From Nitrospira sp. (GTDB lineage: Bacteria; Nitrospirota; Nitrospiria; Nitrospirales; Nitrospiraceae): a DNA stretch of 64,000 bases. The position numbers were made by a program, and so were the translations under genes. The stretch covers positions 1 to 64,000 of the forward strand of contig JAFEBL010000010.1 in the NCBI GenBank assembly GCA_018242665.1, read 5' to 3'. Shown one piece after another: positions 1-64,000 of the stretch (position 1 is its first letter; each line of letters opens with the position of its first letter). The notes under the pieces are model-generated. The model ran no database searches, was not told the DNA's origin, and saw only the letters and a list, made by a program, of their open reading frames with translations.

Positions 1-378
1 GAAGGCCACCCCGCCGACCACGCAGTCCCGATGGAGGCGGGCAATAATACGATCTTCCGTATCGATGCCGTTCTGCAGCGTGAGAATCACCGTGCGCTCC
101 GTCAGCACCGGTTCCAACTGCGTCATGACCTCGTCGAGGTCGTAGGCTTTGACGGCGAGAATGATCAGATCGGGGGTCGCGAGTTGCCGGGGATCGGAGG
201 CGGCCGGCGGATGGACGGTGAAATTTCCCTTGGCGCTCTTGATCGTCAGGCCATTGCGCTTCACCGCCTCCAACGTGCGGGGGCGAAGGAGAAAGGAGAC
301 ATTGGGATTGCTCTTGGCCAGATGCGCCCCAAAGAACCCGCCGACGGAACCAGCACCGACCACCATGATCTGCTTCAT
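1..378 (-). CDS. panE: 2-dehydropantoate 2-reductase (ketopantoate reductase), 3' end outside the window
   Basis: This is the first 126 codons of an ApbA/PanE-family reductase, the NADPH-dependent step from ketopantoate to pantoate in pantothenate and CoA synthesis. The N-terminus opens with a Rossmann dinucleotide site reading VVGAGSVGGFFGAHLA. Further on are LILAVKAYD-like and LQNGIDTE segments typical of the family; the second lies in the catalytic-domain approach. The start ATG lies at 376-378. The gene runs off the left edge, so the C-terminal helical domain with the catalytic lysine is not visible. A role in CoA synthesis fits with coaX later in the window, although the two are not adjacent. 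Some ApbA-family members act on other 2-oxo acids, so the exact substrate is inferred. Confidence 0.85.
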   Translation of the reverse strand, partial: MKQIMVVGAGSVGGFFGAHLAKSNPNVSFLLRPRTLEAVKRNGLTIKSAKGNFTVHPPAASDPRQLATPDLIILAVKAYDLDEVMTQLEPVLTERTVILTLQNGIDTEDRIIARLHRDCVVGGVAF

Positions 379-469
379 GAAATGCCTCACTCATTGCGTT
401 CAAAAGAGGCGTACTATAGCATGCAGCCGCGCGCCTGAAACAGTGATCCATCATGGGCGACCGACCTTC

Positions 470-1201
470 ATGGGAACCGGGTCCACTCTCAACCTTGTTC
501 GGCACAAGCTCTCCACTGCGAGGTCTGTCACGGTGCTCACCGGAGCCGGGATCTCCGCTGATAGCGGCGTCCCGACCTTTCGCGGCGCCGACGGGCTCTG
601 GCAACAATACCGTGCGGAAGATCTCGCCACCCCGGAAGCATTCGCACGCGATCCTCGTCTGGTGTGGGAATGGTACAACTGGCGCCGCGAACTCATTGCC
701 ACCAAACGACCGAACCCTGCCCACGAAGCAGTGGCCTCGATGGAGCGGCGGTTCGACCAGTTCTGGCTCATCACGCAGAACGTGGATGGACTACATCGTG
801 ACGCCGGCTCGCAACGTCTGTCCGAAATTCATGGCAACATCTGGAAGGTCCGCTGCACCGCCTGTCGACGCATCGTTGAAAACCGGGACGTCCCGATCGC
901 GATTCTCCCCCTCTGCCAATCCTGCGGCGGACTGCTTCGCCCGCACATTGTCTGGTTTGGGGAATCACTGGCGGAAGAAGATTTGGAGAGAAGCGCCGCC
1001 GCGCTGCAGAGCAGTGATGTCTGTTTGATCGTCGGGACGTCAGGACTGGTCTATCCGGCGGCGGGATTCGGCGCGATCGCCAAGCAGGCCGGCGCGTTTA
1101 TCGTGGAGATCAATCTCGACTCGACGCCGCACTCGAATCTGGCCGACGCCACTCTGCAGGGGCGCGCGCGAGACCTTGTGCCGTTGCTACTGGAGGCGTG
1201 A
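470..1201 (+). CDS. cobB: NAD-dependent protein deacylase, Sir2 family class III (CobB/SIRT5-like)
   Basis: A 243-residue sirtuin that removes acyl groups from lysine using NAD+. Visible motifs in order are GAGISADSGVPTFRG (NAD binding), YNWRR, QNVDGLHRDAG, IHG (catalytic His), two CxxC zinc pairs (CTAC and CQSC), and VWFGE. The tyrosine and arginine spaced Y-x-x-R are those that bind the carboxylate of succinyl or malonyl groups in class III sirtuins, so desuccinylase or demalonylase activity is likely. The ATG at 470 is chosen because it places the protein at the usual length; a GTG at 443 is in frame and neither has a clear ribosome site. The 3' end overlaps the convergent HAD gene by 15 bases. 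Confidence 0.9.
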   Translation: MGTGSTLNLVRHKLSTARSVTVLTGAGISADSGVPTFRGADGLWQQYRAEDLATPEAFARDPRLVWEWYNWRRELIATKRPNPAHEAVASMERRFDQFWLITQNVDGLHRDAGSQRLSEIHGNIWKVRCTACRRIVENRDVPIAILPLCQSCGGLLRPHIVWFGESLAEEDLERSAAALQSSDVCLIVGTSGLVYPAAGFGAIAKQAGAFIVEINLDSTPHSNLADATLQGRARDLVPLLLEA

Positions 1202-1912
1202 CAAGAGCGGCAGCAGTTCGTTCAGCGTCGCGATCGTTGTTCCGCTCGATGCCGCTGACGGCACACCTCTCGCCAGCAGCACGCCCGTCAGCCCAACCGC
1301 CGCCGCGCCCTTCACATCATCACGCTCGCTATCGCCGACATGCAGCGCATCTTCCGGATCGACGGCATGTTTCTCCAACGCCTGCTCAAAAATTCTCGCG
1401 GATGGCTTCGCGGCATGGGCCAAGCTGGAAATCGTGATCGTGTCGAAAAAGTCGGCGATGCCGAGCCCTCGCAATACAGAAAACAGACGCGAGTCGAAAT
1501 TGGAAATGATTCCCAACTCGTAGCCGTGATCTTTGAGCGTTTTCAGCACATCCAGCGTCTCCGGAAACAGCTTCCAGGACTCCGCCTGCGCGAACCGTGC
1601 AAATACGTCCTCAAAAAACTCATCGAACTTCTCGAACATACCGACGCGGTAAAAGACATTGTGGACGATATCGAACCACCACAGGCGCTCCGATTGCTTG
1701 ATTGCGCCCGGTTCCGTCGCAGCAAACACCGGCGGCGGCGCATCCCGAAAGGAGCGAGCGAAGGCCGCCTTGATTGCCGCTAACGAGTCCGGCGTTTTTC
1801 GAAAGCCGTGGCGCTCCGCATGCTGGAGATAGATTTCGGCCACGGACCCTTGAATGTGAAAGAGGGTATCGGCAGCGTCGAAAAACACGACCTGAATGCG
1901 GCTCTGACTCAT
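1187..1912 (-). CDS. HAD-superfamily hydrolase (subfamily IA, HDHD3-like)
   Basis: A 241-residue haloacid-dehalogenase-fold protein. Motif I reads FFDAADTLF, with the nucleophile Asp at residue 12. The second Asp of the usual DxD pair, which acts as the acid/base, is replaced by Ala14. Motif II is the ISNFDS segment, motif III the AAKPS lysine, and motif IV HVGDSERDD. The cap is alpha-helical and sits between motifs I and II. Substitution of the second Asp means ordinary phosphatase chemistry cannot be assumed. A GGAG stands about a dozen bases before the ATG at 1910-1912. Substrate unknown. Confidence 0.75.
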   Translation of the reverse strand: MSQSRIQVVFFDAADTLFHIQGSVAEIYLQHAERHGFRKTPDSLAAIKAAFARSFRDAPPPVFAATEPGAIKQSERLWWFDIVHNVFYRVGMFEKFDEFFEDVFARFAQAESWKLFPETLDVLKTLKDHGYELGIISNFDSRLFSVLRGLGIADFFDTITISSLAHAAKPSARIFEQALEKHAVDPEDALHVGDSERDDVKGAAAVGLTGVLLARGVPSAASSGTTIATLNELLPLLSRLQ

Positions 1913-2061
1913 CGTACGGATTCACTCCTCATCTTCGGCCTTCTCAGCTATAAGCCGGCACGGTGGGCGGATTGTATCAGGATGCGCAAAACCTCCGCCA
2001 GCGCTGTCCGCATCGAGGCTCACACTTGCCTCGTCGCAACCAGTCGGATTCGGCGTTTTCT

Positions 2062-2090
2062 TTGACAGTTTTCAGACCCTTTGTTAGCTT
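2062..2090 (+). promoter_or_regulatory. Candidate sigma70-type promoter for the response-regulator gene
   Basis: A perfect TTGACA at 2062-2067, a 17-base spacer, and TAGCTT at 2085-2090 as a weak -10 box. The start codon at 2121 lies about 25 bases past the expected transcription start. Confidence 0.45.
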
Positions 2091-2120
2091 CGCCTGAGTG
2101 GGTAGAGCGAGGTGTGTCCC

Positions 2121-3248
2121 ATGGGTTCCACGATCTTCGTCATCGACAATAGCCCGGCCGTGCAACGCATGGTGGAGCAACTCTCCGCCCCCGATGGGCA
2201 TCGGGTGTTGGCATTTCAGGACGGCCCCACCGCCCTTGAAGCCGCCCGATCACACAGCCCCGCACTGATCATTGCCGACTACCATCTCGAACACATGACC
2301 TTCTCCGGATTTTGCAAAGAAATCGGACGACAGGACAATCTGGCCGAAACGCTCATCGTCTCCATCGTCGACAGTGCAGATCGTCTCGATGAAAGCAAAC
2401 TGCGCGCGCTTGGCGTGCAGGCGTTTCTCAAGAAGCCCTTCCAACGCGAACAACTGCTCGAGACCATTCAGAGCATCCTCAGCAAACCGGAAGGATCCCG
2501 CGGGCAGAAACCAGCCAAGTCACGGACCTGGCCTCCGGCCACCACGGGAGCGGACGACGATGACGAGACCGCGCCGGATGCCTCTGTCGATCAGACCTCC
2601 CGCCAGCCGGGAAAGAAGGAGCAGGCCCCCATGTCCTCAACAGCACCTGCAACCACACACACAGGCGAAGACTTGATGCGGGGTCTGGTTGAACATCTCC
2701 TCCAATCAGCAACCGCCAAAGCCGACCGCGCCATCACCGAGCTGTTGCCCGCCGCCGTCGCCAAGGAGGTCGCGGGACAATTGGGGGCCGCGCTCAGCAA
2801 GGCCCTGCAGGCCGAAGTGAGCAAACAGGTGGCGGAGGCGCTCGCCCCGGAACGAATGCAGCGCAGCCTGAGGGAATTGGTTCAGGAAGAAGTGACGCGT
2901 CAGAGCCAGTCGCAACGTGCCGGCATGGAGACGAGCATCCGGCAAGCCGTGACCGAATTGGCACCGGCCCTCGTGGAACAGTCTGCCGGGAAGTTACTCG
3001 GAGGGCTTACGGACGTCGGCGTAAAGCAACACCTGCCGGAAGCCTTGCACAGCCAACGCGACCTGATCACGGACGTAGTAAAAAAAGAAGTCGAGCACAC
3101 GGCCGCGACCTGTGCGCGCCAGGCGGCCGAGGACATTGTGCGGGAAATGGCGAAAGACCCGATTCTGCAGGCGGTGCAACGAATCGTTCCTGACGTGGCG
3201 GAAACTCAAATCCGGGCCGAGATCACACGACTGAGCTCACCCGACTAA
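2121..3248 (+). CDS. Response regulator with N-terminal receiver and long helical C-terminal region
   Basis: A 375-residue protein. Residues 1 to about 120 form a CheY-like receiver: an acidic residue near IDNS, the phosphoacceptor region IIADYHLE, and a lysine in FLKKPF. A polar linker rich in Pro, Thr, Ser and Asp follows (about 130-175). The remaining 200 residues are Ala, Glu, Gln and Val rich amphipathic helix with repeated units such as ELLPAAVAKEVAGQL and EALAPERM, and no DNA-binding or enzymatic domain that I recognise. A GAGG precedes the ATG at 2121; an in-frame GTG at 2112 is less well placed. The output may be protein-protein interaction or polar scaffolding. That is inference. 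Confidence 0.75.
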   Translation: MGSTIFVIDNSPAVQRMVEQLSAPDGHRVLAFQDGPTALEAARSHSPALIIADYHLEHMTFSGFCKEIGRQDNLAETLIVSIVDSADRLDESKLRALGVQAFLKKPFQREQLLETIQSILSKPEGSRGQKPAKSRTWPPATTGADDDDETAPDASVDQTSRQPGKKEQAPMSSTAPATTHTGEDLMRGLVEHLLQSATAKADRAITELLPAAVAKEVAGQLGAALSKALQAEVSKQVAEALAPERMQRSLRELVQEEVTRQSQSQRAGMETSIRQAVTELAPALVEQSAGKLLGGLTDVGVKQHLPEALHSQRDLITDVVKKEVEHTAATCARQAAEDIVREMAKDPILQAVQRIVPDVAETQIRAEITRLSSPD

Positions 3249-3260
3249 CGCCTCGCGGCG

Positions 3261-3380
3261 TTATCCTCGCTTCACCTTTTTGGCCGCCGCACGGCGGGCC
3301 TTGGCTAACCCCTTCACGCGCGCCACATTCTTTCGGTGTTTCTTCCGAACTTTCCGATCCTTCTCACGTCCCCTCGGCAT
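3261..3380 (-). CDS. Small, very basic 39-residue protein of unknown function
   Basis: A short gene starting with ATG at 3378-3380 and ending in TAA at 3261-3263. AAGGAG stands 5 bases before the ATG, a near-ideal ribosome site. The product begins MPRGREKDRKVRKKHRK and has roughly half of its residues as Lys, Arg or His, with no acidic cluster and no Cys. Composition resembles small ribosome-associated or nucleic-acid-binding proteins, but I cannot match it to a named family. It is convergent with the response-regulator gene, with 12 bases between stops, and divergent from valS. Confidence 0.7.
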   Translation of the reverse strand: MPRGREKDRKVRKKHRKNVARVKGLAKARRAAAKKVKRG

Positions 3381-3514
3381 AGTCTCTCCTTCAACGGTAA
3401 ATCGGCTTGCGGGCCGGCGAGCTCACTCGACATCGACTGAACCGCCGAATGTATATCACAGGGCTTCCCTCCGCTACAACCTTTTGCGTCGCGACCGAAC
3501 ACATGATCGTTGCC

Positions 3515-3543
3515 TTGAGAGCCCCTGCGGCACATGGTAAGAT
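3515..3543 (+). promoter_or_regulatory. Candidate sigma70-type promoter for valS
   Basis: TTGAGA at 3515-3520, a 17-base spacer, and TAAGAT at 3538-3543. The expected start of transcription is about 20 bases before the valS ATG at 3571. Confidence 0.5.
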
Positions 3544-3570
3544 GCGCCCGCGCCGCAGCGTGCGCCTCTT

Positions 3571-6312
3571 ATGTCCACCCCACAACTCGATAAAACCTAC
3601 AATCCACACGACGTCGAAAACCGCTGGTATCAGCGCTGGATCGACGCCGGCCTGTTTCACGCCGACCCGGCCCATCGCGGGCAGCCCTACTCCATGGTGA
3701 TCCCTCCGCCAAATGTCACGGGATCTCTGCATGTGGGCCATGCCTTGAACAACACCCTGCAAGATATCCTGATCCGCTGGCGCAGGATGCAAGGGCGTAA
3801 TGTGCTCTGGATGCCCGGGACGGATCATGCCGGTATTGCGACGCAAAATGTCGTCGAGCGGCAACTGCAAGCCGAAGGCACATCGCGGGAAACGCTGGGT
3901 CGAGAGGCGTTCCTCACGCGCGTGTGGCAGTGGAAAGAGAAATCAGGCGGCACGATCATCGGTCAGCTCAAGAAACTCGGAGCCTCCTGCGATTGGGAGC
4001 GGGAACGGTTTACGATGGATCCCGGTCTCTCGGAGGCGGTCCGTGAGGTCTTCGTTCGTTTACATCAGGACGGACTCCTCTATCGCGGTGAACGATTGAT
4101 CAACTGGTGCCCGCGCTGCCTCACCGCGTTATCCGACATCGAAGTCGAACACGAAGAGGCGACCGGAAAGCTCTACACAATTCGCTATCATCTGGTGGAT
4201 GATCCGACACAATTTCTGCTGGTGGCGACCACGCGCCCAGAAACCCTGTTTGGCGACACGGCGGTAGCGGTGCACCCTGAAGATGAACGCTTCCGGCATC
4301 TGATCGGCAAACAAGTCCGGTTACCACTCACGAGCCGCACGATCCCGATCGTCGGCGATGCGATCCTCGTCGATCGCCAATTCGGCACCGGCGCCGTCAA
4401 AATTACGCCCGCCCACGACTTCAACGACTTCGAAGCGGGTGAGCGGCACGCACTGAAACGGATCAAGATCCTCGATCTCCATGCCCACCTTCGGTTGGCC
4501 GGCTCGCTGGCCGATCCGGCCGTGGCGGAGGCAGTCGAGAATCTTCCTGTCGCGAAGGCGCGCCCCAAGATCGAACAACTCCTCATCGATCAGGGCTTCC
4601 TCGAAAAATCCGAGCCCCACAAGATGGCGCTGGGTAAATGTTATCGCTGCAAGACGGTGGTCGAACCCTTCTTGTCCGATCAGTGGTTCGTGAAGATCAA
4701 GCCGTTGGCCGAACCGGCGATCCAGGTCGTCGAAGACGGTCGCGTCAGGATCATCCCTGAAGCCTGGAAGAACAACTATCTCGGCTGGATGCGGGACATC
4801 AAAGACTGGTGCGTCTCGCGGCAGATTTGGTGGGGACATCAGATTCCTGCCTGGTACTGCGAAACCTGTTCCGGCACGCCCTTCTTACGGCGCAGTTCGG
4901 ATGGTGCGCCGCTTATCCCGTCGGACGCCGTGGCGATCGTGGCGAAGACCAAGCCGGACGCCTGCCCGCAGGGCCACCGCGATGCGCTCGTACAAGATCC
5001 CGATGTGCTGGACACCTGGTTCTCCTCCGCTCTCTGGCCCTTCTCCACCCTGGGATGGCCCAAGCAGACGCCGGAGCTGAAGGTCTTTTATCCGACCTCC
5101 ACCCTCGTGACCGGGCTCGACATTCTCTTCTTCTGGGTCGCGCGCATGATCATGATGGGCTTGAAGTTCATGGGCGATGTGCCGTTCCGCGATGTGTACA
5201 TCCACGCGCTGGTTCGCGATGCCGAAGGCCAGAAGATGAGCAAGTCGAAGGGCAACGTGATCGATCCGCTGCATGTGATGGAGCAATACGGCACCGACGC
5301 GCTGCGCTTCACGTTGGCGGCCATGGCCTCCCCCGGGCGCGACGTGAAACTGGCTGAGGAACGCATCGAGGGCTACCGGAACTTTACGAACAAAATCTGG
5401 AACGCGGCGCGATTTCTGCTCATGCACCTGGACGGGGAACGAACCGACATCCCGCCGGCGCAACGGTCGTTTCCTGATCGCTGGATTCTGAGTCGGCTGA
5501 ATGCCGCCATCAGCACCGTCACGCAGGAGTTGGAGGAGTATCGATTCGACCGCGCCTCCAGCGCGGTGTATCAATTCATCTGGCACGAGTACTGCGACAA
5601 GTACATTGAGATGGTGAAGCCTGCGCTCAAGGATCCGAATTCCGAGCAGGCAAAGAGCACGCGGCACACGTTGGCCGAGACGTACGAGACCATGATGCGG
5701 TTGCTGCATCCGTTCATGCCGTTCATTACGGAGGAAATCTGGCAGACGCTGCCGCATGAAGGCACCAGCATCGTCCGCCAGTCCTTTCCGACCACCAGAA
5801 CGGATTGGGAGTCGCAAGAAGTCGAGCAGGAGTTCGCCCTGTTGGAAGAATGTCGGGCCTTGATGAACCAGGAACGCGCGATCCTCGGGCATTCGGCAGG
5901 CAAACGCCTGCATTTCAAGGTGCACGGCAAAACCGACGTCGCTCATTCCACCTTCGAAAAACACAAAGACTTGATCGAATACATGGAGAATGTGGAGCAC
6001 CTCTCGATTAGCGGGAGCGCCGACATCGCTGCGCCACACCTGCTCACGTTGACGAGCGGCTCGACCGACGTCGTGACGAGCATGGAAGGAGCCGACCTTC
6101 AGAAAGCGAAGGACAACGTGACCAAGCAAATGGCCGGGCTGCAAAAAGAAGTCGCGCGCACCCAACAAAAATTGGGCAATCCCGACTTTGTGGCCAAGGC
6201 GCCGCCCGAGGTTCTGACCGAGCACCATGAGCGGCTTGCTCGTGAATCGCGCATGATCGCGTTACTGCAACAGGCGCTGAGCCAGATCACCCTTGAACAG
6301 ACACCTCATTAA
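3571..6312 (+). CDS. valS: Valyl-tRNA synthetase
   Basis: A 913-residue class Ia aminoacyl-tRNA synthetase that charges tRNA-Val. The HIGH signature is HVGH at residues 54-57 and the KMSKS loop is at 555-559. Between them lies the CP1 editing domain with TTRPETLFGDTAVAV and GTGAVKITPAHD, which hydrolyses mischarged Thr-tRNA. The C-terminal 70 residues, from about LQKAKDNVTKQM, form the coiled coil that is characteristic of bacterial ValRS. Length is normal. The 3' end overlaps the likely TTG start of nadC by 20 bases, so valS-nadC-birA look like one transcript with coaX close behind. Confidence 0.97.
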   Translation: MSTPQLDKTYNPHDVENRWYQRWIDAGLFHADPAHRGQPYSMVIPPPNVTGSLHVGHALNNTLQDILIRWRRMQGRNVLWMPGTDHAGIATQNVVERQLQAEGTSRETLGREAFLTRVWQWKEKSGGTIIGQLKKLGASCDWERERFTMDPGLSEAVREVFVRLHQDGLLYRGERLINWCPRCLTALSDIEVEHEEATGKLYTIRYHLVDDPTQFLLVATTRPETLFGDTAVAVHPEDERFRHLIGKQVRLPLTSRTIPIVGDAILVDRQFGTGAVKITPAHDFNDFEAGERHALKRIKILDLHAHLRLAGSLADPAVAEAVENLPVAKARPKIEQLLIDQGFLEKSEPHKMALGKCYRCKTVVEPFLSDQWFVKIKPLAEPAIQVVEDGRVRIIPEAWKNNYLGWMRDIKDWCVSRQIWWGHQIPAWYCETCSGTPFLRRSSDGAPLIPSDAVAIVAKTKPDACPQGHRDALVQDPDVLDTWFSSALWPFSTLGWPKQTPELKVFYPTSTLVTGLDILFFWVARMIMMGLKFMGDVPFRDVYIHALVRDAEGQKMSKSKGNVIDPLHVMEQYGTDALRFTLAAMASPGRDVKLAEERIEGYRNFTNKIWNAARFLLMHLDGERTDIPPAQRSFPDRWILSRLNAAISTVTQELEEYRFDRASSAVYQFIWHEYCDKYIEMVKPALKDPNSEQAKSTRHTLAETYETMMRLLHPFMPFITEEIWQTLPHEGTSIVRQSFPTTRTDWESQEVEQEFALLEECRALMNQERAILGHSAGKRLHFKVHGKTDVAHSTFEKHKDLIEYMENVEHLSISGSADIAAPHLLTLTSGSTDVVTSMEGADLQKAKDNVTKQMAGLQKEVARTQQKLGNPDFVAKAPPEVLTEHHERLARESRMIALLQQALSQITLEQTPH

Positions 6313-7189
6313 GCCTCTTAGCCTCCACAGTATCCGGAGCACGGTGCAGCAGGCTCTCGCTGAGGACCTGGCCTCCGGCGACGTCACCACCAGTTCGTTG
6401 TTTCCAACTCCCCTTCAGGCTACGGCGACCATTGTTGCTCACCAGCCGATGACCGTGGCAGGCGTGGCCGTGGCCCGCGAAGTGTTCCTGGCGGTGGATC
6501 CCTCCCTCCGCATCACCACAGCCGTCAAGGACGGAACCGTTGTGAAGCCGGATACCACGGTACTGACGGTTCGAGGCGATGTGCGCTCGCTGCTGATGGC
6601 TGAACGGGTTGCCGTCAATTTTCTTCAGCAGCTCTCAGGCATCGCCACGCTCACCGCGCAGTTTTGTGCGGCGGTTCGTGGGTACCCCACCAGGATCCTC
6701 GATACACGCAAGACCACGCCTGGTCTACGAGCCTTCGAAAAATGGGCGGTGCAGCTGGGAGGCGGGAAGAATCATCGGTTTTCTCTGGGCGATGGTGTGC
6801 TCATCAAGGACAATCACCTTGCCGTGTTGCGCTCAACCGGCGTGGATGTGGCCGGAGCCTGTCGCCTCGCACGCGCCGGTGCACCCCATGGCCTGCGTAT
6901 TGAAGTCGAAGCCAAAACCTTGCAGGAAGTGAAAGAAGCCTTAGCGGGCAAGGCCGATATCATTCTGCTCGACAATATGTCGCCTGCTCAGGTGCGACAG
7001 GCCGTGGCGCTCATCAAACAGCGCGCCCTAGTCGAAGTGTCCGGTGGAATGACCCTGCAGACGGTCGCCGCCATAGCCCAAGCCGGAGCTGATTTCATTT
7101 CGGTCGGCGCCCTAACCCATTCGGCCCCCGCCGCCAACCTCAGCATGGACCTCTCAGCACAGCGAGGACGCCGTGGGCGATCCCGTTAG
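6293..7189 (+). CDS. nadC: Nicotinate-nucleotide pyrophosphorylase (carboxylating)
   Basis: Quinolinate phosphoribosyltransferase, which makes nicotinate mononucleotide from quinolinate and PRPP in NAD synthesis. Conserved segments are EDLASGDVTT, ILDTRKTTPGLR, KDNHL, EVEAKTL and ILLDNM. The start is uncertain: a TTG at 6293 gives 298 residues, the family's usual size, and overlaps valS. A GTG at 6344 has a GGAG 4 bases upstream but would begin almost at the first conserved helix. The end overlaps birA by 17 bases, which suggests translational coupling. NAD+ from this pathway would feed the sirtuin, though nothing in the layout links them directly. Confidence 0.92.
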   Translation: MNRHLIKPLSLHSIRSTVQQALAEDLASGDVTTSSLFPTPLQATATIVAHQPMTVAGVAVAREVFLAVDPSLRITTAVKDGTVVKPDTTVLTVRGDVRSLLMAERVAVNFLQQLSGIATLTAQFCAAVRGYPTRILDTRKTTPGLRAFEKWAVQLGGGKNHRFSLGDGVLIKDNHLAVLRSTGVDVAGACRLARAGAPHGLRIEVEAKTLQEVKEALAGKADIILLDNMSPAQVRQAVALIKQRALVEVSGGMTLQTVAAIAQAGADFISVGALTHSAPAANLSMDLSAQRGRRGRSR

Positions 7190-8045
7190 CGATTCGCCGC
7201 TCTCCCCTGCTTTCGACATTGATCGTTTCCAATCCTCCCTCCACACCCAGGCCTTCGGCAGACCGTTGCGCTATTCGGCCTCGACCGCTTCCACCAATGC
7301 CGATGCTCTCGCATATCTGCAACGATCGGCGACAATACCCAGCCCTCATGGATTGGTCTTTCTCGCTGATTGCCAAACGGCCGGACGAGGACGACGGGGA
7401 CGAACCTGGCATTCACCGCCACAGGGCAATCTATATGTCTCGGTGATCGTGGTACCTCGACCGGTCGTCACACGCGTGACACCCTGGCTGACTTGGGTTC
7501 CGCTGTTATCCGCCCTCGCGGGAGTCGATTGCCTCTCTCAACAGACTGGGCTTCCGGTTTCCGTAAAATGGCCGAATGATCTGCTGATCCACGACAAAAA
7601 GGTCGGCGGCATCCTCTGCGAGCAAACCACTACGGGGGATCGAACGATGGCCGTCATTATCGGGATCGGCCTGAACATCAATGCGCCGCTCAGCGCGTTG
7701 CCCGAGGATCTTCGACAAGGTGCCACCACCCTGGCCGCGGAAGCCGGTCAAGCGTTTGATCGCGTGACAATTCTGGCTGACCTGCTGCTGCGACTGGAAC
7801 AACGACTGGATCGGCTGTTTCTCGAGAGCCCCGCTGGTATGCTCGAGGAATTCACACAACGTTGCTCCACAGTTGGGAAAACCGTCCGAGTGACCCTCGA
7901 AGAAAAGGGGATGGTTCAAGGAATCGCCGAGTCCATCGGACCAGACGGCTGCCTCCGCCTGCGAGTGACATCGAGCGAGTCTCCGGGCCTTCCCTCGACA
8001 TTGTTAGAAGTCCGGAGCGCCGAGGTCGTCCATCTGCGGGGGTGA
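7173..8045 (+). CDS. birA: Biotin--[acetyl-CoA-carboxylase] ligase, single-function type
   Basis: A 290-residue biotin protein ligase that attaches biotin to carboxylase carrier domains through biotinyl-AMP. The biotinyl-AMP loop reads GRGRRGRTWHS, followed by KWPNDLL and a GIGLNIN segment, with the small C-terminal domain after about residue 235. There is no N-terminal helix-turn-helix domain, so it should not act as a biotin repressor, unlike the E. coli protein. GTG start at 7173 with a GAGG about 9 bases upstream, inside the end of nadC. Confidence 0.92.
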   Translation: MGDPVSDSPLSPAFDIDRFQSSLHTQAFGRPLRYSASTASTNADALAYLQRSATIPSPHGLVFLADCQTAGRGRRGRTWHSPPQGNLYVSVIVVPRPVVTRVTPWLTWVPLLSALAGVDCLSQQTGLPVSVKWPNDLLIHDKKVGGILCEQTTTGDRTMAVIIGIGLNINAPLSALPEDLRQGATTLAAEAGQAFDRVTILADLLLRLEQRLDRLFLESPAGMLEEFTQRCSTVGKTVRVTLEEKGMVQGIAESIGPDGCLRLRVTSSESPGLPSTLLEVRSAEVVHLRG

Positions 8046-8079
8046 AATCCAGCTACAGCTTGGGGTAGAGTGAAGCACG

Positions 8080-8850
8080 ATGCTCTTGGCAATCGACATC
8101 GGGAACACGAATGTAGTCTGCGGCCTCTTCGAAGGCTCGACCCTGCTCGGGCATTGGCGCATGGCGACCGAATCCAGACGTACCGACAATGAATACGGCA
8201 TCCTGCTGTTGAATTTGCTCCAGAACGCGGGCTTTACCCCGGACCAGATCACCGGCTGCATCCTCTCCAGTGTGGTGCCTGCGCTCACGGCCACCTTCGA
8301 CTCCGTGGTGCAGGCCTATTTCCATCGCACGGCCGTTATTGTCGGTCCCGATACTGATTCCGGTTTGACGCTGCGCTATGCCAACCCCAAGGAAATCGGT
8401 AGCGACCGCATCGTCAATGCCGCCGCGGCCTATGCGCGCTACCGCTCAGACCTGATCATCGTAGACTTTGGGACCGCCACGACGTTCTGCGCCGTGACCA
8501 GGGCCGGGGAATATCTCGGCGGCGTCATCGCACCGGGTCTCGGCATCTCCGCCGACGCCCTGTTTGCCCGCACCGCGAAATTACCCAAAGTCGAAATCAT
8601 CAAGCCCAAAACCGTCATCGGTAAGGATACGATCGGGGGCATTCAGAGTGGCCTCCTATTCGGCTATGTAGGGCTGGTCGATGGCATTGTCCGGCGCATG
8701 GAACGAGAACTTGGCCGCACCTCCATCGTCGTTGCCACCGGCGGCCTGGCGACCGTCATTGCACAGGAGACTGAGACGATTCAGGAAGTCCTTCCCTTCC
8801 TCACCCTCGAAGGCTTGGAACTGCTGTACCACCGAAATCGCCTCGCCTAG
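8080..8850 (+). CDS. coaX: Type III pantothenate kinase
   Basis: A 256-residue ASKHA-fold kinase catalysing the first step of CoA synthesis from pantothenate. The N-terminal phosphate loop reads LAIDIGNTNVVCGLFE. Further signatures are GSDRIVNAAAA, IIVDFGTATTFC with the catalytic Asp, GGVIAPGLGIS, and GLLFGYVGLVDGIV. ATG start at 8080. It follows birA by 34 bases and ends at a short GC hairpin, which probably closes the valS-nadC-birA-coaX unit. Confidence 0.96.
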   Translation: MLLAIDIGNTNVVCGLFEGSTLLGHWRMATESRRTDNEYGILLLNLLQNAGFTPDQITGCILSSVVPALTATFDSVVQAYFHRTAVIVGPDTDSGLTLRYANPKEIGSDRIVNAAAAYARYRSDLIIVDFGTATTFCAVTRAGEYLGGVIAPGLGISADALFARTAKLPKVEIIKPKTVIGKDTIGGIQSGLLFGYVGLVDGIVRRMERELGRTSIVVATGGLATVIAQETETIQEVLPFLTLEGLELLYHRNRLA

Positions 8851-8868
8851 GCCGGCCTTTCGGCCGGC
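8851..8868 (+). terminator. GC-rich hairpin after coaX
   Basis: A perfect 7-bp stem (GCCGGCC with GGCCGGC) closed by a TTTC loop, starting at the coaX stop codon. No T-run follows, so it may be a weak terminator or an RNA-stability hairpin. Confidence 0.4.
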
Positions 8869-8988
8869 GCTATGACAACATTCCACCTCGCGAACGCTGA
8901 GAGACTTGAAAAAACGACTATTTCTTTTCATTCGCCGTTGACTTCCATCCTCCGGTGGCTATCTCACTCCCCAGAAAAGGTGTAATCA

Positions 8989-9543
8989 ATGTCTGAAGAC
9001 GAGAAGAACGTTCACAGTATCGACAACTTAGATGGTTCGGACGAACCCTCTTCTGCGACGATTGACGGTGCGGGCGAATGGCAGCAGGCGCTCGATGCGA
9101 AGGCTGAGGAGTGCAAAGCCGCTCACGAAAAGTATCTGCGACTGGCCGCCGAATTCGACAATTATAAGCGGCTGGCCCAACGCGACCAGCGCGAGCAAAT
9201 CAAATTCGGCAACGAACAGATCCTCAAAGAGCTTCTCCCCGTCGTCGATAACTTAGAACGAGCCATCAAATCCGCCAAAGGAGCTGGCTCCGTGGACGCA
9301 CTCACGGAAGGCGTCGAGTTGACGCTCAAGCAACTCGTGGGTGCCCTCTCTAAGTTTGGCGTCAAAGCGGTGGAGAGTGTGGGCCAGGTGTTCGATCCGG
9401 CGACCCAACAGGCCGTGGCGCAAGTGCCGTCGGACACTATCCCTGAAAACCACGTTGTGGAAGAGTATCAAAAAGGATATCTCCTCCAAGATCGCATCCT
9501 CCGGGCTGCCATGGTCACCGTATCGACCGGGGCGGCGAACTAA
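8989..9543 (+). CDS. grpE: Nucleotide exchange factor GrpE
   Basis: A 184-residue GrpE, the ADP-release factor of the DnaK chaperone. An acidic N-terminal region is followed by a long helix (KYLRLAAEFDNYKR, about residues 50-65) and the beta domain near the C-terminus, with the family signature VGQVFDPATQQAV and NHVVEEYQKGY. ATG at 8989 has an AAGG shortly before it. No CIRCE repeat was found upstream and hrcA is not next to it, so the regulation of this heat-shock cluster is not evident. A possible TTGACT/TATCTC promoter lies at 8938-8965. Confidence 0.95.
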   Translation: MSEDEKNVHSIDNLDGSDEPSSATIDGAGEWQQALDAKAEECKAAHEKYLRLAAEFDNYKRLAQRDQREQIKFGNEQILKELLPVVDNLERAIKSAKGAGSVDALTEGVELTLKQLVGALSKFGVKAVESVGQVFDPATQQAVAQVPSDTIPENHVVEEYQKGYLLQDRILRAAMVTVSTGAAN

Positions 9544-9627
9544 GACTGTCCGTACGCAATACTTGTTTCGCGAGCACAGCTGACACGATCGTTCACGTAT
9601 TGATATTTTTTGCGAAGGAGCCAACCC

Positions 9628-11556
9628 ATGGGCAAAGTTATTGGAATCGACCTCGGCACGACGAACTCCTGCGTCGCCATCATGAGCGGTGGAGACCCGG
9701 TTGTCATCGCGAATGCGGAAGGAAGTCGGACCACTCCGTCGGTGGTGGGTATCACGGATAAGAATGAGCGCCTGGTCGGACAAATCGCCAAGCGGCAAGC
9801 CATCACGAATCCGGAAAACACCATCTTCTCCGTGAAGCGATTGATGGGACGCAAATTCAAGAGCAAGGAAGTTCAGGAAGCCATGAAGCGCCTCCCCTAC
9901 AAGGTCGTGGAGGCCGACAATGGCGACGCGCACGTAGAGTTGCGCGGCAAACGGTATAGCCCGCCGGAAGTCTCCGCCATGATCCTGCAGAAAATGCGGC
10001 AGACAGCAGAAGACTACCTGGGCGAAAAGGTCACGGAAGCCGTGGTCACGGTTCCCGCCTATTTCGATGACAGCCAGCGACAAGCGACGAAAGACGCCGG
10101 GCAAATCGCCGGATTGAACGTCCTTCGCATCATCAATGAACCGACGGCAGCTTCGCTCGCCTACGGTCTCGACAAGAAAAAAGATGAACGCATCGCCGTG
10201 TATGACCTGGGCGGCGGTACCTTCGACGTGTCCGTCCTTGAAATCGGCGACGGCGTGTTTGAAGTGAAATCCACGAACGGCGACACCTACCTCGGTGGCG
10301 ACGACTTCGATGAACGCGTGATGGACTGGCTGGTCGAGGAATTTAAGAAGGATCAGGGCATCGACCTCCGTAAGGACCGCATGGCCCTCCAGCGCCTGAA
10401 GGAAGCGGCCGAGCGGGCCAAGATCGAACTGTCCTCCTCTCAGGAAAGCGAAATCAACCTGCCGTTCATCACGGCAGATGCCAGCGGCCCGAAGCACATG
10501 GTCACCAAGCTGACCCGCGCGAAATTGGAGCAACTGGTTGACGATTTGATTCAAAAGACCATTGAGCCCTGCCGCAAGGCATTGGCCGATGCGGGGGTGA
10601 GCGCCAAGGATATCCAGGAAGTCGTGCTGGTCGGCGGCATGACCCGTATGCCGAAAGTCATTCAGGTCGTGAAGGACTTCTTCGGGAAAGAGCCTCACCG
10701 CGGCGTCAACCCTGACGAAGTCGTCGCTATCGGCGCCGGCGTCCAGGGCGGCGTACTGAAGGGCGAAGTCAAGGATGTGCTGTTGCTCGACGTGACCCCG
10801 TTGTCGCTCGGTATCGAGACTCTGGGTGGCGTATTCACAAAACTGATCGAGCGCAACACGACGATCCCGACAAAGAAGAGCCAGGTGTTCTCGACGGCCG
10901 CCGATAACCAGACCGCCGTGACCATCCGGGTCTTCCAGGGCGAGCGTGAGATGGCGAACGATAACAAGCTGCTAGGCCAGTTTGACCTCGTCGGCATTCC
11001 TCCCGCCCCGCGCGGCATGCCTCAGGTGGAAGTCTCCTTCGATATCGATGCCAACGGTATTGTGCATGTGGCCGCGAAAGACCTGGCCACGCAGAAGGAA
11101 CAGTCCATCAAGATCACGGCGTCCAGCGGACTCAGCAAAGACGAAGTGGACAAGCTGGTCAAGGACGCGCAGTCCCATACCGAGGAAGATAAGAAGCGCC
11201 GCCGCGCCGCTGAAGCCCGTAACCAGGCCGATTCTCTGCTGTACAGCACCGAGAAAAACCTGACTGAGCATGGCGACAAGATCAGCGAGGATGACAAAAC
11301 GAAAATTACCGAGGCAATCGCGGGACTTCGCAAGGCAATGGAAGGAGATGATCCCGCCGCCATCGAGACGGCGACGCAGACGCTGACCACGGCCTCTCAT
11401 AAACTGGCGGAAGAGATGTATAAGAAAGCCTCGGCAACCGCCGGTGCCGGTGCGGCCGGGGCAGACGCGTCTGCCGGCGACGCTGGCGCACAGGCAAAGA
11501 CCGACGAAAAAGTCGTCGATGCCGAATTCGAAGAAGTCGACAAGGATAAGAAGTAA
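9628..11556 (+). CDS. dnaK: Chaperone DnaK (Hsp70)
   Basis: A 642-residue Hsp70. The ATPase domain starts with [15 protein letters not shown] and holds [14 protein letters not shown] and [10 protein letters not shown]. The substrate domain has the [11 protein letters not shown] hinge and a C-terminal helical lid. It ends in an Ala/Gly-rich tail and the acidic motif [12 protein letters not shown], as in most bacterial DnaK. The ATG at 9628 is preceded by AAGGAG 8 bases upstream; an in-frame start 18 bases earlier is unlikely. It works with grpE upstream and dnaJ downstream. Confidence 0.98.
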
Positions 11557-11571
11557 GCTCCTCACTGCAAA

Positions 11572-11608
11572 CAGGATCAGGCTTCACGAACGGTGAGGCT
11601 TGGTCCTG
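11572..11608 (+). terminator. Long hairpin between dnaK and dnaJ
   Basis: A 16-bp stem (11572-11587 with 11593-11608) closed by a five-base GAACG loop; three of the pairs are G-U wobbles in RNA. A few more pairs are possible at the base. No T-run follows, so it may act as a partial terminator, a processing site or a stability element that lowers DnaJ relative to DnaK. Confidence 0.5.
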
Positions 11609-11636
11609 TTGCACTTAGAACGGGTGACCCCCCTCC

Positions 11637-12749
11637 GTGGCTAAACGCGACTATTACGACACCCTGGGCATCGAACGGAACGCGACCGACGACGAAGTCA
11701 AAAAGGCCTTCAGAAAACTCGCTCGCCAACACCATCCCGACCTGCACACCTCTCCCGAGCACAAGAAGGCCGCGGAAGAAAAGTTCAAAGAACTGAACGA
11801 AGCCTACGAAGTCATCAGCGACCAGGAGAAGCGGCGGCGCTACGATACGTTCGGCCATGCCGGTGGACCGCAGGGTGCAGAGGGATTTGATTTCGGCGGA
11901 CAGGGCGGCTTCGGCGATATCTTCAACGACATCTTCGAAGACTTTTTCGGTCAACCTCGCGGACGTGCGCGAGCCGAGCGCGGTAACGATCTCCAATACA
12001 ATCTTGAACTGAGTTTCGAAGAGTCCGTATTCGGCAAAGAAGCGAAACTCAAGATACCTCGTTGGGAAACCTGTGCAGACTGCAAGGGCACCGGCGCAAA
12101 GTCCGCCACCGCGATCAAGATGTGCCCGTCCTGCAAGGGACAGGGTCAAATGCGGTTCCAGCAGGGCTTCTTCAGCGTCAGCCGCCCTTGCGGTCAATGT
12201 GAAGGTGCAGGACAGATCATCACAGAACCCTGCCAGACCTGCAGCGGGCGGCAACGGGTTCGCAAGGAGCGCATGCTCTCGGTGCAGATTCCCGGCGGCA
12301 TCGAGACGGGCATGCGTTTACGCTTGGCCAACGAAGGTGAACATGGCGTGCAGGGCGGCCCGCCGGGAGACCTGTATGTGGTGGTCAACGTGAAACCCCA
12401 TCCCCAGTTCCGCCGCGACGGGCAGGATATTGCCACAGATCTTCCCATCAATCTCGTGACCGCAATTTTGGGTGGCCGTGTCGAAGTACCGACGCTCAAG
12501 GGCAACACCTTCATGAAAATTCCCGCTGGCACCCAGCCCGACAAGGTATTGCGGCTCAAGGGACTGGGATTTCCAAACCTGAAGGGCGGCCATACCGGCG
12601 ACCAACTGTTCAATGTCAAAATCGAGATTCCCACGAAGCTCAGTGCGCGGCAGAAAGAGTTGCTGGAAGAATTTGCGAAGGAAAGCGGGTACACGAAGGA
12701 TACCGAGGGCGAAGGGTTTCTGGACAAAATGAAAACGTTTTTCGAATAA
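11637..12749 (+). CDS. dnaJ: Chaperone DnaJ (Hsp40, type I)
   Basis: A 370-residue full DnaJ. The J domain (about 1-70) contains the HPD motif in ARQHHPDLH. A Gly/Phe-rich linker follows. The cysteine-rich zinc domain has four CxxCxGxG-type repeats, including CADCKGTG, CPSCKGQG, CGQCEGAG and CQTCSGRQ; the last has lost its final glycine. The two C-terminal beta domains end near a VKIEIP segment. GTG start at 11637, with a weak ribosome site and a hairpin 29 bases upstream that could restrict access to it. Confidence 0.97.
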   Translation: MAKRDYYDTLGIERNATDDEVKKAFRKLARQHHPDLHTSPEHKKAAEEKFKELNEAYEVISDQEKRRRYDTFGHAGGPQGAEGFDFGGQGGFGDIFNDIFEDFFGQPRGRARAERGNDLQYNLELSFEESVFGKEAKLKIPRWETCADCKGTGAKSATAIKMCPSCKGQGQMRFQQGFFSVSRPCGQCEGAGQIITEPCQTCSGRQRVRKERMLSVQIPGGIETGMRLRLANEGEHGVQGGPPGDLYVVVNVKPHPQFRRDGQDIATDLPINLVTAILGGRVEVPTLKGNTFMKIPAGTQPDKVLRLKGLGFPNLKGGHTGDQLFNVKIEIPTKLSARQKELLEEFAKESGYTKDTEGEGFLDKMKTFFE

Positions 12750-12784
12750 AACGGCTGCATCCCCCGCCTAACAGGCCGACCGCC

Positions 12785-13522
12785 ATGCCGGCTTTCTTTA
12801 TCTCGTCATCTCATATCCACGGACAGGAACTCACGCTGACCGGTGAGCTCTGCCACCATCTGCGAGCCAGTTTGCGCGTCAAACCAGGTGAGATCCTACG
12901 ATTCACCGATGAACAGCGTCGGCGGTATCAGGTACGCGTGAGCGCCGTGGCTCCGCAGGCGGTGACGGCCGAGATTCTCGATTCTCGACCTGGACCGATC
13001 GATATGGCGCCACGTGTCATCCTCGCGCAAGTCATACTAAAAGGCGATCATATGGATTGGGTGGTGCAGAAGGCCAGCGAGTTGGGTGTGCACGCTATTC
13101 TCCCGCTGATTTCACGGCACGGCGTCGTACGGCCGCAGCCGGAGAGAGTTGCGGCTCAGGTGGCTCGGTGGCAGCGCATTGCCACCGAAGCCGCGCAACA
13201 GTCAGAACAATGGCAACCTCCGCAGATATTGGAACCTATGGAATCGCGCCAATGGTTCTCCAGCCATGCGGCCACCAGTGTCCTCCTGTTAGCCGAACGT
13301 CAGGACGCCGTGGGATTGGCCAACGTTCCCCTGCCGACTCTCCCAACGGAAACCGTTGCACTGATGATCGGACCGGAAGGCGGATGGGCAGAGGAAGAAC
13401 TCTCTCAAGCCATGGATGGGCACTGTCAGGCCGTGAGCCTAGGCAAGCACATTCTTCGAGCGGATACCGCGGCCGTGACGGCGCTGAGCATTGTACAGAG
13501 TCGGTTGGGACGATTGGGCTAG
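12785..13522 (+). CDS. rsmE: 16S rRNA (uracil-1498-N3)-methyltransferase
   Basis: A 245-residue SPOUT-fold methyltransferase that methylates U1498 of 16S rRNA with S-adenosylmethionine. It has the PUA-like N-terminal domain (HHLRASLRVKPGE), then QKASELGVHAILPL, the SAM-binding knot segments MIGPEGGWAEEEL and LGKHILRADTAA, all typical of RsmE. It follows dnaJ by 35 bases; dnaJ-rsmE pairing is common in bacteria. ATG at 12785. Confidence 0.95.
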   Translation: MPAFFISSSHIHGQELTLTGELCHHLRASLRVKPGEILRFTDEQRRRYQVRVSAVAPQAVTAEILDSRPGPIDMAPRVILAQVILKGDHMDWVVQKASELGVHAILPLISRHGVVRPQPERVAAQVARWQRIATEAAQQSEQWQPPQILEPMESRQWFSSHAATSVLLLAERQDAVGLANVPLPTLPTETVALMIGPEGGWAEEELSQAMDGHCQAVSLGKHILRADTAAVTALSIVQSRLGRLG

Positions 13523-13545
13523 ACGAGTCGAGATGCGACGAGCGG

Positions 13546-14529
13546 TTACTTCTTTCCTGCGCTGATCGAAATGATGGTCCCTCCTTCACCAGCCGCCCAG
13601 CCGGCTGTCGCGCGAGGAAAGCTCAGTGCCATCAGCGAACGTTTGACGGGACTGGTTTCTTCTACCCAGTTGAACCCCGCATCACTGGTTCGCAGGATCT
13701 GACCATGTTCCCCGACAATCCATCCCTGCTGGGCGTCCGTGAACCGCACACGAATCAGATCGGTGAGTTTGTTACAGGTCCGCCCACAGGGTAAGGTGCG
13801 ATCGATCCAGTGAGTCCCTCCGTCGGTCGTTTGAAATAACGCCCCGGCATTGCCGACCGCCCAACCGTTGGTCTCATCCGCGAATGCCACGTCAAAAAAC
13901 GTCGCCGAACTTTGGCTGGCCTGCGTAGTCCAATTCTTCCCGCCATCCGCCGTCGTCAGAATCGTCCCCAATGCCCCCACGACGGCGCCCTGCTGTTCAC
14001 TGGTCAGCGCAATGGCGTACAACGCCGCGCTGGTACCACTGGCCTGGTCGGTCCAATTCTCTCCGCCATCCGTGGTCTGCAGAATGGTGCCGTTCCCACC
14101 CACCATCCACCCCGTTGTCGGCGAGGCAAAGGCAATTCCATAGAGCGGCGCCTGAGTGGAGACCACGACGACACTCCAGGTCTCGCCCCCGTCTTTGCTT
14201 GTTCTAACGGTGCCATTCGCCCCCACAACCCACCCGCGCTGCGCATCACGAAAGTAGACGGCGGTCAGGAGCGACGTCGTGCCGCTGGAGACCTTCTTCC
14301 ATTTATGGCCACCGTCGGTGGTTTTGAGGATCGTCCCTCCTGAACCAACGGCCCAACCGAGCTGCTGATCGCGGAAGAACATTCCCAACAATGTCGCCTC
14401 GGAGCCGCTCTTCTGCATCGCGACGGTCACCGGGACAGGAGGAGAACCAGCCTCGACCGTGCCGACGCAGAACAGGATCAAGAGCGAACACATCACTGCA
14501 GCCAAAGTATGCAACGTAAGATGCCTCAA
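13546..14529 (-). CDS. Exported Ycf48/BNR-repeat beta-propeller protein
   Basis: A 327-residue protein with an N-terminal hydrophobic signal (MCSLLILFCVGTVEAG) and about six or seven propeller blades. Each blade carries a variant of GWAVGSGGTILKTTDGG, the repeat of the photosystem II assembly factor Ycf48/HCF136 and of sialidase-type BNR repeats. In photosynthetic organisms it binds newly made D1; in a non-photosynthetic bacterium the partner is unknown. The predicted start is a TTG at 14527-14529 whose last bases overlap the stop codon of the TIG protein, so translation is probably coupled. It lacks its own ribosome site. Confidence 0.8.
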   Translation of the reverse strand: MRHLTLHTLAAVMCSLLILFCVGTVEAGSPPVPVTVAMQKSGSEATLLGMFFRDQQLGWAVGSGGTILKTTDGGHKWKKVSSGTTSLLTAVYFRDAQRGWVVGANGTVRTSKDGGETWSVVVVSTQAPLYGIAFASPTTGWMVGGNGTILQTTDGGENWTDQASGTSAALYAIALTSEQQGAVVGALGTILTTADGGKNWTTQASQSSATFFDVAFADETNGWAVGNAGALFQTTDGGTHWIDRTLPCGRTCNKLTDLIRVRFTDAQQGWIVGEHGQILRTSDAGFNWVEETSPVKRSLMALSFPRATAGWAAGEGGTIISISAGKK

Positions 14530-16199
14530 TGAAAGTGACTGTTTTCAGGATTGGGATTGCGCCAGAAACTGGCATCAGGCAATCCGGACTGCTGAATGGT
14601 AAAGGTGCCGGCCTCCAACGTAACCCATTTTTTGGGGGTACAGCAGGAGCCATCCGGCAACAAATCCCAAGACCCGCGGCGCACGATCAGCGGTCCAGAT
14701 GTCAGATCAGGATTGAATTCGCCAAGTTTCCCCACTCCGTACGAGTGACGATGAGGAATTTTGACCTTGATCTCCGTATCCGTCCACGATTGGACGATCG
14801 CCCCGACCCCGTTGAACAAGACCTCCGTGCGCGAGACATTTTCTCCCAACTCCGGAGCGACTCGAGCATAGACACTGTCCGTGATGACCTTGCTCGGCTC
14901 CGCCGTCTTCAAAAACTTGCCGAACCCGCTACCCTTGATGGTCACCACCTCGTCTAGCCCTCCGGTGTTCGGGCTGTACGAATCAATCTTCGGCGTCACG
15001 AGCGTAAAGTTGGCGACCTCCGTCTCCAACACTTTCTTATCGGCGCAGCAGGTGCCATCCGCCTTCGGCGTGTTGGCGGCGCGCTTCACGACCACCGGCC
15101 CGCTCTTCGCGCTGAAAGGCACCCAGACATCAATGCGGTCATGTCCCCACCGATACACGATCGCCTGTACTCCGCCGATCTCGACCGTGTTTTCGCTCAA
15201 CGAAAAATCGATATAGTTAAACGGCGTGGACCCGGCCTCCGAATAAAAACCAAAATTCTCTCCAGTGATTTTCAACAAGGTACCGATGGGCGCCTCCGCT
15301 GGAGTCAGCGCCGTCGCCTTGGGTGTCTGCACGGTGTAGGTGCCGATGGCACGCTCCTGCCCGTTACGCTTCATCACAACCGGGCCGGTTTGGGCATCGA
15401 GCGGCACATGCACCACGACGGTCGTATCCGTCCACTGCGACACCGTGGCCAGATGCCCGCCAAAGAGCACGCCGTCCTCAGGATTTCTCGCCGTCCCGAA
15501 GCCTTTGCCGAACAGCACCACTTTCGTGCCGACCGGTCCGCTCGCGGGATCGACCCGCACCGACGCGAGGACCTTCATCGGCATCGAATTGCTCACCACC
15601 TGCTTGACCGGAGCACAGCACGATCCGTCCGGCAATGGATCAGACGAGGCCATGCGAATCACCACATCTCCTGATTGCACATTGCCCGGCAGCTCGACTT
15701 CGATCTTGTCGTCACGCCACTTGCGGACGCGCACCGTCACGTCGCCAATCGCCACGCTATTCACGCCGAAAATCGTGTTCGGATCGCGCGGGCCGGCAGT
15801 GTTGCCAAAATGTTCTCCCGTGATCTCCAGGATAGAACCCGGTTCTGCTTCCGCCGGCGAGACTGACTGGATCATCGGTTGCAGACGCGTGAACGATCCG
15901 GCCTTCACATGCTTTTTGCCGATGATGACATCGACCGGTCCATTCGTGGCTTGTGACGGCACCCGAACTTCGATGAGATCGGCATCCCATCGTTGAATCA
16001 GCGCGGGCACCCCCTGGAATGTCACCTGATTGAACGTGGTCGATTTGAACGGACCGAATCCTTTGCCCGTGATCGACAGCGTGGCGCCCGGCACGGCTGC
16101 ACTGGGATGCAGCGCCGGCGGTTCAGCCGGGGCTGCCATGGAGTCAACGGAATTCGCCACTAACGCCAAGCCAAGGATGGCACACGTGATGTATTTCAT
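14526..16199 (-). CDS. Exported IPT/TIG-repeat protein with three paired-cysteine loops
   Basis: A 557-residue protein with a Sec-type signal peptide (ITCAILGLALVANSVDSMA) and about five consecutive IPT/TIG immunoglobulin-like domains. Each opens with a P-x-x-A-x-P-G-x-x-L-x-I-T-G-x-x-F-G pattern, for example ATLSITGKGFGPF and SILEITGEHFGN. Near residues 193, 383 and 517 there is a recurring DG(S/T)CC loop, placed at the same point of separate domains. No anchor or membrane helix is seen beyond the signal. The start ATG at 16197-16199 has GGGAG 8 bases upstream. It is followed by and overlaps the Ycf48-like gene. Function unknown; likely a periplasmic or surface scaffold. Confidence 0.75.
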   Translation of the reverse strand: MKYITCAILGLALVANSVDSMAAPAEPPALHPSAAVPGATLSITGKGFGPFKSTTFNQVTFQGVPALIQRWDADLIEVRVPSQATNGPVDVIIGKKHVKAGSFTRLQPMIQSVSPAEAEPGSILEITGEHFGNTAGPRDPNTIFGVNSVAIGDVTVRVRKWRDDKIEVELPGNVQSGDVVIRMASSDPLPDGSCCAPVKQVVSNSMPMKVLASVRVDPASGPVGTKVVLFGKGFGTARNPEDGVLFGGHLATVSQWTDTTVVVHVPLDAQTGPVVMKRNGQERAIGTYTVQTPKATALTPAEAPIGTLLKITGENFGFYSEAGSTPFNYIDFSLSENTVEIGGVQAIVYRWGHDRIDVWVPFSAKSGPVVVKRAANTPKADGTCCADKKVLETEVANFTLVTPKIDSYSPNTGGLDEVVTIKGSGFGKFLKTAEPSKVITDSVYARVAPELGENVSRTEVLFNGVGAIVQSWTDTEIKVKIPHRHSYGVGKLGEFNPDLTSGPLIVRRGSWDLLPDGSCCTPKKWVTLEAGTFTIQQSGLPDASFWRNPNPENSHFH

Positions 16200-16368
16200 G
16201 GGATCCACTCCCTACCGATACCCTTGAGTGAGCCTGACGAGCAGGCCGGGTGAGGATGAAATGAATGATGGTACGCCAGATGAACGCCCCGCACGTGGCA
16301 CAAGACCCCACGCCACTGAGGCAACGAAGCCGGATGGGGGGTGTGGTATTACACCAAGAGACTTTGGG

Positions 16369-16398
16369 ACTATAACAAGCGGTTTTTTTTGATGTCAA
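16369..16398 (-). promoter_or_regulatory. Strong candidate promoter for the TIG-Ycf48 operon
   Basis: On the - strand a perfect TTGACA (16393-16398) and TATAGT (16369-16374) with an 18-base spacer holding an eight-A run. It gives an untranslated leader of about 165 bases, which contains a small GCCTG/CAGGC hairpin. Confidence 0.6.
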
Positions 16399-16441
16399 GG
16401 CAAGCGGACAGGGGAGGACGCGCACGAGAGAACGAGGGGCA

Positions 16442-16903
16442 TCAGGCTTTCACTTGCACCAGTAATTCCAGTTCGATGGCGGCATACAACGGCAACTCCG
16501 CCGCGCCAAGCGCCACTCGGGCATGGCGTCCCGCCTCGCCGAAAATCTGCACCAGCAAATCCGACGCTCCATTGATCACGGCAGGCTGCTGTACAAATCC
16601 GTCGGCCGAAGCAACATGGCCCACCACTCGCACAATACGATGCACCCGATCCAACGAACCCAGTTCCTGTTTCACGACGGCCAGGGCATTGAGCAGCGCC
16701 AGCCTCGCCGCTTCGGCTCCCCGCTCAACCGTCACCTCCTGTCCCAGCTTGCCTGTGATCGCCACCTTCCCGTCCTGAAACGGCAAGATACCGCTCAGAT
16801 ACAGCAAATCACCAGCCAGCACCGCCGGGACATAACTCGCAACCGGTTTTGGCGCAGCCGGGAGCGTAAGCCCGAGGCTAGTCAGTTTCTCGTCAATCGA
16901 CAC
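16442..16903 (-). CDS. RidA/YjgF/YER057c/UK114-family protein
   Basis: A 153-residue member of the RidA superfamily, which hydrolyses reactive enamine or imine intermediates released by pyridoxal-phosphate enzymes. Visible features are DLLYLSGILPFQDGK, a GAEAARLALLNAL helix, and ARVALGAAELPLYAAIELELLV at the C-terminus. The canonical RidA arginine (in the R-A-x-V segment) aligns here with ARVALGAAELP, so the substrate pocket may differ from archetypal RidA. GTG start at 16901-16903 with AAGGA about 8 bases upstream; longer in-frame extensions lack a ribosome site. Confidence 0.8.
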   Translation of the reverse strand: MSIDEKLTSLGLTLPAAPKPVASYVPAVLAGDLLYLSGILPFQDGKVAITGKLGQEVTVERGAEAARLALLNALAVVKQELGSLDRVHRIVRVVGHVASADGFVQQPAVINGASDLLVQIFGEAGRHARVALGAAELPLYAAIELELLVQVKA

Positions 16904-17055
16904 AGTATGATCCTTTCTTATTCGCACTCTCCAGCGACACTCAACCGCGCAAGACTCAACAAGCCAATGTTCATCTACCACTACCACCTATTGGATAGAC
17001 TCGGAAACTCAGGCATACCTATACGTCATCTCTAGGCCACCGGGCAAGATCAGAC

Positions 17056-17223
17056 TCACTCCTGCTCGAAAGAGTCTCGCAATGCGTCGGCTGGCTGCGG
17101 TGGATGATACATTCGGCACAGGCACGCTCCCTTCTCCTGATAGTCCTGGACATCGACGAATATGGCCTCCTCCCCCTCACAACCAAAGGGACACAAAAGC
17201 AGGCGGGATGAGCCCTCGATCAG
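17056..17223 (-). CDS. Possible 55-residue cysteine-containing protein with a CTG start
   Basis: An open frame directly after the YcaC-like gene on the same strand. No ATG, GTG or TTG is well placed, but AAGGAG (17230-17235) sits exactly 6 bases before a CTG at 17221-17223. The product has CPFGC and CLC cysteine groups and an acidic C-terminus. About two thirds of third codon positions are G or C, as in real genes here. It could be a small metal-binding protein. It could also be chance, since CTG starts are rare. Confidence 0.4.
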   Translation of the reverse strand: MIEGSSRLLLCPFGCEGEEAIFVDVQDYQEKGACLCRMYHPPQPADALRDSFEQE

Positions 17224-17276
17224 TGTCGTCTCCTTGTGCAAAGAAAAGAGTGGATGAGATTGAACCGTGACGCCTC

Positions 17277-17963
17277 TTATCGCGAGGAATCCAGTTGTTC
17301 CTGCTTCGTCGCGACGTCCTGTGCCTTCCCATAGCTTTCGATCAACAATTGATACGCTGGGAAGATCATCGTATAGATTTTCGCCCATTCTTGAGCGTCC
17401 GGTCGGTTCCACGTTTTCTGGAGTTCCGATGCGACTGCGGCTGTATCCATCGGAATGATGCCTGCCTGAACCACGCGCGCCAGAGTGATTTCCTGCGCCA
17501 TCTTTGAATAGGTGCCACAGGCGTCGATGACGCCAAAGACCTTGTAGCCTTCGTGAACGGCACTAATGGCAGGAAAGGCCATGCAGACGCTCGTAATGGT
17601 CCCGGCAATAATCAATGTTCGGCGATTGGTTGCCTTCACCGCCTTCACGAAGTCGGGATTGTCCCACGCATTAATTTCTCCTCGGCGCGCCACATAGGTC
17701 GCATGGGGCGCATTGGCGTGAATCTCGGGAATGAGCGGCCCATTGGGACCCTGCGGCACCGAGGCCGTCGTGATCACCGGAATGTTTGCAAGCGACGCCA
17801 TTTTGGCAAGCGCAGCGGCATGACTCCGCAACACGGGCATGGCCATATCCCCAATCGTCTGAAACAGGCCGCTCTGATGGTCGATCAGCAGCATGGCGGC
17901 CTCATCAGGATTGATGGTCGGTTTGGTGCCGTTGAGATTGGCAATGTCGTTGAATTGAGTCAT
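17277..17963 (-). CDS. Isochorismatase-family hydrolase, YcaC-like
   Basis: A 228-residue cysteine-hydrolase-fold protein closest to the YcaC group. The N-terminal Asp is in AAMLLIDHQSGL, the catalytic Cys in ITSVCMAFPA, and the YcaC-type segment GEINAWDNPDFVKAV is present. The usual catalytic lysine position near that segment reads RRGE. YcaC proteins form octameric rings; the natural substrate is not established. The start ATG lies at 17961-17963 after AAGGGGAT-like sequence. Upstream is the pirin gene on the same strand, but 114 bases separate them. Confidence 0.8.
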   Translation of the reverse strand: MTQFNDIANLNGTKPTINPDEAAMLLIDHQSGLFQTIGDMAMPVLRSHAAALAKMASLANIPVITTASVPQGPNGPLIPEIHANAPHATYVARRGEINAWDNPDFVKAVKATNRRTLIIAGTITSVCMAFPAISAVHEGYKVFGVIDACGTYSKMAQEITLARVVQAGIIPMDTAAVASELQKTWNRPDAQEWAKIYTMIFPAYQLLIESYGKAQDVATKQEQLDSSR

Positions 17964-18077
17964 GTGATCCCCTTACGTTGAGAACATGGATACCCCGTGA
18001 AGTATGTCTCAGGGTCTATCATATATCCGCCATCCGGTGACCGCGTATCGTCGGCCCGTACCCTCCCAGGTCAGTGG

Positions 18078-18944
18078 TTACGTTGAGACTACCTCGCCGA
18101 AACGACCGCTGTTGAAATCGGCCGCGGCCTGCCGAATTTCCGCCTGGCTGTTCATGACGAACGGGCCGTACCCGACGACGGGTTCATCGATGGGCTCACC
18201 GGTCAGGAGGAGCAGAATCGCCTCCCCATCGCTGTGGATGGTGACTTGGCTGCCGCCGCGCTCGAATCGAGCGATCTCCGCTTCGCCGACGGTCTGCGTG
18301 CCGTTGATCACGACTGAGCCATCGAGCACCGCGAGCATCGCATTGTGCCCATCGGGAAGGTCGAGCGTGAAATCGGTCGCTCGATCGATGCGCAGATCCC
18401 ACAGGTTGACAGGCGTGAAGGTGTGAGCCGGTCCACGGACCCCACGGAATTCCCCCGCAATGATCCTCGCTGTTCCACCCGCCACGGGCACGGTTGGAAT
18501 GTCGGCGCTGACGATCGCCTGATATCCGGCAGGGTTCATTTTGTCCTTGGCCGGCAGATTGACCCACAATTGAACCATGCGGAAAGGCCCGCCGGTTTTG
18601 CTGTAGTGCGGCGAGTGGAACTCCTCGTGAATGATGCCGCGCGCAGCCGTCATCCACTGGACGTCGCCCGGTCCGATGGTTCCGCCACCTCCGGTCGAAT
18701 CGCGATGCGCCACTTCTCCGTCGTAGACGATGGTCACGGTCTCGAAACCGCGATGCGGGTGCTGGCCGACCCCACGCGGCGTATCGATGGGATCGAATCG
18801 ATGCGGGCCGGCATAATCGAACAGCAGGAACGGGCTCACCGCCGCACTGTCATCATGATAGGAAAACAGCGATCGAACCGGAAACCCGTCACCGACCCAA
18901 TGCTTGCCTTGTGCGCGCAAGATTTCAGCAATCTTCTTCATCAC
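18078..18944 (-). CDS. Pirin-family bicupin protein
   Basis: A 288-residue pirin with the N-terminal cupin holding FDYAGPHRFDP, GVGQHPHRGFETVTIVYDGE and HRDSTGGGGTIGPGDVQWMTA. These supply three His and one Glu for a single metal. The C-terminal half is a second, metal-free cupin. Bacterial relatives such as YhhW can act as quercetinases, others regulate enzymes; the role here is open. ATG at 18942-18944 with AAGGAG about 9 bases upstream. It is divergent from an HxlR regulator and has a good promoter with an overlapping dyad. Confidence 0.85.
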   Translation of the reverse strand: MMKKIAEILRAQGKHWVGDGFPVRSLFSYHDDSAAVSPFLLFDYAGPHRFDPIDTPRGVGQHPHRGFETVTIVYDGEVAHRDSTGGGGTIGPGDVQWMTAARGIIHEEFHSPHYSKTGGPFRMVQLWVNLPAKDKMNPAGYQAIVSADIPTVPVAGGTARIIAGEFRGVRGPAHTFTPVNLWDLRIDRATDFTLDLPDGHNAMLAVLDGSVVINGTQTVGEAEIARFERGGSQVTIHSDGEAILLLLTGEPIDEPVVGYGPFVMNSQAEIRQAAADFNSGRFGEVVST

Positions 18945-18991
18945 TCAGCGCTCCTTTCCAGTCCAAGACCTTTTGTGTTTTGCCGAACGCT

Positions 18992-19019
18992 AGTATAGGC
19001 TCGTCTCGAAAGTTTTCAA
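18992..19019 (-). promoter_or_regulatory. Promoter of the pirin gene
   Basis: On the - strand TTGAAA (19014-19019) and TATACT (18992-18997), each five of six to consensus, with a 16-base spacer. It points toward the pirin gene. Confidence 0.6.
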
Positions 19020-19020
19020 G
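19005..19020. promoter_or_regulatory. Imperfect dyad overlapping the pirin -35 box
   Basis: Reads CTCGAAAGTTTTCAAG, symmetrical at 12 of 16 positions. It lies between the divergent pirin and hxlR genes and covers the pirin -35, so it is a plausible operator for the adjacent HxlR regulator. Confidence 0.4.
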
Positions 19021-19043
19021 TACGGTCTGGGAGGATACTGCAC

Positions 19044-19367
19044 GTGGCAAAGGATACTGGTTGTCCGACGGAACAGACGCTCGATGTGATCACCGGGCGT
19101 TGGAAAGTGATGGTGATTTACTGGTTGCTCAAAGGCGAGCGACGCTTTAACCGGTTGCAGCGCGAGCTCAACGGCATCACGCACCGTACGCTCACAAAGC
19201 AGTTACGCGAAATGGAAGCAGATGGTTTGGTGGAACGATACGACTTTGGAGAAACTCCGCCACGCGTAGAATATCGTCTTTCCCCGCTCGGCCGCTCGCT
19301 CGAACCCATCCTGGTCGCAATGCACGACTGGGCAATGGCCCATCCCCGGATCAAGCAACAATCCTAA
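19044..19367 (+). CDS. HxlR-family transcriptional regulator
   Basis: A 107-residue winged-helix regulator. It has the N-terminal cysteine (residue 7, in DTGCPTEQTLDVITGRW) that in redox- or aldehyde-sensing HxlR proteins is the reactive site. The family core continues with LKGERRFNRLQREL, IT-RTLTKQLREMEADGLV and the wing PPRVEYRLSPLG. GTG start at 19044 with GGAGG about 10 bases upstream. It probably controls itself and the divergent pirin gene. Confidence 0.88.
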   Translation: MAKDTGCPTEQTLDVITGRWKVMVIYWLLKGERRFNRLQRELNGITHRTLTKQLREMEADGLVERYDFGETPPRVEYRLSPLGRSLEPILVAMHDWAMAHPRIKQQS

Positions 19368-19407
19368 GTTCCGGGAGGCTCACGCTGAGTGGACATAAGG
19401 CGAATGG

Positions 19408-19433
19408 GTCGTAGCCGAGGGTCGGCTGGCGAC
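19408..19433 (+). terminator. Hairpin between the convergent hxlR and deoB genes
   Basis: A 6-bp AGCCGA/TCGGCT stem with a GGG loop, extended by 4 bp GTCG/CGAC after a small internal loop. No T-run on either side. Confidence 0.4.
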
Positions 19434-19449
19434 TAGGACGGACTAAGTG

Positions 19450-20604
19450 TTAACGCGACTGCAGGGCGTCCAGGAAGCTGTCTCCCCAGGGTAGCCGGTT
19501 GGCACCTAACGCTTCCCCGATCGTCTGGGCGAGATCGGCGGCGGTCGTCCTGGTGCCGAGGTTGACGCCTCTGGCAAGGCGTGGGCCGGTCACGAGGCAA
19601 GGGACATATTCGCGCGAGTGTCCAGGATTCGGTCTGGCACAATCAAACCCGTGGTCGCCCGTGATGATAAGGACGTCACCGACCTTGAGAGAATCTTGCA
19701 GATCGCGCAACCGGCGATCGACGTGTTGCAACGTCGACAGGGTCTCCTGCAGATCGGGGCTCATGATGGGAAGATTGGCATAGATCAATCCGCGAGGCGC
19801 CTTGCTGAACATGCCGATGACTTCGTCCATGACGGCAGAGGCCTGAAAAAGCGGTACCGATCTGGTGACGCCGCGCCCGCTGAACAGGTCGCCGACTTTC
19901 CCCACCCCGAATACCAGCTGGCTGGCTTGGCTCAAATGATCCAGCAACGTGAGGCCCGGTGCTTCCACGGCAAAATCCCGGCGACGCTCCGTGATGGAAA
20001 AGTTTCCCGGCTGCCCGGTGAACGGATAGGTCACCACGCGAACGATCGGCATCGTCGCTTTGAGCCGTCGTCTGGCCTCGCGCGCCAGGCGATACAATTC
20101 ATCCGGCGGGACGACCTGTTCGTGGGCGGCCAGCATGATGGTCCCTGCGGTATCGATCCACGCGATGGGCATGCCTGATTTTTGATGCTGCGCGCCGAAC
20201 TCTGCGATCGGCTCCAGGTGAACCGTGCGGCAATTCCCCAGCGTCTTTTGTCCCAATGCGGCTTCGAGGCCGGATGCCAGCTCGCTCGTGAACGTCTCAA
20301 GGGGCGGCGGACCGTCTTCGATGACGTACCCGGCCAACTCCCAATGTCCAGACAGCGAGTGTTTGCCCTTGGTCGTAAACCCCAACATGCCATAGCAGCC
20401 CTCCGGCTGGGCCATGGGGCGGATACCTTGAAACTGTCCGAGAAGACCGAGGCCGAGTTGTTCGAGATTCGGGAGGGCAAGTCCTTTAGAGATAGCAGCC
20501 AGCCGCTGCAGTGTATTGCAGCCGCCATCGCCATACGATTCCGCATCAGGTAAGGACCCGATGCCACATCCATCTAAGACCAGCAGGACAATTCGCGTCA
20601 TCAT
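19450..20604 (-). CDS. deoB: Phosphopentomutase
   Basis: A 384-residue alkaline-phosphatase-superfamily mutase that interconverts ribose (or deoxyribose) 1- and 5-phosphates in nucleoside catabolism. Metal-ligand segments are VLLVLDGCGIGSLPDA near the N-terminus, TTKGKHSLSGHWELAG with the catalytic Thr, and IITGDHGFD plus GHSREYVP near the C-terminus. ATG at 20602-20604. A TATAGT box ends only 6 bases before this ATG, so the mRNA may lack a leader. deoC lies 91 bases upstream on the same strand and supplies the next step. Confidence 0.93.
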   Translation of the reverse strand: MMTRIVLLVLDGCGIGSLPDAESYGDGGCNTLQRLAAISKGLALPNLEQLGLGLLGQFQGIRPMAQPEGCYGMLGFTTKGKHSLSGHWELAGYVIEDGPPPLETFTSELASGLEAALGQKTLGNCRTVHLEPIAEFGAQHQKSGMPIAWIDTAGTIMLAAHEQVVPPDELYRLAREARRRLKATMPIVRVVTYPFTGQPGNFSITERRRDFAVEAPGLTLLDHLSQASQLVFGVGKVGDLFSGRGVTRSVPLFQASAVMDEVIGMFSKAPRGLIYANLPIMSPDLQETLSTLQHVDRRLRDLQDSLKVGDVLIITGDHGFDCARPNPGHSREYVPCLVTGPRLARGVNLGTRTTAADLAQTIGEALGANRLPWGDSFLDALQSR

Positions 20605-20610
20605 CGAGGC

Positions 20611-20638
20611 ACTATATCAAATCCGTTGAAACGAGCAA
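20611..20638 (-). promoter_or_regulatory. Candidate promoter of deoB placed for a leaderless mRNA
   Basis: On the - strand TTGCTC (20633-20638), 16-base spacer, TATAGT (20611-20616). Only six bases separate the -10 box from the ATG and no ribosome site is visible. Confidence 0.4.
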
Positions 20639-20695
20639 GCCAATCTCACCGTCCCGGCATAGTGCCACACATTTCCTGCACAAGCACAAAACAGA

Positions 20696-21385
20696 TCATC
20701 GGCCGACAGCCTGTTCCGCCCGCCACTCGCCCAGGATTTTCAGACTTGCGCTGGTGCCGATCCGGTCTGCCCCCGCCTCCAGCAATGCTCGTGTTGCCTT
20801 CCAATCGCGAATGCCGCCTGAGGCCTTTACCTTCGCCCGTCCGGCCACGGCCTCTTTCATGAGCCGCACATCTTCCACCGTGGCACCGGCCTGATTGAAT
20901 CCCGTCGAGGTTTTCACATAGTCCATGCCCGCCTCGACAGCCAGGCGGCAGGCGGTGATTTTCTCTTCGCGAGTCAGCAAACAGGTTTCCAGAATGACCT
21001 TGTGGTTGACGCCCGGCGTGGCGCGCACGACGGCCGCCATATCTCGCCGCACGAAATCATAGTCGCCGGATTTCAGGCGGCTGATGTTGATGACCATATC
21101 CAACACCCGCGCGCCATGCGCCACCGCCTCGATCGCTTCTGTCACCTTCGCATGGGTCGAGTGCCCGCCGAGGGGGAACCCGATCGGAATGCCGACCTGC
21201 ACCGCCGTCCCGGCGACGGCCGCAACCGCCTCATCGACGTAGCAGGGCGGCACAAAAATCACGACAAATCCCTGCTCCTTTGCCTCGGCACAGAGCCGCA
21301 ACACGTCCGACTTGGTCGCCTCAGGACGCAACACCGTGTGATCCAACAAACCCGGAAGGTTCTCATTCCACGACACAAGTCCCAT
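20696..21385 (-). CDS. deoC: Deoxyribose-phosphate aldolase
   Basis: A 229-residue class I aldolase that splits 2-deoxyribose 5-phosphate into glyceraldehyde 3-phosphate and acetaldehyde. The Schiff-base lysine is in DYVKTSTGF, the second catalytic lysine in KVKASGGIRD. Early segments DHTVLRPEATKSDV and VDMVINISRLKSGD-like (here LDMVINISRLKSG) are typical. The ATG at 21383-21385 has AAGGA 9 bases upstream; earlier in-frame starts would add a non-conserved extension. It is upstream of deoB on the same strand. Confidence 0.95.
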   Translation of the reverse strand: MGLVSWNENLPGLLDHTVLRPEATKSDVLRLCAEAKEQGFVVIFVPPCYVDEAVAAVAGTAVQVGIPIGFPLGGHSTHAKVTEAIEAVAHGARVLDMVINISRLKSGDYDFVRRDMAAVVRATPGVNHKVILETCLLTREEKITACRLAVEAGMDYVKTSTGFNQAGATVEDVRLMKEAVAGRAKVKASGGIRDWKATRALLEAGADRIGTSASLKILGEWRAEQAVGR

Positions 21386-21472
21386 GTCTCTGTTCCTTTC
21401 CGATAATGACTCTCGATGGTGTGAGCGAGCGCAGTGCGGCATGGCGCCGTACAGGTGCAGACAACGACAAGA

Positions 21473-22525
21473 TCACGCGCCGTGAGTGACGAGGCTTCCT
21501 CTGGCGCGCTTGCGGAACGGCTGCTTTTGATACTTTTCCACCGCTTGATTGTGCTCAGCCAGGGTAGAGGAGAACTGATGGGTGCCATCGTTACGCGACA
21601 CAAAATACAGATAGGTCGCCTGGGCCGGGAACAACGCCGCACGAAGCGAATGGGCCCCAGGGCTGGCGATCGGCCCCGGCGGAAGTCCCTGCACGCGATA
21701 CGTATTGTAGGGGCTCATGACGGACAGGTCGCGTTTATGAATGTTGCCGTCAAACGCCGGCAGCCCATAAATGACCGTCGGATCGCTCTGCAAGGGGATT
21801 TTCTTTCGCAACCGGTTGTGAAACACCGCCGCAATCAATTCACGCTCTTCCTTCGAGCCGGTCTCTTTTTCGATGACAGACGCCAGCGTCAACACCTGAT
21901 GCAGCGACAACTTCATGCGCGCGGCCTGTTCCTGCAAATCGGCACTCCACACGTGATGGAGCCCGTCGACCATGGCCTTGATGACGTCACGTGCCTTGGC
22001 CTGGCGAGGAAAGGAGTAGGTCTCTGGAAACAAGTAGCCTTCCAGCGAGTCCGCCTCGATCCCGAGCGTCGCGATGAACGTGCGATCACGCACCAGCTTC
22101 GAGAATTCCTGAACGTCGGTGACTTGCTGTGCCGCGAAGACCTCGGCGATTTGCGCCAGGTTGTACCCTTCAGGGATCGTCACCGGATGCAACACCACAC
22201 GACCCGCCAACAACTTGCTTAGAATATCTTGCGGCGACATGCCGCCATCGAGTTCATATTCGCCCGGACGAATTTTGCGATCGCTGTCGTGCGACCGGCC
22301 AAGCAGTAGAAACGCCCAGCGGCTGCGAATGAGTTGCTCGCTCTTCAACATGCCCGCAACCTGCTGAAAGGTACTGCCGTCAGGAATCGTGACGATCTTG
22401 GAGGGAGGCTTAGGAAGCCCGCTGGCGACGGGACTTTGAGCCCAGCGCAGCACCAGATACCCCGAGAGAGTGAGGAGTATCACCGTCGCTAGAACCAGTC
22501 CCGCAATCAATCGCTTCTGCATCAT
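21473..22525 (-). CDS. mltG: Endolytic murein transglycosylase MltG (YceG family)
   Basis: A 350-residue inner-membrane protein that cuts nascent glycan strands and is thought to end peptidoglycan polymerisation. The N-terminus is a signal anchor (LIAGLVLATVILLTLSGYL), followed by a LysM-like subdomain and the YceG catalytic domain. The catalytic Glu is in ASVIEKETG, with the flanking LEGYLFPETY and PYNTYR-GLPPGPI motifs. The ATG at 22523-22525 lies 116 bases inside the 3' end of ruvX, an unusually long overlap, but a later start would remove the membrane anchor. Confidence 0.9.
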   Translation of the reverse strand: MMQKRLIAGLVLATVILLTLSGYLVLRWAQSPVASGLPKPPSKIVTIPDGSTFQQVAGMLKSEQLIRSRWAFLLLGRSHDSDRKIRPGEYELDGGMSPQDILSKLLAGRVVLHPVTIPEGYNLAQIAEVFAAQQVTDVQEFSKLVRDRTFIATLGIEADSLEGYLFPETYSFPRQAKARDVIKAMVDGLHHVWSADLQEQAARMKLSLHQVLTLASVIEKETGSKEERELIAAVFHNRLRKKIPLQSDPTVIYGLPAFDGNIHKRDLSVMSPYNTYRVQGLPPGPIASPGAHSLRAALFPAQATYLYFVSRNDGTHQFSSTLAEHNQAVEKYQKQPFRKRARGSLVTHGA

Positions 22526-23021
22526 CGACTCGTGGTTCCTCAAAAGACCAGGGATCGTCTTCGTGGGAATGGCTTACGGCCTGCTCTTGGCCCGACGACG
22601 GCTTCTCCAAACTCGCGAGGTAACTCTGGAGGAGAATCGCGGCGGCAATCCGATCGACGATGCCTTTCCGTTTCCGGCGCCCGACATCGGCGGCGATCAA
22701 CAAATCTTCCGCCGCACAGGTCGTCATCCGTTCATCCCAGGTCACCACCGGAACCGACAACGCCGGTTCGAGCAGCTGGATGAATTCCTCGACCAGTTTG
22801 GCTGCAGGACCGCTTTCCCCGTCCAACCGAAGCGGCAACCCGACGAGCACCTGACCGACCTCGTGCTCGCGGACTAAGTCTTGGATATGTCGAATATCAG
22901 CTTCGGGATTCCGCCGGTAAAACGTTTCCAACGGCTGGGCGGTCCATCCGAGCTCATCGCTCAAGGCAAAGCCGATCCGTTTGGATCCGTGATCGATCGC
23001 AAGAATCCGCTGGCCTTTCAT
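22410..23021 (-). CDS. ruvX: Putative pre-16S rRNA nuclease / Holliday-junction resolvase-like YqgF
   Basis: A 203-residue YqgF-family RNase H-fold protein; in E. coli it takes part in 16S rRNA 5'-end maturation. Conserved parts are ILAIDHGSKRIGFALSD with the first catalytic Asp, VGLPLRLDGESGP, and WDERMTT followed by KGIVDRIAAAILLQ. Families normally end near residue 140; here about 60 further polar residues follow, and their coding overlaps mltG. ATG at 23019-23021 with AAGG upstream, four bases after the alaS stop. Confidence 0.88.
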   Translation of the reverse strand: MKGQRILAIDHGSKRIGFALSDELGWTAQPLETFYRRNPEADIRHIQDLVREHEVGQVLVGLPLRLDGESGPAAKLVEEFIQLLEPALSVPVVTWDERMTTCAAEDLLIAADVGRRKRKGIVDRIAAAILLQSYLASLEKPSSGQEQAVSHSHEDDPWSFEEPRVDDAEAIDCGTGSSDGDTPHSLGVSGAALGSKSRRQRAS

Positions 23022-23025
23022 CAGT

Positions 23026-25656
23026 CTACCTTTCCAAGGCCTTTTGGACCAACCCAAAAACTTTTTCGAGCGCCGTACCCAGCCCTTCGGGAGTTTTTCC
23101 ACCGGCCTGCGCCATCTCAGGACGACCACCGCCGGTCCCGCCGACTTCGACTGCCATCTCCTTGATCAGGTCACCCGCTTTCAAACGGCCCACCAGATCC
23201 TTCGTCACCACCACCAGCAGCGAGACCTTGCCGTCATTGGCCGCGCCAAGCGCAACAACGCCGCTTCGGAGCTTGTCACGCAATTGATCGGCAAGCGCTC
23301 GCATGCCGTTCACGTCAAGACCATCAGTACGTTGCGCATGGACGTGCACGCCCTTGATCTCTCGTGCCTGCGCGTCGCCGGATGAGGTGCTCGCCATCTT
23401 GAGCTTTACCTCAGCAAGCTCCCGCTCCTTGTCCTTCAACTGCTCTGTCAGCTTCCTGGTGCGCGCCACAACTTCGGTCGGCGCAACTTTCAGAAGGTCG
23501 GACATCTCGCGCACATCCGCTTCCAGACGCTTCAAGGAATCCAACGCGCCACTTCCGGTCAAACACTCGATGCGACGTACTCCGGCTGCTACTCCTGATT
23601 CAGAGACGATCCGGAACAATCCAATTTCGCCTGTACGCCGGCAATGGGTGCCTCCACACAATTCCTTGCTGAAGGTGTCGATCTGCACGACCCGCACCCG
23701 GTCGCCATATTTGTCGCCAAAAAACGCCAATGCGCCGCCCGCGACCGCGTCCTGCACGCCCATCACAGCCGTTTGTACCGGCTGATCCTGGCGGACCTGT
23801 TCATTGACGATCGATTCGATCTCGTCGATGTCACGAGACGACATGGGCCGGAAATGGGCAAAGTCGAACCGCAGACGATTCGGCGCCACGAGCGAGCCAT
23901 ACTGTTTGACGTGGGGCCCAAGCAGATCGCGCAGCGCGGCATGCACCAGATGGGTAGCAGTATGGTTACGCGCCGCATCCTGTCTGGTGCGAGGATTGAC
24001 CGACAGCTGCAGCCGTTCGCCTTCTCGAATGGAGCCGGATGTCACCATGCCTTTATGGACGATCAATGTCGGCACAGGTCTGGTGGTCTCGCGAATCTCC
24101 ACACGCCCGTCGGTGCCGGTCAACACACCTTGATCGCCGGCCTGTCCGCCGCCTTCCGCATAAAAGGGCGTGACGTCGAGCACAAGTTCGATTTCATCAC
24201 CCTCGCGGGCCTCTTTGATCAGGCGATCGCCCTGAAGGAGCGCCTGCACCACGCCTTCCGAATCCAACCGGTCATATCCGACAAACGAGGTGGTTGCGAC
24301 ACGGCCCGCCACGTCGCTGAGGGCCGGCCTCGCCGTTTCGTTCTCGAAGCCCCCTGTTTTTCTGGCGCGCGTCCGCTGCTCTTCGATGGCGGCTTCAAAG
24401 CCGGTTTCGTCGAGGGTGATCCCCTGTTCGCGGCAGGCTTCTGCGATGAGGTCCATCGGGAATCCGTACGTGTCGTAGAGTTTGAAAATCTCCGTTCCCT
24501 GCAACACCTTCTGCCCAGACGCCTTCACCTTTGACAGCATGTCATTCAGGATCGGCAAGCCTTGGTCCAATGTGGCGATAAACCGCTCTTCTTCACCACG
24601 CGTCGCTTCAGCCACCGTCCCGGCCGCCGGCCGTAATTCGTGATAGGCCTCGCCCATTTGGTCCACGACCGTCGCCGTCAACTCATGCAGGAACGGCTCG
24701 GTAATGCCGAGCAACCGGCCGTGACGGGCTGCGCGCCGGAGAATGCGCCGGAGCACATAGCCTCGCCCTTCATTCGACGGTAACACGCCGTCGGCCATCA
24801 AAAAGGTAATCGCCCGAAGATGATCGGCAATGACCCGCATGGAACGATCCGCCTGCTCCACCGCGCCATACTCGGCACCGGCTCGCCGTCCAATCGCCGC
24901 CAGCAATGGCGCGAATAGATCGCTGTCGTAATTGCTGAGCCGCCCCTGTGCCACCGCCGTGAGGCGTTCCAGCCCCATGCCGGTGTCGATGCTCGGCTTC
25001 GGAAGCGGGTTGAGCGTGCCAGCACTATCGCGATTGAACTGCATGAAGACCAGGTTCCAGATCTCTATGACCCGGTCGCCTTCCCCGTTCGGCGTGTCAT
25101 CGCCCGGCACCGACGGCCCCTGATCGAAATGCAGTTCCGAGCAAGGCCCGCAAGGGCCCGTGTCGGCCATCTGCCAGAAGTTGTCCTTCTCGCCACAACG
25201 CACGATACGGCTCGGCGACACGCCGATCTTTCGCCACAATCGATCGGCTTCGTCGTCCTCGCGAAAAATCGTGATCCACATCCGGTCTTTCGACAGCCCG
25301 ACCACCGAGGTGAGAAACTCCCAACCAAATCGAATGGCGTCTTCCTTGAAGTAATCGCCGAAGGAAAAGTTGCCGAGCATTTCGAAGAAGGTATGATGCC
25401 GTCTGGTGTAGCCGACATTTTCGAGATCATTGTGCTTGCCGCCGGCACGCAGACACTTCTGCACGCTCACGGCCCGCTGATAGGCGCGCGTTTCCTCACC
25501 CAGGAACACCCGTTTGAATTGATTCATCCCGGCGTTCGTAAACAGCAACGTCGGATCCGCCTGTGGAATCAACGGCGCGCTCGGCACCGCCCGATGGCCC
25601 TGCTGTTCAAAGTACCGGATAAAGGCTCGCCGCAGATCGTGTACGCTTTGGCTCAT
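23026..25656 (-). CDS. alaS: Alanyl-tRNA synthetase
   Basis: An 876-residue class II synthetase with the catalytic core (NAGMNQFKRVFLG, GEGRGYVLRRILRRA), the editing domain with zinc ligands RNHTATHLVHAAL and ELCGGTHC, and the C-terminal DHHA1 domain ending in GTGGGRPEMAQAGG. Length is normal. Its ATG overlaps the recX stop by 4 bases, and ruvX starts 4 bases after its own stop, so recA-recX-alaS-ruvX-mltG is one run. recX-alaS linkage is seen in many bacteria. Confidence 0.97.
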   Translation of the reverse strand: MSQSVHDLRRAFIRYFEQQGHRAVPSAPLIPQADPTLLFTNAGMNQFKRVFLGEETRAYQRAVSVQKCLRAGGKHNDLENVGYTRRHHTFFEMLGNFSFGDYFKEDAIRFGWEFLTSVVGLSKDRMWITIFREDDEADRLWRKIGVSPSRIVRCGEKDNFWQMADTGPCGPCSELHFDQGPSVPGDDTPNGEGDRVIEIWNLVFMQFNRDSAGTLNPLPKPSIDTGMGLERLTAVAQGRLSNYDSDLFAPLLAAIGRRAGAEYGAVEQADRSMRVIADHLRAITFLMADGVLPSNEGRGYVLRRILRRAARHGRLLGITEPFLHELTATVVDQMGEAYHELRPAAGTVAEATRGEEERFIATLDQGLPILNDMLSKVKASGQKVLQGTEIFKLYDTYGFPMDLIAEACREQGITLDETGFEAAIEEQRTRARKTGGFENETARPALSDVAGRVATTSFVGYDRLDSEGVVQALLQGDRLIKEAREGDEIELVLDVTPFYAEGGGQAGDQGVLTGTDGRVEIRETTRPVPTLIVHKGMVTSGSIREGERLQLSVNPRTRQDAARNHTATHLVHAALRDLLGPHVKQYGSLVAPNRLRFDFAHFRPMSSRDIDEIESIVNEQVRQDQPVQTAVMGVQDAVAGGALAFFGDKYGDRVRVVQIDTFSKELCGGTHCRRTGEIGLFRIVSESGVAAGVRRIECLTGSGALDSLKRLEADVREMSDLLKVAPTEVVARTRKLTEQLKDKERELAEVKLKMASTSSGDAQAREIKGVHVHAQRTDGLDVNGMRALADQLRDKLRSGVVALGAANDGKVSLLVVVTKDLVGRLKAGDLIKEMAVEVGGTGGGRPEMAQAGGKTPEGLGTALEKVFGLVQKALER

Positions 25657-26141
25657 AACTCGTCTAACCCCGTCTCCAAGTCGACTTGCGTGACTTGCTG
25701 AATGGTGTCGTCATCAAACCCGCGTTGCCGCAAAAATCTCACCCACTGTGGTGGACGCGTTCTCGTCGTGCGTCCTTCTAACGCCCGGCACGCCAATTCC
25801 TGTTCGGAAACCGACCGGTAGGCACTGCACAAGGCTCGCTCTGCTACCGTCTCTTCGAAACCTCGACCGAGGAGTTCCAGCTTCAGCCGCTCACGCCCCA
25901 TCGGGCGCCGCAACAGCAGGGATTCCGCCCACCGGGTGGCATAAGCCTGATCGTCGAGATACCCGCGCCGTTCAAGTTCGAGGATCACCGCATAGCCCTG
26001 TGCCCGGCTCGCCCCTTTCTCTTGAACGTAGTGCTGGACCTGAGAGGCCGTCCGGTCGGCGCGGGCAAGGTACCGGATCGCCATGGTCAGGAAATCCGGC
26101 GGCGACAACGTGCGTCGTGAGCCACCGCGTCCAGCCGACAT
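25653..26141 (-). CDS. recX: Regulatory protein RecX
   Basis: A 162-residue all-helical RecX that binds RecA filaments and modulates recombination. Tandem three-helix repeats are visible: AIRYLARADRTASQVQHYV, then LERRGYLDDQAYATRWAES, and a last one with RFLRQRGFDDDTI. It begins 8 bases after the recA stop and its last bases overlap the alaS start. ATG at 26139-26141 with GGAA upstream. Confidence 0.9.
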   Translation of the reverse strand: MSAGRGGSRRTLSPPDFLTMAIRYLARADRTASQVQHYVQEKGASRAQGYAVILELERRGYLDDQAYATRWAESLLLRRPMGRERLKLELLGRGFEETVAERALCSAYRSVSEQELACRALEGRTTRTRPPQWVRFLRQRGFDDDTIQQVTQVDLETGLDEL

Positions 26142-26149
26142 GCCGCTTC

Positions 26150-27262
26150 CTACGACGTCACCCTCGCACTATGGCCGCGCTTCTCGTCCTGGCGGATCTC
26201 GACCTTGCGCTCAGGTTTTTCAGGCTTCTCGTCTTTCGCCTCCACTTTCTTGTCGGCTCCGCGCAACGGCAGCCCGGCGAGTTCGCGCACCTTGCCTTCA
26301 ATCTCCTTGGCGATGGCCGGGTTGGTCTTCAGAAAATCGCGAACCGCTTCACGCCCCTGGCCCAATCGTTCCCCTTTATAGGAGTACCAGGCGCCGGCCT
26401 TCTCCACCACGCGCTTCTCGACGCCCATATCGACAATCTCGCCCGATTTCGAAATTCCTTCGGCAAACATGATGTCGAATTCGGCCTGTCTGAACGGCGG
26501 GGCCATCTTGTTCTTGACCACTTTGACACGGACGCGGCTTCCCGTGACATCCTGTCCATCCTTGATCGACTCGATCCGGCGGATATCGAGACGCACGGAC
26601 GAATAAAACTTCAAGGCGTTGCCGCCGGTGGTGGTTTCCGGATTACCGAACATCACGCCGATTTTCATACGAATCTGGTTGATAAAGATCAGGGTAGTCT
26701 GGGACTTGGCGATCGCCGCCGTCAGTTTACGCAAGGCCTGTGACATCAAGCGCGCCTGCAAGCCCATATGGGCATCACCCATTTCGCCTTCAATTTCAGC
26801 GCGAGGCACCAACGCCGCCACGGAGTCGACGACGATCACATCGATCGCGCCGCTGCGGACGAGGGTCTCCGCAATTTCGAGCGCCTGCTCGCCGGTGTCC
26901 GGCTGGGACACGAGCAAGTCGTCGGTGTGCACGCCCAACTTCTTGGCATAGGTCAAATCCAGCGCATGTTCGGCATCGATAAAAGCGGCGACGCCACCCG
27001 CCTTCTGCGCCTCGGCGATGGCATGCAAGGTGAGCGTGGTTTTACCGGATGATTCCGGTCCAAAAATCTCGATCACTCGCCCGCGCGGGAATCCACCCAC
27101 GCCGAGGGCAATATCCAATCCCAAGGACCCGCTTGAAATCGCCGGCACGTCGGCCGGTCGACCCTCGGTGCCCAATTTCATGACTGCACCCTTGCCGTAC
27201 TGCTTCTCAATCTGAGCCAGGGCCAGGTCCAATGCGCGTTTCTTCTCGTCTTTTTCAGTCAT
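26150..27262 (-). CDS. recA: Recombinase A
   Basis: A 370-residue RecA. Walker A is GPESSGKT, Walker B is [10 protein letters not shown], with loop L1 near [15 protein letters not shown] and L2 near [14 protein letters not shown]. The C-terminal tail is longer and unusually charged (Lys/Glu/Arg), with [16 protein letters not shown]. The ATG at 27260-27262 has AAGGAG 6 bases upstream. I found no CTGT-N8-ACAG or GAAC-N4-GTTC LexA-type site in the leader. It heads the recX-alaS-ruvX-mltG run. Confidence 0.98.
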
Positions 27263-27399
27263 TCCAAACTCCTTCTCGCGACATGACTCGTGAAGTGTGC
27301 CTGTCTCGCATGCCGTGTGAGACAACGCACCAGCCGGCCAGGAGTTGACCACGCGCCAACCGGACCAGACTCAGACCAAGGAAGTGGATAGAACGTCGG

Positions 27400-27405
27400 A
27401 TTATA
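27400..27405 (-). promoter_or_regulatory. Possible -10 box for the recA operon
   Basis: A perfect TATAAT on the - strand about 140 bases before the recA ATG. The -35 region is poor, so this may need an activator or be chance. Confidence 0.35.
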
Positions 27406-27725
27406 CCGGACTGAGACGGAAGAAGCCTAGCCCGCAGCCGCATGTCACTCGACCTTGACCCACGCCATCACTGAGATACAGGTCTCCGGCATCGACGTCA
27501 AAAATCCCACGGTCTGTTGTCAGAGTCACCGCCGGCTCCGTCGAAGTCTGCGCTCCGCAATCTCATGATCCACCGCCGGCTTGCGCGAACATTCGATACG
27601 TAAGCCTATGAAAATATGTTGGAGACGGCAAAAAACCTGCGCAAGATCTGTTGACCGGATGTTTATGAAATCCTGGTCGAGATGCCGACTGCGCGCAAAG
27701 ACTTCTGGCACCAAGATTGCTCCCC

Positions 27726-27744
27726 ATCAGCAGTGGTTGCTGAT
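27726..27744 (+). promoter_or_regulatory. Leader hairpin before the 87-residue gene
   Basis: A perfect 7-bp ATCAGCA/TGCTGAT stem with a GTGGT loop. It ends 16 bases before the GGAGG ribosome site at 27760-27764, so it may influence translation. Confidence 0.35.
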
Positions 27745-27769
27745 TCTTCACTTGAAGCAGGAGGCCTCC

Positions 27770-28033
27770 ATGCCACAACAGCGAATGGATGATCGATCCG
27801 AACAGTCTGCTGCGCAGATGCAGGAGCCCGTCACGCGCGCGCCACGCGACCTGACGTATGACGAAAAGAAGGCGGCCGAAGCGGCGTTTCGCGGCGAGCC
27901 GTTCAATCCCGCCTGGTCCGTCGCCGCCGCGACCGTCTATGAAGGAATCGTGTCCGCTATGTGCCGCATGCAGGTCGCTGCGCTCACCGAATTGGACACC
28001 GTACCTATCGCGGAGGAATGCCTCACTCGCTGA
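27770..28033 (+). CDS. Hypothetical 87-residue protein
   Basis: Starts with ATG at 27770, preceded by GGAGG 5 bases upstream. The product opens with a polar, Gln-rich segment (MPQQRMDDRSEQSAAQ), then DLTYDEKKAAEAAFRGEPF and a helical half ending near IAEECLTR. It has two cysteines and no membrane helix. The middle segment looks structured and the ribosome site is strong, so it is probably a real gene. I do not recognise a family. It is convergent with thpR. Confidence 0.65.
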   Translation: MPQQRMDDRSEQSAAQMQEPVTRAPRDLTYDEKKAAEAAFRGEPFNPAWSVAAATVYEGIVSAMCRMQVAALTELDTVPIAEECLTR

Positions 28034-28101
28034 GAGACCGACCGCCACTCGCGAATCGTGCTGACGCCGCCCGAGGTCATCCACGGTTACCAGACTTAAG
28101 A

Positions 28102-28716
28102 TTAGGGCATCGCGCTCAGTGGGCACTCCCACAGCTTCGTGTAGATTGAACCGGTGGGCCGCAGCTGGCTTTTCATCATGACCACCGCCGTGACCGGCAA
28201 CAGGCCATTCACCATAGACTGATTGAGGACTCCACTCTCCGCCAACACTTGCCCGACCCTCCGTTCCCCTTCTTTGATTCGTGCCAGCGTCAGATGAGGA
28301 CTGAATGGCCGGACCTCCGCCGCCAACCCCGCTGCCTGACACACCCCCTCAACGGCCCGACACAATGCCTGCAACCGTTCCCCCTCAGTCCCCTGCTCCC
28401 AGCTTTCAGGCGGGCCTGCCCAGAGGACCCTCGGCTGCTGGAGTCGGGGAAACGTCCCCAATCGCGAGAAGGGAATCTGGATCATTCGATGATCGGCCAC
28501 CGCCTGCGCCAGCGTCGTACGCAGCGACTCGATCAGATCCTCCGGCGTCTCACCGAGAAACTTCAACGTCAGATGCATGGAGGCCGGCTGCACCCAACTG
28601 ATGCGCGCCCGCCGATCGACCGTTCGCTCCAGCCGTCGCTTGAGTTCCTGTTGGACCGTCGACAGGGCTGTGCGAACATCCGGAGGCAATTCGATCGCCA
28701 GAAACGCCCTGATCAT
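28102..28716 (-). CDS. thpR: RNA 2',3'-cyclic phosphodiesterase (2'-5' RNA ligase family)
   Basis: A 204-residue two-His phosphoesterase that opens 2',3'-cyclic phosphates on RNA. Both HxTx motifs are present: MHLTLKF early and PHLTLAR late, spaced as expected for the bilobed fold. Conserved RAFLAIELPPDV opens the protein. The ATG (28714-28716) overlaps the last codon of cinA by 4 bases, so the two are co-translated. Confidence 0.9.
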   Translation of the reverse strand: MIRAFLAIELPPDVRTALSTVQQELKRRLERTVDRRARISWVQPASMHLTLKFLGETPEDLIESLRTTLAQAVADHRMIQIPFSRLGTFPRLQQPRVLWAGPPESWEQGTEGERLQALCRAVEGVCQAAGLAAEVRPFSPHLTLARIKEGERRVGQVLAESGVLNQSMVNGLLPVTAVVMMKSQLRPTGSIYTKLWECPLSAMP

Positions 28717-29996
28717 CCATCACCTTTCTTGATCAACCAGCGACGCAGGAAATCCAATGCGGCCTGCGAGGAACGCTGCTTAATGACGCTCCGGTCCCCG
28801 CCATGAAAACGGAATTCCTTCGTCAGGCTCTCACCCGGTCCGCCGTCGAGCCCCACGTAGACGAGTCCGACCGGCTTGGTCTTGGTCGCGCCTCCTGGTC
28901 CGGCAATGCCGGTCACACTCAACCCAACCGATACGCCGCTGCGTTCACGAATGCCTCGCGCCATGGCTGCCGCCACCTCTGCGCTGACCGCCCCATGCCG
29001 ATCGAGAAGATCCGGCGACACTCCCAACAAGTCCACCTTCGCGCGATTGCTGTAACTCACCACGCCGCGATCCACGTACGATGAGGATCCCGGTATCTGA
29101 GTCAGCCGATGGCCGATCAATCCACCGGTGCACGATTCGGCCAAGGCCAAGGTCATGTGCTGATCGGTGAGTAACCGGCCGACCACCGCTTCCATCGTGT
29201 CATCGGCCTCCCCATACAGAATGTCTCCGAGCCTGGCTTTCGCTTCTTCAAACAGTCGGTCGATCGTCACAGGTCCCGACTCCTTCTCCGGCCCGGTAAG
29301 CGACACCATCACTTCCATTGGAGACGCGTAGATCCCCAGTTGAATGGGACTGCCTTGCGGCACCAACCCTTCCAGCTTCTGATCCACGACCGATTCCGGC
29401 ACGCCCGACGTATGCACCACCCGCCGGACCATCGGGGTCGCCGGTGGCACTTTCTGCGTGGGTATCCATGCCTGCAACCGTGGCATCACGCCGTCTCGAA
29501 GCATCGGTTCCATCTCTCGTGGGACCCCAGGAAGCGCGGCAACAAATGTCCCGTTCCACACCAGCGCGAACCCCGGTGCGGTGCCGACCGGATTGGATAG
29601 GATGTCCGCTCCCGCGGGAATCATGGCCTGCCGAAACTGCGACTTCGTCGGAGTCCTCCCCCATTGCGCCAATCGGGCCGTCATCTCATCCAGCGCGGCC
29701 TTTCGACGCATCAATCGATGACCGGTAGCCTGCGCGACCGCCTCTCGCGTGAGGTCATCGACGGTTGGGCCCAATCCGCCGGTGATGATCACGACCCGGA
29801 CACGCCGTGACGCCACCTTCAGCACCGTCACCATGTCCGACAGGTCATCCCCCACCGTCGTCTTATACCGAAGCTCAATGCCATGGGTCGCCAGGCAATC
29901 GGCGATATGGACTGAGTTGGTATCCAGACGGCCACCGAGGAGGAGTTCAGACCCGATGGCGACGGTTTCTGCCGTCCAGGCGTTCGATTTCTTCAT
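28713..29996 (-). CDS. cinA: CinA family protein (competence/damage-inducible, NMN amidohydrolase)
   Basis: A 427-residue CinA with the N-terminal molybdopterin-binding-like (COG1058) domain: AIGSELLLGGRLDTNS, IITGGLGPTVDDLT and LPGVPREM. The C-terminal CinA domain has AESCTGGLIGHRLT, SYSNRAKVDLLGV, ARGIRERSGV and TGIAGPGG. The C-terminal domain deamidates nicotinamide mononucleotide in characterised homologues. ATG at 29994-29996 with AAAGG 9 bases upstream. In some bacteria cinA is co-transcribed with recA; here thpR and several other genes lie between. Confidence 0.93.
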   Translation of the reverse strand: MKKSNAWTAETVAIGSELLLGGRLDTNSVHIADCLATHGIELRYKTTVGDDLSDMVTVLKVASRRVRVVIITGGLGPTVDDLTREAVAQATGHRLMRRKAALDEMTARLAQWGRTPTKSQFRQAMIPAGADILSNPVGTAPGFALVWNGTFVAALPGVPREMEPMLRDGVMPRLQAWIPTQKVPPATPMVRRVVHTSGVPESVVDQKLEGLVPQGSPIQLGIYASPMEVMVSLTGPEKESGPVTIDRLFEEAKARLGDILYGEADDTMEAVVGRLLTDQHMTLALAESCTGGLIGHRLTQIPGSSSYVDRGVVSYSNRAKVDLLGVSPDLLDRHGAVSAEVAAAMARGIRERSGVSVGLSVTGIAGPGGATKTKPVGLVYVGLDGGPGESLTKEFRFHGGDRSVIKQRSSQAALDFLRRWLIKKGDG

Positions 29997-30043
29997 GCGG
30001 CAGTACCCTTTGTGTTGGAATAGAGGTTGACGGGGGCTTCGCG

Positions 30044-30658
30044 TTATTCGATACGGGCGAAATCCAATTCGAAGCTGACTTGCCCGCCACTGGACGGAAA
30101 CACGGTGAGCGTTGTCTTTGCGCGTGGGTCTAGATCCGCATAGGGAAATTGCGCGATCACCTTGGCCCGATAGGCTGGCTGCTGCGGCCAAACTGCGGTG
30201 CGATCACCGCGCGCGTCAAATCGAACCGTGGCGGGCTTGACGGTCCGCCCGGCCTGTTCGAGCACCACATAGCTATCGGCGGCGAAATTGAGACGATCCC
30301 CATAGAGCACCACATTGATGAGCAGGTTCTCGTTCGCCACCGCCTGGGCGATGTCCTGCTCCGTTGGCGATAGGGCACGCAAGGAGAGATGGTTGGCCAT
30401 CACCAGCACACTCCCCAACTTGGTCATGATGAAGCCGCGGGGAGCCAGATCTTTCTCGGAACCGAACCAGACATGGAGTTGATCGGGTGAAATGCCTTGA
30501 GCGGCGGCGGCCTGTCCACGCGTGACCGTGGCCTGAATTTGCTCGGGGGTCGGCTGGACTTCAATCGCTTGCGACAGCGCAGGCGCACTCACACCTGCCG
30601 CAATCAGCAGGCTGCGCAGAAACGGGAACTCGGCCACCCATTTCCGAATGCGGCTCAT
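30044..30658 (-). CDS. Exported hypothetical protein
   Basis: A 204-residue protein with an N-terminal signal (FLRSLLIAAGVSAPALSQA). The rest is a probable mixed alpha/beta, basic-to-neutral domain, with segments LHVWFGSEKDLAPRGFIM, NLLINVVLYGDRLNFA, YVVLEQAGRTVKPATV and FPSSGGQVSFELDFARIE. I cannot assign a family. It precedes cinA on the same strand and ends 47 bases before its start. Periplasmic location is inferred from the signal only. Confidence 0.6.
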   Translation of the reverse strand: MSRIRKWVAEFPFLRSLLIAAGVSAPALSQAIEVQPTPEQIQATVTRGQAAAAQGISPDQLHVWFGSEKDLAPRGFIMTKLGSVLVMANHLSLRALSPTEQDIAQAVANENLLINVVLYGDRLNFAADSYVVLEQAGRTVKPATVRFDARGDRTAVWPQQPAYRAKVIAQFPYADLDPRAKTTLTVFPSSGGQVSFELDFARIE

Positions 30659-30723
30659 CCTGTGCAGGCAGTACCAGAACGATAGGGACCTGTCAATTCA
30701 TAGCCGCGGCAACCGAGACTCTG

Positions 30724-30753
30724 TTGACAGCCCTGGAGACGAAATGCTAAAGA
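30724..30753 (+). promoter_or_regulatory. Candidate promoter of the chlorite-dismutase-family gene
   Basis: A perfect TTGACA (30724-30729), an 18-base spacer, and TAAAGA (30748-30753) preceded by TG at 30745-30746, an extended -10 feature. Confidence 0.45.
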
Positions 30754-30763
30754 GCTAGCTCTT
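30750..30763. promoter_or_regulatory. 14-base perfect palindrome at the promoter
   Basis: AAGAGCTAGCTCTT overlaps the candidate -10 box and start site. It could be a regulator's operator. It is followed by a T-rich stretch, so an RNA hairpin that terminates transcription is an alternative. Confidence 0.4.
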
Positions 30764-30803
30764 ATTCTTTTACATTATCAAGAAGTTGCCTGGAGGGTTC
30801 CTC

Positions 30804-31511
30804 ATGTCCAGCCCCGAACAAGCGGCCCGCCGCCAATACGTCAATTTCACATTCTATAAGGTTGATCCGGCGTGGCGTCGCCTTCCTGAAGATGAGCGCA
30901 CGCGCGGCAAACAGGAGTTTCTCCGTGCCGTGGAGGAATACCAGGGCAAGGTGCTCGTCATTGCGTACACGACCGTCGGTATTCGCGGCGACTGCGACCT
31001 GATGCTCTGGCGCATCAGCTACGAACTCGAATTGTTCCAGGAAATGAGCACGAAGATCCTAGCGTCCGGATTGGGCAAGTATCTCCTCAACCCCTATTCG
31101 TACCTCGCGATCACCAAACGCTCCATTTACGTCGACAATCACACCCACGAGAACCAGGAAAGCAAACGGCTGACCGTGGTTCCCGGCAAAGCCAAATACA
31201 TTTTCGTGTATCCGTTCGTCAAAACCCGCGAGTGGTTCTTGCTGACCAAAGCCGCGCGTCAGGGCATGATGGACGAACACATTGAAGTCGGCCATCGCTT
31301 CCCGTCGGTCAAACTGAATACCACCTATTCGTTCGGTCTCGACGACCAGGAATGGGTCGTGGCGTTCGAAAGCGACAAGCCTGAAGACTTTCTGGATCTC
31401 GTCATGGCATTGCGCGAAACCGAAGGCAGCCGGTACACCTTGCGTGATACCCCGATCTTCACCTGCATCCGCAAAAGCCTGAAAGAAACCCTCGACACGT
31501 TGGGCGGCTAA
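30804..31511 (+). CDS. chdC: Chlorite-dismutase-family haem protein, coproheme-decarboxylase type
   Basis: A 235-residue cytoplasmic dimeric alpha/beta-barrel protein. No signal peptide is present, unlike the periplasmic chlorite dismutase of Nitrospira. The proximal haem ligand is His159 (MMDEHIEVGH). The distal Arg that defines true chlorite dismutases is absent; the position reads Asn172 or its neighbour. Tyr136 in VYPFVKTREW matches the catalytic tyrosine of HemQ/ChdC, and the terminal domain holds YSFGLDDQEWVVAFES. This favours coproheme decarboxylation, the last step of the coproporphyrin haem pathway, over chlorite detoxification. The ATG at 30804 has GGAGG upstream. Residue equivalences are by eye. 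Confidence 0.75.
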   Translation: MSSPEQAARRQYVNFTFYKVDPAWRRLPEDERTRGKQEFLRAVEEYQGKVLVIAYTTVGIRGDCDLMLWRISYELELFQEMSTKILASGLGKYLLNPYSYLAITKRSIYVDNHTHENQESKRLTVVPGKAKYIFVYPFVKTREWFLLTKAARQGMMDEHIEVGHRFPSVKLNTTYSFGLDDQEWVVAFESDKPEDFLDLVMALRETEGSRYTLRDTPIFTCIRKSLKETLDTLGG

Positions 31512-31536
31512 CCGCTCATCCCGGTCGAACGATCCC

Positions 31537-31568
31537 CACGGCCTTCGATCAACTGATCGAGGGCCGTG
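31537..31568 (+). terminator. Hairpin after the chlorite-dismutase-family gene
   Basis: A 14-bp stem CACGGCCTTCGATC / GATCGAGGGCCGTG with one G-U pair and an AACT loop. A short T-poor tail follows. It lies between the two genes and swallows the first possible start codon of the next one. Confidence 0.5.
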
Positions 31569-32276
31569 TACTTTCTGCTCGTTGAGCCACCGGAAACCGC
31601 ATTGCGCACCTCCATTCCTGTTGATGGTTCGAGCCACCCCACCGCCGATCGCCGCGCAGCCTTCTGCTCAGCGCTGCTCCCAGGTCTCGGACAACTGCTC
31701 CGTGGACGATATCAAGCCGCCATCTACTATGGCCTGACCACCATCCTACTCATTGCGCTCAGTTTCGCGCTGGGCCGTGTTTCGGGGCGTGCCGCGGAAG
31801 TCTTCTTCTTCATGCTGCTGGCGCTGCCCTGGTGGACGCTGCAGAGTTACGACGCCGCACTTGGACCGGCCACTTCAGGCTCCGATTTCATGAGAACCGT
31901 CCGCCGGGCATGGGCCGAGGGGCATGACATTCGATTTCTTGGCCTGCTGTTTCTGGTGAGCGCTGCCAACGACGCCATCATCATCGCCCAGAATCCCGAG
32001 TATCTGCTGCCGTTTTTTTGCACGAAATTGGACGGAGCTGCCGGCTTCGTGACCAAGGCTCTCTCCCCCTTCCTTCATACATGGGTCGGTTATGGGTTTC
32101 TGCGCGTCAGGAAGTGGTCGCTTCTGGTGTATCTAGTATATGCCGCGTATGGAACCACCAACGCGCTCGTCAACTTGACCTGTTTTGGACCGGGCCGAAT
32201 CCGGAACACGCTGCTGATCGCCCTCATCGCCTTCACCAGTTACATCCTCTGGCGACGACGCATATTTCAGCGCTGA
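31566..32276 (+). CDS. Hypothetical multi-spanning membrane protein
   Basis: A protein of up to 236 residues with at least five hydrophobic helices, including YYGLTTILLIALSFALG, VFFFMLLALPWW and LLIALIAFTSYILW. Near residue 35 is the ALLPGLGQLLRGRYQAA segment, like the TM2/DUF5683 helix pair where a GLG-Q-x(2)-GR loop joins two helices. Its start is uncertain: the GTG at 31566 lies inside the right arm of a hairpin, and a TTG at 31602 has a GGAA 7 bases upstream. Function unknown. Confidence 0.6.
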   Translation: MYFLLVEPPETALRTSIPVDGSSHPTADRRAAFCSALLPGLGQLLRGRYQAAIYYGLTTILLIALSFALGRVSGRAAEVFFFMLLALPWWTLQSYDAALGPATSGSDFMRTVRRAWAEGHDIRFLGLLFLVSAANDAIIIAQNPEYLLPFFCTKLDGAAGFVTKALSPFLHTWVGYGFLRVRKWSLLVYLVYAAYGTTNALVNLTCFGPGRIRNTLLIALIAFTSYILWRRRIFQR

Positions 32277-32379
32277 TCGCCACCGTCGAAGACCGAACAT
32301 TCGCGTTTTGACACTCGGATCAAGCCTGTGTTACCTGTAGTAGCGATACGGTTCCACATCCTCAGACGGAGCAGCTCCA

Positions 32380-32592
32380 ATGGCCGAAAACAATGCGGTC
32401 TATGCGATTCGCCATCCTGACGGTTCCGTGACCCTGTATATCGACGAAGAATATGCCACCGATCGTGGCGTTGATCCGGCCAAGCTGATGCGGGTCGAAA
32501 TTCCACGCGAATTGTTTGTCAGCGGCAGCATCCAACAAATCCGCGAATACGTTGCGGTCTACCTTGAAAACAGCCATCAAGGCACGGCCTGA
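32380..32592 (+). CDS. Small hypothetical protein (70 residues)
   Basis: Starts at ATG 32380 after GGAG (spacing 8). It opens with AENNAVYAIRHPDGSVTLY, a beta-rich segment, and continues with DRGVDPAKLMRVEIPREL and a final helix with IREYVAVYLEN. Cytoplasmic and acidic. No recognised family. It is followed after 33 bases by the 389-residue gene, so they may be one unit. Confidence 0.65.
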   Translation: MAENNAVYAIRHPDGSVTLYIDEEYATDRGVDPAKLMRVEIPRELFVSGSIQQIREYVAVYLENSHQGTA

Positions 32593-32625
32593 GCGAACCT
32601 TTTACCTCGCACGAGGGGCCACACC

Positions 32626-33795
32626 ATGTCCGCGTTACTCACCCCCGAACTGATTGCCTCCACGATTGAACAAGCGCCGATCCAGGGCCGGATCATGCTC
32701 AAACTGCTTCTCCTGCAGCACTTCGACATCACACCCGAGGAAATCAGCCATATCGCCGCCGATCGACCGGACCCTCGATGCGTAGCGGGCTCCAAACCGA
32801 TTCATCAGATGGTCAAACAGGACGCGTTGCGGGATGTGACGAATCGGAGAGATGAATATCGCCGCCGAGTCCGGCTACGAAGGGAACGTCTCTGGCTACA
32901 AATGGAAGCCTTGAAGGGAATGATCGCCCTCGCCGAAGGCATGGTGCGCGCGGCCACGGACCTCCTTCGCACCCGCTACAACGTGACGGCCGAGGCGCTG
33001 GATGTGATCAAGCAAGGCGCCCGCGCCGCAGTCCCTAAGCCGGCGATCCGAGCGCTGAACCGCAGATGGGATGAGGACGATATTTCTGCCGAAGCCTATC
33101 AGGAAACGAGGCTCGGTCTGGAAATCCAGGCGCAACTCCGCTTGATGGAGAAATATAAGAAGCGTCTCGAAGTCTCGGAGCGCGAATGGAAAGCTATCAA
33201 TGCCGCCCCGATGCAGGATCATGAGATCGGACATATTTGGGGCATCCCAGCCGGAAGTCTGGCTGGGCGAAAGGTGAAACATCTTCACCAGTACCTGCAC
33301 GCCATTCAAGCCAGCCTGCAGCAGACATCGGCCCACGCGGTCCCAACCACGGTGGCACTCGATCTCTGGAAAGAAACCTTGGCGGTCCTGGGCGAACGGC
33401 CGGTTGAACGGTCCATTGCCCATTATGACGGGCTCGAACGAACCGAAGAAGCCTTGGTGGAAAAGCTTCGGACCTTCGCCTGGGGCACTCTCGGAGAAGA
33501 TGTGGAGGCGAAGTTCTGGTTGTCGCTCGTGCACGGCGCCAGTTCCAACGCCGTGCACTCTGAAAACACCCGTTCCGTCTTTGGCTTGCAGCGATTACTG
33601 GCCGTGCTCTCGGAAATTGATTCCAGTCCGGACGCCCTCGAAGAGGAACTTCTGACACGAACGGCTCCGATTCCCAAGGACGTCCCGGAGCTCACCGACG
33701 AAACCACGCAGCCCAAGCCCGAAGAAATGGGACAGATGCAGCAGCACGTGTTGAATAGTTTCATCGGCGAGTTGCACAACGACCTCCAACGGTAA
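32626..33795 (+). CDS. Hypothetical protein (389 residues), largely helical
   Basis: No family recognised. The N-terminal 60 residues have a winged-helix look (IMLKLLLLQHFDITPEEISHI). Residues about 75-125 are a basic, coiled-coil-like helix (RRDEYRRRVRLRRERLWLQ). Then come AIRALNRRWDEDDISAEAYQ, a further helical part with KVKHLHQYLHAIQASLQQ, and an acidic C-terminus. There is no signal peptide. ATG at 32626 with GAGGGG 7 bases upstream. A DNA-binding or scaffold role is possible but not shown. Confidence 0.55.
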   Translation: MSALLTPELIASTIEQAPIQGRIMLKLLLLQHFDITPEEISHIAADRPDPRCVAGSKPIHQMVKQDALRDVTNRRDEYRRRVRLRRERLWLQMEALKGMIALAEGMVRAATDLLRTRYNVTAEALDVIKQGARAAVPKPAIRALNRRWDEDDISAEAYQETRLGLEIQAQLRLMEKYKKRLEVSEREWKAINAAPMQDHEIGHIWGIPAGSLAGRKVKHLHQYLHAIQASLQQTSAHAVPTTVALDLWKETLAVLGERPVERSIAHYDGLERTEEALVEKLRTFAWGTLGEDVEAKFWLSLVHGASSNAVHSENTRSVFGLQRLLAVLSEIDSSPDALEEELLTRTAPIPKDVPELTDETTQPKPEEMGQMQQHVLNSFIGELHNDLQR

Positions 33796-33884
33796 CAGAT
33801 GTTCCTCAACCGTGTCCGTAACGGTTGGCACATGACGGAAGCAGAAGGTTTCAGGGTCGCCCGAACATTTATTTTGCGTCCGCC

Positions 33885-33913
33885 TTCTCACCCCGAGGTG
33901 AATTTTGTATAAT
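33885..33913 (+). promoter_or_regulatory. Candidate promoter for the OB-fold gene
   Basis: TTCTCA (33885-33890), a 17-base spacer, and a perfect TATAAT (33908-33913). It ends nine bases before the ATG at 33923, leaving room for only a three-base leader. Confidence 0.4.
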
Positions 33914-33922
33914 TCATCGAAC

Positions 33923-34360
33923 ATGCGAAATCCTTACCCTACAGAGACCTTCCGGTCACGAGCAGGACTGCTGGGGCTCCTCGCTGGAACACTTGCCTGC
34001 GTGCTCTCGGCGATGCCGCTCGGCGCCCTCTTCGCCTCGGCCCTTGTCGAAGTGACGGAATTGCTCGCACACCCCGACCATTATGACCATCAGGTGGTGA
34101 CCGTCAGCGGACGCGTGACGAGTTTTCAGCTTGCGACCAACCGTGACGGGCATCCGGCATTCGGCTTCCTGTTGCAAGACACGGCCGGAACGGTCAAAGT
34201 TGTCGGACTCGGGAAAGCAGATGTACGAGAAGGTGACTACGTCGTCGTCGAAGGGATTTTCAGCCGCCTGCGCCAAGCCGGCCGTGCCATCGTGTATAAC
34301 GAGATCAAAGCCACATCGGTGCAATCGATGGCCAAAATGAACCCAGACCTTGTCGGCTAA
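33923..34360 (+). CDS. Exported OB-fold (tRNA_anti-like) protein
   Basis: About 145 residues with a Sec signal (LLGLLAGTLACVLSAMPLGALF). The mature part is a single OB-fold: LLAHPDHYDHQVVTVSGRVTSF, then FGFLLQDTAGTVKVVGLG and REGDYVVVEGIFS. The fold resembles small periplasmic OB-proteins with a YhcR/CcmE-like shape; the binding partner is unknown. The ATG at 33923 is preferred over a TTG at 33905, because TATAAT lies in between. No ribosome site is visible, so the message may be leaderless. Confidence 0.65.
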   Translation: MRNPYPTETFRSRAGLLGLLAGTLACVLSAMPLGALFASALVEVTELLAHPDHYDHQVVTVSGRVTSFQLATNRDGHPAFGFLLQDTAGTVKVVGLGKADVREGDYVVVEGIFSRLRQAGRAIVYNEIKATSVQSMAKMNPDLVG

Positions 34361-34524
34361 GCCGGTGGATGGCTCGACAGCTTATCGTTTCTTCCCCCTG
34401 AAACAGTCCCTTCTCCCAGCTCACAGATACGCAATCGCGTATGCATCCGCTACGACCCGCACCCGAATGTCTCCACAAGCGATTGAGGGGAATCGTCCGC
34501 TCCTCGACAGCCACTGAGGGAAAC

Positions 34525-34540
34525 CGCACGAGCTCGTGCG
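34525..34540. terminator. 16-base perfect palindrome with T-run
   Basis: CGCACGAGCTCGTGCG is followed on the + strand by CGGACTTTTG. It could be a late terminator for the OB-fold gene, 165 bases downstream of its stop. Confidence 0.35.
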
Positions 34541-34585
34541 CGGACTTTTGAAGACTCGAACAGGAGACGGAAGAGGGCTGGACAC

Positions 34586-35152
34586 TTACCAGTGGCGGAA
34601 AGGACCGGAGTCGAGATGCACGAACTTGCCCCGAGGATAGTACCCTACCCCGCCGCAACCGAGTCGTAAGGCAACCTCACGAAGGGTTCGCAACGGCACA
34701 CCGGGAATTTGCACATCCACAGCCTGACCAGACACATGGTAACTATGCCGCGCGGCACGGGTACCCATCTTGATGAGCTGGTCGTTGTATTCGGGGGAAC
34801 GATATCCGGAGACGATATACACATCGCGTCGCCCCCCGATCCGCTTCTGCACCAGATTCACGAACTCGATCACCTGGATATCCATCGTTCTCGATTCGTT
34901 GGTATGGTGACACCGCAGGAAATAGTTAAGCTCCTGCAGTGCCTCGGAATCGTAGTCGCCGCGTTCGTTGCGGTATGTGATCGACAGGCGCTCATCCGTC
35001 TGCAGGTTGTACAAATTCAGACGCCCATCCGGTAGCCGTGAAGCCCCGGCGTCTGAGGGCAAGACCAGCCTGGCCATGGCCAAGGCAGCTCCCGCAGTCA
35101 TGGTGCGGAATAGAGTTCGTCGAGACCAGAGGGATGGGACAGGCACCGGCAT
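34586..35152 (-). CDS. Tat-exported DUF882 / YcbK-family murein peptidase
   Basis: A 188-residue protein with a twin-arginine signal (SRRTLFR, then a hydrophobic stretch). The DUF882 domain holds GYRSPEYNDQL, HSYHVSGQAVDVQIPG and GKFVHLDSGPFRHW; the His and Asp supply zinc as in the M15 peptidase fold. The E. coli relative MepK (YcbK) cuts meso-Dap crosslinks. The ATG at 35150-35152 has AAGGAG 7 bases upstream; longer in-frame versions lack one. It is 309 bases after the sigma54 activator on the same strand. Confidence 0.85.
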   Translation of the reverse strand: MPVPVPSLWSRRTLFRTMTAGAALAMARLVLPSDAGASRLPDGRLNLYNLQTDERLSITYRNERGDYDSEALQELNYFLRCHHTNESRTMDIQVIEFVNLVQKRIGGRRDVYIVSGYRSPEYNDQLIKMGTRAARHSYHVSGQAVDVQIPGVPLRTLREVALRLGCGGVGYYPRGKFVHLDSGPFRHW

Positions 35153-35461
35153 CACCACACTCCTTCGGGGAATTTGTCGATGTTCCCAGCGGCATGCGCG
35201 AGACCGTCGCTGGGCAAACGAGTCGAACAGCTCCCTATGGGTGCGTGTCACAACAGGCTCACGCGAATGAATCAACCACGGACCGACTACGTATGAGCGG
35301 CTGACGAGACCTTGGAAGGACCGTGCCGGGAGATGCTGGAAGTCTCTTCTTCTTAACAAATAGCGACGCGATGGTCAATCAATTTAGCCCACGGCAACCA
35401 GCCAGCCTTCCGCGTCTGCTCGCATCACCGAACACAATCTCGCTCCACGGCTGAACAGCCC
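35153..35461. other. Intergenic region upstream of the DUF882 gene
   Basis: Of 309 bases, the - strand has TTGACC (35373-35378) and a poor TAAGAA (35350-35355) at 17-base spacing, a weak promoter candidate. Nothing else was seen. Confidence 0.35.
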
Positions 35462-36874
35462 TCAATGCTCCGTCATCGATGCGCGCGACGCCAATCCGGG
35501 AACGCGACGTGCTTCGAGGCTCCGCTCCATTCCATACTGACGCAACCGCCGGTAGAGCGTCGATCGGCTGATCCCCAACTCCTGCGCCGCTCGACTCAAA
35601 TTGCCTTGCGACAGCGTGAACGCCTTGAGAATCAAATCCGTCTCGATTCGTTGCTGGTTGACCTTCAACGAGATCGAGCCGTCCTCATGGCGTGTTGTAT
35701 GACGCGGCAAATCCAGATCCGACGGGGTGACATGGGTGCCCTCCGCCATCACCACCGCACGACCAACCCGATTGGACAACTCCCGCACGTTCCCCGGCCA
35801 GGCATAGGCCTGCAACGCGTCTTGCGCCTCACGAGTAAAGCCGTACAGACGCTTGTGGTAGCGTGTCGCCGCCTGGCGTAAACAGGCCATGGCAATCAGC
35901 GAGACATCCTCGCCGCGCTCGCGCAACGGCGGAAGATTGATGTGGACCACTCCCAGTCGGTAATACAGATCCTCGCGGAAGGTACCCTTCTCGATTGCTT
36001 CCTTGAGATTGACGTTCGTCGCGGCAATGATGCGCACATTCATCTCGATCGGTTGGTGCCCACCAACCCGCTCAAACGTATGATCCTGCAGAAACCTCAG
36101 CAACTTCACTTGCAACGTATTGGGCAATTCCCCGACTTCATCGAGAAACAGTGTCCCGCCTTGCGCGAATTCGACCTTGCCTTTCTTCTGCCCCACCGCA
36201 CCGGTAAACGCGCCGCGTTCATACCCGAAGAGTTCTGATTCCAGGAGACTTTCCGGAATCGCCCCACAGTTGATCGGGATGAACGGTCCTTGGCGACGAA
36301 GCCCGCGCTCATGAATCGCGCGAGCGGTCAGTTCTTTTCCCGTGCCGCTTTCGCCGGTGATCAGGATCGGCGCATCATTGGTCGACACTTTCCGGATCGC
36401 TTCATAGATCCGATGAATGCTGGCACTGGTCCCAAGCATGCCGCTGAATTCCTCATGCCCGGCGCCCGCCACGGCCTCGCGCGCCTCCTGTTCCAGATCC
36501 GCAATTCTAGCGACCCGGCGAACGAGCGGCTTGAGCACGGTCAAATCGAGCGGCTTGGTGAGGATTTCGCACGCGCCGTACTGAACGGCTCGTACCGCCA
36601 GACTGCGGTCAGTGTTCGCCGTATAGACGATGATTCTTCCAAGATGCCCGGACTGCCGTAGTGTTTGGAGAATGGCCAGCCCCTCCTCGCCGGCCGGACT
36701 CGCCGCGGTATCGAGATCCAACAGGATCACCATCGGCGCACGTTCGTGAATCTCACCCACCGCCTGCGCATTCCACGCGGACAGATACACTTCACACTCA
36801 TCCTCCAACAGCGCGCGCAAGGCAGAGGCGATCAATTCGTCTTGCTCCAGTACATATACGGTAGGGTTCGCCAC
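35462..36874 (-). CDS. Sigma54-dependent response regulator (NtrC family)
   Basis: A 470-residue activator. The N-terminal receiver keeps the acidic pair near EQDE, an Asp in VILLDLD and the lysine in LTKPLDL. The AAA+ domain has Walker A GESGTGKEL, the sigma54-contact loop GAFTGA, Walker B GTLFLDEVG and FREDLYYRL. The C-terminal Fis-type HTH reads NLSRAAQELGISRSTLYRRL. GTG at 36872-36874 has AAGGAG 8 bases upstream and is preferred over an earlier ATG. Its overall form resembles the PrsR-type regulators of exosortase systems, but no exosortase is present here. Confidence 0.9.
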   Translation of the reverse strand: MANPTVYVLEQDELIASALRALLEDECEVYLSAWNAQAVGEIHERAPMVILLDLDTAASPAGEEGLAILQTLRQSGHLGRIIVYTANTDRSLAVRAVQYGACEILTKPLDLTVLKPLVRRVARIADLEQEAREAVAGAGHEEFSGMLGTSASIHRIYEAIRKVSTNDAPILITGESGTGKELTARAIHERGLRRQGPFIPINCGAIPESLLESELFGYERGAFTGAVGQKKGKVEFAQGGTLFLDEVGELPNTLQVKLLRFLQDHTFERVGGHQPIEMNVRIIAATNVNLKEAIEKGTFREDLYYRLGVVHINLPPLRERGEDVSLIAMACLRQAATRYHKRLYGFTREAQDALQAYAWPGNVRELSNRVGRAVVMAEGTHVTPSDLDLPRHTTRHEDGSISLKVNQQRIETDLILKAFTLSQGNLSRAAQELGISRSTLYRRLRQYGMERSLEARRVPGLASRASMTEH

Positions 36875-36979
36875 GATTCGACTCCTTTCCGAAGGTGAAA
36901 ACATGAGACGCCGCCCAGCGGCTCCTCCTGTTCGCAGCCTTCGATCTCACATGTCGTTACGGAGAGACTGGACGGCGTG

Positions 36980-37369
36980 TTACGGCAGCATCGCCGGGGG
37001 ATCGAGCGAATCACACATGAACACGTCTGCCCCGAAGGCATTCGCGAATGCAGGATCAGCGCCGTCGTCCTTCGCCATAGAGGGTTTCATCATGGCAATA
37101 ATCGGCACTTGGGGGCATGTTCTCTTGAGGCGCGGAACCGTGGCATGGAGCGGTACGGGCGGAGAGGAGAATCCGACGACAATGAAATCAGGACGAAGCT
37201 CTTTCAGATTTTGTTCCAACGGATGAACGGTTGAGGTCATGGTGGCCTGGTAGCCATGGAGGGCCAGCCAGTCTGCACACTTGTACCCCTGTGTCACATC
37301 GTCATAAACCACCACGACCGAAGGTCGCTTCCCTGCTCGTCCTCCAGGCTTCTTGTTTGGTTGCGCCAT
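36980..37369 (-). CDS. Degenerate receiver-domain protein
   Basis: A 129-residue CheY-like fold: VVVVYDDVTQ as beta1, PDFIVVGFSSPP as beta3, VPIIAMMKP as beta4 and GADVFMC as beta5. The phosphoacceptor position in beta3 is Gly, and the conserved Lys and Thr are lost, so it cannot be phosphorylated in the usual way. A basic N-terminal tail precedes it. ATG at 37367-37369 has a purine-rich GGGGGA upstream. It lies between two response-regulator genes and may act as a docking partner. Confidence 0.65.
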   Translation of the reverse strand: MAQPNKKPGGRAGKRPSVVVVYDDVTQGYKCADWLALHGYQATMTSTVHPLEQNLKELRPDFIVVGFSSPPVPLHATVPRLKRTCPQVPIIAMMKPSMAKDDGADPAFANAFGADVFMCDSLDPPAMLP

Positions 37370-37391
37370 ACGTCCCCCCATCATGTTCGAG

Positions 37392-37634
37392 TCAGGTCAT
37401 ATGTCCAACGTCTGTGAGTTGCGTCAGTCGACGCTCCATCTGTGGGCCCCACCAGGACAAGTCCTGCAATAGGGCGGCGTCGATCGGACTCAGCCGAGCC
37501 ATGACCTCAGGCCAGCCCCGGCGAAATGCGCCGGTACGCGGGTCCACCCCGGACCGTTCAACGACGCGGTGCTCACGCACTGCCTCAAACACAGCCAAGA
37601 GGGCCGTGGAGCCAATGATCCATGGCTGCGGCAT
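37392..37634 (-). CDS. Small hypothetical protein (80 residues)
   Basis: An open frame filling the space between the degenerate receiver and the NarL-type regulator on the same strand. The product is rich in Trp and Arg (FRRGWPEVMARL, LQDLSWWGPQME) with a DPRTGAF loop. No signal peptide, cysteine pair or known motif. The start has no obvious ribosome site, so its status is uncertain. Confidence 0.4.
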   Translation of the reverse strand: MPQPWIIGSTALLAVFEAVREHRVVERSGVDPRTGAFRRGWPEVMARLSPIDAALLQDLSWWGPQMERRLTQLTDVGHMT

Positions 37635-37750
37635 GAAAATGAGAATAGGCCGAGATGGAGGGGGAGGCTATCGCTGCAGAACCGATTTCTGCGTCAAAAA
37701 AACACAACGCGTGCCGTCATGATTCAAACGACAGGCGCAAGCCAGTTTTC

Positions 37751-38413
37751 CTACACGACCAACCCATGCTGCAATGCGTACCGAGTCAGTTCCGCATTGT
37801 TCTTGAGGCTCATTTTATCCAGGATTCTTGCGCGATAGGTGCTGATGGTCGTCACGCTGAGATGAATGCTTTCGGCGATGTCACTGACGGTCTGCCCGGA
37901 CGCGATGAGGCACAGCACCTCGTACTCTCGATCCGAGAGCCGCTCATGCGGCAACTTGTCCACTCCGGTTCTGACCGTCAACGCGAGCGCTTCCCCCACC
38001 GATGCACTGACATATTGCCCACCGGCCATGACCTTCTTCGCCGCATGCACCAATTCCTCCGGTGCACTCGCTTTTGTGAGGTACCCGGCGGCACCGGCCT
38101 TGAACATCCGGATGGCATATTGATCTTCGGGATGCATGCTGAGAATCAGCACCGGCAGTGTCGGCGCCAGTTGCTTCAGTTCCTTCAAGACCTCGGGACC
38201 GGACCGGCCCGGCATGCTGATGTCCATCACGACGAGATCGCAGGGCTGCTCGCGGACATGGTCCAGCATCTCCTGGGCATTCCCACACTCGGCCATGCTG
38301 GCGCCCTCGAATCCTTCCTCCAGAATATCCTTCACCCCGCGTCGGAAGGACGGATGATCATCGACGACCAGAATCCGAACGGTAGCGGCTGTTCGCATCG
38401 TACTTTCCATCAT
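37751..38413 (-). CDS. NarL/FixJ-family response regulator
   Basis: About 220 residues. The receiver has VRILVVDDHPS, the phosphoacceptor in VVMDISMPG, a Ser in LILSMHP and the Lys in GYLTKAS. The C-terminal LuxR-type HTH reads LSDREYEVLCLIASGQTVSDIAESI and VTTISTYRARILDK. ATG at 38411-38413 is favoured by AAGGAAGG upstream. It lies 15 bases after the histidine kinase on the same strand, so the two are very likely partners. Confidence 0.9.
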   Translation of the reverse strand: MMESTMRTAATVRILVVDDHPSFRRGVKDILEEGFEGASMAECGNAQEMLDHVREQPCDLVVMDISMPGRSGPEVLKELKQLAPTLPVLILSMHPEDQYAIRMFKAGAAGYLTKASAPEELVHAAKKVMAGGQYVSASVGEALALTVRTGVDKLPHERLSDREYEVLCLIASGQTVSDIAESIHLSVTTISTYRARILDKMSLKNNAELTRYALQHGLVV

Positions 38414-38428
38414 GGGTACCATCCTTCC

Positions 38429-41400
38429 TTATCGAGGCAATTGCAGGGCAATCGTCGTCCCGTTGCCTTCCTGTGTTTCGATCTGTACGTCTCCGCCAAG
38501 AAGTCCGGCGCGCTCCCGCATGCCGAGCAATCCAAACGATCTCGCGTCCGTCAAACGATCCGCGGGGATCCCTCGCCCGTTGTCACGCACACGCAAGACT
38601 AACCCCATGTTCTGGTCCTCCAGACAGACCTGCACCTCCGTCGCCTGCGCATGGCGGGTGACATTGGTCAATGCCTCCTGACAAATGCGAAAGACGGCCG
38701 TGGCCTGTTCAGGATCAACCCGCAGATCTTCGTGGCTGACTGTGCAATGACACACGATTCCCGTGCGGCGCTGAAAATCTCGGCATTGCCACTCGATCGC
38801 CGCGACCAATCCCAAGTCGTCCAACACCCCCGGGCGCAATTCCGCGACGATTCGTTGAACCGAGGTGATCGTGCTGTCCACCTGTTCCTTCATACCACGA
38901 ATTTTCTCGTCGACTTTCGCTCGATCGCCAGGAATGAGCCGCTCCCCTAACAGACCGCCGAGGCGGGACAAATCAATTTTGAGACAAGTCAAACCGACAC
39001 CCAGTTCATCGTGCAACTCACGTGCGATCCGCCCGCGTTCTTCCTCGCGAATTCCTTCCATCCGTCCCGAGAGCTTTCGCAACCGGCGAAGAGAATCCTC
39101 CAACTGCGCTTCCGCCCGCTTCCGATCCGTGGTGTCCTTGAAGACCACCACCGCGCCGGCGATCTCACCCCGCTCTCGAATGGGTGTACTAACATATTCC
39201 ACAGGGAAACTCGTGCCGTCTGTTCGCCAGAACATGCCGTCCACCTGCTCCCGGATCTCACCGGACGCCATCGTGTCCACAATCGGACACCGCAGCTCAC
39301 CGAACGGCCGCTCACTGAGGTCCGGAGAAAAGACGAATCGATGCATGGAACCACCGATCAGACTTTCCGCCCCCGCGCCGAACATCTTCGCCGCCGCCGG
39401 GTTCACAAAGGTGAAACAACCGCCTCGGTCGACGCCGTAGATCCCCTCTCCGGCAGAGTTCAAGACCACTTGGTTATGGTAATGCAACCGGTCCAACTGT
39501 TCTTCCGCCGATTTCCGCTCGCCAATGTCCCGCATGATCATCGTGAAAAAGAGGTCCGATTTTCCCTTCCACGAGGTCACACTCAACTCCAACGGGAATT
39601 CCTCTCCGCTCTTCCGGCACCCGACGAGTTCGAGTGTCTTGCTGGTGGACTGCATCCGCTCCAGAACGCGGACCCGTTGCACGTTGCGCTCGAGTTCCTC
39701 GTGATACCGCTCCGGGATGATCACCGTCACGGGATGGCCGATGATTTCTTCAGCCGAATACCCGAAGGTCGCCTCGGCGCCTTTATTCCAGAACGCCACC
39801 TTCATCAAGGCATTCACCAGAACGATGGCGTCCGTGGTCGACTGCACGATGGAACGCAACCGTTCCTCGCTGACCCGAAGCGCATCCTCGATGCGACGCC
39901 GTTCGGTGACATCGCGAATGATCCCCAACACGCCGACGACCCGCCCTTGACGGATTTGCGGCGTACCCACAAATTCTCCGGTGACATACCCGCCCTGCTT
40001 CGTGTGAATTTGCATTGAGCAGGTCAACGGCGTGCCGCGCTCCAAAATGGCCTGCAGGACATCCTGGCAAAACCCCGCGTCATCGGGATGGAGCAGGGAG
40101 ACGAGCGGTTCGCCGATCCACTGCGAGCGGGACCAATTGGTGACGGTCTCAAACGCGGGATTCAGGGAAGTCATCGTCGCATCGGCGGACAGTGTGAAAA
40201 TGATGTCCCGCGCGCCTTCCACGAGACTCCGGAAGCGATACTCCGATTCGAACAGCGCGTCCTGTGCCCGCTTCAGCCACGTAATGTCATGGAAGACCAA
40301 CACGGTTCCGCGCAGCACGCCCGCATCGTCCCTGATCGGCCTGGCATTGATACTGACCCAGCGGCCGGGCGCGCCCTGGGACGCTCGCAGATAGGCCTCC
40401 AGCCAATCGACTTTTTCTCCTCGCAACGCACGTGCCAGCGGCCACTCTCCCCGCAAAAACGGGGTCGTCGTATCTCCATGCAAAAACTCATAGCGCTCCG
40501 CCCACTCGGTTGGAGGAAGCTGATCGGGAGCAAACCCGAGAATGCTCTCCACGGCCGGATTGGCAACCAGCAATTGTCCGTCGGCATCGGTCACCACCAC
40601 GCCGTCACCCATGCTTCGCAGAACCGAATTCACGATTCTGGTCTGTTCATTCAGCGCCTGTTCCGATCGTTCCAGCGCTTCGGCCCGCTCTCTCAAGGCC
40701 CGGTCGGCCTCCGCGATGCCAGCCGACTGAGTCCGGACAGCATCTTCGTAGACGCGCAGCAACTGTTCCGCCACGGCCAACCGGGACTGGTGCCGCAATC
40801 CGGCGGCCTGCTCAGAGGGAGTCATGTCGGGGGCGATCACGGAACCCTCCGCGAGCGTCTCCGGGGAAGAGGCCTCGTCAAAGGCCAGCAAGGATGTTTT
40901 GAGACTGAGCGCGAGAGACTTGCAGAGACCCGCCGCCTCGCGGGGGACCGGAATTTTCGAGAACAGAATGACGGCGAATAAATCACGGGAGGGCAACATG
41001 CCTCCGAAACAGAGCACGGACTTGACGCCGTATTTTCCGACGAAGCCATCCTGCACCGGCACATACGGACTGCCGACCGCGTCGGGCACGTAGAACACGT
41101 TGTACGTCTTTTCTTCAAGATCCACGAGCCACTTGCCTTCGGGCGTGACATCGAACGCCGTGGAGACCCCGAACTGATGCAGCAGCTGGGAAAACATCGG
41201 GAACTGTTTGACGAAATCGGCGCTGACCATCGGGATCACCCGATACCGGTGCGAGCGTTCTACGTGGTTCCACTCCTCTTCTTCTCCGGCCGAGGCCACC
41301 AGCGTAAAACATTTCATGTCAGGCGATGGAGCAATGCCGCCAAGCTTTTCACGAGCCAGCTGCTGAGCCGCCGGATCGAGCCGGTTGTAGGAGATCGTTT

Positions 41401-41581
41401 TGAAGCAACGGACCAAGACGCATTCACGCGCCCCCGTTTCCTCATTGCCCAGATGGGTGAAAAGGTAGTTGACCGCCCTCGCCGCCGCCTGCTGCAGCGA
41501 GGTCGACTCTTCGCCCAACTGTCGTAAGACAGCCGAGCATTCCGTCACTTCTAACAATGAGAAGCGAGCCAGACTATACAC
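38429..41581 (-). CDS. Multi-PAS sensor histidine kinase (HisKA_3 type)
   Basis: A 1050-residue soluble-looking kinase without an evident membrane helix. The first 300 residues form an unrecognised sensor region with Cys-rich and FxxxLV-type segments. PAS domains are centred near residues 324, 455, 580 and 707, each with an N-x-A-x-E-x-x-x-G-like core. The HisKA_3 phosphoacceptor is His856 in RIARELHDELGVG. The ATPase domain has ALTNVTRHA, RDNGRGIP and GLLGMRERAG. GTG start at 41579-41581 has GAGGG 7 bases upstream. It is paired with the adjacent NarL-type regulator. Signal unknown. Confidence 0.88.
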   Translation of the reverse strand: MYSLARFSLLEVTECSAVLRQLGEESTSLQQAAARAVNYLFTHLGNEETGARECVLVRCFKTISYNRLDPAAQQLAREKLGGIAPSPDMKCFTLVASAGEEEEWNHVERSHRYRVIPMVSADFVKQFPMFSQLLHQFGVSTAFDVTPEGKWLVDLEEKTYNVFYVPDAVGSPYVPVQDGFVGKYGVKSVLCFGGMLPSRDLFAVILFSKIPVPREAAGLCKSLALSLKTSLLAFDEASSPETLAEGSVIAPDMTPSEQAAGLRHQSRLAVAEQLLRVYEDAVRTQSAGIAEADRALRERAEALERSEQALNEQTRIVNSVLRSMGDGVVVTDADGQLLVANPAVESILGFAPDQLPPTEWAERYEFLHGDTTTPFLRGEWPLARALRGEKVDWLEAYLRASQGAPGRWVSINARPIRDDAGVLRGTVLVFHDITWLKRAQDALFESEYRFRSLVEGARDIIFTLSADATMTSLNPAFETVTNWSRSQWIGEPLVSLLHPDDAGFCQDVLQAILERGTPLTCSMQIHTKQGGYVTGEFVGTPQIRQGRVVGVLGIIRDVTERRRIEDALRVSEERLRSIVQSTTDAIVLVNALMKVAFWNKGAEATFGYSAEEIIGHPVTVIIPERYHEELERNVQRVRVLERMQSTSKTLELVGCRKSGEEFPLELSVTSWKGKSDLFFTMIMRDIGERKSAEEQLDRLHYHNQVVLNSAGEGIYGVDRGGCFTFVNPAAAKMFGAGAESLIGGSMHRFVFSPDLSERPFGELRCPIVDTMASGEIREQVDGMFWRTDGTSFPVEYVSTPIRERGEIAGAVVVFKDTTDRKRAEAQLEDSLRRLRKLSGRMEGIREEERGRIARELHDELGVGLTCLKIDLSRLGGLLGERLIPGDRAKVDEKIRGMKEQVDSTITSVQRIVAELRPGVLDDLGLVAAIEWQCRDFQRRTGIVCHCTVSHEDLRVDPEQATAVFRICQEALTNVTRHAQATEVQVCLEDQNMGLVLRVRDNGRGIPADRLTDARSFGLLGMRERAGLLGGDVQIETQEGNGTTIALQLPR

Positions 41582-41849
41582 AGGCGGGCCCTCAGGTGAA
41601 CGATGGGGGATGGCGTGATCAACGCGCCACCGGGTGACGCGCGTCGGAGCATGCCGAATCGAGAGGGAAAGCGCGTACCTGCAGCACAATGCCTTGCAAC
41701 ACGAGGCGAGGAACGAGTCTTGGAGGGAGTCTAGTGAAGGGGGATGGCCTTGTCAAGCCGTGCGCGTCGACCCGCACTGCCAGGCCTGTCCGACAGACTC
41801 CCTCGCTTGCGAATCACGCGAGGACGCGTACAAAGAAACATCGATGAGG

Positions 41850-42281
41850 TCATTGATCGCTACCGCCCGAGGCCTCTCGCGCAAACGCTTGCGATAGCAG
41901 AGCGGCATCGGAGGGATAGGTCAATCGCCTCAGCGCATCCTCACGTTCAACCCACTCCACTTCCTCCACCTCCCCGTCCGGTACACCGGCGCGCTCCAGC
42001 GGCGTCATCTTGAACCAGACAACGGTTTTGCGGAATCGCCGCCCCTCCCGCTGAAACCAATATTCTGTCGTGGAGAGATCGGCGTCGATCCGGCAACACC
42101 ATCCGGTTTCCTCCATGACCTCGCGCACCGCCGCCTGCGCAGGTGTTTCTCCGGCATCCAGCCGTCCCTTGGGAAACGACCAGACAGGCCGACCCTTGAT
42201 ATCGGATACCCGAATCAACAACACATCCTGCTGCCGCAACACCACTCCCCCTGCCGAACGAACCCACCCCACCTCAGGCAT
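41850..42281 (-). CDS. Nudix hydrolase
   Basis: A 143-residue Nudix protein. The box GRLDAGETPAQAAVREVMEETGW matches G-x5-E-x7-R-E-U-x-E-E-x-G-U, binding Mg2+ for diphosphate hydrolysis. GGVVLRQQD and the C-terminal half resemble the bis-tetraphosphate hydrolase (AsnAp4A) type, but substrate cannot be set from sequence. ATG at 42279-42281 with GGAGC upstream. It stands alone between the signalling block and an SDR gene. Confidence 0.85.
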   Translation of the reverse strand: MPEVGWVRSAGGVVLRQQDVLLIRVSDIKGRPVWSFPKGRLDAGETPAQAAVREVMEETGWCCRIDADLSTTEYWFQREGRRFRKTVVWFKMTPLERAGVPDGEVEEVEWVEREDALRRLTYPSDAALLSQAFAREASGGSDQ

Positions 42282-42322
42282 TGCCGCTCCTTCTCACCTT
42301 CCGGCTATTGCGCCACATACGT

Positions 42323-43180
42323 TCATGCACGATGCGGAATCCCCATGAACGCGGCCAGGAGCCGGTCTTGCACACGATCAGGCAAGATCCGCTTCAGTAA
42401 AGCTCTGAACCGTGCATCTTTGCCGACGAGGTATCGCGTCCGAGGACGCGAAGCCGTTAAGGCGCGAGCGACCACTGCTGCCACCGCATCCGCAGGAATC
42501 GCACGTGCGGCAGCCCCGGCCATGACCTCCTGCAACCGGCTCAAAGGTTGCGCATACAGCGCGAGTGACTCCGGCGCGACTCCACCGAGGGTGCGCGTCG
42601 CGGACATTGTCGCTCGCTGCCAGATTTGGGACTGGATCGCCCCAGGTTCCACCAGAGAGACCTCGATGCCCCAGGGCGCCAATTCCAATCGCAGCGCATC
42701 ACTCATCGCTTCCAGCGCAAATTTCGATCCGCAATAGGCGCCAAGAAAGGGTGTGGCGGCCAACCCGGCAATCGAACTGATGTTCACGATACGGCCCCGC
42801 GCCAAGCGCAATGAGGGCAGCAGCGCCTGGGTGACGGCCAACGCGCCGATGACGTTGACCTCGAATTGTGTGCGCACCTCGGCAAGCGGCAACAGTTCCA
42901 GCGGCCCGGCGACGGAGATGCCCGCATTATTGACGAGCGCCGCCAGACCCGATTTGAGAGTGGCGTCTGCAACGATTCGTCTCGCTTCGGCAATGGAGCC
43001 GGGATTTGTCACGTCCAGCAACAGGGGGCGAAGGCGCGGCGAGGCGGCCTGAACTAAGGCATCCCCATCCGTTGTACTTCGCACGCCTGCCCAAACCGTG
43101 AAGCCCAAGCGATCGAGCTGTCGCGCACAAGCCGCTCCAATTCCTGATGATGCGCCGGTGATGACCACTGCTCCCCGCAC
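42323..43180 (-). CDS. Short-chain dehydrogenase/reductase
   Basis: A 285-residue SDR. The NAD(P) site is TGASSGIG, with NNAG in ALVNNAGIS, the catalytic Ser-Tyr-Lys in SSIAGLAATPFLGAYCGSK, and PG in SLVEPGAIQS. The GTG at 43178-43180 is chosen because AGGAGG lies 7 bases upstream and the Rossmann motif follows within ten residues; an ATG at 43213 would add 11 residues. Substrate unknown. Confidence 0.85.
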   Translation of the reverse strand: MRGAVVITGASSGIGAACARQLDRLGFTVWAGVRSTTDGDALVQAASPRLRPLLLDVTNPGSIAEARRIVADATLKSGLAALVNNAGISVAGPLELLPLAEVRTQFEVNVIGALAVTQALLPSLRLARGRIVNISSIAGLAATPFLGAYCGSKFALEAMSDALRLELAPWGIEVSLVEPGAIQSQIWQRATMSATRTLGGVAPESLALYAQPLSRLQEVMAGAAARAIPADAVAAVVARALTASRPRTRYLVGKDARFRALLKRILPDRVQDRLLAAFMGIPHRA

Positions 43181-43482
43181 GGAGTGCCCTCCTGCATCTC
43201 TTCCATGTTCCATCGAGCACCGCTCCGGGACTTGTTTCATGTCGATCCAATTCCCGGGTGGCGGGCGCATCAGATTAGCATGCGCGCGGGTTCGGAGACA
43301 TCAAGCTCCGACGGATCATCCCTTCACGCAATTCAGTAGGGAATTCCCGGAGCCGCCGCAAGAGTTCAACATTTCCGACTGTTTGCTGCGTTCGTCGCAA
43401 GGATCTCTCGCGCGAGTCAGGCCGCAACTCCGTTTCCCTCCGGCTGATTTGACAATCGACCATCCTCATCTAGACTTGACTT
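43181..43482. other. Divergent intergenic region between the SDR and S16-protease genes
   Basis: Contains the good promoter at 43449-43476 for the protease gene. The remainder shows no gene, repeat or hairpin that I could support. Confidence 0.4.
43449..43476 (+). promoter_or_regulatory. Promoter of the secreted S16-protease gene
   Basis: A perfect TTGACA (43449-43454), 16-base spacer, TAGACT (43471-43476). The ATG at 43483 is at the expected transcription start, with no ribosome site. Confidence 0.5.
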
Positions 43483-44166
43483 ATGCCCATTCATCGAATG
43501 TTTTCCAGAAGCGGCACAGTGCCTTCCACACTCAGCTTCGTGCTGGCCTCAGTGCTTGGCTCCCTCTTGTGCCTGCCTTCGGCTGCCCTTGCCGGGAGAA
43601 CACTCGTCGTACCCATCTCCGTTGCGACCTACACCGACGACCAACCGGGTTTCCCGACTTTCGTCATGAAATGGGATGAAGGTCTTCAACCAGACCCCTT
43701 GTCGTTGAAGTGGGGACGCAGTCAAGTTCCTGTCCGAGGCACCGGGATGCGCGCCCTTCAGCACGCGTTCCAATTTGCGGTACACCGGCTCGCCCCGTCC
43801 CTGCACCCGACCGGAACCGTCTCATTGTACGCGACGTTTTCAGGGCCGCTCAGTATGGAGGGATCGACGGCGGAAGCCGCGCTGGCCATCGGGTTTCTGG
43901 CCTTGTTGAACGACGACCATCTGAAGCAGGACATTACGATCACCGGGACCTTGGAACGTGACGGCCGAATCGGACAGGTGAGTCAGATTGCAGAAAAAAC
44001 AACGGCTGCGGCGCTTGCGGGATATCACGTACTGCTGGTGCCGCGAGGTCAATTCTACGCGCCTCGCATCAACAGAGTCAGTTTGACACTGGAGTCACAG
44101 GTGTTGGTCCGCGAAGTGGACACGATTGAAGAAGCCTACGAAATCATGACGGGCCGAAAACTCTAG
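43483..44166 (+). CDS. Secreted Lon-type (S16) serine protease domain without ATPase
   Basis: A 227-residue protein with a signal peptide (VLASVLGSLLCLPSAALAG). The mature part matches the Lon proteolytic domain. The catalytic Ser128 is in MEGSTAEAALAIG and Lys172 in QIAEKTTAA, 44 residues apart, as in Lon (Ser679/Lys722). ITGTLERDGRIGQVSQ replaces Lon's ITGEV-type segment, and YHVLLVPRGQ follows. No AAA+ module or LonN domain is present. The mature enzyme should be periplasmic or extracellular and ATP-independent. It is convergent with the CHAT operon. Confidence 0.8.
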   Translation: MPIHRMFSRSGTVPSTLSFVLASVLGSLLCLPSAALAGRTLVVPISVATYTDDQPGFPTFVMKWDEGLQPDPLSLKWGRSQVPVRGTGMRALQHAFQFAVHRLAPSLHPTGTVSLYATFSGPLSMEGSTAEAALAIGFLALLNDDHLKQDITITGTLERDGRIGQVSQIAEKTTAAALAGYHVLLVPRGQFYAPRINRVSLTLESQVLVREVDTIEEAYEIMTGRKL

Positions 44167-44255
44167 CCTCGCTCGTCCCCATCGTCTCCGCACTCCTCCA
44201 CGCAGACCTTTGGGCCGCCCGCTTCCTTGATACACACCTCGTCAGGACCCGGCTC

Positions 44256-46727
44256 TCACATCCAATTGTTGATGAGGAGAAATGCCGCCCAGTAATTCGG
44301 GTGCGCATGCCCGCGCTGAGAAAGAATTTTTTGCTGTGCGCGCTGCAGGGCCACGGCCTTTGAAATCGCGGGGTCCTGCAGTTGCCGGTAAAATTCCGAC
44401 ACGAGTTCCGTGGTCGTTTCATCATCCGACGTCCACAAACTCGCCAACGCGGTCCGCGCCCCCGTCTTCACGGCCACACCGGTCAACCCGAGCGCTGCAC
44501 GATCATCCTCCGCGGCAATTTCGCACGAGCTGAGTGTCAACAGATCGAGCGGCTGCTGCCGGTATTGCTGAAGCCCCACCAGCTGCGACAACCGGTCCAT
44601 CGTAATCTTGCCGTCATGGGCCAGCACAAACGAATCCCGCGCCTCAGTGCCGACAACCGTGTGGGAGGCCACATGGATGATTCCCAGTCCCTGATCCTTG
44701 ATCTCCTCTTCCAACGCCGGCGAGGAAAACTGCTTGTTCATCAGCAGCTTCCCACCATACATCGTTCGGATCGCCTGCACTTCGGTCTCCGCGTATCGCG
44801 GCGCAGCCTGGCCATCGACCGACTCCGTCAAACCGACCGACAGCAGACTGCCCTTGCGCCGTTGAGCAGGGCTCATATCGGTCAGGGCCAGACTCGGCGT
44901 GACCGCCACCGCGAGTGAATCCACCAGAAAATGCCGGCCATCATGGAGGGCCCCCATCGGAATGGTCCTGAGTGATCCGTCAGCGACCATCACGAGCGTA
45001 TGGACACCAGCCCCTTGCAAGTCCTGCTGAATCGGCGACACCAGCCACCCGTGCAGCGTCTGCGCCGAAGACAGGTAATTTTGGGATTGCGCATCCTGAA
45101 TCTGCCGCCTGAACGACCGGATTTCCTTCGTCAGCTTGTCTCCCGTGACGGGAACCCGGACTTGCTTGAGTCCATTGGCGGTCTCCAGGAGCAATTCCAG
45201 CCGATCAGGGAACGAGATCGGATAGACCACCGCCGTGCCGGGCGTCAACGCGCCTGCGCCTCGTTGACTTGCCACAGTGGCGACACAATCGTCTTGGAAA
45301 TAATCCTGCAGCTCGGCCGCCCGCGACACTTCGATCGTCTCTTTGACCTTTACCAGCAACTGGTCATTTTGCTCTGGCGTCTTCGCCGCGGCCGCTCTCC
45401 GTAGCAAGACATCCTCATATTCCGCAAACAATGGGGCGACGGACTCGTAGTAGGAATGATGCCGTCCCTGATAGCCGACGGAATACTCATAGTGAATGGG
45501 CTTCAACAATGTCACGGCCCGCTGATACGCACCCAGGGCCTCGTCTTCTTTGCCCTCCGCACGTAACAACCTCGCGGTTTGCCATTGCCAACGATAGAGC
45601 GATTCCGGCGCATTCACCTTTTGAGCGGCAAACGTGGCCTTGCGCGAGTATTCCAGCGCCTCGGGATTGCGGTGTTCCTGCTCCCGCAACCCGCCGAGAT
45701 ATCCCCAAGCATAGGATTGCCCGCGCGCATCGCCGGTGCGTCCAGCGACTTCCCCGGCTTCGGTGAAGGCATCCGCCGATTGTCGCAAGAGGCCGGCTCC
45801 AGCGCCGACAGAAGCCACGGCCTCCGTCGCGCGGCCCTTCCCACCGTCCGATTTCTTTGCTGTCCCGGACTTCCCGGTCGTGGCGGCAAACAACTCCTGG
45901 TACCCCAGGCCGATGTTCAGCAACCCGGCTGTTTTCGCATGACCGTCCCCCAACGATCGCACCTCCGACGAGGCTTGATCCAAGTGGCGATGCGCTTCAT
46001 TCAGTTGTTGGTTTTGGAGCAAGGCCATCGCGCCATTGATCTGCGCCGTCGCCGCCAGGGCCTGCTGCTTGGTCTCAGCGGCAAGCGTCCGGCTTTCCGC
46101 ATACACGTCGATGGCTTCGGCATACTGCCGTCGCGCCGTCAGCGCGTTACCCAGATCATTTAACACTCCGGCGATCAGGACAGGTTTCTTCTCTTCCCGC
46201 GCCAGCGTCAAGGCTTTGGTCAAATGTTCGGTCGCTGGTTCATCTTTTCCGAGCATATGAAAGGTATTGCCGAGCTGGGCGAGAATGGTGGCTGTGAGAC
46301 TCCGTTCACCAGTCTGTTCCGACAATTTGAGTGCCGCTTGCAACGTCCCCTGTGCACGACGGATCTGCCCCTCCTGCTGAAGCGCATGCGCGACATTGAT
46401 CAACGCCTGAGATTGCTCTTTGGCCTGCCCATTTTCTTCATACCCGCGCGCGGCATTCATCCAATGCGCGGCAGCCTGGGCAAAGGCTCCCTGCTGAAAC
46501 TGCGTCGTCCCCTGTCGCATCTCTTGCGCCGGCGTGCTCGACGCGCCCGAGCCCCCCAATAACTCCAAGGCCATCCCGTTCGCAGGCCAGGCGACTCCGC
46601 TCACCATCAGCAGCCCAAGGCTTAGTGCCGTCAACGGCAAGGAACGCGCGCCTCGACCGGCCAAATCCGCAGGCCTGTCGCTTCGCTTCATGCCGTATCC
46701 AATGATCATGTTACGCTTCCTAGGCAT
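44256..46727 (-). CDS. Periplasmic TPR-CHAT caspase-like protease
   Basis: An 823-residue protein with a Sec signal (SLPLTALSLGLLMVSGVAWPA). Residues about 70-450 hold a series of tetratricopeptide repeats. The C-terminal ~300 residues are a CHAT domain, the caspase/separase-like peptidase. The dyad is intact: His689 in IIHVASHTVVG and Cys735 in LTLSSCEIAA, with the PMGALHDGRHFLV and TALASLWTSDD motifs. AAGGAGG is 5 bases before the ATG at 46725-46727. It is the last gene of an operon with a TpsA and a TpsB. It could process the secreted TpsA or act on it as cargo or effector. Confidence 0.88.
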   Translation of the reverse strand: MPRKRNMIIGYGMKRSDRPADLAGRGARSLPLTALSLGLLMVSGVAWPANGMALELLGGSGASSTPAQEMRQGTTQFQQGAFAQAAAHWMNAARGYEENGQAKEQSQALINVAHALQQEGQIRRAQGTLQAALKLSEQTGERSLTATILAQLGNTFHMLGKDEPATEHLTKALTLAREEKKPVLIAGVLNDLGNALTARRQYAEAIDVYAESRTLAAETKQQALAATAQINGAMALLQNQQLNEAHRHLDQASSEVRSLGDGHAKTAGLLNIGLGYQELFAATTGKSGTAKKSDGGKGRATEAVASVGAGAGLLRQSADAFTEAGEVAGRTGDARGQSYAWGYLGGLREQEHRNPEALEYSRKATFAAQKVNAPESLYRWQWQTARLLRAEGKEDEALGAYQRAVTLLKPIHYEYSVGYQGRHHSYYESVAPLFAEYEDVLLRRAAAAKTPEQNDQLLVKVKETIEVSRAAELQDYFQDDCVATVASQRGAGALTPGTAVVYPISFPDRLELLLETANGLKQVRVPVTGDKLTKEIRSFRRQIQDAQSQNYLSSAQTLHGWLVSPIQQDLQGAGVHTLVMVADGSLRTIPMGALHDGRHFLVDSLAVAVTPSLALTDMSPAQRRKGSLLSVGLTESVDGQAAPRYAETEVQAIRTMYGGKLLMNKQFSSPALEEEIKDQGLGIIHVASHTVVGTEARDSFVLAHDGKITMDRLSQLVGLQQYRQQPLDLLTLSSCEIAAEDDRAALGLTGVAVKTGARTALASLWTSDDETTTELVSEFYRQLQDPAISKAVALQRAQQKILSQRGHAHPNYWAAFLLINNWM

Positions 46728-46745
46728 GACGTCCTCCTTGGGGAA

Positions 46746-48023
46746 CTAGCACCCCTGCCATGATTCCATCAATTGTGCGGTCGTCTGACCCTGGATTCGT
46801 GCCGCTGGGGCTGCCGGAGTGCCGGGCTCGCCATCGCCGCCAATCTCCTCCAGGACAACAGGCGCTGGAAGGGACCGGCCAGGCTGTGCCGGCGTCACAT
46901 CACGCGAGGCTTGCACCAGGCTGCTGAACGCGCCGTCTTTGCGCGCCGCGCACCGACTGGTCAAGAGCGGGGCCGGTGGAGCCGGGGCCTCCTGAGGCAG
47001 CACCATGACTGCGCGATTCAAGAATGCGACCGGCTCGACAGGATTCGCCTGATTGACGCTGGCCGCATTTGCGGTGGCCAAAGGAGGAAGTCCCCCAAGA
47101 TTCACTCCTACCACTTGGAGTTGCGTGACGAGTTGCGTCCCAGGATTCGTCGTGGTGTTGAGCTGCGCACCCGTCGGCACGGTGACATTCGGACTGACGT
47201 CGATCTCGGCGGGAATCACGCCGCCGCCCCCGGCGACGATCAACGTTCCAGGTAACGCTTGAATCTGTCCGTTGCCCGTCGACCCGGAAAACGGATTGCC
47301 GGCAAAGGCCTGCGTGCTCATTTCTCCAGCCGAGCTCGTACTGCCAAGGATGACGCGTTGGGCGCTGATCTTCGAGCCGTTGATCTGAATACCGCCACCC
47401 ATCAAGCCAAGGACCGCTCCGGTCTGCAGGACGGTCGAGGAGGATGAGAGCACGATCGAACCATAGGGCCCCTGGCCCAAAAATCCAAAGGCCACCGGAG
47501 AGCCTACCGAGAGGGTCGAGTCGAAGGCCAGCAGGCCCGTGTTCGCCGTGAAGATGCCGCCATCGCTCAATCGCAATTGCTGTGCGGTGCTGAAGTAGGC
47601 GGATCCGGATACATTCAAGTGGGCGGTGGGACCGAACACGATTCCGGACGGATTGATGAAGAACAAATTCGCATTGAGCGCTTGAACCGTGCCGTTGATG
47701 TTGGAGGGTGATCCTCCGATCACTCGGCTAATGACATTGGATACGCCCCCGGGATTCACGAACGCCGCCACATCTCCCGTGCCGACGGAGAATTGATTAA
47801 AGCTGTGAAAGAGGTTGGGGCCGCCTGCCGGTCTCGTTCCTCCGGTAATGTTGGTCGTGTTGCCGGATGTGCTCAGAGTGGTGCCGAGCCCCCCGGGTCC
47901 CGAAGGAGTGGCGACGATGTTCGTCGCCTGTCCGTAGGCCATCGACCCGGAAAAGCCCAGAAGCATCAGGGAGGCGAGAAACCCACGAACCAACAGCGGC
48001 GATCCTGCGGGGCGAGATAGCAT
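46746..48023 (-). CDS. Short TpsA: filamentous-haemagglutinin N-terminal (TPS) protein
   Basis: A 425-residue two-partner secretion exoprotein. After a signal peptide (FLASLMLLGFSGSMAYG) it has the TPS domain: GGPNLFHSFNQFSVGTGD, the NPSGIVFG form of the NPNG motif and several beta-helix rungs. The long repeat region that usually makes these proteins 700-1500 residues or more is missing. The C-terminal SRCAARKDGAFSSLV is the cysteine tail of cyanobacterial-type TpsA proteins, and the protein ends in a Cys. ATG at 48021-48023 is chosen for AGGAG 7 bases upstream. It lies 18 bases before the CHAT gene. Confidence 0.85.
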   Translation of the reverse strand: MLSRPAGSPLLVRGFLASLMLLGFSGSMAYGQATNIVATPSGPGGLGTTLSTSGNTTNITGGTRPAGGPNLFHSFNQFSVGTGDVAAFVNPGGVSNVISRVIGGSPSNINGTVQALNANLFFINPSGIVFGPTAHLNVSGSAYFSTAQQLRLSDGGIFTANTGLLAFDSTLSVGSPVAFGFLGQGPYGSIVLSSSSTVLQTGAVLGLMGGGIQINGSKISAQRVILGSTSSAGEMSTQAFAGNPFSGSTGNGQIQALPGTLIVAGGGGVIPAEIDVSPNVTVPTGAQLNTTTNPGTQLVTQLQVVGVNLGGLPPLATANAASVNQANPVEPVAFLNRAVMVLPQEAPAPPAPLLTSRCAARKDGAFSSLVQASRDVTPAQPGRSLPAPVVLEEIGGDGEPGTPAAPAARIQGQTTAQLMESWQGC

Positions 48024-48210
48024 GATGAATCTCCTCATGTGCGAAAAGAGGTCCCCTCTCTTACCCTAAACGGTGCACAACTTCAACCAGCACAGACCCT
48101 TCGTTCACGAATGGACAGAGCAACGCTCACGGCCCGATCGGCCCTGGACATCTATCCCTGACGCGCCAGGAATGCGCTCTGCCGCGCGCAACCAGCGAGG
48201 CCTATCTGTC

Positions 48211-50028
48211 TCAGAACGCCTCCACCACCAGTTGGAGATGGATGCCGTGATCCTGCAGGTTGTTGCGATCGGTGTCGTAGCGCTTCAGCTGTTTTCCGTA
48301 ATAGAGTTCAAAGTGACTCCCGCGCCAAAAATTCCAAATCACGCCAGCCCCAAGGCTCGCCAACGTTTTTGGAGGAGTCCCGGGAGTCTGGGCGGTGGTT
48401 TGCCAACCATGACCCAGGTCAAAAAACGGCGCGAGAAAGACTGAATCCACACCAGCCTTGGTCGTATAGACCGGCACCCGCGCCTCGATCGAGAGCATCG
48501 CAGCATTGTCACGAATCAGCGTAAACTCTCGATAGCCGCGGACGCTGTATCGGCCACCGACGGCAATCTGTTCGAGGGGGAACAGGTGATCGTTGGACAG
48601 TTGTACGACGCCCCGGCTGACCAATTGCGTCCGCCAGAGCGGAAGCTGGCGGATCCACTGGGCTTCGCCCAACCAGGAAAAGAAGCGCGCATCCGGCAAG
48701 TTCGGATCACCATTGGCCGTCGCTCCCATGGCGCCGATACCCACGGAGAGCCGTGAGAGTAGGGAGATCACCTGCTCGGCCGAACGATGCGCATACTCCT
48801 GACCGAAACGCAGCGCGGTCACGCGGAATTTCCCGTTCGGCGCGCCGGTGATGAGCTCAAATGGGTTCCCGCCCAGCGTGCTCTCATTCCTCGCATGTTC
48901 ACCCGTAAGGGAAAACGCCAACTCCTGGTCGGCCTTCCGGATCACAGGGTGTCTGACAGAGACACCGAAGATCTGAGCCTTGTTCTTGATATCCAATGAA
49001 TCAAATGGCGCCTCCTCGACGCCGAAATCAAACCGGCGATATTGCAGCGCGACGGTCGTATCGCGGGGGCCCACCGGGATTTCGTACTTGAAGTTCAGCA
49101 TCGGGTTGACGCCGGCCGAACGACCATATTGCAAACTCAGCGTATCGCCGAAGCCCAGCAGGTTCTGGTGCGCCAGCGTGACAAAGCCTTGCTCCGCACC
49201 GACGACGGGAGACTGATAGTTGTTGAATTCCAACCAGGCCTTGAGCGGGTTGGCTTCCTTCACCTTCACGTTGAGGGTATTCTCTCCAATCGTGGCGCCC
49301 GGCAACAATTCGGCATTGATCCGTTCGATTCGGGGATTGGCCTGCAGCACACGCAACCGTTCCTGGAGTGCTTCGACATGGAGCGGCGGGCCGGCCGCCA
49401 AATTGAGGCGGCTTTGAAAATACGAGGGCCGGAACCATTTCGTATCCTCGACGTTGACCTGCGTAATCTTCCCTTCGATGATTTGCATGGTCAGGGTGCC
49501 ATCGGCGACATCCTGCTCCGGAACCACGGCACCGGACGTCAAATAGCCATGATTGACGTAGTAGTACGTCAGCGCGAGACGCAAGGCCTCCAGGTCTTCA
49601 GCCGCCAGTTCACGATTCGTGTAGGGGGCGGTGATCTCCGAGAGTTGTTGCGCGGTGAAGGCGGTATTGCCGACCAGCCGGATATCCTTGACCATGATCT
49701 TGGGCCCCTTGGCCGCCCGATCGAGCGCGCCCGGGGGCGTGGGTGTCGGGAGGTCCAGCCCAGGGGGCTGGGCGGGAGGAGGCACAACAGGCAATTGAGG
49801 CGGCTTGGGCGGCAGCGGCCCGAGTTGCGAACCGGTCTGTGCATGAGCCGGCCCTCCCAGCAGGCCACACAGCATCCACGCCGTCAGCCCTGCCAAGATC
49901 GCGGGCCATCGACGCAAACCATTCCCTGGTTTCCCATGGCGGACTGATCTGCCGTTCATTGCCTGCACGACATCACTTAACCGGCTCTGTTCTGAGTCCT
50001 GCCCCATCAACGTCTTCTCACAAGCCAT
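48211..50028 (-). CDS. TpsB outer-membrane transporter (ShlB/FhaC/HecB family)
   Basis: A 605-residue Omp85-superfamily porin. A signal peptide is followed by a proline-rich stretch (PPKPPQLPVVPPPAQPPG), two POTRA domains (KDIRLVGNTAFTAQQLSE; then ELLPGATIGENTLNVKV), and a 16-strand barrel. The signature VRGYREF (with YSVRGY) is in loop L6 and the last strand ends LQLVVEAF. It exports the neighbouring TpsA across the outer membrane. GGAGG is 5 bases before ATG 50026-50028. First gene of the TpsB-TpsA-CHAT operon. Confidence 0.93.
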   Translation of the reverse strand: MACEKTLMGQDSEQSRLSDVVQAMNGRSVRHGKPGNGLRRWPAILAGLTAWMLCGLLGGPAHAQTGSQLGPLPPKPPQLPVVPPPAQPPGLDLPTPTPPGALDRAAKGPKIMVKDIRLVGNTAFTAQQLSEITAPYTNRELAAEDLEALRLALTYYYVNHGYLTSGAVVPEQDVADGTLTMQIIEGKITQVNVEDTKWFRPSYFQSRLNLAAGPPLHVEALQERLRVLQANPRIERINAELLPGATIGENTLNVKVKEANPLKAWLEFNNYQSPVVGAEQGFVTLAHQNLLGFGDTLSLQYGRSAGVNPMLNFKYEIPVGPRDTTVALQYRRFDFGVEEAPFDSLDIKNKAQIFGVSVRHPVIRKADQELAFSLTGEHARNESTLGGNPFELITGAPNGKFRVTALRFGQEYAHRSAEQVISLLSRLSVGIGAMGATANGDPNLPDARFFSWLGEAQWIRQLPLWRTQLVSRGVVQLSNDHLFPLEQIAVGGRYSVRGYREFTLIRDNAAMLSIEARVPVYTTKAGVDSVFLAPFFDLGHGWQTTAQTPGTPPKTLASLGAGVIWNFWRGSHFELYYGKQLKRYDTDRNNLQDHGIHLQLVVEAF

Positions 50029-50450
50029 CAAGGCCTCCCCTCTTTCTTGATGACGGGGCACGGAGATTTGTGAATCAGTGCCCGTAAAATCATCGGCTTT
50101 CGATATGTATTCTGAATCACACCGCTGCTGCGGTCTGCAACACGCACTCTTCAGAAACAACTCACAGTCCCGCAGCAGTCGTCGATCGGCCGAGGCGATA
50201 CGTAGCTGTTTGGAGAGTCCGCTCTGCGAAGGAATTGCTTATAACATGTCTCGAACCAAAATACTCCTGGGGCCAGGAAGTTTTTTGTTCGGCAGGAATG
50301 AAGGTGATTCAGGTTGGTACAGAGACGTCAGCGCCAAAAACGGTCCTGGTGGGAACACACATGAGCGCAGTGGTGGCGCATGGAACCTATTCCGTACCAT
50401 GCTGTGGCCTGACCGTCGGCCTACGTATTGTCCCATACCATACCGCCGTT
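50029..50450. other. Intergenic region between TpsB and the tryptophanase-like gene
   Basis: Of 422 bases, no gene was found. A short TCCTG/CAGGA hairpin with a following T-run on the + strand lies at about 50265-50287; it faces no known transcript. A clear TpsB promoter was not found. Confidence 0.4.
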
Positions 50451-51878
50451 TCACGGCAAGGGCGCATGGGCCACGCCTGCGCCGGGACAGCACACCCCGG
50501 CAGAAATTTCCTCTTCGAATCGAGCCGTAAAGTGGCGCAGGTGCGGCGGTTCATAGGTCATCACCAGGCCCCCGATGGATTCCCGGCGATGAAACAGCTC
50601 GATGATGGAGGCCGCGACGTAGGCCAGATGAGAATTCGTGTAGACACGGCGGGGGATGGCCAGCCGGACCAATTCCAGTTCAGGATAAGTCGCCTCACGC
50701 GTCAGCGGGTCATGAGTCCCGAACATCACGGTTCCGATCTCAACGCCCCGAATGCCATATTCGCGATAGAGCGCCACGGCCAGCGCCTGCGCCGGGAACT
50801 GGCGCGGGTGAAGATGCGGGAGAAACTCCTTCGCATTGAGGTACACCGCATGTCCCCCGACGGGTTTGAGAATCGGCACAGCGCCTTGCTCCAGCAGGTC
50901 CGCGAGATGGCGCACCTGACCGACCCGGAACCGCAGATACTCCTCATCCAGCACTTCCTCCAGGCCCCTGGCCATCGCTTCCAGATCACGCCCCGCGAGT
51001 CCGCCATAGGTGGGAAATCCCTCGACCAGGATCAGCATGTTCGTGACCGCCCGCGCCCATCGATCGTCATTGAGGCTGAGAAATCCGCCGATGTTCACCA
51101 GGCCATCCTTTTTCGCCGACATGAGGCAGCCGTCGCCCAGGCTGAACAACGACTGGGCGATCTCACGCACCGGGACGTCGGCATACCCCGGTTCCCGCTC
51201 CTTGATGAAGAAACAATTCTCAGCAAATCGGCAGGCATCGAAGAACAGAGGAATTCCGTAGCGGTTCACCAATTGTTTGGTGGCGCGAATATTCGCCATC
51301 GACACCGGCTGCCCGCCGCCGCTGTTGTTGGTGATGGTGAGCAGCACGAACGGAACTCGACCGGGCCCGACTTGTTGGATGGTCGCTTCGAGCCGGCCCA
51401 GGTCCATGTTGCCCTTGAACGGCAGCTCGCAATGCGGATCGTAGGCTTCCTTAATCACAAGATCGAGCGCTTCGGCCGCCTGATGTTCAATATTCGCCCG
51501 GGTGGTATCGAAGTGCATATTGTTGGGCACACACATGCCGGGTGTCACCACGGACGCAAACAGCGCATGCTCCGCCGCCCGGCCCTGATGGGTCGGAATG
51601 ACATGGCGATAGCCGCACAGTGATCGGACTACCGCCTCAAAGTGATAAAAATTTTTGCTGCCGGCGTACGACTCGTCGCCGAGCATCAGGCCGGCCCATT
51701 GGGAATCGCTCATCGCAGAGGTGCCGCTATCCGTCAATAGATCGATGGTGACGCCCTCGGCAGGCAGTTGGAAGAGATTGCACCCGGCTTCGTGGAGCAG
51801 TCGGCATCGCTCCTCGCGAGTCGTGCGCGCGATGGGCTCGACGACTTTGATCTTATACGGCTCGAACGGGTAGTTCAC
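50451..51878 (-). CDS. Tryptophanase / tyrosine phenol-lyase family enzyme
   Basis: A 475-residue PLP-dependent beta-eliminating lyase that would release indole or phenol plus pyruvate and ammonia from an aromatic amino acid. The PLP lysine is Lys257 in SAKKDGLVNIGG. The segments DSGTSAMSDSQWAG and NSGGGQPVSMANIRA look closer to tyrosine phenol-lyase than to E. coli TnaA, while EGFPTYGG and RRVYTNSH are shared. A substrate call needs modelling of the pocket. GTG start (51876-51878) with AGGAGG 7 bases upstream. It overlaps the HTH gene by 26 bases. It is the last gene of the catabolic operon. Confidence 0.85.
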   Translation of the reverse strand: MNYPFEPYKIKVVEPIARTTREERCRLLHEAGCNLFQLPAEGVTIDLLTDSGTSAMSDSQWAGLMLGDESYAGSKNFYHFEAVVRSLCGYRHVIPTHQGRAAEHALFASVVTPGMCVPNNMHFDTTRANIEHQAAEALDLVIKEAYDPHCELPFKGNMDLGRLEATIQQVGPGRVPFVLLTITNNSGGGQPVSMANIRATKQLVNRYGIPLFFDACRFAENCFFIKEREPGYADVPVREIAQSLFSLGDGCLMSAKKDGLVNIGGFLSLNDDRWARAVTNMLILVEGFPTYGGLAGRDLEAMARGLEEVLDEEYLRFRVGQVRHLADLLEQGAVPILKPVGGHAVYLNAKEFLPHLHPRQFPAQALAVALYREYGIRGVEIGTVMFGTHDPLTREATYPELELVRLAIPRRVYTNSHLAYVAASIIELFHRRESIGGLVMTYEPPHLRHFTARFEEEISAGVCCPGAGVAHAPLP

Positions 51879-52833
51879 GGATCGACCTCCTGAAGTAGGC
51901 CAACTGCTCGTGAAAGGGACCGGGGCCCTGGTAGTCGAACACGTATCGGGTCATGTCGAACAGCGGCGCCGGATCAAGCTCCCTGATCATGTCCGGCTTC
52001 CAGGAAATTTGCAGACGATTGATCATGGTAATGGGCGTGGGCGTGCCTACCATGCCGAGGGGAACGGTTCCGTAGGTCTGGGAGAAGATCAAGACTTCCT
52101 GATCGAACATCGCGGTATTCATGTCCTCGGCCGCGCCGTATTTTCTGAAGTCTTCCTCCAATCGCTGGAACGTCGGGGAATGAATCAGGGCTTCGCGAAA
52201 GGTATAGAAAATTTTGATCCCCACCCTCCGCTGATCGTCCATGACCTGGATGGCATCAGCAACCGTCGCTTCGTCCTCCATCTGGGCCTGCGTCAAAATG
52301 AGCAGTCGACGAATCCGCACATGCCGCCGCGCCGCCGCCTGGTTCGCCAGGAGATAGTTGGGATAGAGGGCCTCGCCCTTTTTCCAAATGTTCCATCGCT
52401 CCATCATCGCATCGACCGAACGTTCCACCGTTTCCATCAACCGGACCGCTTCGGCATTCGCGGCAGCGCCTTCATACGTCAGGGTTTGCGCCTCCAGTTG
52501 TTTTAATTCCCGTCCGATCGCTTCGACCTTCTTCGGGAGGTACCGCGGATGTTTCGGCACATGCAGCATCACATCCACCGCCGTCAGGGCCAGGGTCCAG
52601 TACTCCTTGGCCTGTTTGGGCGCCTTGTCTTTTTGCGCGATCAGCAGGAGCTCCACCGGATTTCGGTCGAGCAACTTCGCCATCTTGATGCAGAGCTCCG
52701 GTTTGGGAATTTTCAGCCCGCGCCGCATCAAATTGGCTTCCGGTTGGGCGATCCCGAGTTTTTTTGCGAGGGCGTAGTCGCTGGTCAGGCCATAGCGTTC
52801 TTTGAGCGTATCGAAATACCGGGCAATCTCCAT
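51853..52833 (-). CDS. HTH protein (DUF3693-like N-terminus) with a large C-terminal domain
   Basis: A 326-residue protein. Residues 1-60 form a Cro/XRE-like helix-turn-helix: LTSDYALAKKLGIAQPEANL, then KMAKLLDRNPVELL, as in DUF3693 phage-related regulators. A basic alpha-helical middle includes YLPKKVEAIGRELKQLEAQ. The C-terminal half has QRRVGIKIFYTFREAL and a FDQEVLIFSQTYG segment I do not recognise. ATG at 52831-52833 with GAGGGGG upstream. Its stop lies inside the tryptophanase-like gene. It may regulate or sense the substrate of the operon; DNA binding is inferred. Confidence 0.6.
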   Translation of the reverse strand: MEIARYFDTLKERYGLTSDYALAKKLGIAQPEANLMRRGLKIPKPELCIKMAKLLDRNPVELLLIAQKDKAPKQAKEYWTLALTAVDVMLHVPKHPRYLPKKVEAIGRELKQLEAQTLTYEGAAANAEAVRLMETVERSVDAMMERWNIWKKGEALYPNYLLANQAAARRHVRIRRLLILTQAQMEDEATVADAIQVMDDQRRVGIKIFYTFREALIHSPTFQRLEEDFRKYGAAEDMNTAMFDQEVLIFSQTYGTVPLGMVGTPTPITMINRLQISWKPDMIRELDPAPLFDMTRYVFDYQGPGPFHEQLAYFRRSIRELPVRAV

Positions 52834-52906
52834 CAGGTCCCCCTCAACACCACCGTCAGCCCTTCTCGAATACCGTGCACCATGAACATGGCTCCCCAGT
52901 TGAGGA

Positions 52907-54832
52907 TCACGACGAAACAGAGGCCTCCGCCAACTGCGCCGTGGCCTCCCCCGCGGCACCGTCGACCGCCCGGCAACGAATGATGCCCTCCTCCAACCAC
53001 GCAAGCCGACCGGACAAGATGGCGGTTGCCCCCTCGTGGAGACGGGTATCGTCGTCCCACCGCAAGGCTCGCCAGGACAGGAGAGGCGAGGGGTTGAACT
53101 CCTGTTGCACACTCAGACAGAAGGAGGTGGCGAGACTCTGGATAGAAGGCTTGTCTCGCATCGGCTCGCGCGACTTGTACCACAGCAACGCTTCGACGGC
53201 AAAGAGATGCATCGCGGCTTGAACCAGGCGCGTCATCAGCCGTTGCTTCCGTGCCAGGCCCTGCCGATGACGTCCCGCAACCCATAAGGTCGTGCGCGCC
53301 AATTCTCGGCTCTTCCGTGCCACGAAACCTTCCCATTCCCGGTCGAACGTCCCTGGGGAGATGCCATCCGGCTCGAAGGCGGATAGACCATGCATCGATC
53401 TCGCCGCAGTTTTCGCGAAGAACGGTGCGGCCCGCAACATGCCGGCGACCTGGCGGTCGAGAAAGGCCTGGCCTTGCGTGAAGAACTCCGCCAACCCTTC
53501 CCGCCCGATCCAGAGGGTCAAGATGCCATTGGTACCTTCCCAGATCACGTTGATGAGCGCGTCGCGGATCATCCGCTCGACCGGGACCGGCACATCCCCG
53601 TGCAGACGGAGCGAGTCGGGCGTCTCGAACGCGCGCCCGCCATAGATGCGAAACAAGTCCAGAAGGGATTCCAACAGCCATTCTGTGGCCAGGATCTTGG
53701 CCGCGGCGGACTCCAGCCGCACATCCTGCTTTCTATCGGCCCAGATGCCGGTGATGGTCACGATGGCCTCCAGCGCCAGCACCCGCGAAGCCATCTTGAC
53801 CAGCTTGGCGCCGATGGCCGTGTGGTCACCGATTGGACGATCATACTGCACACGCTCTTGCGCACGCTTCCGAGCCAACCAGAGACATTGTTTGAGATTC
53901 CCAAGGCAGGCGGCGGGGAGCGTGAGTCGCCCCACCGTCAAACTTTCCAGGGCGCGCCGCAACCCGTCGCCTTCGGCGCCCAATCGGTCCGCGACCGGCA
54001 CCCACACCTCGCGCAAATGCACCTGCCCATTATAGATGCCGCGCACCCCCATAAAACTCAGTCTCGTACAGCGGCAGCCTCTCGACTGCGTCTCGACGAG
54101 GAATGCCCCAAACTTCCGCGCGTCCTTTGGACGATGAATCTCGTCGGGCGTATCCACGATCTGCGCAATGACGACCAGCAATGACGCCAGAAAGGCCTGA
54201 TCTCCACGCGGAGCGTTCGTCGTATACAATTTCTCCCCGGTCAGCCGATACCCGGCGAGAACGCCCTGCTCATACACAGGCACCGCGTAGGTTTTGAGGT
54301 CCCAGATGTCGCACCCGGCTTCCTTTTCCGTCAGCGCGAACCCCGAAATCTCGCCTCCCGCCAACCGGGGCAGTATGCGTGCTTGTTGCTCAGGATTGCC
54401 CACGAGCTTCACCGGTTCCGCCGCCCCGATCGAATTGTGGGCCGAGAGAAGCACGGTGGTCGCTGCATCATGGCTGCCCAGTAACGTCGCCACCGCGTGG
54501 TATTCCGACTGCGTAAGCCCGATTCCCCCATAGCGGCGCGGGATTTTCATCCCGAATGCGCCAATCTCCGCCAGTGCGGCAAACACGTCCTCGCCGATGG
54601 CGCCCTCCCTGTCGATGGCTTCCGGATCCACCTTCTCGATCAGCAGATGCCTGAGCCTGTCGAGAAAGACGCCGGCCGCGTCGCTCGCCGCAGGAGGCTC
54701 AACTTCGGCAAACAGACGCCGGCGAACCGTCCCTTCGAACAGGCCTGAGATGAACCCTGAATAGGCGCGGGTGTCGCGAGCGGCCTCGGCAGCCGCAAGC
54801 GAACCGGTGAAAAGCGGTCTCCTGGTCCCCAT
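52907..54832 (-). CDS. Acyl-CoA dehydrogenase
   Basis: A 641-residue flavoprotein that oxidises acyl-CoA to trans-2-enoyl-CoA. The core has AEIGAFGMKIPRRYGGIGL, ALTEKEAGCDIW, KLYTTNAP and ERVQYDRPIG. The catalytic Glu sits in IWEGTNGIL. It has an N-terminal extension and about 150 extra C-terminal residues, a feature of longer enzymes of the VLCAD/ACAD9 type. GGAGG is 5 bases before ATG 54830-54832. Part of the beta-oxidation run. Confidence 0.9.
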   Translation of the reverse strand: MGTRRPLFTGSLAAAEAARDTRAYSGFISGLFEGTVRRRLFAEVEPPAASDAAGVFLDRLRHLLIEKVDPEAIDREGAIGEDVFAALAEIGAFGMKIPRRYGGIGLTQSEYHAVATLLGSHDAATTVLLSAHNSIGAAEPVKLVGNPEQQARILPRLAGGEISGFALTEKEAGCDIWDLKTYAVPVYEQGVLAGYRLTGEKLYTTNAPRGDQAFLASLLVVIAQIVDTPDEIHRPKDARKFGAFLVETQSRGCRCTRLSFMGVRGIYNGQVHLREVWVPVADRLGAEGDGLRRALESLTVGRLTLPAACLGNLKQCLWLARKRAQERVQYDRPIGDHTAIGAKLVKMASRVLALEAIVTITGIWADRKQDVRLESAAAKILATEWLLESLLDLFRIYGGRAFETPDSLRLHGDVPVPVERMIRDALINVIWEGTNGILTLWIGREGLAEFFTQGQAFLDRQVAGMLRAAPFFAKTAARSMHGLSAFEPDGISPGTFDREWEGFVARKSRELARTTLWVAGRHRQGLARKQRLMTRLVQAAMHLFAVEALLWYKSREPMRDKPSIQSLATSFCLSVQQEFNPSPLLSWRALRWDDDTRLHEGATAILSGRLAWLEEGIIRCRAVDGAAGEATAQLAEASVSS

Positions 54833-54852
54833 GGATGCCTCCCTCGTCACGT

Positions 54853-56073
54853 CTACTTCGCCTTGCGCCAGGCTATCCCGACGCCGCCCACACAGGCAGG
54901 CGCCGCTGCGGCCGGTGGTGCGCAGGGAACAGCCGCCAACCCCGTCGGATCAAGCGCAGCAAGGCGTCCTCGCGCTCGTTCCTCGAATCGAGCCCGCGAA
55001 AGGACGAGACCATAGCGGGCGAACTGTACGGACAGCTCCTCGAATCGATCTCTCGCCATCCCCGCCACCGACATATACCCGGCGCGGAGGAGATGGATGC
55101 GGTCGCAGTAACTCAGAAAACTCCGCTCGAACAACAACGCATCCTCCTCTACGGGGGAGATCACCAACACTTCCTTGTCCGGATGGTCATGCTGAAAACA
55201 TTCCAGGGCATGTGAAAAGCGCGCATCGAAGTTGATCCTGGAGGCCTGTTCACCGATGGACAAGAACCCTCGCTCACGCAGGCGTTTTTCGACTGTCGCG
55301 ATGGGTAGGAGCCCCGCCGGGGAGGAACGCTTCGGCGCCCGCGCCATGGGATTGATCATAATCATGAAATCCACTTGCTTCTGAACTGCGATCTCGAAGA
55401 ACGCCATGCGGCCGATCCCTGCATCGATATAATCGCGGCCTTGAATTCGTACCGGACAAAAGTAGATGGGCACGGCAGACGAAGCCGTGACGGCGCGGCT
55501 GATCGGCACCTCGCGCCAGCCCTCGTCTCCGAACATCACCCCCTCGCCGGTTTCTAAATCGATGGCCGGCACATAGAGCTCTTTCGAGAGTCCGGCAAAA
55601 CTATCGCTCAGCCGTCTCGCCCTGAAGATGCCCGACAGGTAGGCGGCAAACGGTTCCAACGTGTAAATGCCGCTGGGGAGGGCATCTTGCGCCTTGTCGA
55701 GGAGATCGATCAGCGTCATCTCGCGATAGTGCCGCACATACAGCTTGAGCAGCGGAACAAGCTGCCGGGTGACACGCCAGAACGTCTTGAGCCCTTCTCC
55801 GATCGCAGGCGAGAACACATTCCGGTGATCGAAATAGTAGGGCCTGGTACCGGACAGATTCGTCTCGAGGATCTCTCGCGGGGTCACACCATTGGCTACC
55901 AGCGATGCCGCCGCAGCGCCGGCGCTGACGCCGACATACAGGTCCAGGTCATTGATGCTGACGCCGTCATCAAAGAGGTCGTCCAATGCAGTCAAGGCCC
56001 CGATCTCAAAGAGATAGCCCGTGAAGCCTCCTCCGCCTAAGGCCAAGGCCCGCTTGCCGAACGCCGAAGCCAT
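54853..56073 (-). CDS. Patatin-like phospholipase
   Basis: A 406-residue patatin-fold lipase. The oxyanion hole is LGGGGFTGYLFEIG, the nucleophile Ser is in VGVSAGAAA (GxSxG), and the catalytic Asp lies in YIDAGIG (Asp-Ala-Gly form). It would free fatty acids from lipids, feeding the acyl-CoA ligase two genes upstream in the operon. No signal peptide is evident. ATG at 56071-56073. Confidence 0.88.
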   Translation of the reverse strand: MASAFGKRALALGGGGFTGYLFEIGALTALDDLFDDGVSINDLDLYVGVSAGAAAASLVANGVTPREILETNLSGTRPYYFDHRNVFSPAIGEGLKTFWRVTRQLVPLLKLYVRHYREMTLIDLLDKAQDALPSGIYTLEPFAAYLSGIFRARRLSDSFAGLSKELYVPAIDLETGEGVMFGDEGWREVPISRAVTASSAVPIYFCPVRIQGRDYIDAGIGRMAFFEIAVQKQVDFMIMINPMARAPKRSSPAGLLPIATVEKRLRERGFLSIGEQASRINFDARFSHALECFQHDHPDKEVLVISPVEEDALLFERSFLSYCDRIHLLRAGYMSVAGMARDRFEELSVQFARYGLVLSRARFEERARGRLAALDPTGLAAVPCAPPAAAAPACVGGVGIAWRKAK

Positions 56074-56109
56074 GACACCCTTTCATCGGCAGAGTTGCCT
56101 GCACAGACC

Positions 56110-56898
56110 TTAACGGTCCGTGAAATGCGGCTGACGTTTTTCCAAAAACGCCGCCAGGCCTTCCCGTTTATCCTCCGTCTCGCAGAGACCGCCGAACAGA
56201 CGCGCTTCCAAGGCGAGGCCTTCCGGGAGACTCATGTCTGCACCGCGACGAATCGCCCGCAACGAGGCACGCAAAGCCGGCAGACTCTTGGAGGCCATTT
56301 TTCTCGCCAGACCTTGGGCCTGGTGCAACAGATCTTCCGGCGGAATAACCTCAGACACCAATCCAAGCGACTTCGCTTCCTGCGCGGAGATCGGATCGCC
56401 GGTCAAGATCAATTCCAACGCCTTGGATTGCCCGACAATCCGGGGAAGCCGCTGCGTCCCGCCGAATCCCGGCATGATGCCCAAGTTGATTTCCGGCTGG
56501 CCCAACCGGCTACCCTCCGCCGCGAGTCTGATGTGACAACACATGGCGAGTTCCAACCCTCCCCCGAGACAGACCCCGTTGATCGCGGCGATGACCGGTT
56601 TTTCCAGCGACTCGATCCGAGTGAGGATGGCCTGCCCTTGCAGCGCAGTGGATGCGCCTTCCTGCGAGGTCGAAATCGAGGCCAACACACGAATGTCCGC
56701 GCCGGCGATAAAAAACCGGCCCGTCCCGGTCAGCACGACCGCTTTGATCGCATCATCGTGGGCCAACACCTCGAAGACTTGACCGAGCTCGCCGAGCAGG
56801 TCCGGCGTCAGCGTATTCGCCGGAGGATGATGAATCGTCACGGTCGCCACTGCGCCATCACGGTGACAGGCGAGCATCGAACCGGCCGTGGTCGTCAT
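56110..56898 (-). CDS. Enoyl-CoA hydratase
   Basis: A 262-residue crotonase. Both catalytic Glu residues are present, in GGGLELAMCCHIRLA and QPEINLGIMPGFGGTQRL, as in true hydratases. ATG at 56896-56898 is chosen over a GTG 6 bases earlier because GAGG lies 5 bases upstream. It starts 7 bases after the hydroxyacyl-CoA dehydrogenase stop. Confidence 0.92.
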   Translation of the reverse strand: MTTTAGSMLACHRDGAVATVTIHHPPANTLTPDLLGELGQVFEVLAHDDAIKAVVLTGTGRFFIAGADIRVLASISTSQEGASTALQGQAILTRIESLEKPVIAAINGVCLGGGLELAMCCHIRLAAEGSRLGQPEINLGIMPGFGGTQRLPRIVGQSKALELILTGDPISAQEAKSLGLVSEVIPPEDLLHQAQGLARKMASKSLPALRASLRAIRRGADMSLPEGLALEARLFGGLCETEDKREGLAAFLEKRQPHFTDR

Positions 56899-56905
56899 GG
56901 GCACC

Positions 56906-58153
56906 TCACCTCATTCGAGCAATGGTTGGTTCGTACGAGAAAAACCCTCTCCCCGCCGCCTGCCCTGTCAACCCGGCGTCCACTAAACGACGCAACATCG
57001 GCGCAGGCCAGAACCGCGGCCCCACTCGTTCCGTCAACTCGTCCAACTCCTGCAGCACGTGATCGATACCAAGCTGGTCGGCCAGATGCAGGGGGCCGAT
57101 CTTGTCGCTCGGAAATCCCGTTCCCGCCACCATAGCCAGATCGATATCGCGCGCGGAGGCGACACCTTCCTGCAGCGTCGTGACCGCCTCATTCACCATG
57201 GCCAAGAGAGGACGCAATCGGGACCATGGCATCTGACTGCGTCCGGTGAGCTGTTGCGCCTCCGCTCGCAGCCGCTCCAGATGTGCATCGACACCACCGT
57301 TCTCGACGGCGCCATAATCGTAAAACCCCTTCCCTGTCTTGAGGCCCATCCGTCCCGCCTTGACGAACGCCTCCAGCAGCGGCGCCGGCGCCATTCTCGG
57401 GCCATACGAACGGTGCAGAATGCGCGCGACGTCGAGCGCGATATCCAACCCGACGGTATCCAACAGGGCAAACGGCCCGACCGGCATGCCGAAGGACACC
57501 AGATCCTGGTCGATCTGTTTGATCGAAACATCGCCGTCCTGGAGGCACCAGACGGCTTCATTCAAATAGGGAGAGAGCAGCCGATTGACGAGAAAGCCCG
57601 CGCATTCCTTCACGATCACCGGTTGCTTCCGAAGGCTTTCCGCAAACCCGACCACATCATCGACCGTCTGTGGATCGGTGCCCAGACCAGGAATCACCTC
57701 CACCAGCGGCATCGCGTAGGCCGGATTAAAAAAATGCAGGCCGATGACCTTGCCCGGTCTCTTGGTGGCTGATCCAATGGCCGAGATCGACAGCGCGGAG
57801 GTGTTGCTGGCAAGAATGGCGCTTCGGGAACAGAGTCGGTCCAGCTCCTGGAACACGCGCTGCTTGAGCGGCATGTCTTCAGACACGGCTTCGATGATGA
57901 GATCGACATCGTGGAGCCCATCGAGATTCGGCGATGCCGTCACCAGCAGCATCTTTTCTTCCAGTTGTTCGGGCGTCATCTTGCCCTTCGCGACACGGGC
58001 TTGATAGATCGCGCGTACCGATTCGACGCCTCGCCTGGCGAGAGATTCCTCGCGATCAGCCAACACCACGGGCAGACCGGCGAAACTCACCACTTCCGCA
58101 ATCTGTGCCCCCATGGTGCCTGCACCAACCACCCCGACTTTGTAGATATACAT
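56906..58153 (-). CDS. 3-Hydroxyacyl-CoA dehydrogenase
   Basis: A 415-residue enzyme with one NAD-binding domain and two C-terminal helical domains. The dinucleotide site reads VGVVGAGTMGAQIAE, the catalytic His is in LHFFNPAYAMPLVEVIPG and the Glu is in the same segment. The C-terminal tandem domains (SPYLNEAVWCLQDG and MVNEAVTTLQEGVAS) are duplicated, as in the long PaaH/PaaC-type enzymes. It is between the thiolase and the hydratase in the operon. Confidence 0.92.
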   Translation of the reverse strand: MYIYKVGVVGAGTMGAQIAEVVSFAGLPVVLADREESLARRGVESVRAIYQARVAKGKMTPEQLEEKMLLVTASPNLDGLHDVDLIIEAVSEDMPLKQRVFQELDRLCSRSAILASNTSALSISAIGSATKRPGKVIGLHFFNPAYAMPLVEVIPGLGTDPQTVDDVVGFAESLRKQPVIVKECAGFLVNRLLSPYLNEAVWCLQDGDVSIKQIDQDLVSFGMPVGPFALLDTVGLDIALDVARILHRSYGPRMAPAPLLEAFVKAGRMGLKTGKGFYDYGAVENGGVDAHLERLRAEAQQLTGRSQMPWSRLRPLLAMVNEAVTTLQEGVASARDIDLAMVAGTGFPSDKIGPLHLADQLGIDHVLQELDELTERVGPRFWPAPMLRRLVDAGLTGQAAGRGFFSYEPTIARMR

Positions 58154-58198
58154 GGCGTCACCATTCAGCGATCAGCGGTCAGCATTCAGCATTCATCC

Positions 58199-59389
58199 TC
58201 ACACCTGCTCCAAAACCATCGCCGCGCCCTGTCCGCCGCCGACACACATGGCCACCGCACCCAGCGCCGCGCCACGCCGCTTCATTTCGTACAGGAGGGT
58301 GATCACGAGGCGCGCGCCGGTCATGCCGACCGGATGCCCCAAGGCAATGGCGCCCCCGTTCACGTTGACAATGTCCCGCTTGAGTCCCAAAACCCGCTCC
58401 ACCGCGAGGTACTGCGCGGCGAAGGCTTCGTTCACTTCGATCAACTCTAGATCGGCAAGGCTCACACCGGCACGCTTGAGGGCCAGCGGCAGCGCCTCTG
58501 CAGGGCCGATGCCCATGCGGGTCGGCTCCACACCGATGAAGGCGTAACTCTTGATGCGGCCGAGCGGGCGGTGGTTCAGATCACGCGCACGCACGCCTGA
58601 CATGACAATCGCGGCGGCCGCACCGTCATTGAGCGGGCAACTGTTCCCAGCGGTCACGGTTCCGTCTTCCTTGAACAACGGCGGGTACAACGCGAGTTGC
58701 TGTTCGGTCAAGCCGACATTCGGCCCTTCATCCTGAGTCAGCGCGACCGGCGCGACGTTACGTCCGGCCACTGATTTTGGAACCATGACCGGGAAGACTT
58801 CATCTTTGAGCCGCCCCTCTCGGATGGCTTTAAACGCGCGTCGATGACTGTCCACGGCAAATCGATCCTGTTCCTCACGGCTGATGCGGAATTCCTCTGC
58901 CAAGTTCTCCGCCGTCAGGCCCATCAACTGACCGCAAAAGGCATCCGTCAGTCCTTCCCAGATACTATCGATAAACTCCGCATGCCGAAGTCGCTTGCCC
59001 CATCGCATGTCACGCGACACAAACGGGGCACGGCTCATGCTCTCGACTCCCCCGACTACTTGCACATCCGCATCCTCGCTTTGAATGTTTTGGTACGCGT
59101 TCACGAATGGCTGGAGGCCCGATGAACAATTGCGCTGTACCGAATAGGCGGGTGTCCGCACCGGCAATCCGGCCATGAGGGCGATCACCCGCGCGACGTT
59201 GTAGGCGTCGCTGGTATGCCCCACCGAGCCGATAATGACTTCGTCGATGAGCCCGGGATCCAATTCAGCGCGCGCGATCACTTCACGCACTGCCAGTTCA
59301 CCCATTTTATGCGGGGTGAGATCTTTCAATGCGCCGCCGAAGTTGCCGATGGGAGTCCGTGCGCCGGCGGCTATCACGACCTCTTTCAC
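58199..59389 (-). CDS. Acetyl-CoA C-acetyltransferase (thiolase)
   Basis: A 396-residue thiolase. The acylated Cys is in QRNCSSGLQ, the His in [15 protein letters not shown], and the second Cys in [10 protein letters not shown]. The GTG at 59387-59389 is preferred because GGAGG lies 5 bases upstream and it opens at the usual [14 protein letters not shown]; an earlier ATG would add 34 residues that do not resemble the family. Cleaves beta-ketoacyl-CoA to finish a beta-oxidation round. Confidence 0.95.
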
Positions 59390-59408
59390 GCAAGCCTCCC
59401 TTCCGTTT

Positions 59409-61124
59409 TTACACGGCTGTTCGCGACGCCTGTGCGGACGCCACAGACATCTGCACCTCGTCACGCAAGGCTCTTCGCAGCACTTTTCCAATGATGGTTC
59501 GCGGCAACTCGGAACGGAACTCGATGGCCACCGGCACCTTAAATCGCGCCAGAGACTGGCGACAGTGATCGATGAGCTCCCGTTCAGTCACGGACGATCC
59601 TTCGCCAGGCACGACAAAGGCTTTCACCGCTTCTCCGTAATGACGATCGGGAATACCCACCACTACCGCTTCGCGCACCGCCGGATGCTGGAAGAGGATG
59701 TCCTCCACCTCCCGGGGATACACGGTCTCGCCCCATGGCTTGATCACGTCCTTCTTGCGGTCCAGGAAAAAGAAAAACCCCTGTTCGTCCCGCCTGACGA
59801 TGTCTCCCGTATGGAGCCAGCCGTCTCGCAACACCGCCTGCGTGTCCGCCTCTTTGTTCCAATACCCCTGCATCACTTGTGGTCCACGGACAATCAGTTC
59901 GCCGGCCTCTCCCGTGGAAAGGTCTCTGAGCCCCGTCTCCACGTCTACAATTCTCGCCTCCGTGTCCGGAAACGGCAGCCCCATCGAACCTGATGGATGG
60001 TCCCGTTCGATCGGGTTGCAATGGGTCGTGGGGCCTGCTTCCGTCAACCCATACCCTTCAGAAATTTTCACGCCACTCAACCGTTCAAATGCATCCTGCA
60101 CCTCAGCCGGAAGCGGACTCGCTCCGCAGAGGCAGACCCGTATGGAATGCAGATCGTATCGGCGCGCGTTCGGGCAGTCGGTCATCATCGAGAACATCAT
60201 CGGCACGCCGGACATGATGGTCACATGATGTTGCTGGATCGCCTTCACCGCCTCGTCCGCATGGAACCGCGGGAGCAGAATGATCTGCGAACCGGTCGCG
60301 ATCGCGAGATTCTGGCAGGTGTTCAATCCGTAGCAGTGAAACAACGGCACCGCGCCGAGAAACACTTCCTTCCCCTCACGGAAATTCGCACACCAGAAGC
60401 GGCCTTGCATGGTATTGACCACCACATTCCGATGCGTGAGCATCACGCCTTTCGGTATGCCGGTGGTTCCGCCGGTATACTGGATCTGCGCCAGGGCGCC
60501 TGGCTCCAAGGTGGGAAGAGGCTCGACATCAACGTCTCGGTCTCTGGCCTCCCGGTCGAGCAAGGCACAGAAATCATACACCGGGGGATGCTTCTCGACC
60601 GCGATCCATCGTTTCGTCCAGCGCGCCTTGATCGGATAGAGCCATCGTTTCACGGGCGGGAGAAAATCCCGCAGGCTGGTGAGAATGATCCGATGCGGCA
60701 AGCCGGTGCGTTCGCGGATGGCCTGGATGCGGGGATAAAAAAGATCCAACGCCACGATGGTATCGCTGCCGGCATCGTTCAGCTGGCTTTCGATTTCCCG
60801 TTCCACATACAGAGGGTTGGTAGGAGCGACAACGGCTCCCGCCTTCAGCACGCCATAGTAGGCGATCACCGCTTGCGGGATATTCGGCAACATGAGGGCC
60901 ACCCGGTCGCCGGTCTGGACGCCCAACCGTCGCAGCCCCAGCGCGAAACGGGTGCTCAGTTCGTTCAACTCCTGGAAGGAGATACGTGTGCCGTAGAAGA
61001 AGAGGGCGGGCGCGTCAGGAAACCGGGATGCGGAGCGCCGGAGGAGGTCCGGAACAGTCCATTCCGGATAGTCATACGTGACGGAGACACCGGGATCGTA
61101 TCGGCTGATCCAAGGCCGCGGCAT
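59409..61124 (-). CDS. fadD: Long-chain acyl-CoA synthetase
   Basis: A 571-residue adenylate-forming ligase. Core motifs are [14 protein letters not shown] (AMP binding), [16 protein letters not shown] and [15 protein letters not shown], then [10 protein letters not shown] at the C-terminus. ATG at 61122-61124 with GGGAGGG upstream. It activates fatty acids for the downstream beta-oxidation genes. Chain length is not determined by sequence. Confidence 0.9.
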
Positions 61125-61157
61125 CTGGCCCTCCCACCCCTGACCCAATCAGGGAGG

Positions 61158-61916
61158 TTACCCGCGTAGCTCGCTCTCCAGCCCGTGCACCGGTCGCGGC
61201 CTTGTCTGGGCCACAGCGACCGGCTTCCGTTCGAGTCCCATCCAAAATCCTTCGAGATAGTCCAGCACGGCATTCATACCAAGACGGAAGTCGTCTTTCT
61301 CCTTGTCAGACATGGGAACGTGAGAGGCACCACTGTCACCATTGATGGCTCCGATGGCATGCTCCATCGCCCGTTCATGTTCAGACTCGAGTTGGCGGTG
61401 AAAGACGAAATAGGTCATGTCCATGTCGGCGTATCGCGTGGCACGCAAGTGCGTCAGCCCGGGAATGAGATGGTCCCACATGGTGATGGCCATGTTCTCT
61501 AGACCAAAAGACGCGCCCAACGCCATCGCATGGTTTCCACTCCCGTAGAGATTCTCCATCCCTTCGATATAGGCGCGCGTAGAGGGCCGCATCGGAGTGG
61601 TCATTGCGATGTGAATGTTGATCCCCAGCGATCGCAGGAAGTTCCGATAGAGCAACTCATGCCGATGCTTGACGGAGCCGTCTCCTAGCTCGGAATAGAG
61701 GACCTTCGTCAACTCATCCGCAACGGCTTCGTCTTCGGTGTTGACCAGTTGGGCAGCGAGGATGCGGGGGAAGAAGCGCGAGAAGTTATAAAATTCGACG
61801 GCGAACTCGCGAAACTCCGTATCGCTCAGGTCGCCGGCGAGAAACCGATCGAGGTAGGGATTATTGATCGCGCCATGTCGCAGCACGTCCGAGCGCACTT
61901 GTTCGTAAAACGACAT
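61158..61916 (-). CDS. Iron-containing redox enzyme (TenA/CADD-like, HDO superfamily)
   Basis: A 252-residue helical haem-oxygenase-fold protein. The metal set of the HDO superfamily can be placed as Glu in SELGDG, His in KHRHE, Glu in FGLENMA and the triad H-x3-E-x2-H in FHRQLESEHER. This matches the CADD or UndA pattern except for Glu in place of the usual Asp. Possible reactions in the family include fatty-acid decarboxylation and side-chain scission of tyrosine; neither is shown. GGAGG is 6 bases before ATG 61914-61916. It heads the catabolic operon. Confidence 0.8.
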   Translation of the reverse strand: MSFYEQVRSDVLRHGAINNPYLDRFLAGDLSDTEFREFAVEFYNFSRFFPRILAAQLVNTEDEAVADELTKVLYSELGDGSVKHRHELLYRNFLRSLGINIHIAMTTPMRPSTRAYIEGMENLYGSGNHAMALGASFGLENMAITMWDHLIPGLTHLRATRYADMDMTYFVFHRQLESEHERAMEHAIGAINGDSGASHVPMSDKEKDDFRLGMNAVLDYLEGFWMGLERKPVAVAQTRPRPVHGLESELRG

Positions 61917-62001
61917 CGTGCACCTCCGCGGTCGTCTCGGAATGTCGTTTCATTGCTTGCTCGCCTGTGATGTGGTCGAACATACAATTCATCATGATCA
62001 A

Positions 62002-62031
62002 ATAATACAAAATCTATATTGAATGATGCAA
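62002..62031 (-). promoter_or_regulatory. Promoter of the nine-gene catabolic operon
   Basis: On the - strand TTGCAT (62026-62031), 18-base spacer, TATTAT (62002-62007). It precedes the HDO-enzyme gene in an AT-rich gap. Confidence 0.45.
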
Positions 62032-62044
62032 CTATTATGTTGTA
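62027..62044. promoter_or_regulatory. Operator-like dyad in the divergent region
   Basis: TGCAAC-TATTAT-GTTGTA, five of six bases symmetrical in each arm. It overlaps the -35 box of the catabolic operon promoter and lies between both divergent units, so one regulator could control both. Confidence 0.45.
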
Positions 62045-62129
62045 GAGTGTGCTCATGCATCTCGGACACCATATTCAGACGGGCGACATCGGCTGAGATT
62101 CCCTGTGAGTACACCTGGGAGGAACCGCC

Positions 62130-62729
62130 ATGAAAGAAGCCATCGGGGTTGATCACATCACCTTATGCGTGAAGAATCTGGCGGCCACGAAATATCTCTT
62201 CACTCATATCCTTGGCTTTGAAGTCATCTGGTCGGCCCAGGATGTGGGCAGCGAAAAATCCAGCATGGATACCGTCGTCGTCCAACGGGGCGAGGCGAAA
62301 ATCGCCTTGATGCAGGGCCGAAACAAGGAGCGCAAATCTCAGATCTGCGAATTCGTCGAGACCTATGGCGAAGGTGTGCAACACATCGCTCTGGAGGTCG
62401 ACGATATCGAGGCGGTGTGCCGCGAATGGGAACATCACGGCGTGCGGTTCAGCGGAGACATCAAGGATGGACGGGACGGGTTCGGCCCGCTCCGGCAGCG
62501 CTTCACATACCCCTTATTCCCCGGCTGCGGATTGTTTCTCGAATTGACGCAGCGGCAGCATGGGACGGAAGAATCCAAAACGTTTGTCCGCGCGACGGTC
62601 GAATCGTTGTACCGGGACATCGAACGAGATCAGATCAAAGGAGTCGCCCGGACCATCATCGATTACGAAACGCTCCCGCTTCCCTTTGAAGAGGAAGTCG
62701 AAGTCGCGTCGCTACGACACGCATCATAA
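62130..62729 (+). CDS. Half-size 4-hydroxyphenylpyruvate-dioxygenase-like VOC protein
   Basis: A 199-residue single vicinal-oxygen-chelate protein. The facial triad of iron-dependent VOC dioxygenases can be traced: His9 in GVDHITLCV, His85 in GVQHIALEVDD, Glu138 in GLFLELTQRQ. GVQHIAL and the FTYP/LFLELTQR region match the catalytic C-terminal domain of hydroxyphenylpyruvate dioxygenase, which normally has two such modules and about 350 residues. The N-terminal module is missing. Its place before homogentisate dioxygenase suggests it makes homogentisate, but a lactoylglutathione-lyase-type role is possible. ATG at 62130 with GGAGG upstream. Confidence 0.65.
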   Translation: MKEAIGVDHITLCVKNLAATKYLFTHILGFEVIWSAQDVGSEKSSMDTVVVQRGEAKIALMQGRNKERKSQICEFVETYGEGVQHIALEVDDIEAVCREWEHHGVRFSGDIKDGRDGFGPLRQRFTYPLFPGCGLFLELTQRQHGTEESKTFVRATVESLYRDIERDQIKGVARTIIDYETLPLPFEEEVEVASLRHAS

Positions 62730-62767
62730 CAACATCGAGCCGCACCTGACCTGTCAGGAGGTGTCCG

Positions 62768-63883
62768 ATGTATCTGGTAAAAAAAGGCACCGCTCCGAAT
62801 CAAGCCCATGTGGGAATCCCCGAGGGCCTGCATGAGGAGGAGCACGGCCGCCTCGGATTCAGCGGCCCTTCTTCACACCTCTATCACACACACCCGCCCA
62901 CCGCTTGGAGCCGGATCGAAGGCCCCCTCCGGCCGCGCGCCTTTACGATCGGTGAATTACCGACTCCTGATCACTACGCTGCCGACCGGCGACCACTCCT
63001 GATCTTGCAGAGCACCAATGCCCGCCTGTCTGTTTCGCGGCGAGAGACCACCATGCAGCATTTCGTGCGCAATGCCGACGGGGACGAGATCGTGTTTGTC
63101 CACAGCGGGCGAGGGACCTGGGAAACCGACTACGGCCTGCTGCGGTATGAACCGGGCGACTACCTGGTCATTCCGAAAGGCACCACCTACCGCGTCCACG
63201 TGGATCACCCGGAACAGCCGAGCCTGTTCCTGATCATTGAAACGTCGGAGCCGGTGGAGCTACCCGATCGAGGGCCACTCGGCCGGCATGCCTTGTTCGA
63301 CCCCGGGGTCATCGTGGCGCCGGAACCAGCCTCGCCTCCGGATGATGTGAACAGCCGTCGTGAATGGGAAGTGCGGATCAAACGCGATCAGGAGGACACG
63401 CGCGTTTATTACCCCTTCTATCCCATGGATGTCGCCGGATGGAAAGGCGATCTGTGGGTGGCCAAGCTGAACGTACGGGATTTTCGGCCCGTCACGAGCC
63501 CTCGCTACCACCTTCCTCCCAGCGTCCACGCTACATTTCAAGCCGGAGGGCTCCTGATTTCGACCTTTGCGCCAAGACCGCTGGAAACCGATCCAGAGGC
63601 ATTACGTGTTCCCTTCTACCACCGCAACATGGACTACGACGAAGTCCTGTTTTATCACCGGGGAGAGTTCTTCAGCCGGGCCGGCATTCAGGCGGGCATG
63701 ATGACGCTCCACCCTCAGGGCATTCATCACGGGCCACAGCCGCAAGCCATCACGGCCAGCAAGGCAAAGGAGCAGACCAATGAAGTCGCCGTGATGATCG
63801 AATCGCGCCACGCCTTTCAGGTCATGCCGGAATTGGACGCCGTTGAACTGAAGGACTACGCCATGAGTTGGAGCCAGCCATGA
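62768..63883 (+). CDS. hmgA: Homogentisate 1,2-dioxygenase-like enzyme
   Basis: A 371-residue bicupin dioxygenase that opens the ring of homogentisate to maleylacetoacetate. The C-terminal half has FYHRNMDYDEVLFYHRGEFF and MTLHPQGIHHGPQP, where the iron-binding His/Glu lie. The N-terminal half holds the first cupin (ILQSTNARLSVSRRETTM, HSGRGTWETDYG). It is shorter than the eukaryotic type but typical of one bacterial group. AGGAGG is 7 bases before ATG 62768. Its stop overlaps the next start (ATGA). Confidence 0.85.
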   Translation: MYLVKKGTAPNQAHVGIPEGLHEEEHGRLGFSGPSSHLYHTHPPTAWSRIEGPLRPRAFTIGELPTPDHYAADRRPLLILQSTNARLSVSRRETTMQHFVRNADGDEIVFVHSGRGTWETDYGLLRYEPGDYLVIPKGTTYRVHVDHPEQPSLFLIIETSEPVELPDRGPLGRHALFDPGVIVAPEPASPPDDVNSRREWEVRIKRDQEDTRVYYPFYPMDVAGWKGDLWVAKLNVRDFRPVTSPRYHLPPSVHATFQAGGLLISTFAPRPLETDPEALRVPFYHRNMDYDEVLFYHRGEFFSRAGIQAGMMTLHPQGIHHGPQPQAITASKAKEQTNEVAVMIESRHAFQVMPELDAVELKDYAMSWSQP

Positions 63884-64000
63884 AACTGGTCAGTTTCGAG
63901 GTTCATACACCGGTCGGCATCTTCAGCAGAATTGGCGCGCTCCGGTCAGGATCGATCATTGATCTCAACATGGCCTATGCCCGCCTGCTCGCGGAGCAAC
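63880..64000 (+). CDS. Fumarylacetoacetate hydrolase-family gene, truncated by the window
   Basis: The first 40 codons of a gene coupled to hmgA by an ATGA overlap. The N-terminus reads MKLVSFEVHTPVG, then IGALRSGSIIDLNMAYARLL, the usual opening of FAH-superfamily proteins such as FahA. It would complete the homogentisate pathway by yielding fumarate and acetoacetate. Active-site residues lie beyond the window edge. Confidence 0.7.
   Translation, partial: MKLVSFEVHTPVGIFSRIGALRSGSIIDLNMAYARLLAEQ

Follow-up and report, generated by a model that had tools for sequence, protein, structure and literature searches.

Genes and features of the locus

The window analysed here is a stretch of 64,000 nt of Nitrospira sp. 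DNA. It carries a gene for a stand-alone protein with the S16 (Lon protease domain) fold beside genes for a TPR-CHAT protein and for TpsA-like and TpsB-like proteins of two-partner secretion (TPS). The features of the locus are collected in Table 1.

Table 1. Features of the S16 gene and its neighbourhood (window positions)
Feature	Position	Strand	Remarks
Short-chain dehydrogenase (SDR)	42323..43270	-	syntenic on the 5′ side of S16 across the genus
Sigma-70-like promoter match TTGACA-16-TAGACT	43449..43476	+	consensus match only; just 5′ of the S16 ATG
S16 gene, for a secreted protein with a stand-alone Lon protease domain (S16 fold)	43483..44166	+	227 aa
Signal peptide	43483..43593	+	likely cleavage between ALA and G, after residue 37; by eye, no predictor
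Ser128 codon	43864..43866	+	residue chosen in the sequence-only reading; unconserved; aligns with the Pro/Asp preceding the Lon nucleophile
Thr129 codon	43867..43869	+	aligns with the Lon catalytic Ser
Thr154 codon	43942..43944	+	conserved Thr of the T-G motif, S16 active-site region
Lys172 codon	43996..43998	+	Lon catalytic Lys position; kept in 29/30 linked homologues
TPR-CHAT protein with signal peptide	44256..46727	-	clan CD His689 and Cys735 present; Gly after His is Thr
CHAT Cys735 codon	44523..44525
CHAT His689 codon	44661..44663
TpsA-like protein (TPS secretion domain)	46746..48038	-	Pfam
TpsB-like transporter (POTRA_2, ShlB)	48211..50160	-	Pfam

The S16 ORF is a real gene: intact copies were found in 28 genomes (one sequence with stop codons, L029, was left out of the intact set), and the mature domain has a dN/dS of ~0.08 (median 0.076). 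Such purifying selection indicates that a functional protein is retained, and a pseudogene status of the window copy is excluded.

The N terminus is a Sec-type signal peptide whose end we read by eye as MPIHRMFSRSGTVPSTLSFVLASVLGSLLCLPSAALA followed by GR; a hydrophobic N-terminal stretch is present in 30/30 CHAT-linked homologues. The chain consists of the ORF product and its signal peptide only, the Pfam search having detected neither an AAA+ module nor a PDZ domain; the N-terminal part of the protein belongs to the P domain. The ORF, signal peptide, S16 domain and missing ATPase proposed in the sequence-only reading are thus all borne out.

The stop codons of the S16 and CHAT genes, which are convergent, lie 89 bp apart. 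The promoter match suggests, as far as a consensus can, that the S16 gene is transcribed on its own. With its position on the strand opposite to TpsB-TpsA-CHAT, this places the S16 gene outside their operon; it lies next to the CHAT operon with its 3′ end facing CHAT, as had been noted, and is not a member of it. The promoter-like match (window 43449-43483) stops just 7 bases ahead of the annotated ATG, so the S16 mRNA may be leaderless or the start may be Met6.

Fold of the mature protein

Pfam Lon_C matched the S16 protein with an E-value of 4e-6 (26.9 bits vs a cut-off of 21.1). The AlphaFold2 model (residues 37-227, built from 33 sequences) had a mean pLDDT of 80 and a pTM of 0.83. Its top structural match was the P domain of Escherichia coli Lon (3wu6_F; Z 21.3, rmsd 2.7, 172 residues), followed by human, archaeal and BsLonBA Lon; the best solved structures were all Lon P domains, and domains of RadA and BrxL, which have the same fold, ranked later (Z about 17). 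By both measures the protein belongs to the Lon P-domain fold, and the extent of the structural matches implies that the entire mature chain is one P domain.

Position of the active-site residues

The sequence-only reading had taken Ser128 and Lys172, 44 residues apart, for a Lon catalytic dyad. In Lon, the Ser and Lys positions differ by 43 (PMC9569914), as in S679/K722, and the nucleophile lies within motifs PKDGPSA or [E/D]GDSA (PMC2605481). The corresponding motif in the window protein is EGSTAE, and the residue located 43 positions before Lys172 is Thr129. In an ungapped alignment to Lon structures, continuous from the motif through to Lys, the catalytic Ser coincides with Thr129; the spacing is 43 in all 86 intact relatives examined, and gap-free alignment to them puts Thr129 at the nucleophile as well. 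Because SepM, from another S16 branch, uses S235/K280 (PMC11197336), spacing alone is insufficient to define a dyad and the gap-free alignment decides. Ser128 falls on the Pro of PSAG and was ruled out as the nucleophile; among the 30 linked homologues its position varies (20 Ser, 6 Ala, 3 Thr and 1 Pro), and elsewhere it is mostly Pro.

The window protein thus has a Lys at the position of the Lon catalytic Lys and Thr at that of the catalytic Ser. Position 131, Gly in LonA, is occupied by Glu, and this residue changes jointly with Thr129 in the relatives having Asp or Gly at the nucleophile position.

Substitution of the nucleophile in CHAT-linked homologues

Among 30 CHAT-linked proteins the nucleophile position holds Thr in 28, Asp in one (L030) and Gly in one (L054); Thr129 is kept by all 28 intact orthologues from the same genus, and Asp and Gly occur in the two next relatives. 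Ser is present at this position in 86 of 88 unlinked relatives. One of the Thr-bearing proteins (L004) has His at the position of Lys172. With Ser absent throughout, the Ser-Lys dyad is broken in the whole linked clade, as it would be in non-peptidase S16 homologues.

In the phylogenetic tree, all linked proteins group in a single clade (100/100) that lies within the Ser-bearing sequences; its stem is long, at 1.37 changes per column, and marks a fast-diverged branch. Such nesting on a single stem indicates that the loss of Ser is derived and goes back to around one event.

All four ACN codons are used for Thr129 in the 28 sequences (ACG in 11, ACT in 8, ACC in 6 and ACA in 3), so Thr itself has been maintained. 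Still, equal invariance is found at 89 of 189 mature positions, and we did not accept the invariance of Thr129 alone as a proof of catalysis.

Linkage of S16 and CHAT genes

In 30/30 closest homologues (from 29 genomes of the same genus and one of another genus) CHAT adjoins S16 3′ to 3′, with a gap of 22-243 bp (median 89). SDR and NUDIX neighbours are likewise conserved at the linked loci, so the adjacency is partly plain synteny. A linkage that may go beyond synteny comes from one genome (G028), which has a second, SDR-free locus with TpsA-CHAT-S16 (L054). The association has a single origin, the strands are convergent, and S16 has been lost in several secondary loci: decayed remnants were found at CHAT loci of two genomes (G022 and G014), and S16 is absent from those of two others (G005 and G024). 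Together with the SDR-free locus, these cases indicate that S16 moved with CHAT at least once and is dispensable there; the TPS-CHAT system, in turn, can do without S16. Among the members of the substituted clade that were inspected, none was located away from CHAT. We found no description of TPS-CHAT-S16 loci in the literature searched.

The S16 remnants beside secondary TPS-CHAT genes include L073 (about 5721-5855) and L071 (160-348), from two Nitrospira genomes, one of them with an internal stop. A further candidate for a CHAT-linked remnant (L076) was ruled out as a frameshifted copy of the unlinked paralogue.

Unlinked secreted relatives

Besides two full Lon proteases, the 4.06 Mb genome of the window encodes one other secreted S16 protein (L051; G000:C1:22259-22840), which has an intact DGPSAG...K dyad. 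By eye, its neighbours are ScpA/ScpB-like and pentapeptide-repeat-like genes; this paralogue is a natural positive control.

Inspection of the flanks of Ser-bearing relatives (Nitrospirota, Chloroflexota and archaea, L051 included), done by tblastn only, often over 6-8 kb and with some contigs short, detected none of the window-type CHAT, TpsA or TpsB genes. Many other genera have CHAT genes in the 42-53% identity class, and their S16 relatives are unlinked. On the flanks inspected, linkage to CHAT was rejected as a property of secreted S16 proteins in general. The link to CHAT/TPS anticipated in the sequence-only reading is supported within the clade, where all 30 closest homologues are linked and a second SDR-free locus exists, and is absent from the wider secreted family, whose unlinked members are widespread; the catalytic pair was lost in exactly the CHAT-linked homologues. 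Both grounds on which that reading was to be refuted thus apply in part.

Two further groups were noted among the relatives. Nine Chloroflexota proteins (L120-L122, L124, L126, L127, L129, L130 and L134) represent a longer extracytoplasmic architecture of S16, with about 600-670 aa and an intact S16 motif; the signal at the start of several of them is lipoprotein-like. In Alkanophaga-type archaea (L145 and L149) the S16 proteins are small, begin with a hydrophobic segment and have the dyad intact.

Catalytic residues of the neighbouring CHAT proteins

Six of 30 distinct linked CHATs have a substitution at the catalytic His or Cys, vs 0 of 43 unlinked ones. The replacements are His to Arg (L018), His to Gln (L005, L023 and L024), Cys to Ser (L020) and, in the linked CHAT of G042, both His to Arg and Cys to Thr; they imply about five separate changes. 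The Fisher test compared retention in 23/28 linked with 43/43 unlinked CHATs (the count of 30 includes in addition G042 and L054, grouped there under other headings) and gave p 0.008, a value that is only a guide given that CHAT sequences are related. The His-Gly motif is characteristic of clan CD peptidases, and the residue following His is Gly in 43/43 unlinked CHATs; in the main linked clade it is Thr or Ser.

In another genus (L075), two TpsB-TpsA-CHAT units are arranged in tandem next to an S16 gene with Asp at the nucleophile position. The S16-adjacent CHAT has neither His nor Cys, and the other CHAT retains both.

Comparison with known S16 proteins

The window protein resembles the P domain of LonA and LonB (MEROPS S16) in whole fold (Z 21), Lys position, T-G motif and the spacing of 43. 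It differs from Lon in having a signal peptide and neither AAA+ nor N domain, in the change of Ser to Thr, and in Glu replacing Gly after SA. The unlinked secreted S16 proteins of Nitrospirota, such as L051, are of the same size, also carry a signal peptide and are about 33-44% identical to it, but have the intact dyad and are located away from CHAT/TPS.

The Lon-like domains of BrxL and RadA share the fold, but are cytoplasmic, fused to an ATPase and act on DNA; RadA is not known to keep the dyad. BrxL has no Ser-Lys dyad (PMC12839542). SepM and the PDZ-Lon protein YlbL have an S16 domain outside the cytoplasm and no ATPase, as does the window protein; SepM, however, is anchored in the membrane and combines a PDZ domain with a Ser/Lys dyad (PMC11197336), and of these features the window protein has only Lys. 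Stand-alone Lon_C proteins have been described (PMC2605481), and MEROPS S16 groups include members devoid of ATPase or of peptidase activity (PMC9569914). Thus, Lon_C proteins that stand alone, S16 proteases outside the cytoplasm (SepM) and Lon domains without peptidase function (BrxL) are already known; new here is the clade-wide change of Ser to Thr tied to a TPS-CHAT locus, with parallel erosion in the neighbouring CHAT.

Possible function of the S16 protein

With Thr instead of Ser at the cutting residue, the S16 protein is probably not a normal protease but one that has been retired or altered. We lean, with somewhat better than even confidence, towards an exported pseudoprotease with the Lon fold, or in any case a protein other than a standard serine protease, with a peptide- or partner-binding role at the TPS-CHAT locus. 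This reading draws on the nucleophile substitution throughout a clade nested on a long stem, the Lys to His change in L004, the loss of CHAT His or Cys at linked loci only, the constant adjacency with an SDR-free second locus, the purifying selection on the mature domain, and the known non-peptidase uses of the Lon fold (BrxL, PMC12839542; structural matches to BrxL and RadA). Counting against it are the invariant Thr129 with its four codons, the retained Lys172 and Thr154, and the decay or absence of S16 beside secondary CHAT genes. On this reading the protein, a stand-alone exported Lon-type P domain, descends from a family of secreted S16 proteins with an intact Ser/Lys dyad and lost its Ser nucleophile while the gene became fixed 3′ of the TPS-CHAT operon in Nitrospira. 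Most likely past standard serine-protease function, the protein would act in the periplasm and bind a polypeptide or partner through the conserved groove of the Lon fold; plausible partners would be TpsA, the TPR-CHAT protein or their substrates.

The ATP-independent periplasmic proteolysis proposed in the sequence-only reading finds no support in a clade in which the Ser nucleophile is missing throughout and one Thr-bearing member has exchanged Lys for His. In its original form, with Ser128 and Lys172 as a standard Lon-type dyad, the proposal is highly improbable: the Lon fold and the Lys are there, and the S235/K280 of SepM (PMC11197336) illustrates that S16 branches vary in spacing, but gap-free alignment with close relatives sets Ser128 at Pro, this Ser is found in just two-thirds of linked homologues, and every intact relative keeps the spacing of 43. 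A working ATP-independent periplasmic protease whose dyad is Thr129/Lys172 instead of Ser/Lys deserves more weight, though we consider it unlikely. The invariant Thr129 with its four codons, the retained Lys172 and Thr154, the exact Lon spacing and the low dN/dS make a Thr/Lys dyad conceivable; against it are Asp and Gly in the two nearest linked relatives, the Lys to His change in another, Glu131 at the adjacent LonA Gly and the restriction of reported S16 enzymes to A- and B-type Ser centres (PMC9569914). A secreted Thr/Lys Lon-type protease outside these types, recruited to a TPS-CHAT secretion locus, is accordingly an outcome to which we give a small chance.

Whether or not it cuts, the S16 protein might have no functional tie to its neighbours. 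Mere co-inheritance of S16 with the CHAT/TPS operon is a serious contender, if a little short of an even chance: convergent genes are not co-transcribed, SDR and NUDIX genes are conserved as well, a single origin leaves few independent cases, and secondary CHAT copies have S16 decayed or absent. Opposed to it are S16 genes or remnants accompanying CHAT in SDR-free second loci (L054, L073 and L071) and the observation that every member of the substituted clade inspected lay beside CHAT.

The S16 protein is a clear case of a secreted stand-alone Lon domain with the nucleophile changed once, and in no lineage but the one that became fixed next to a TPS-CHAT operon; the intact paralogue in the same genome serves as a control for it. 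The case also cautions against dyad calls made on spacing alone. With the neighbouring CHAT protease domain likewise drifting from its catalytic residues at the S16-linked locus, the S16/CHAT pair makes it testable whether protease folds may serve as non-catalytic partners in two-partner secretion or whether Lon domains may run on threonine.
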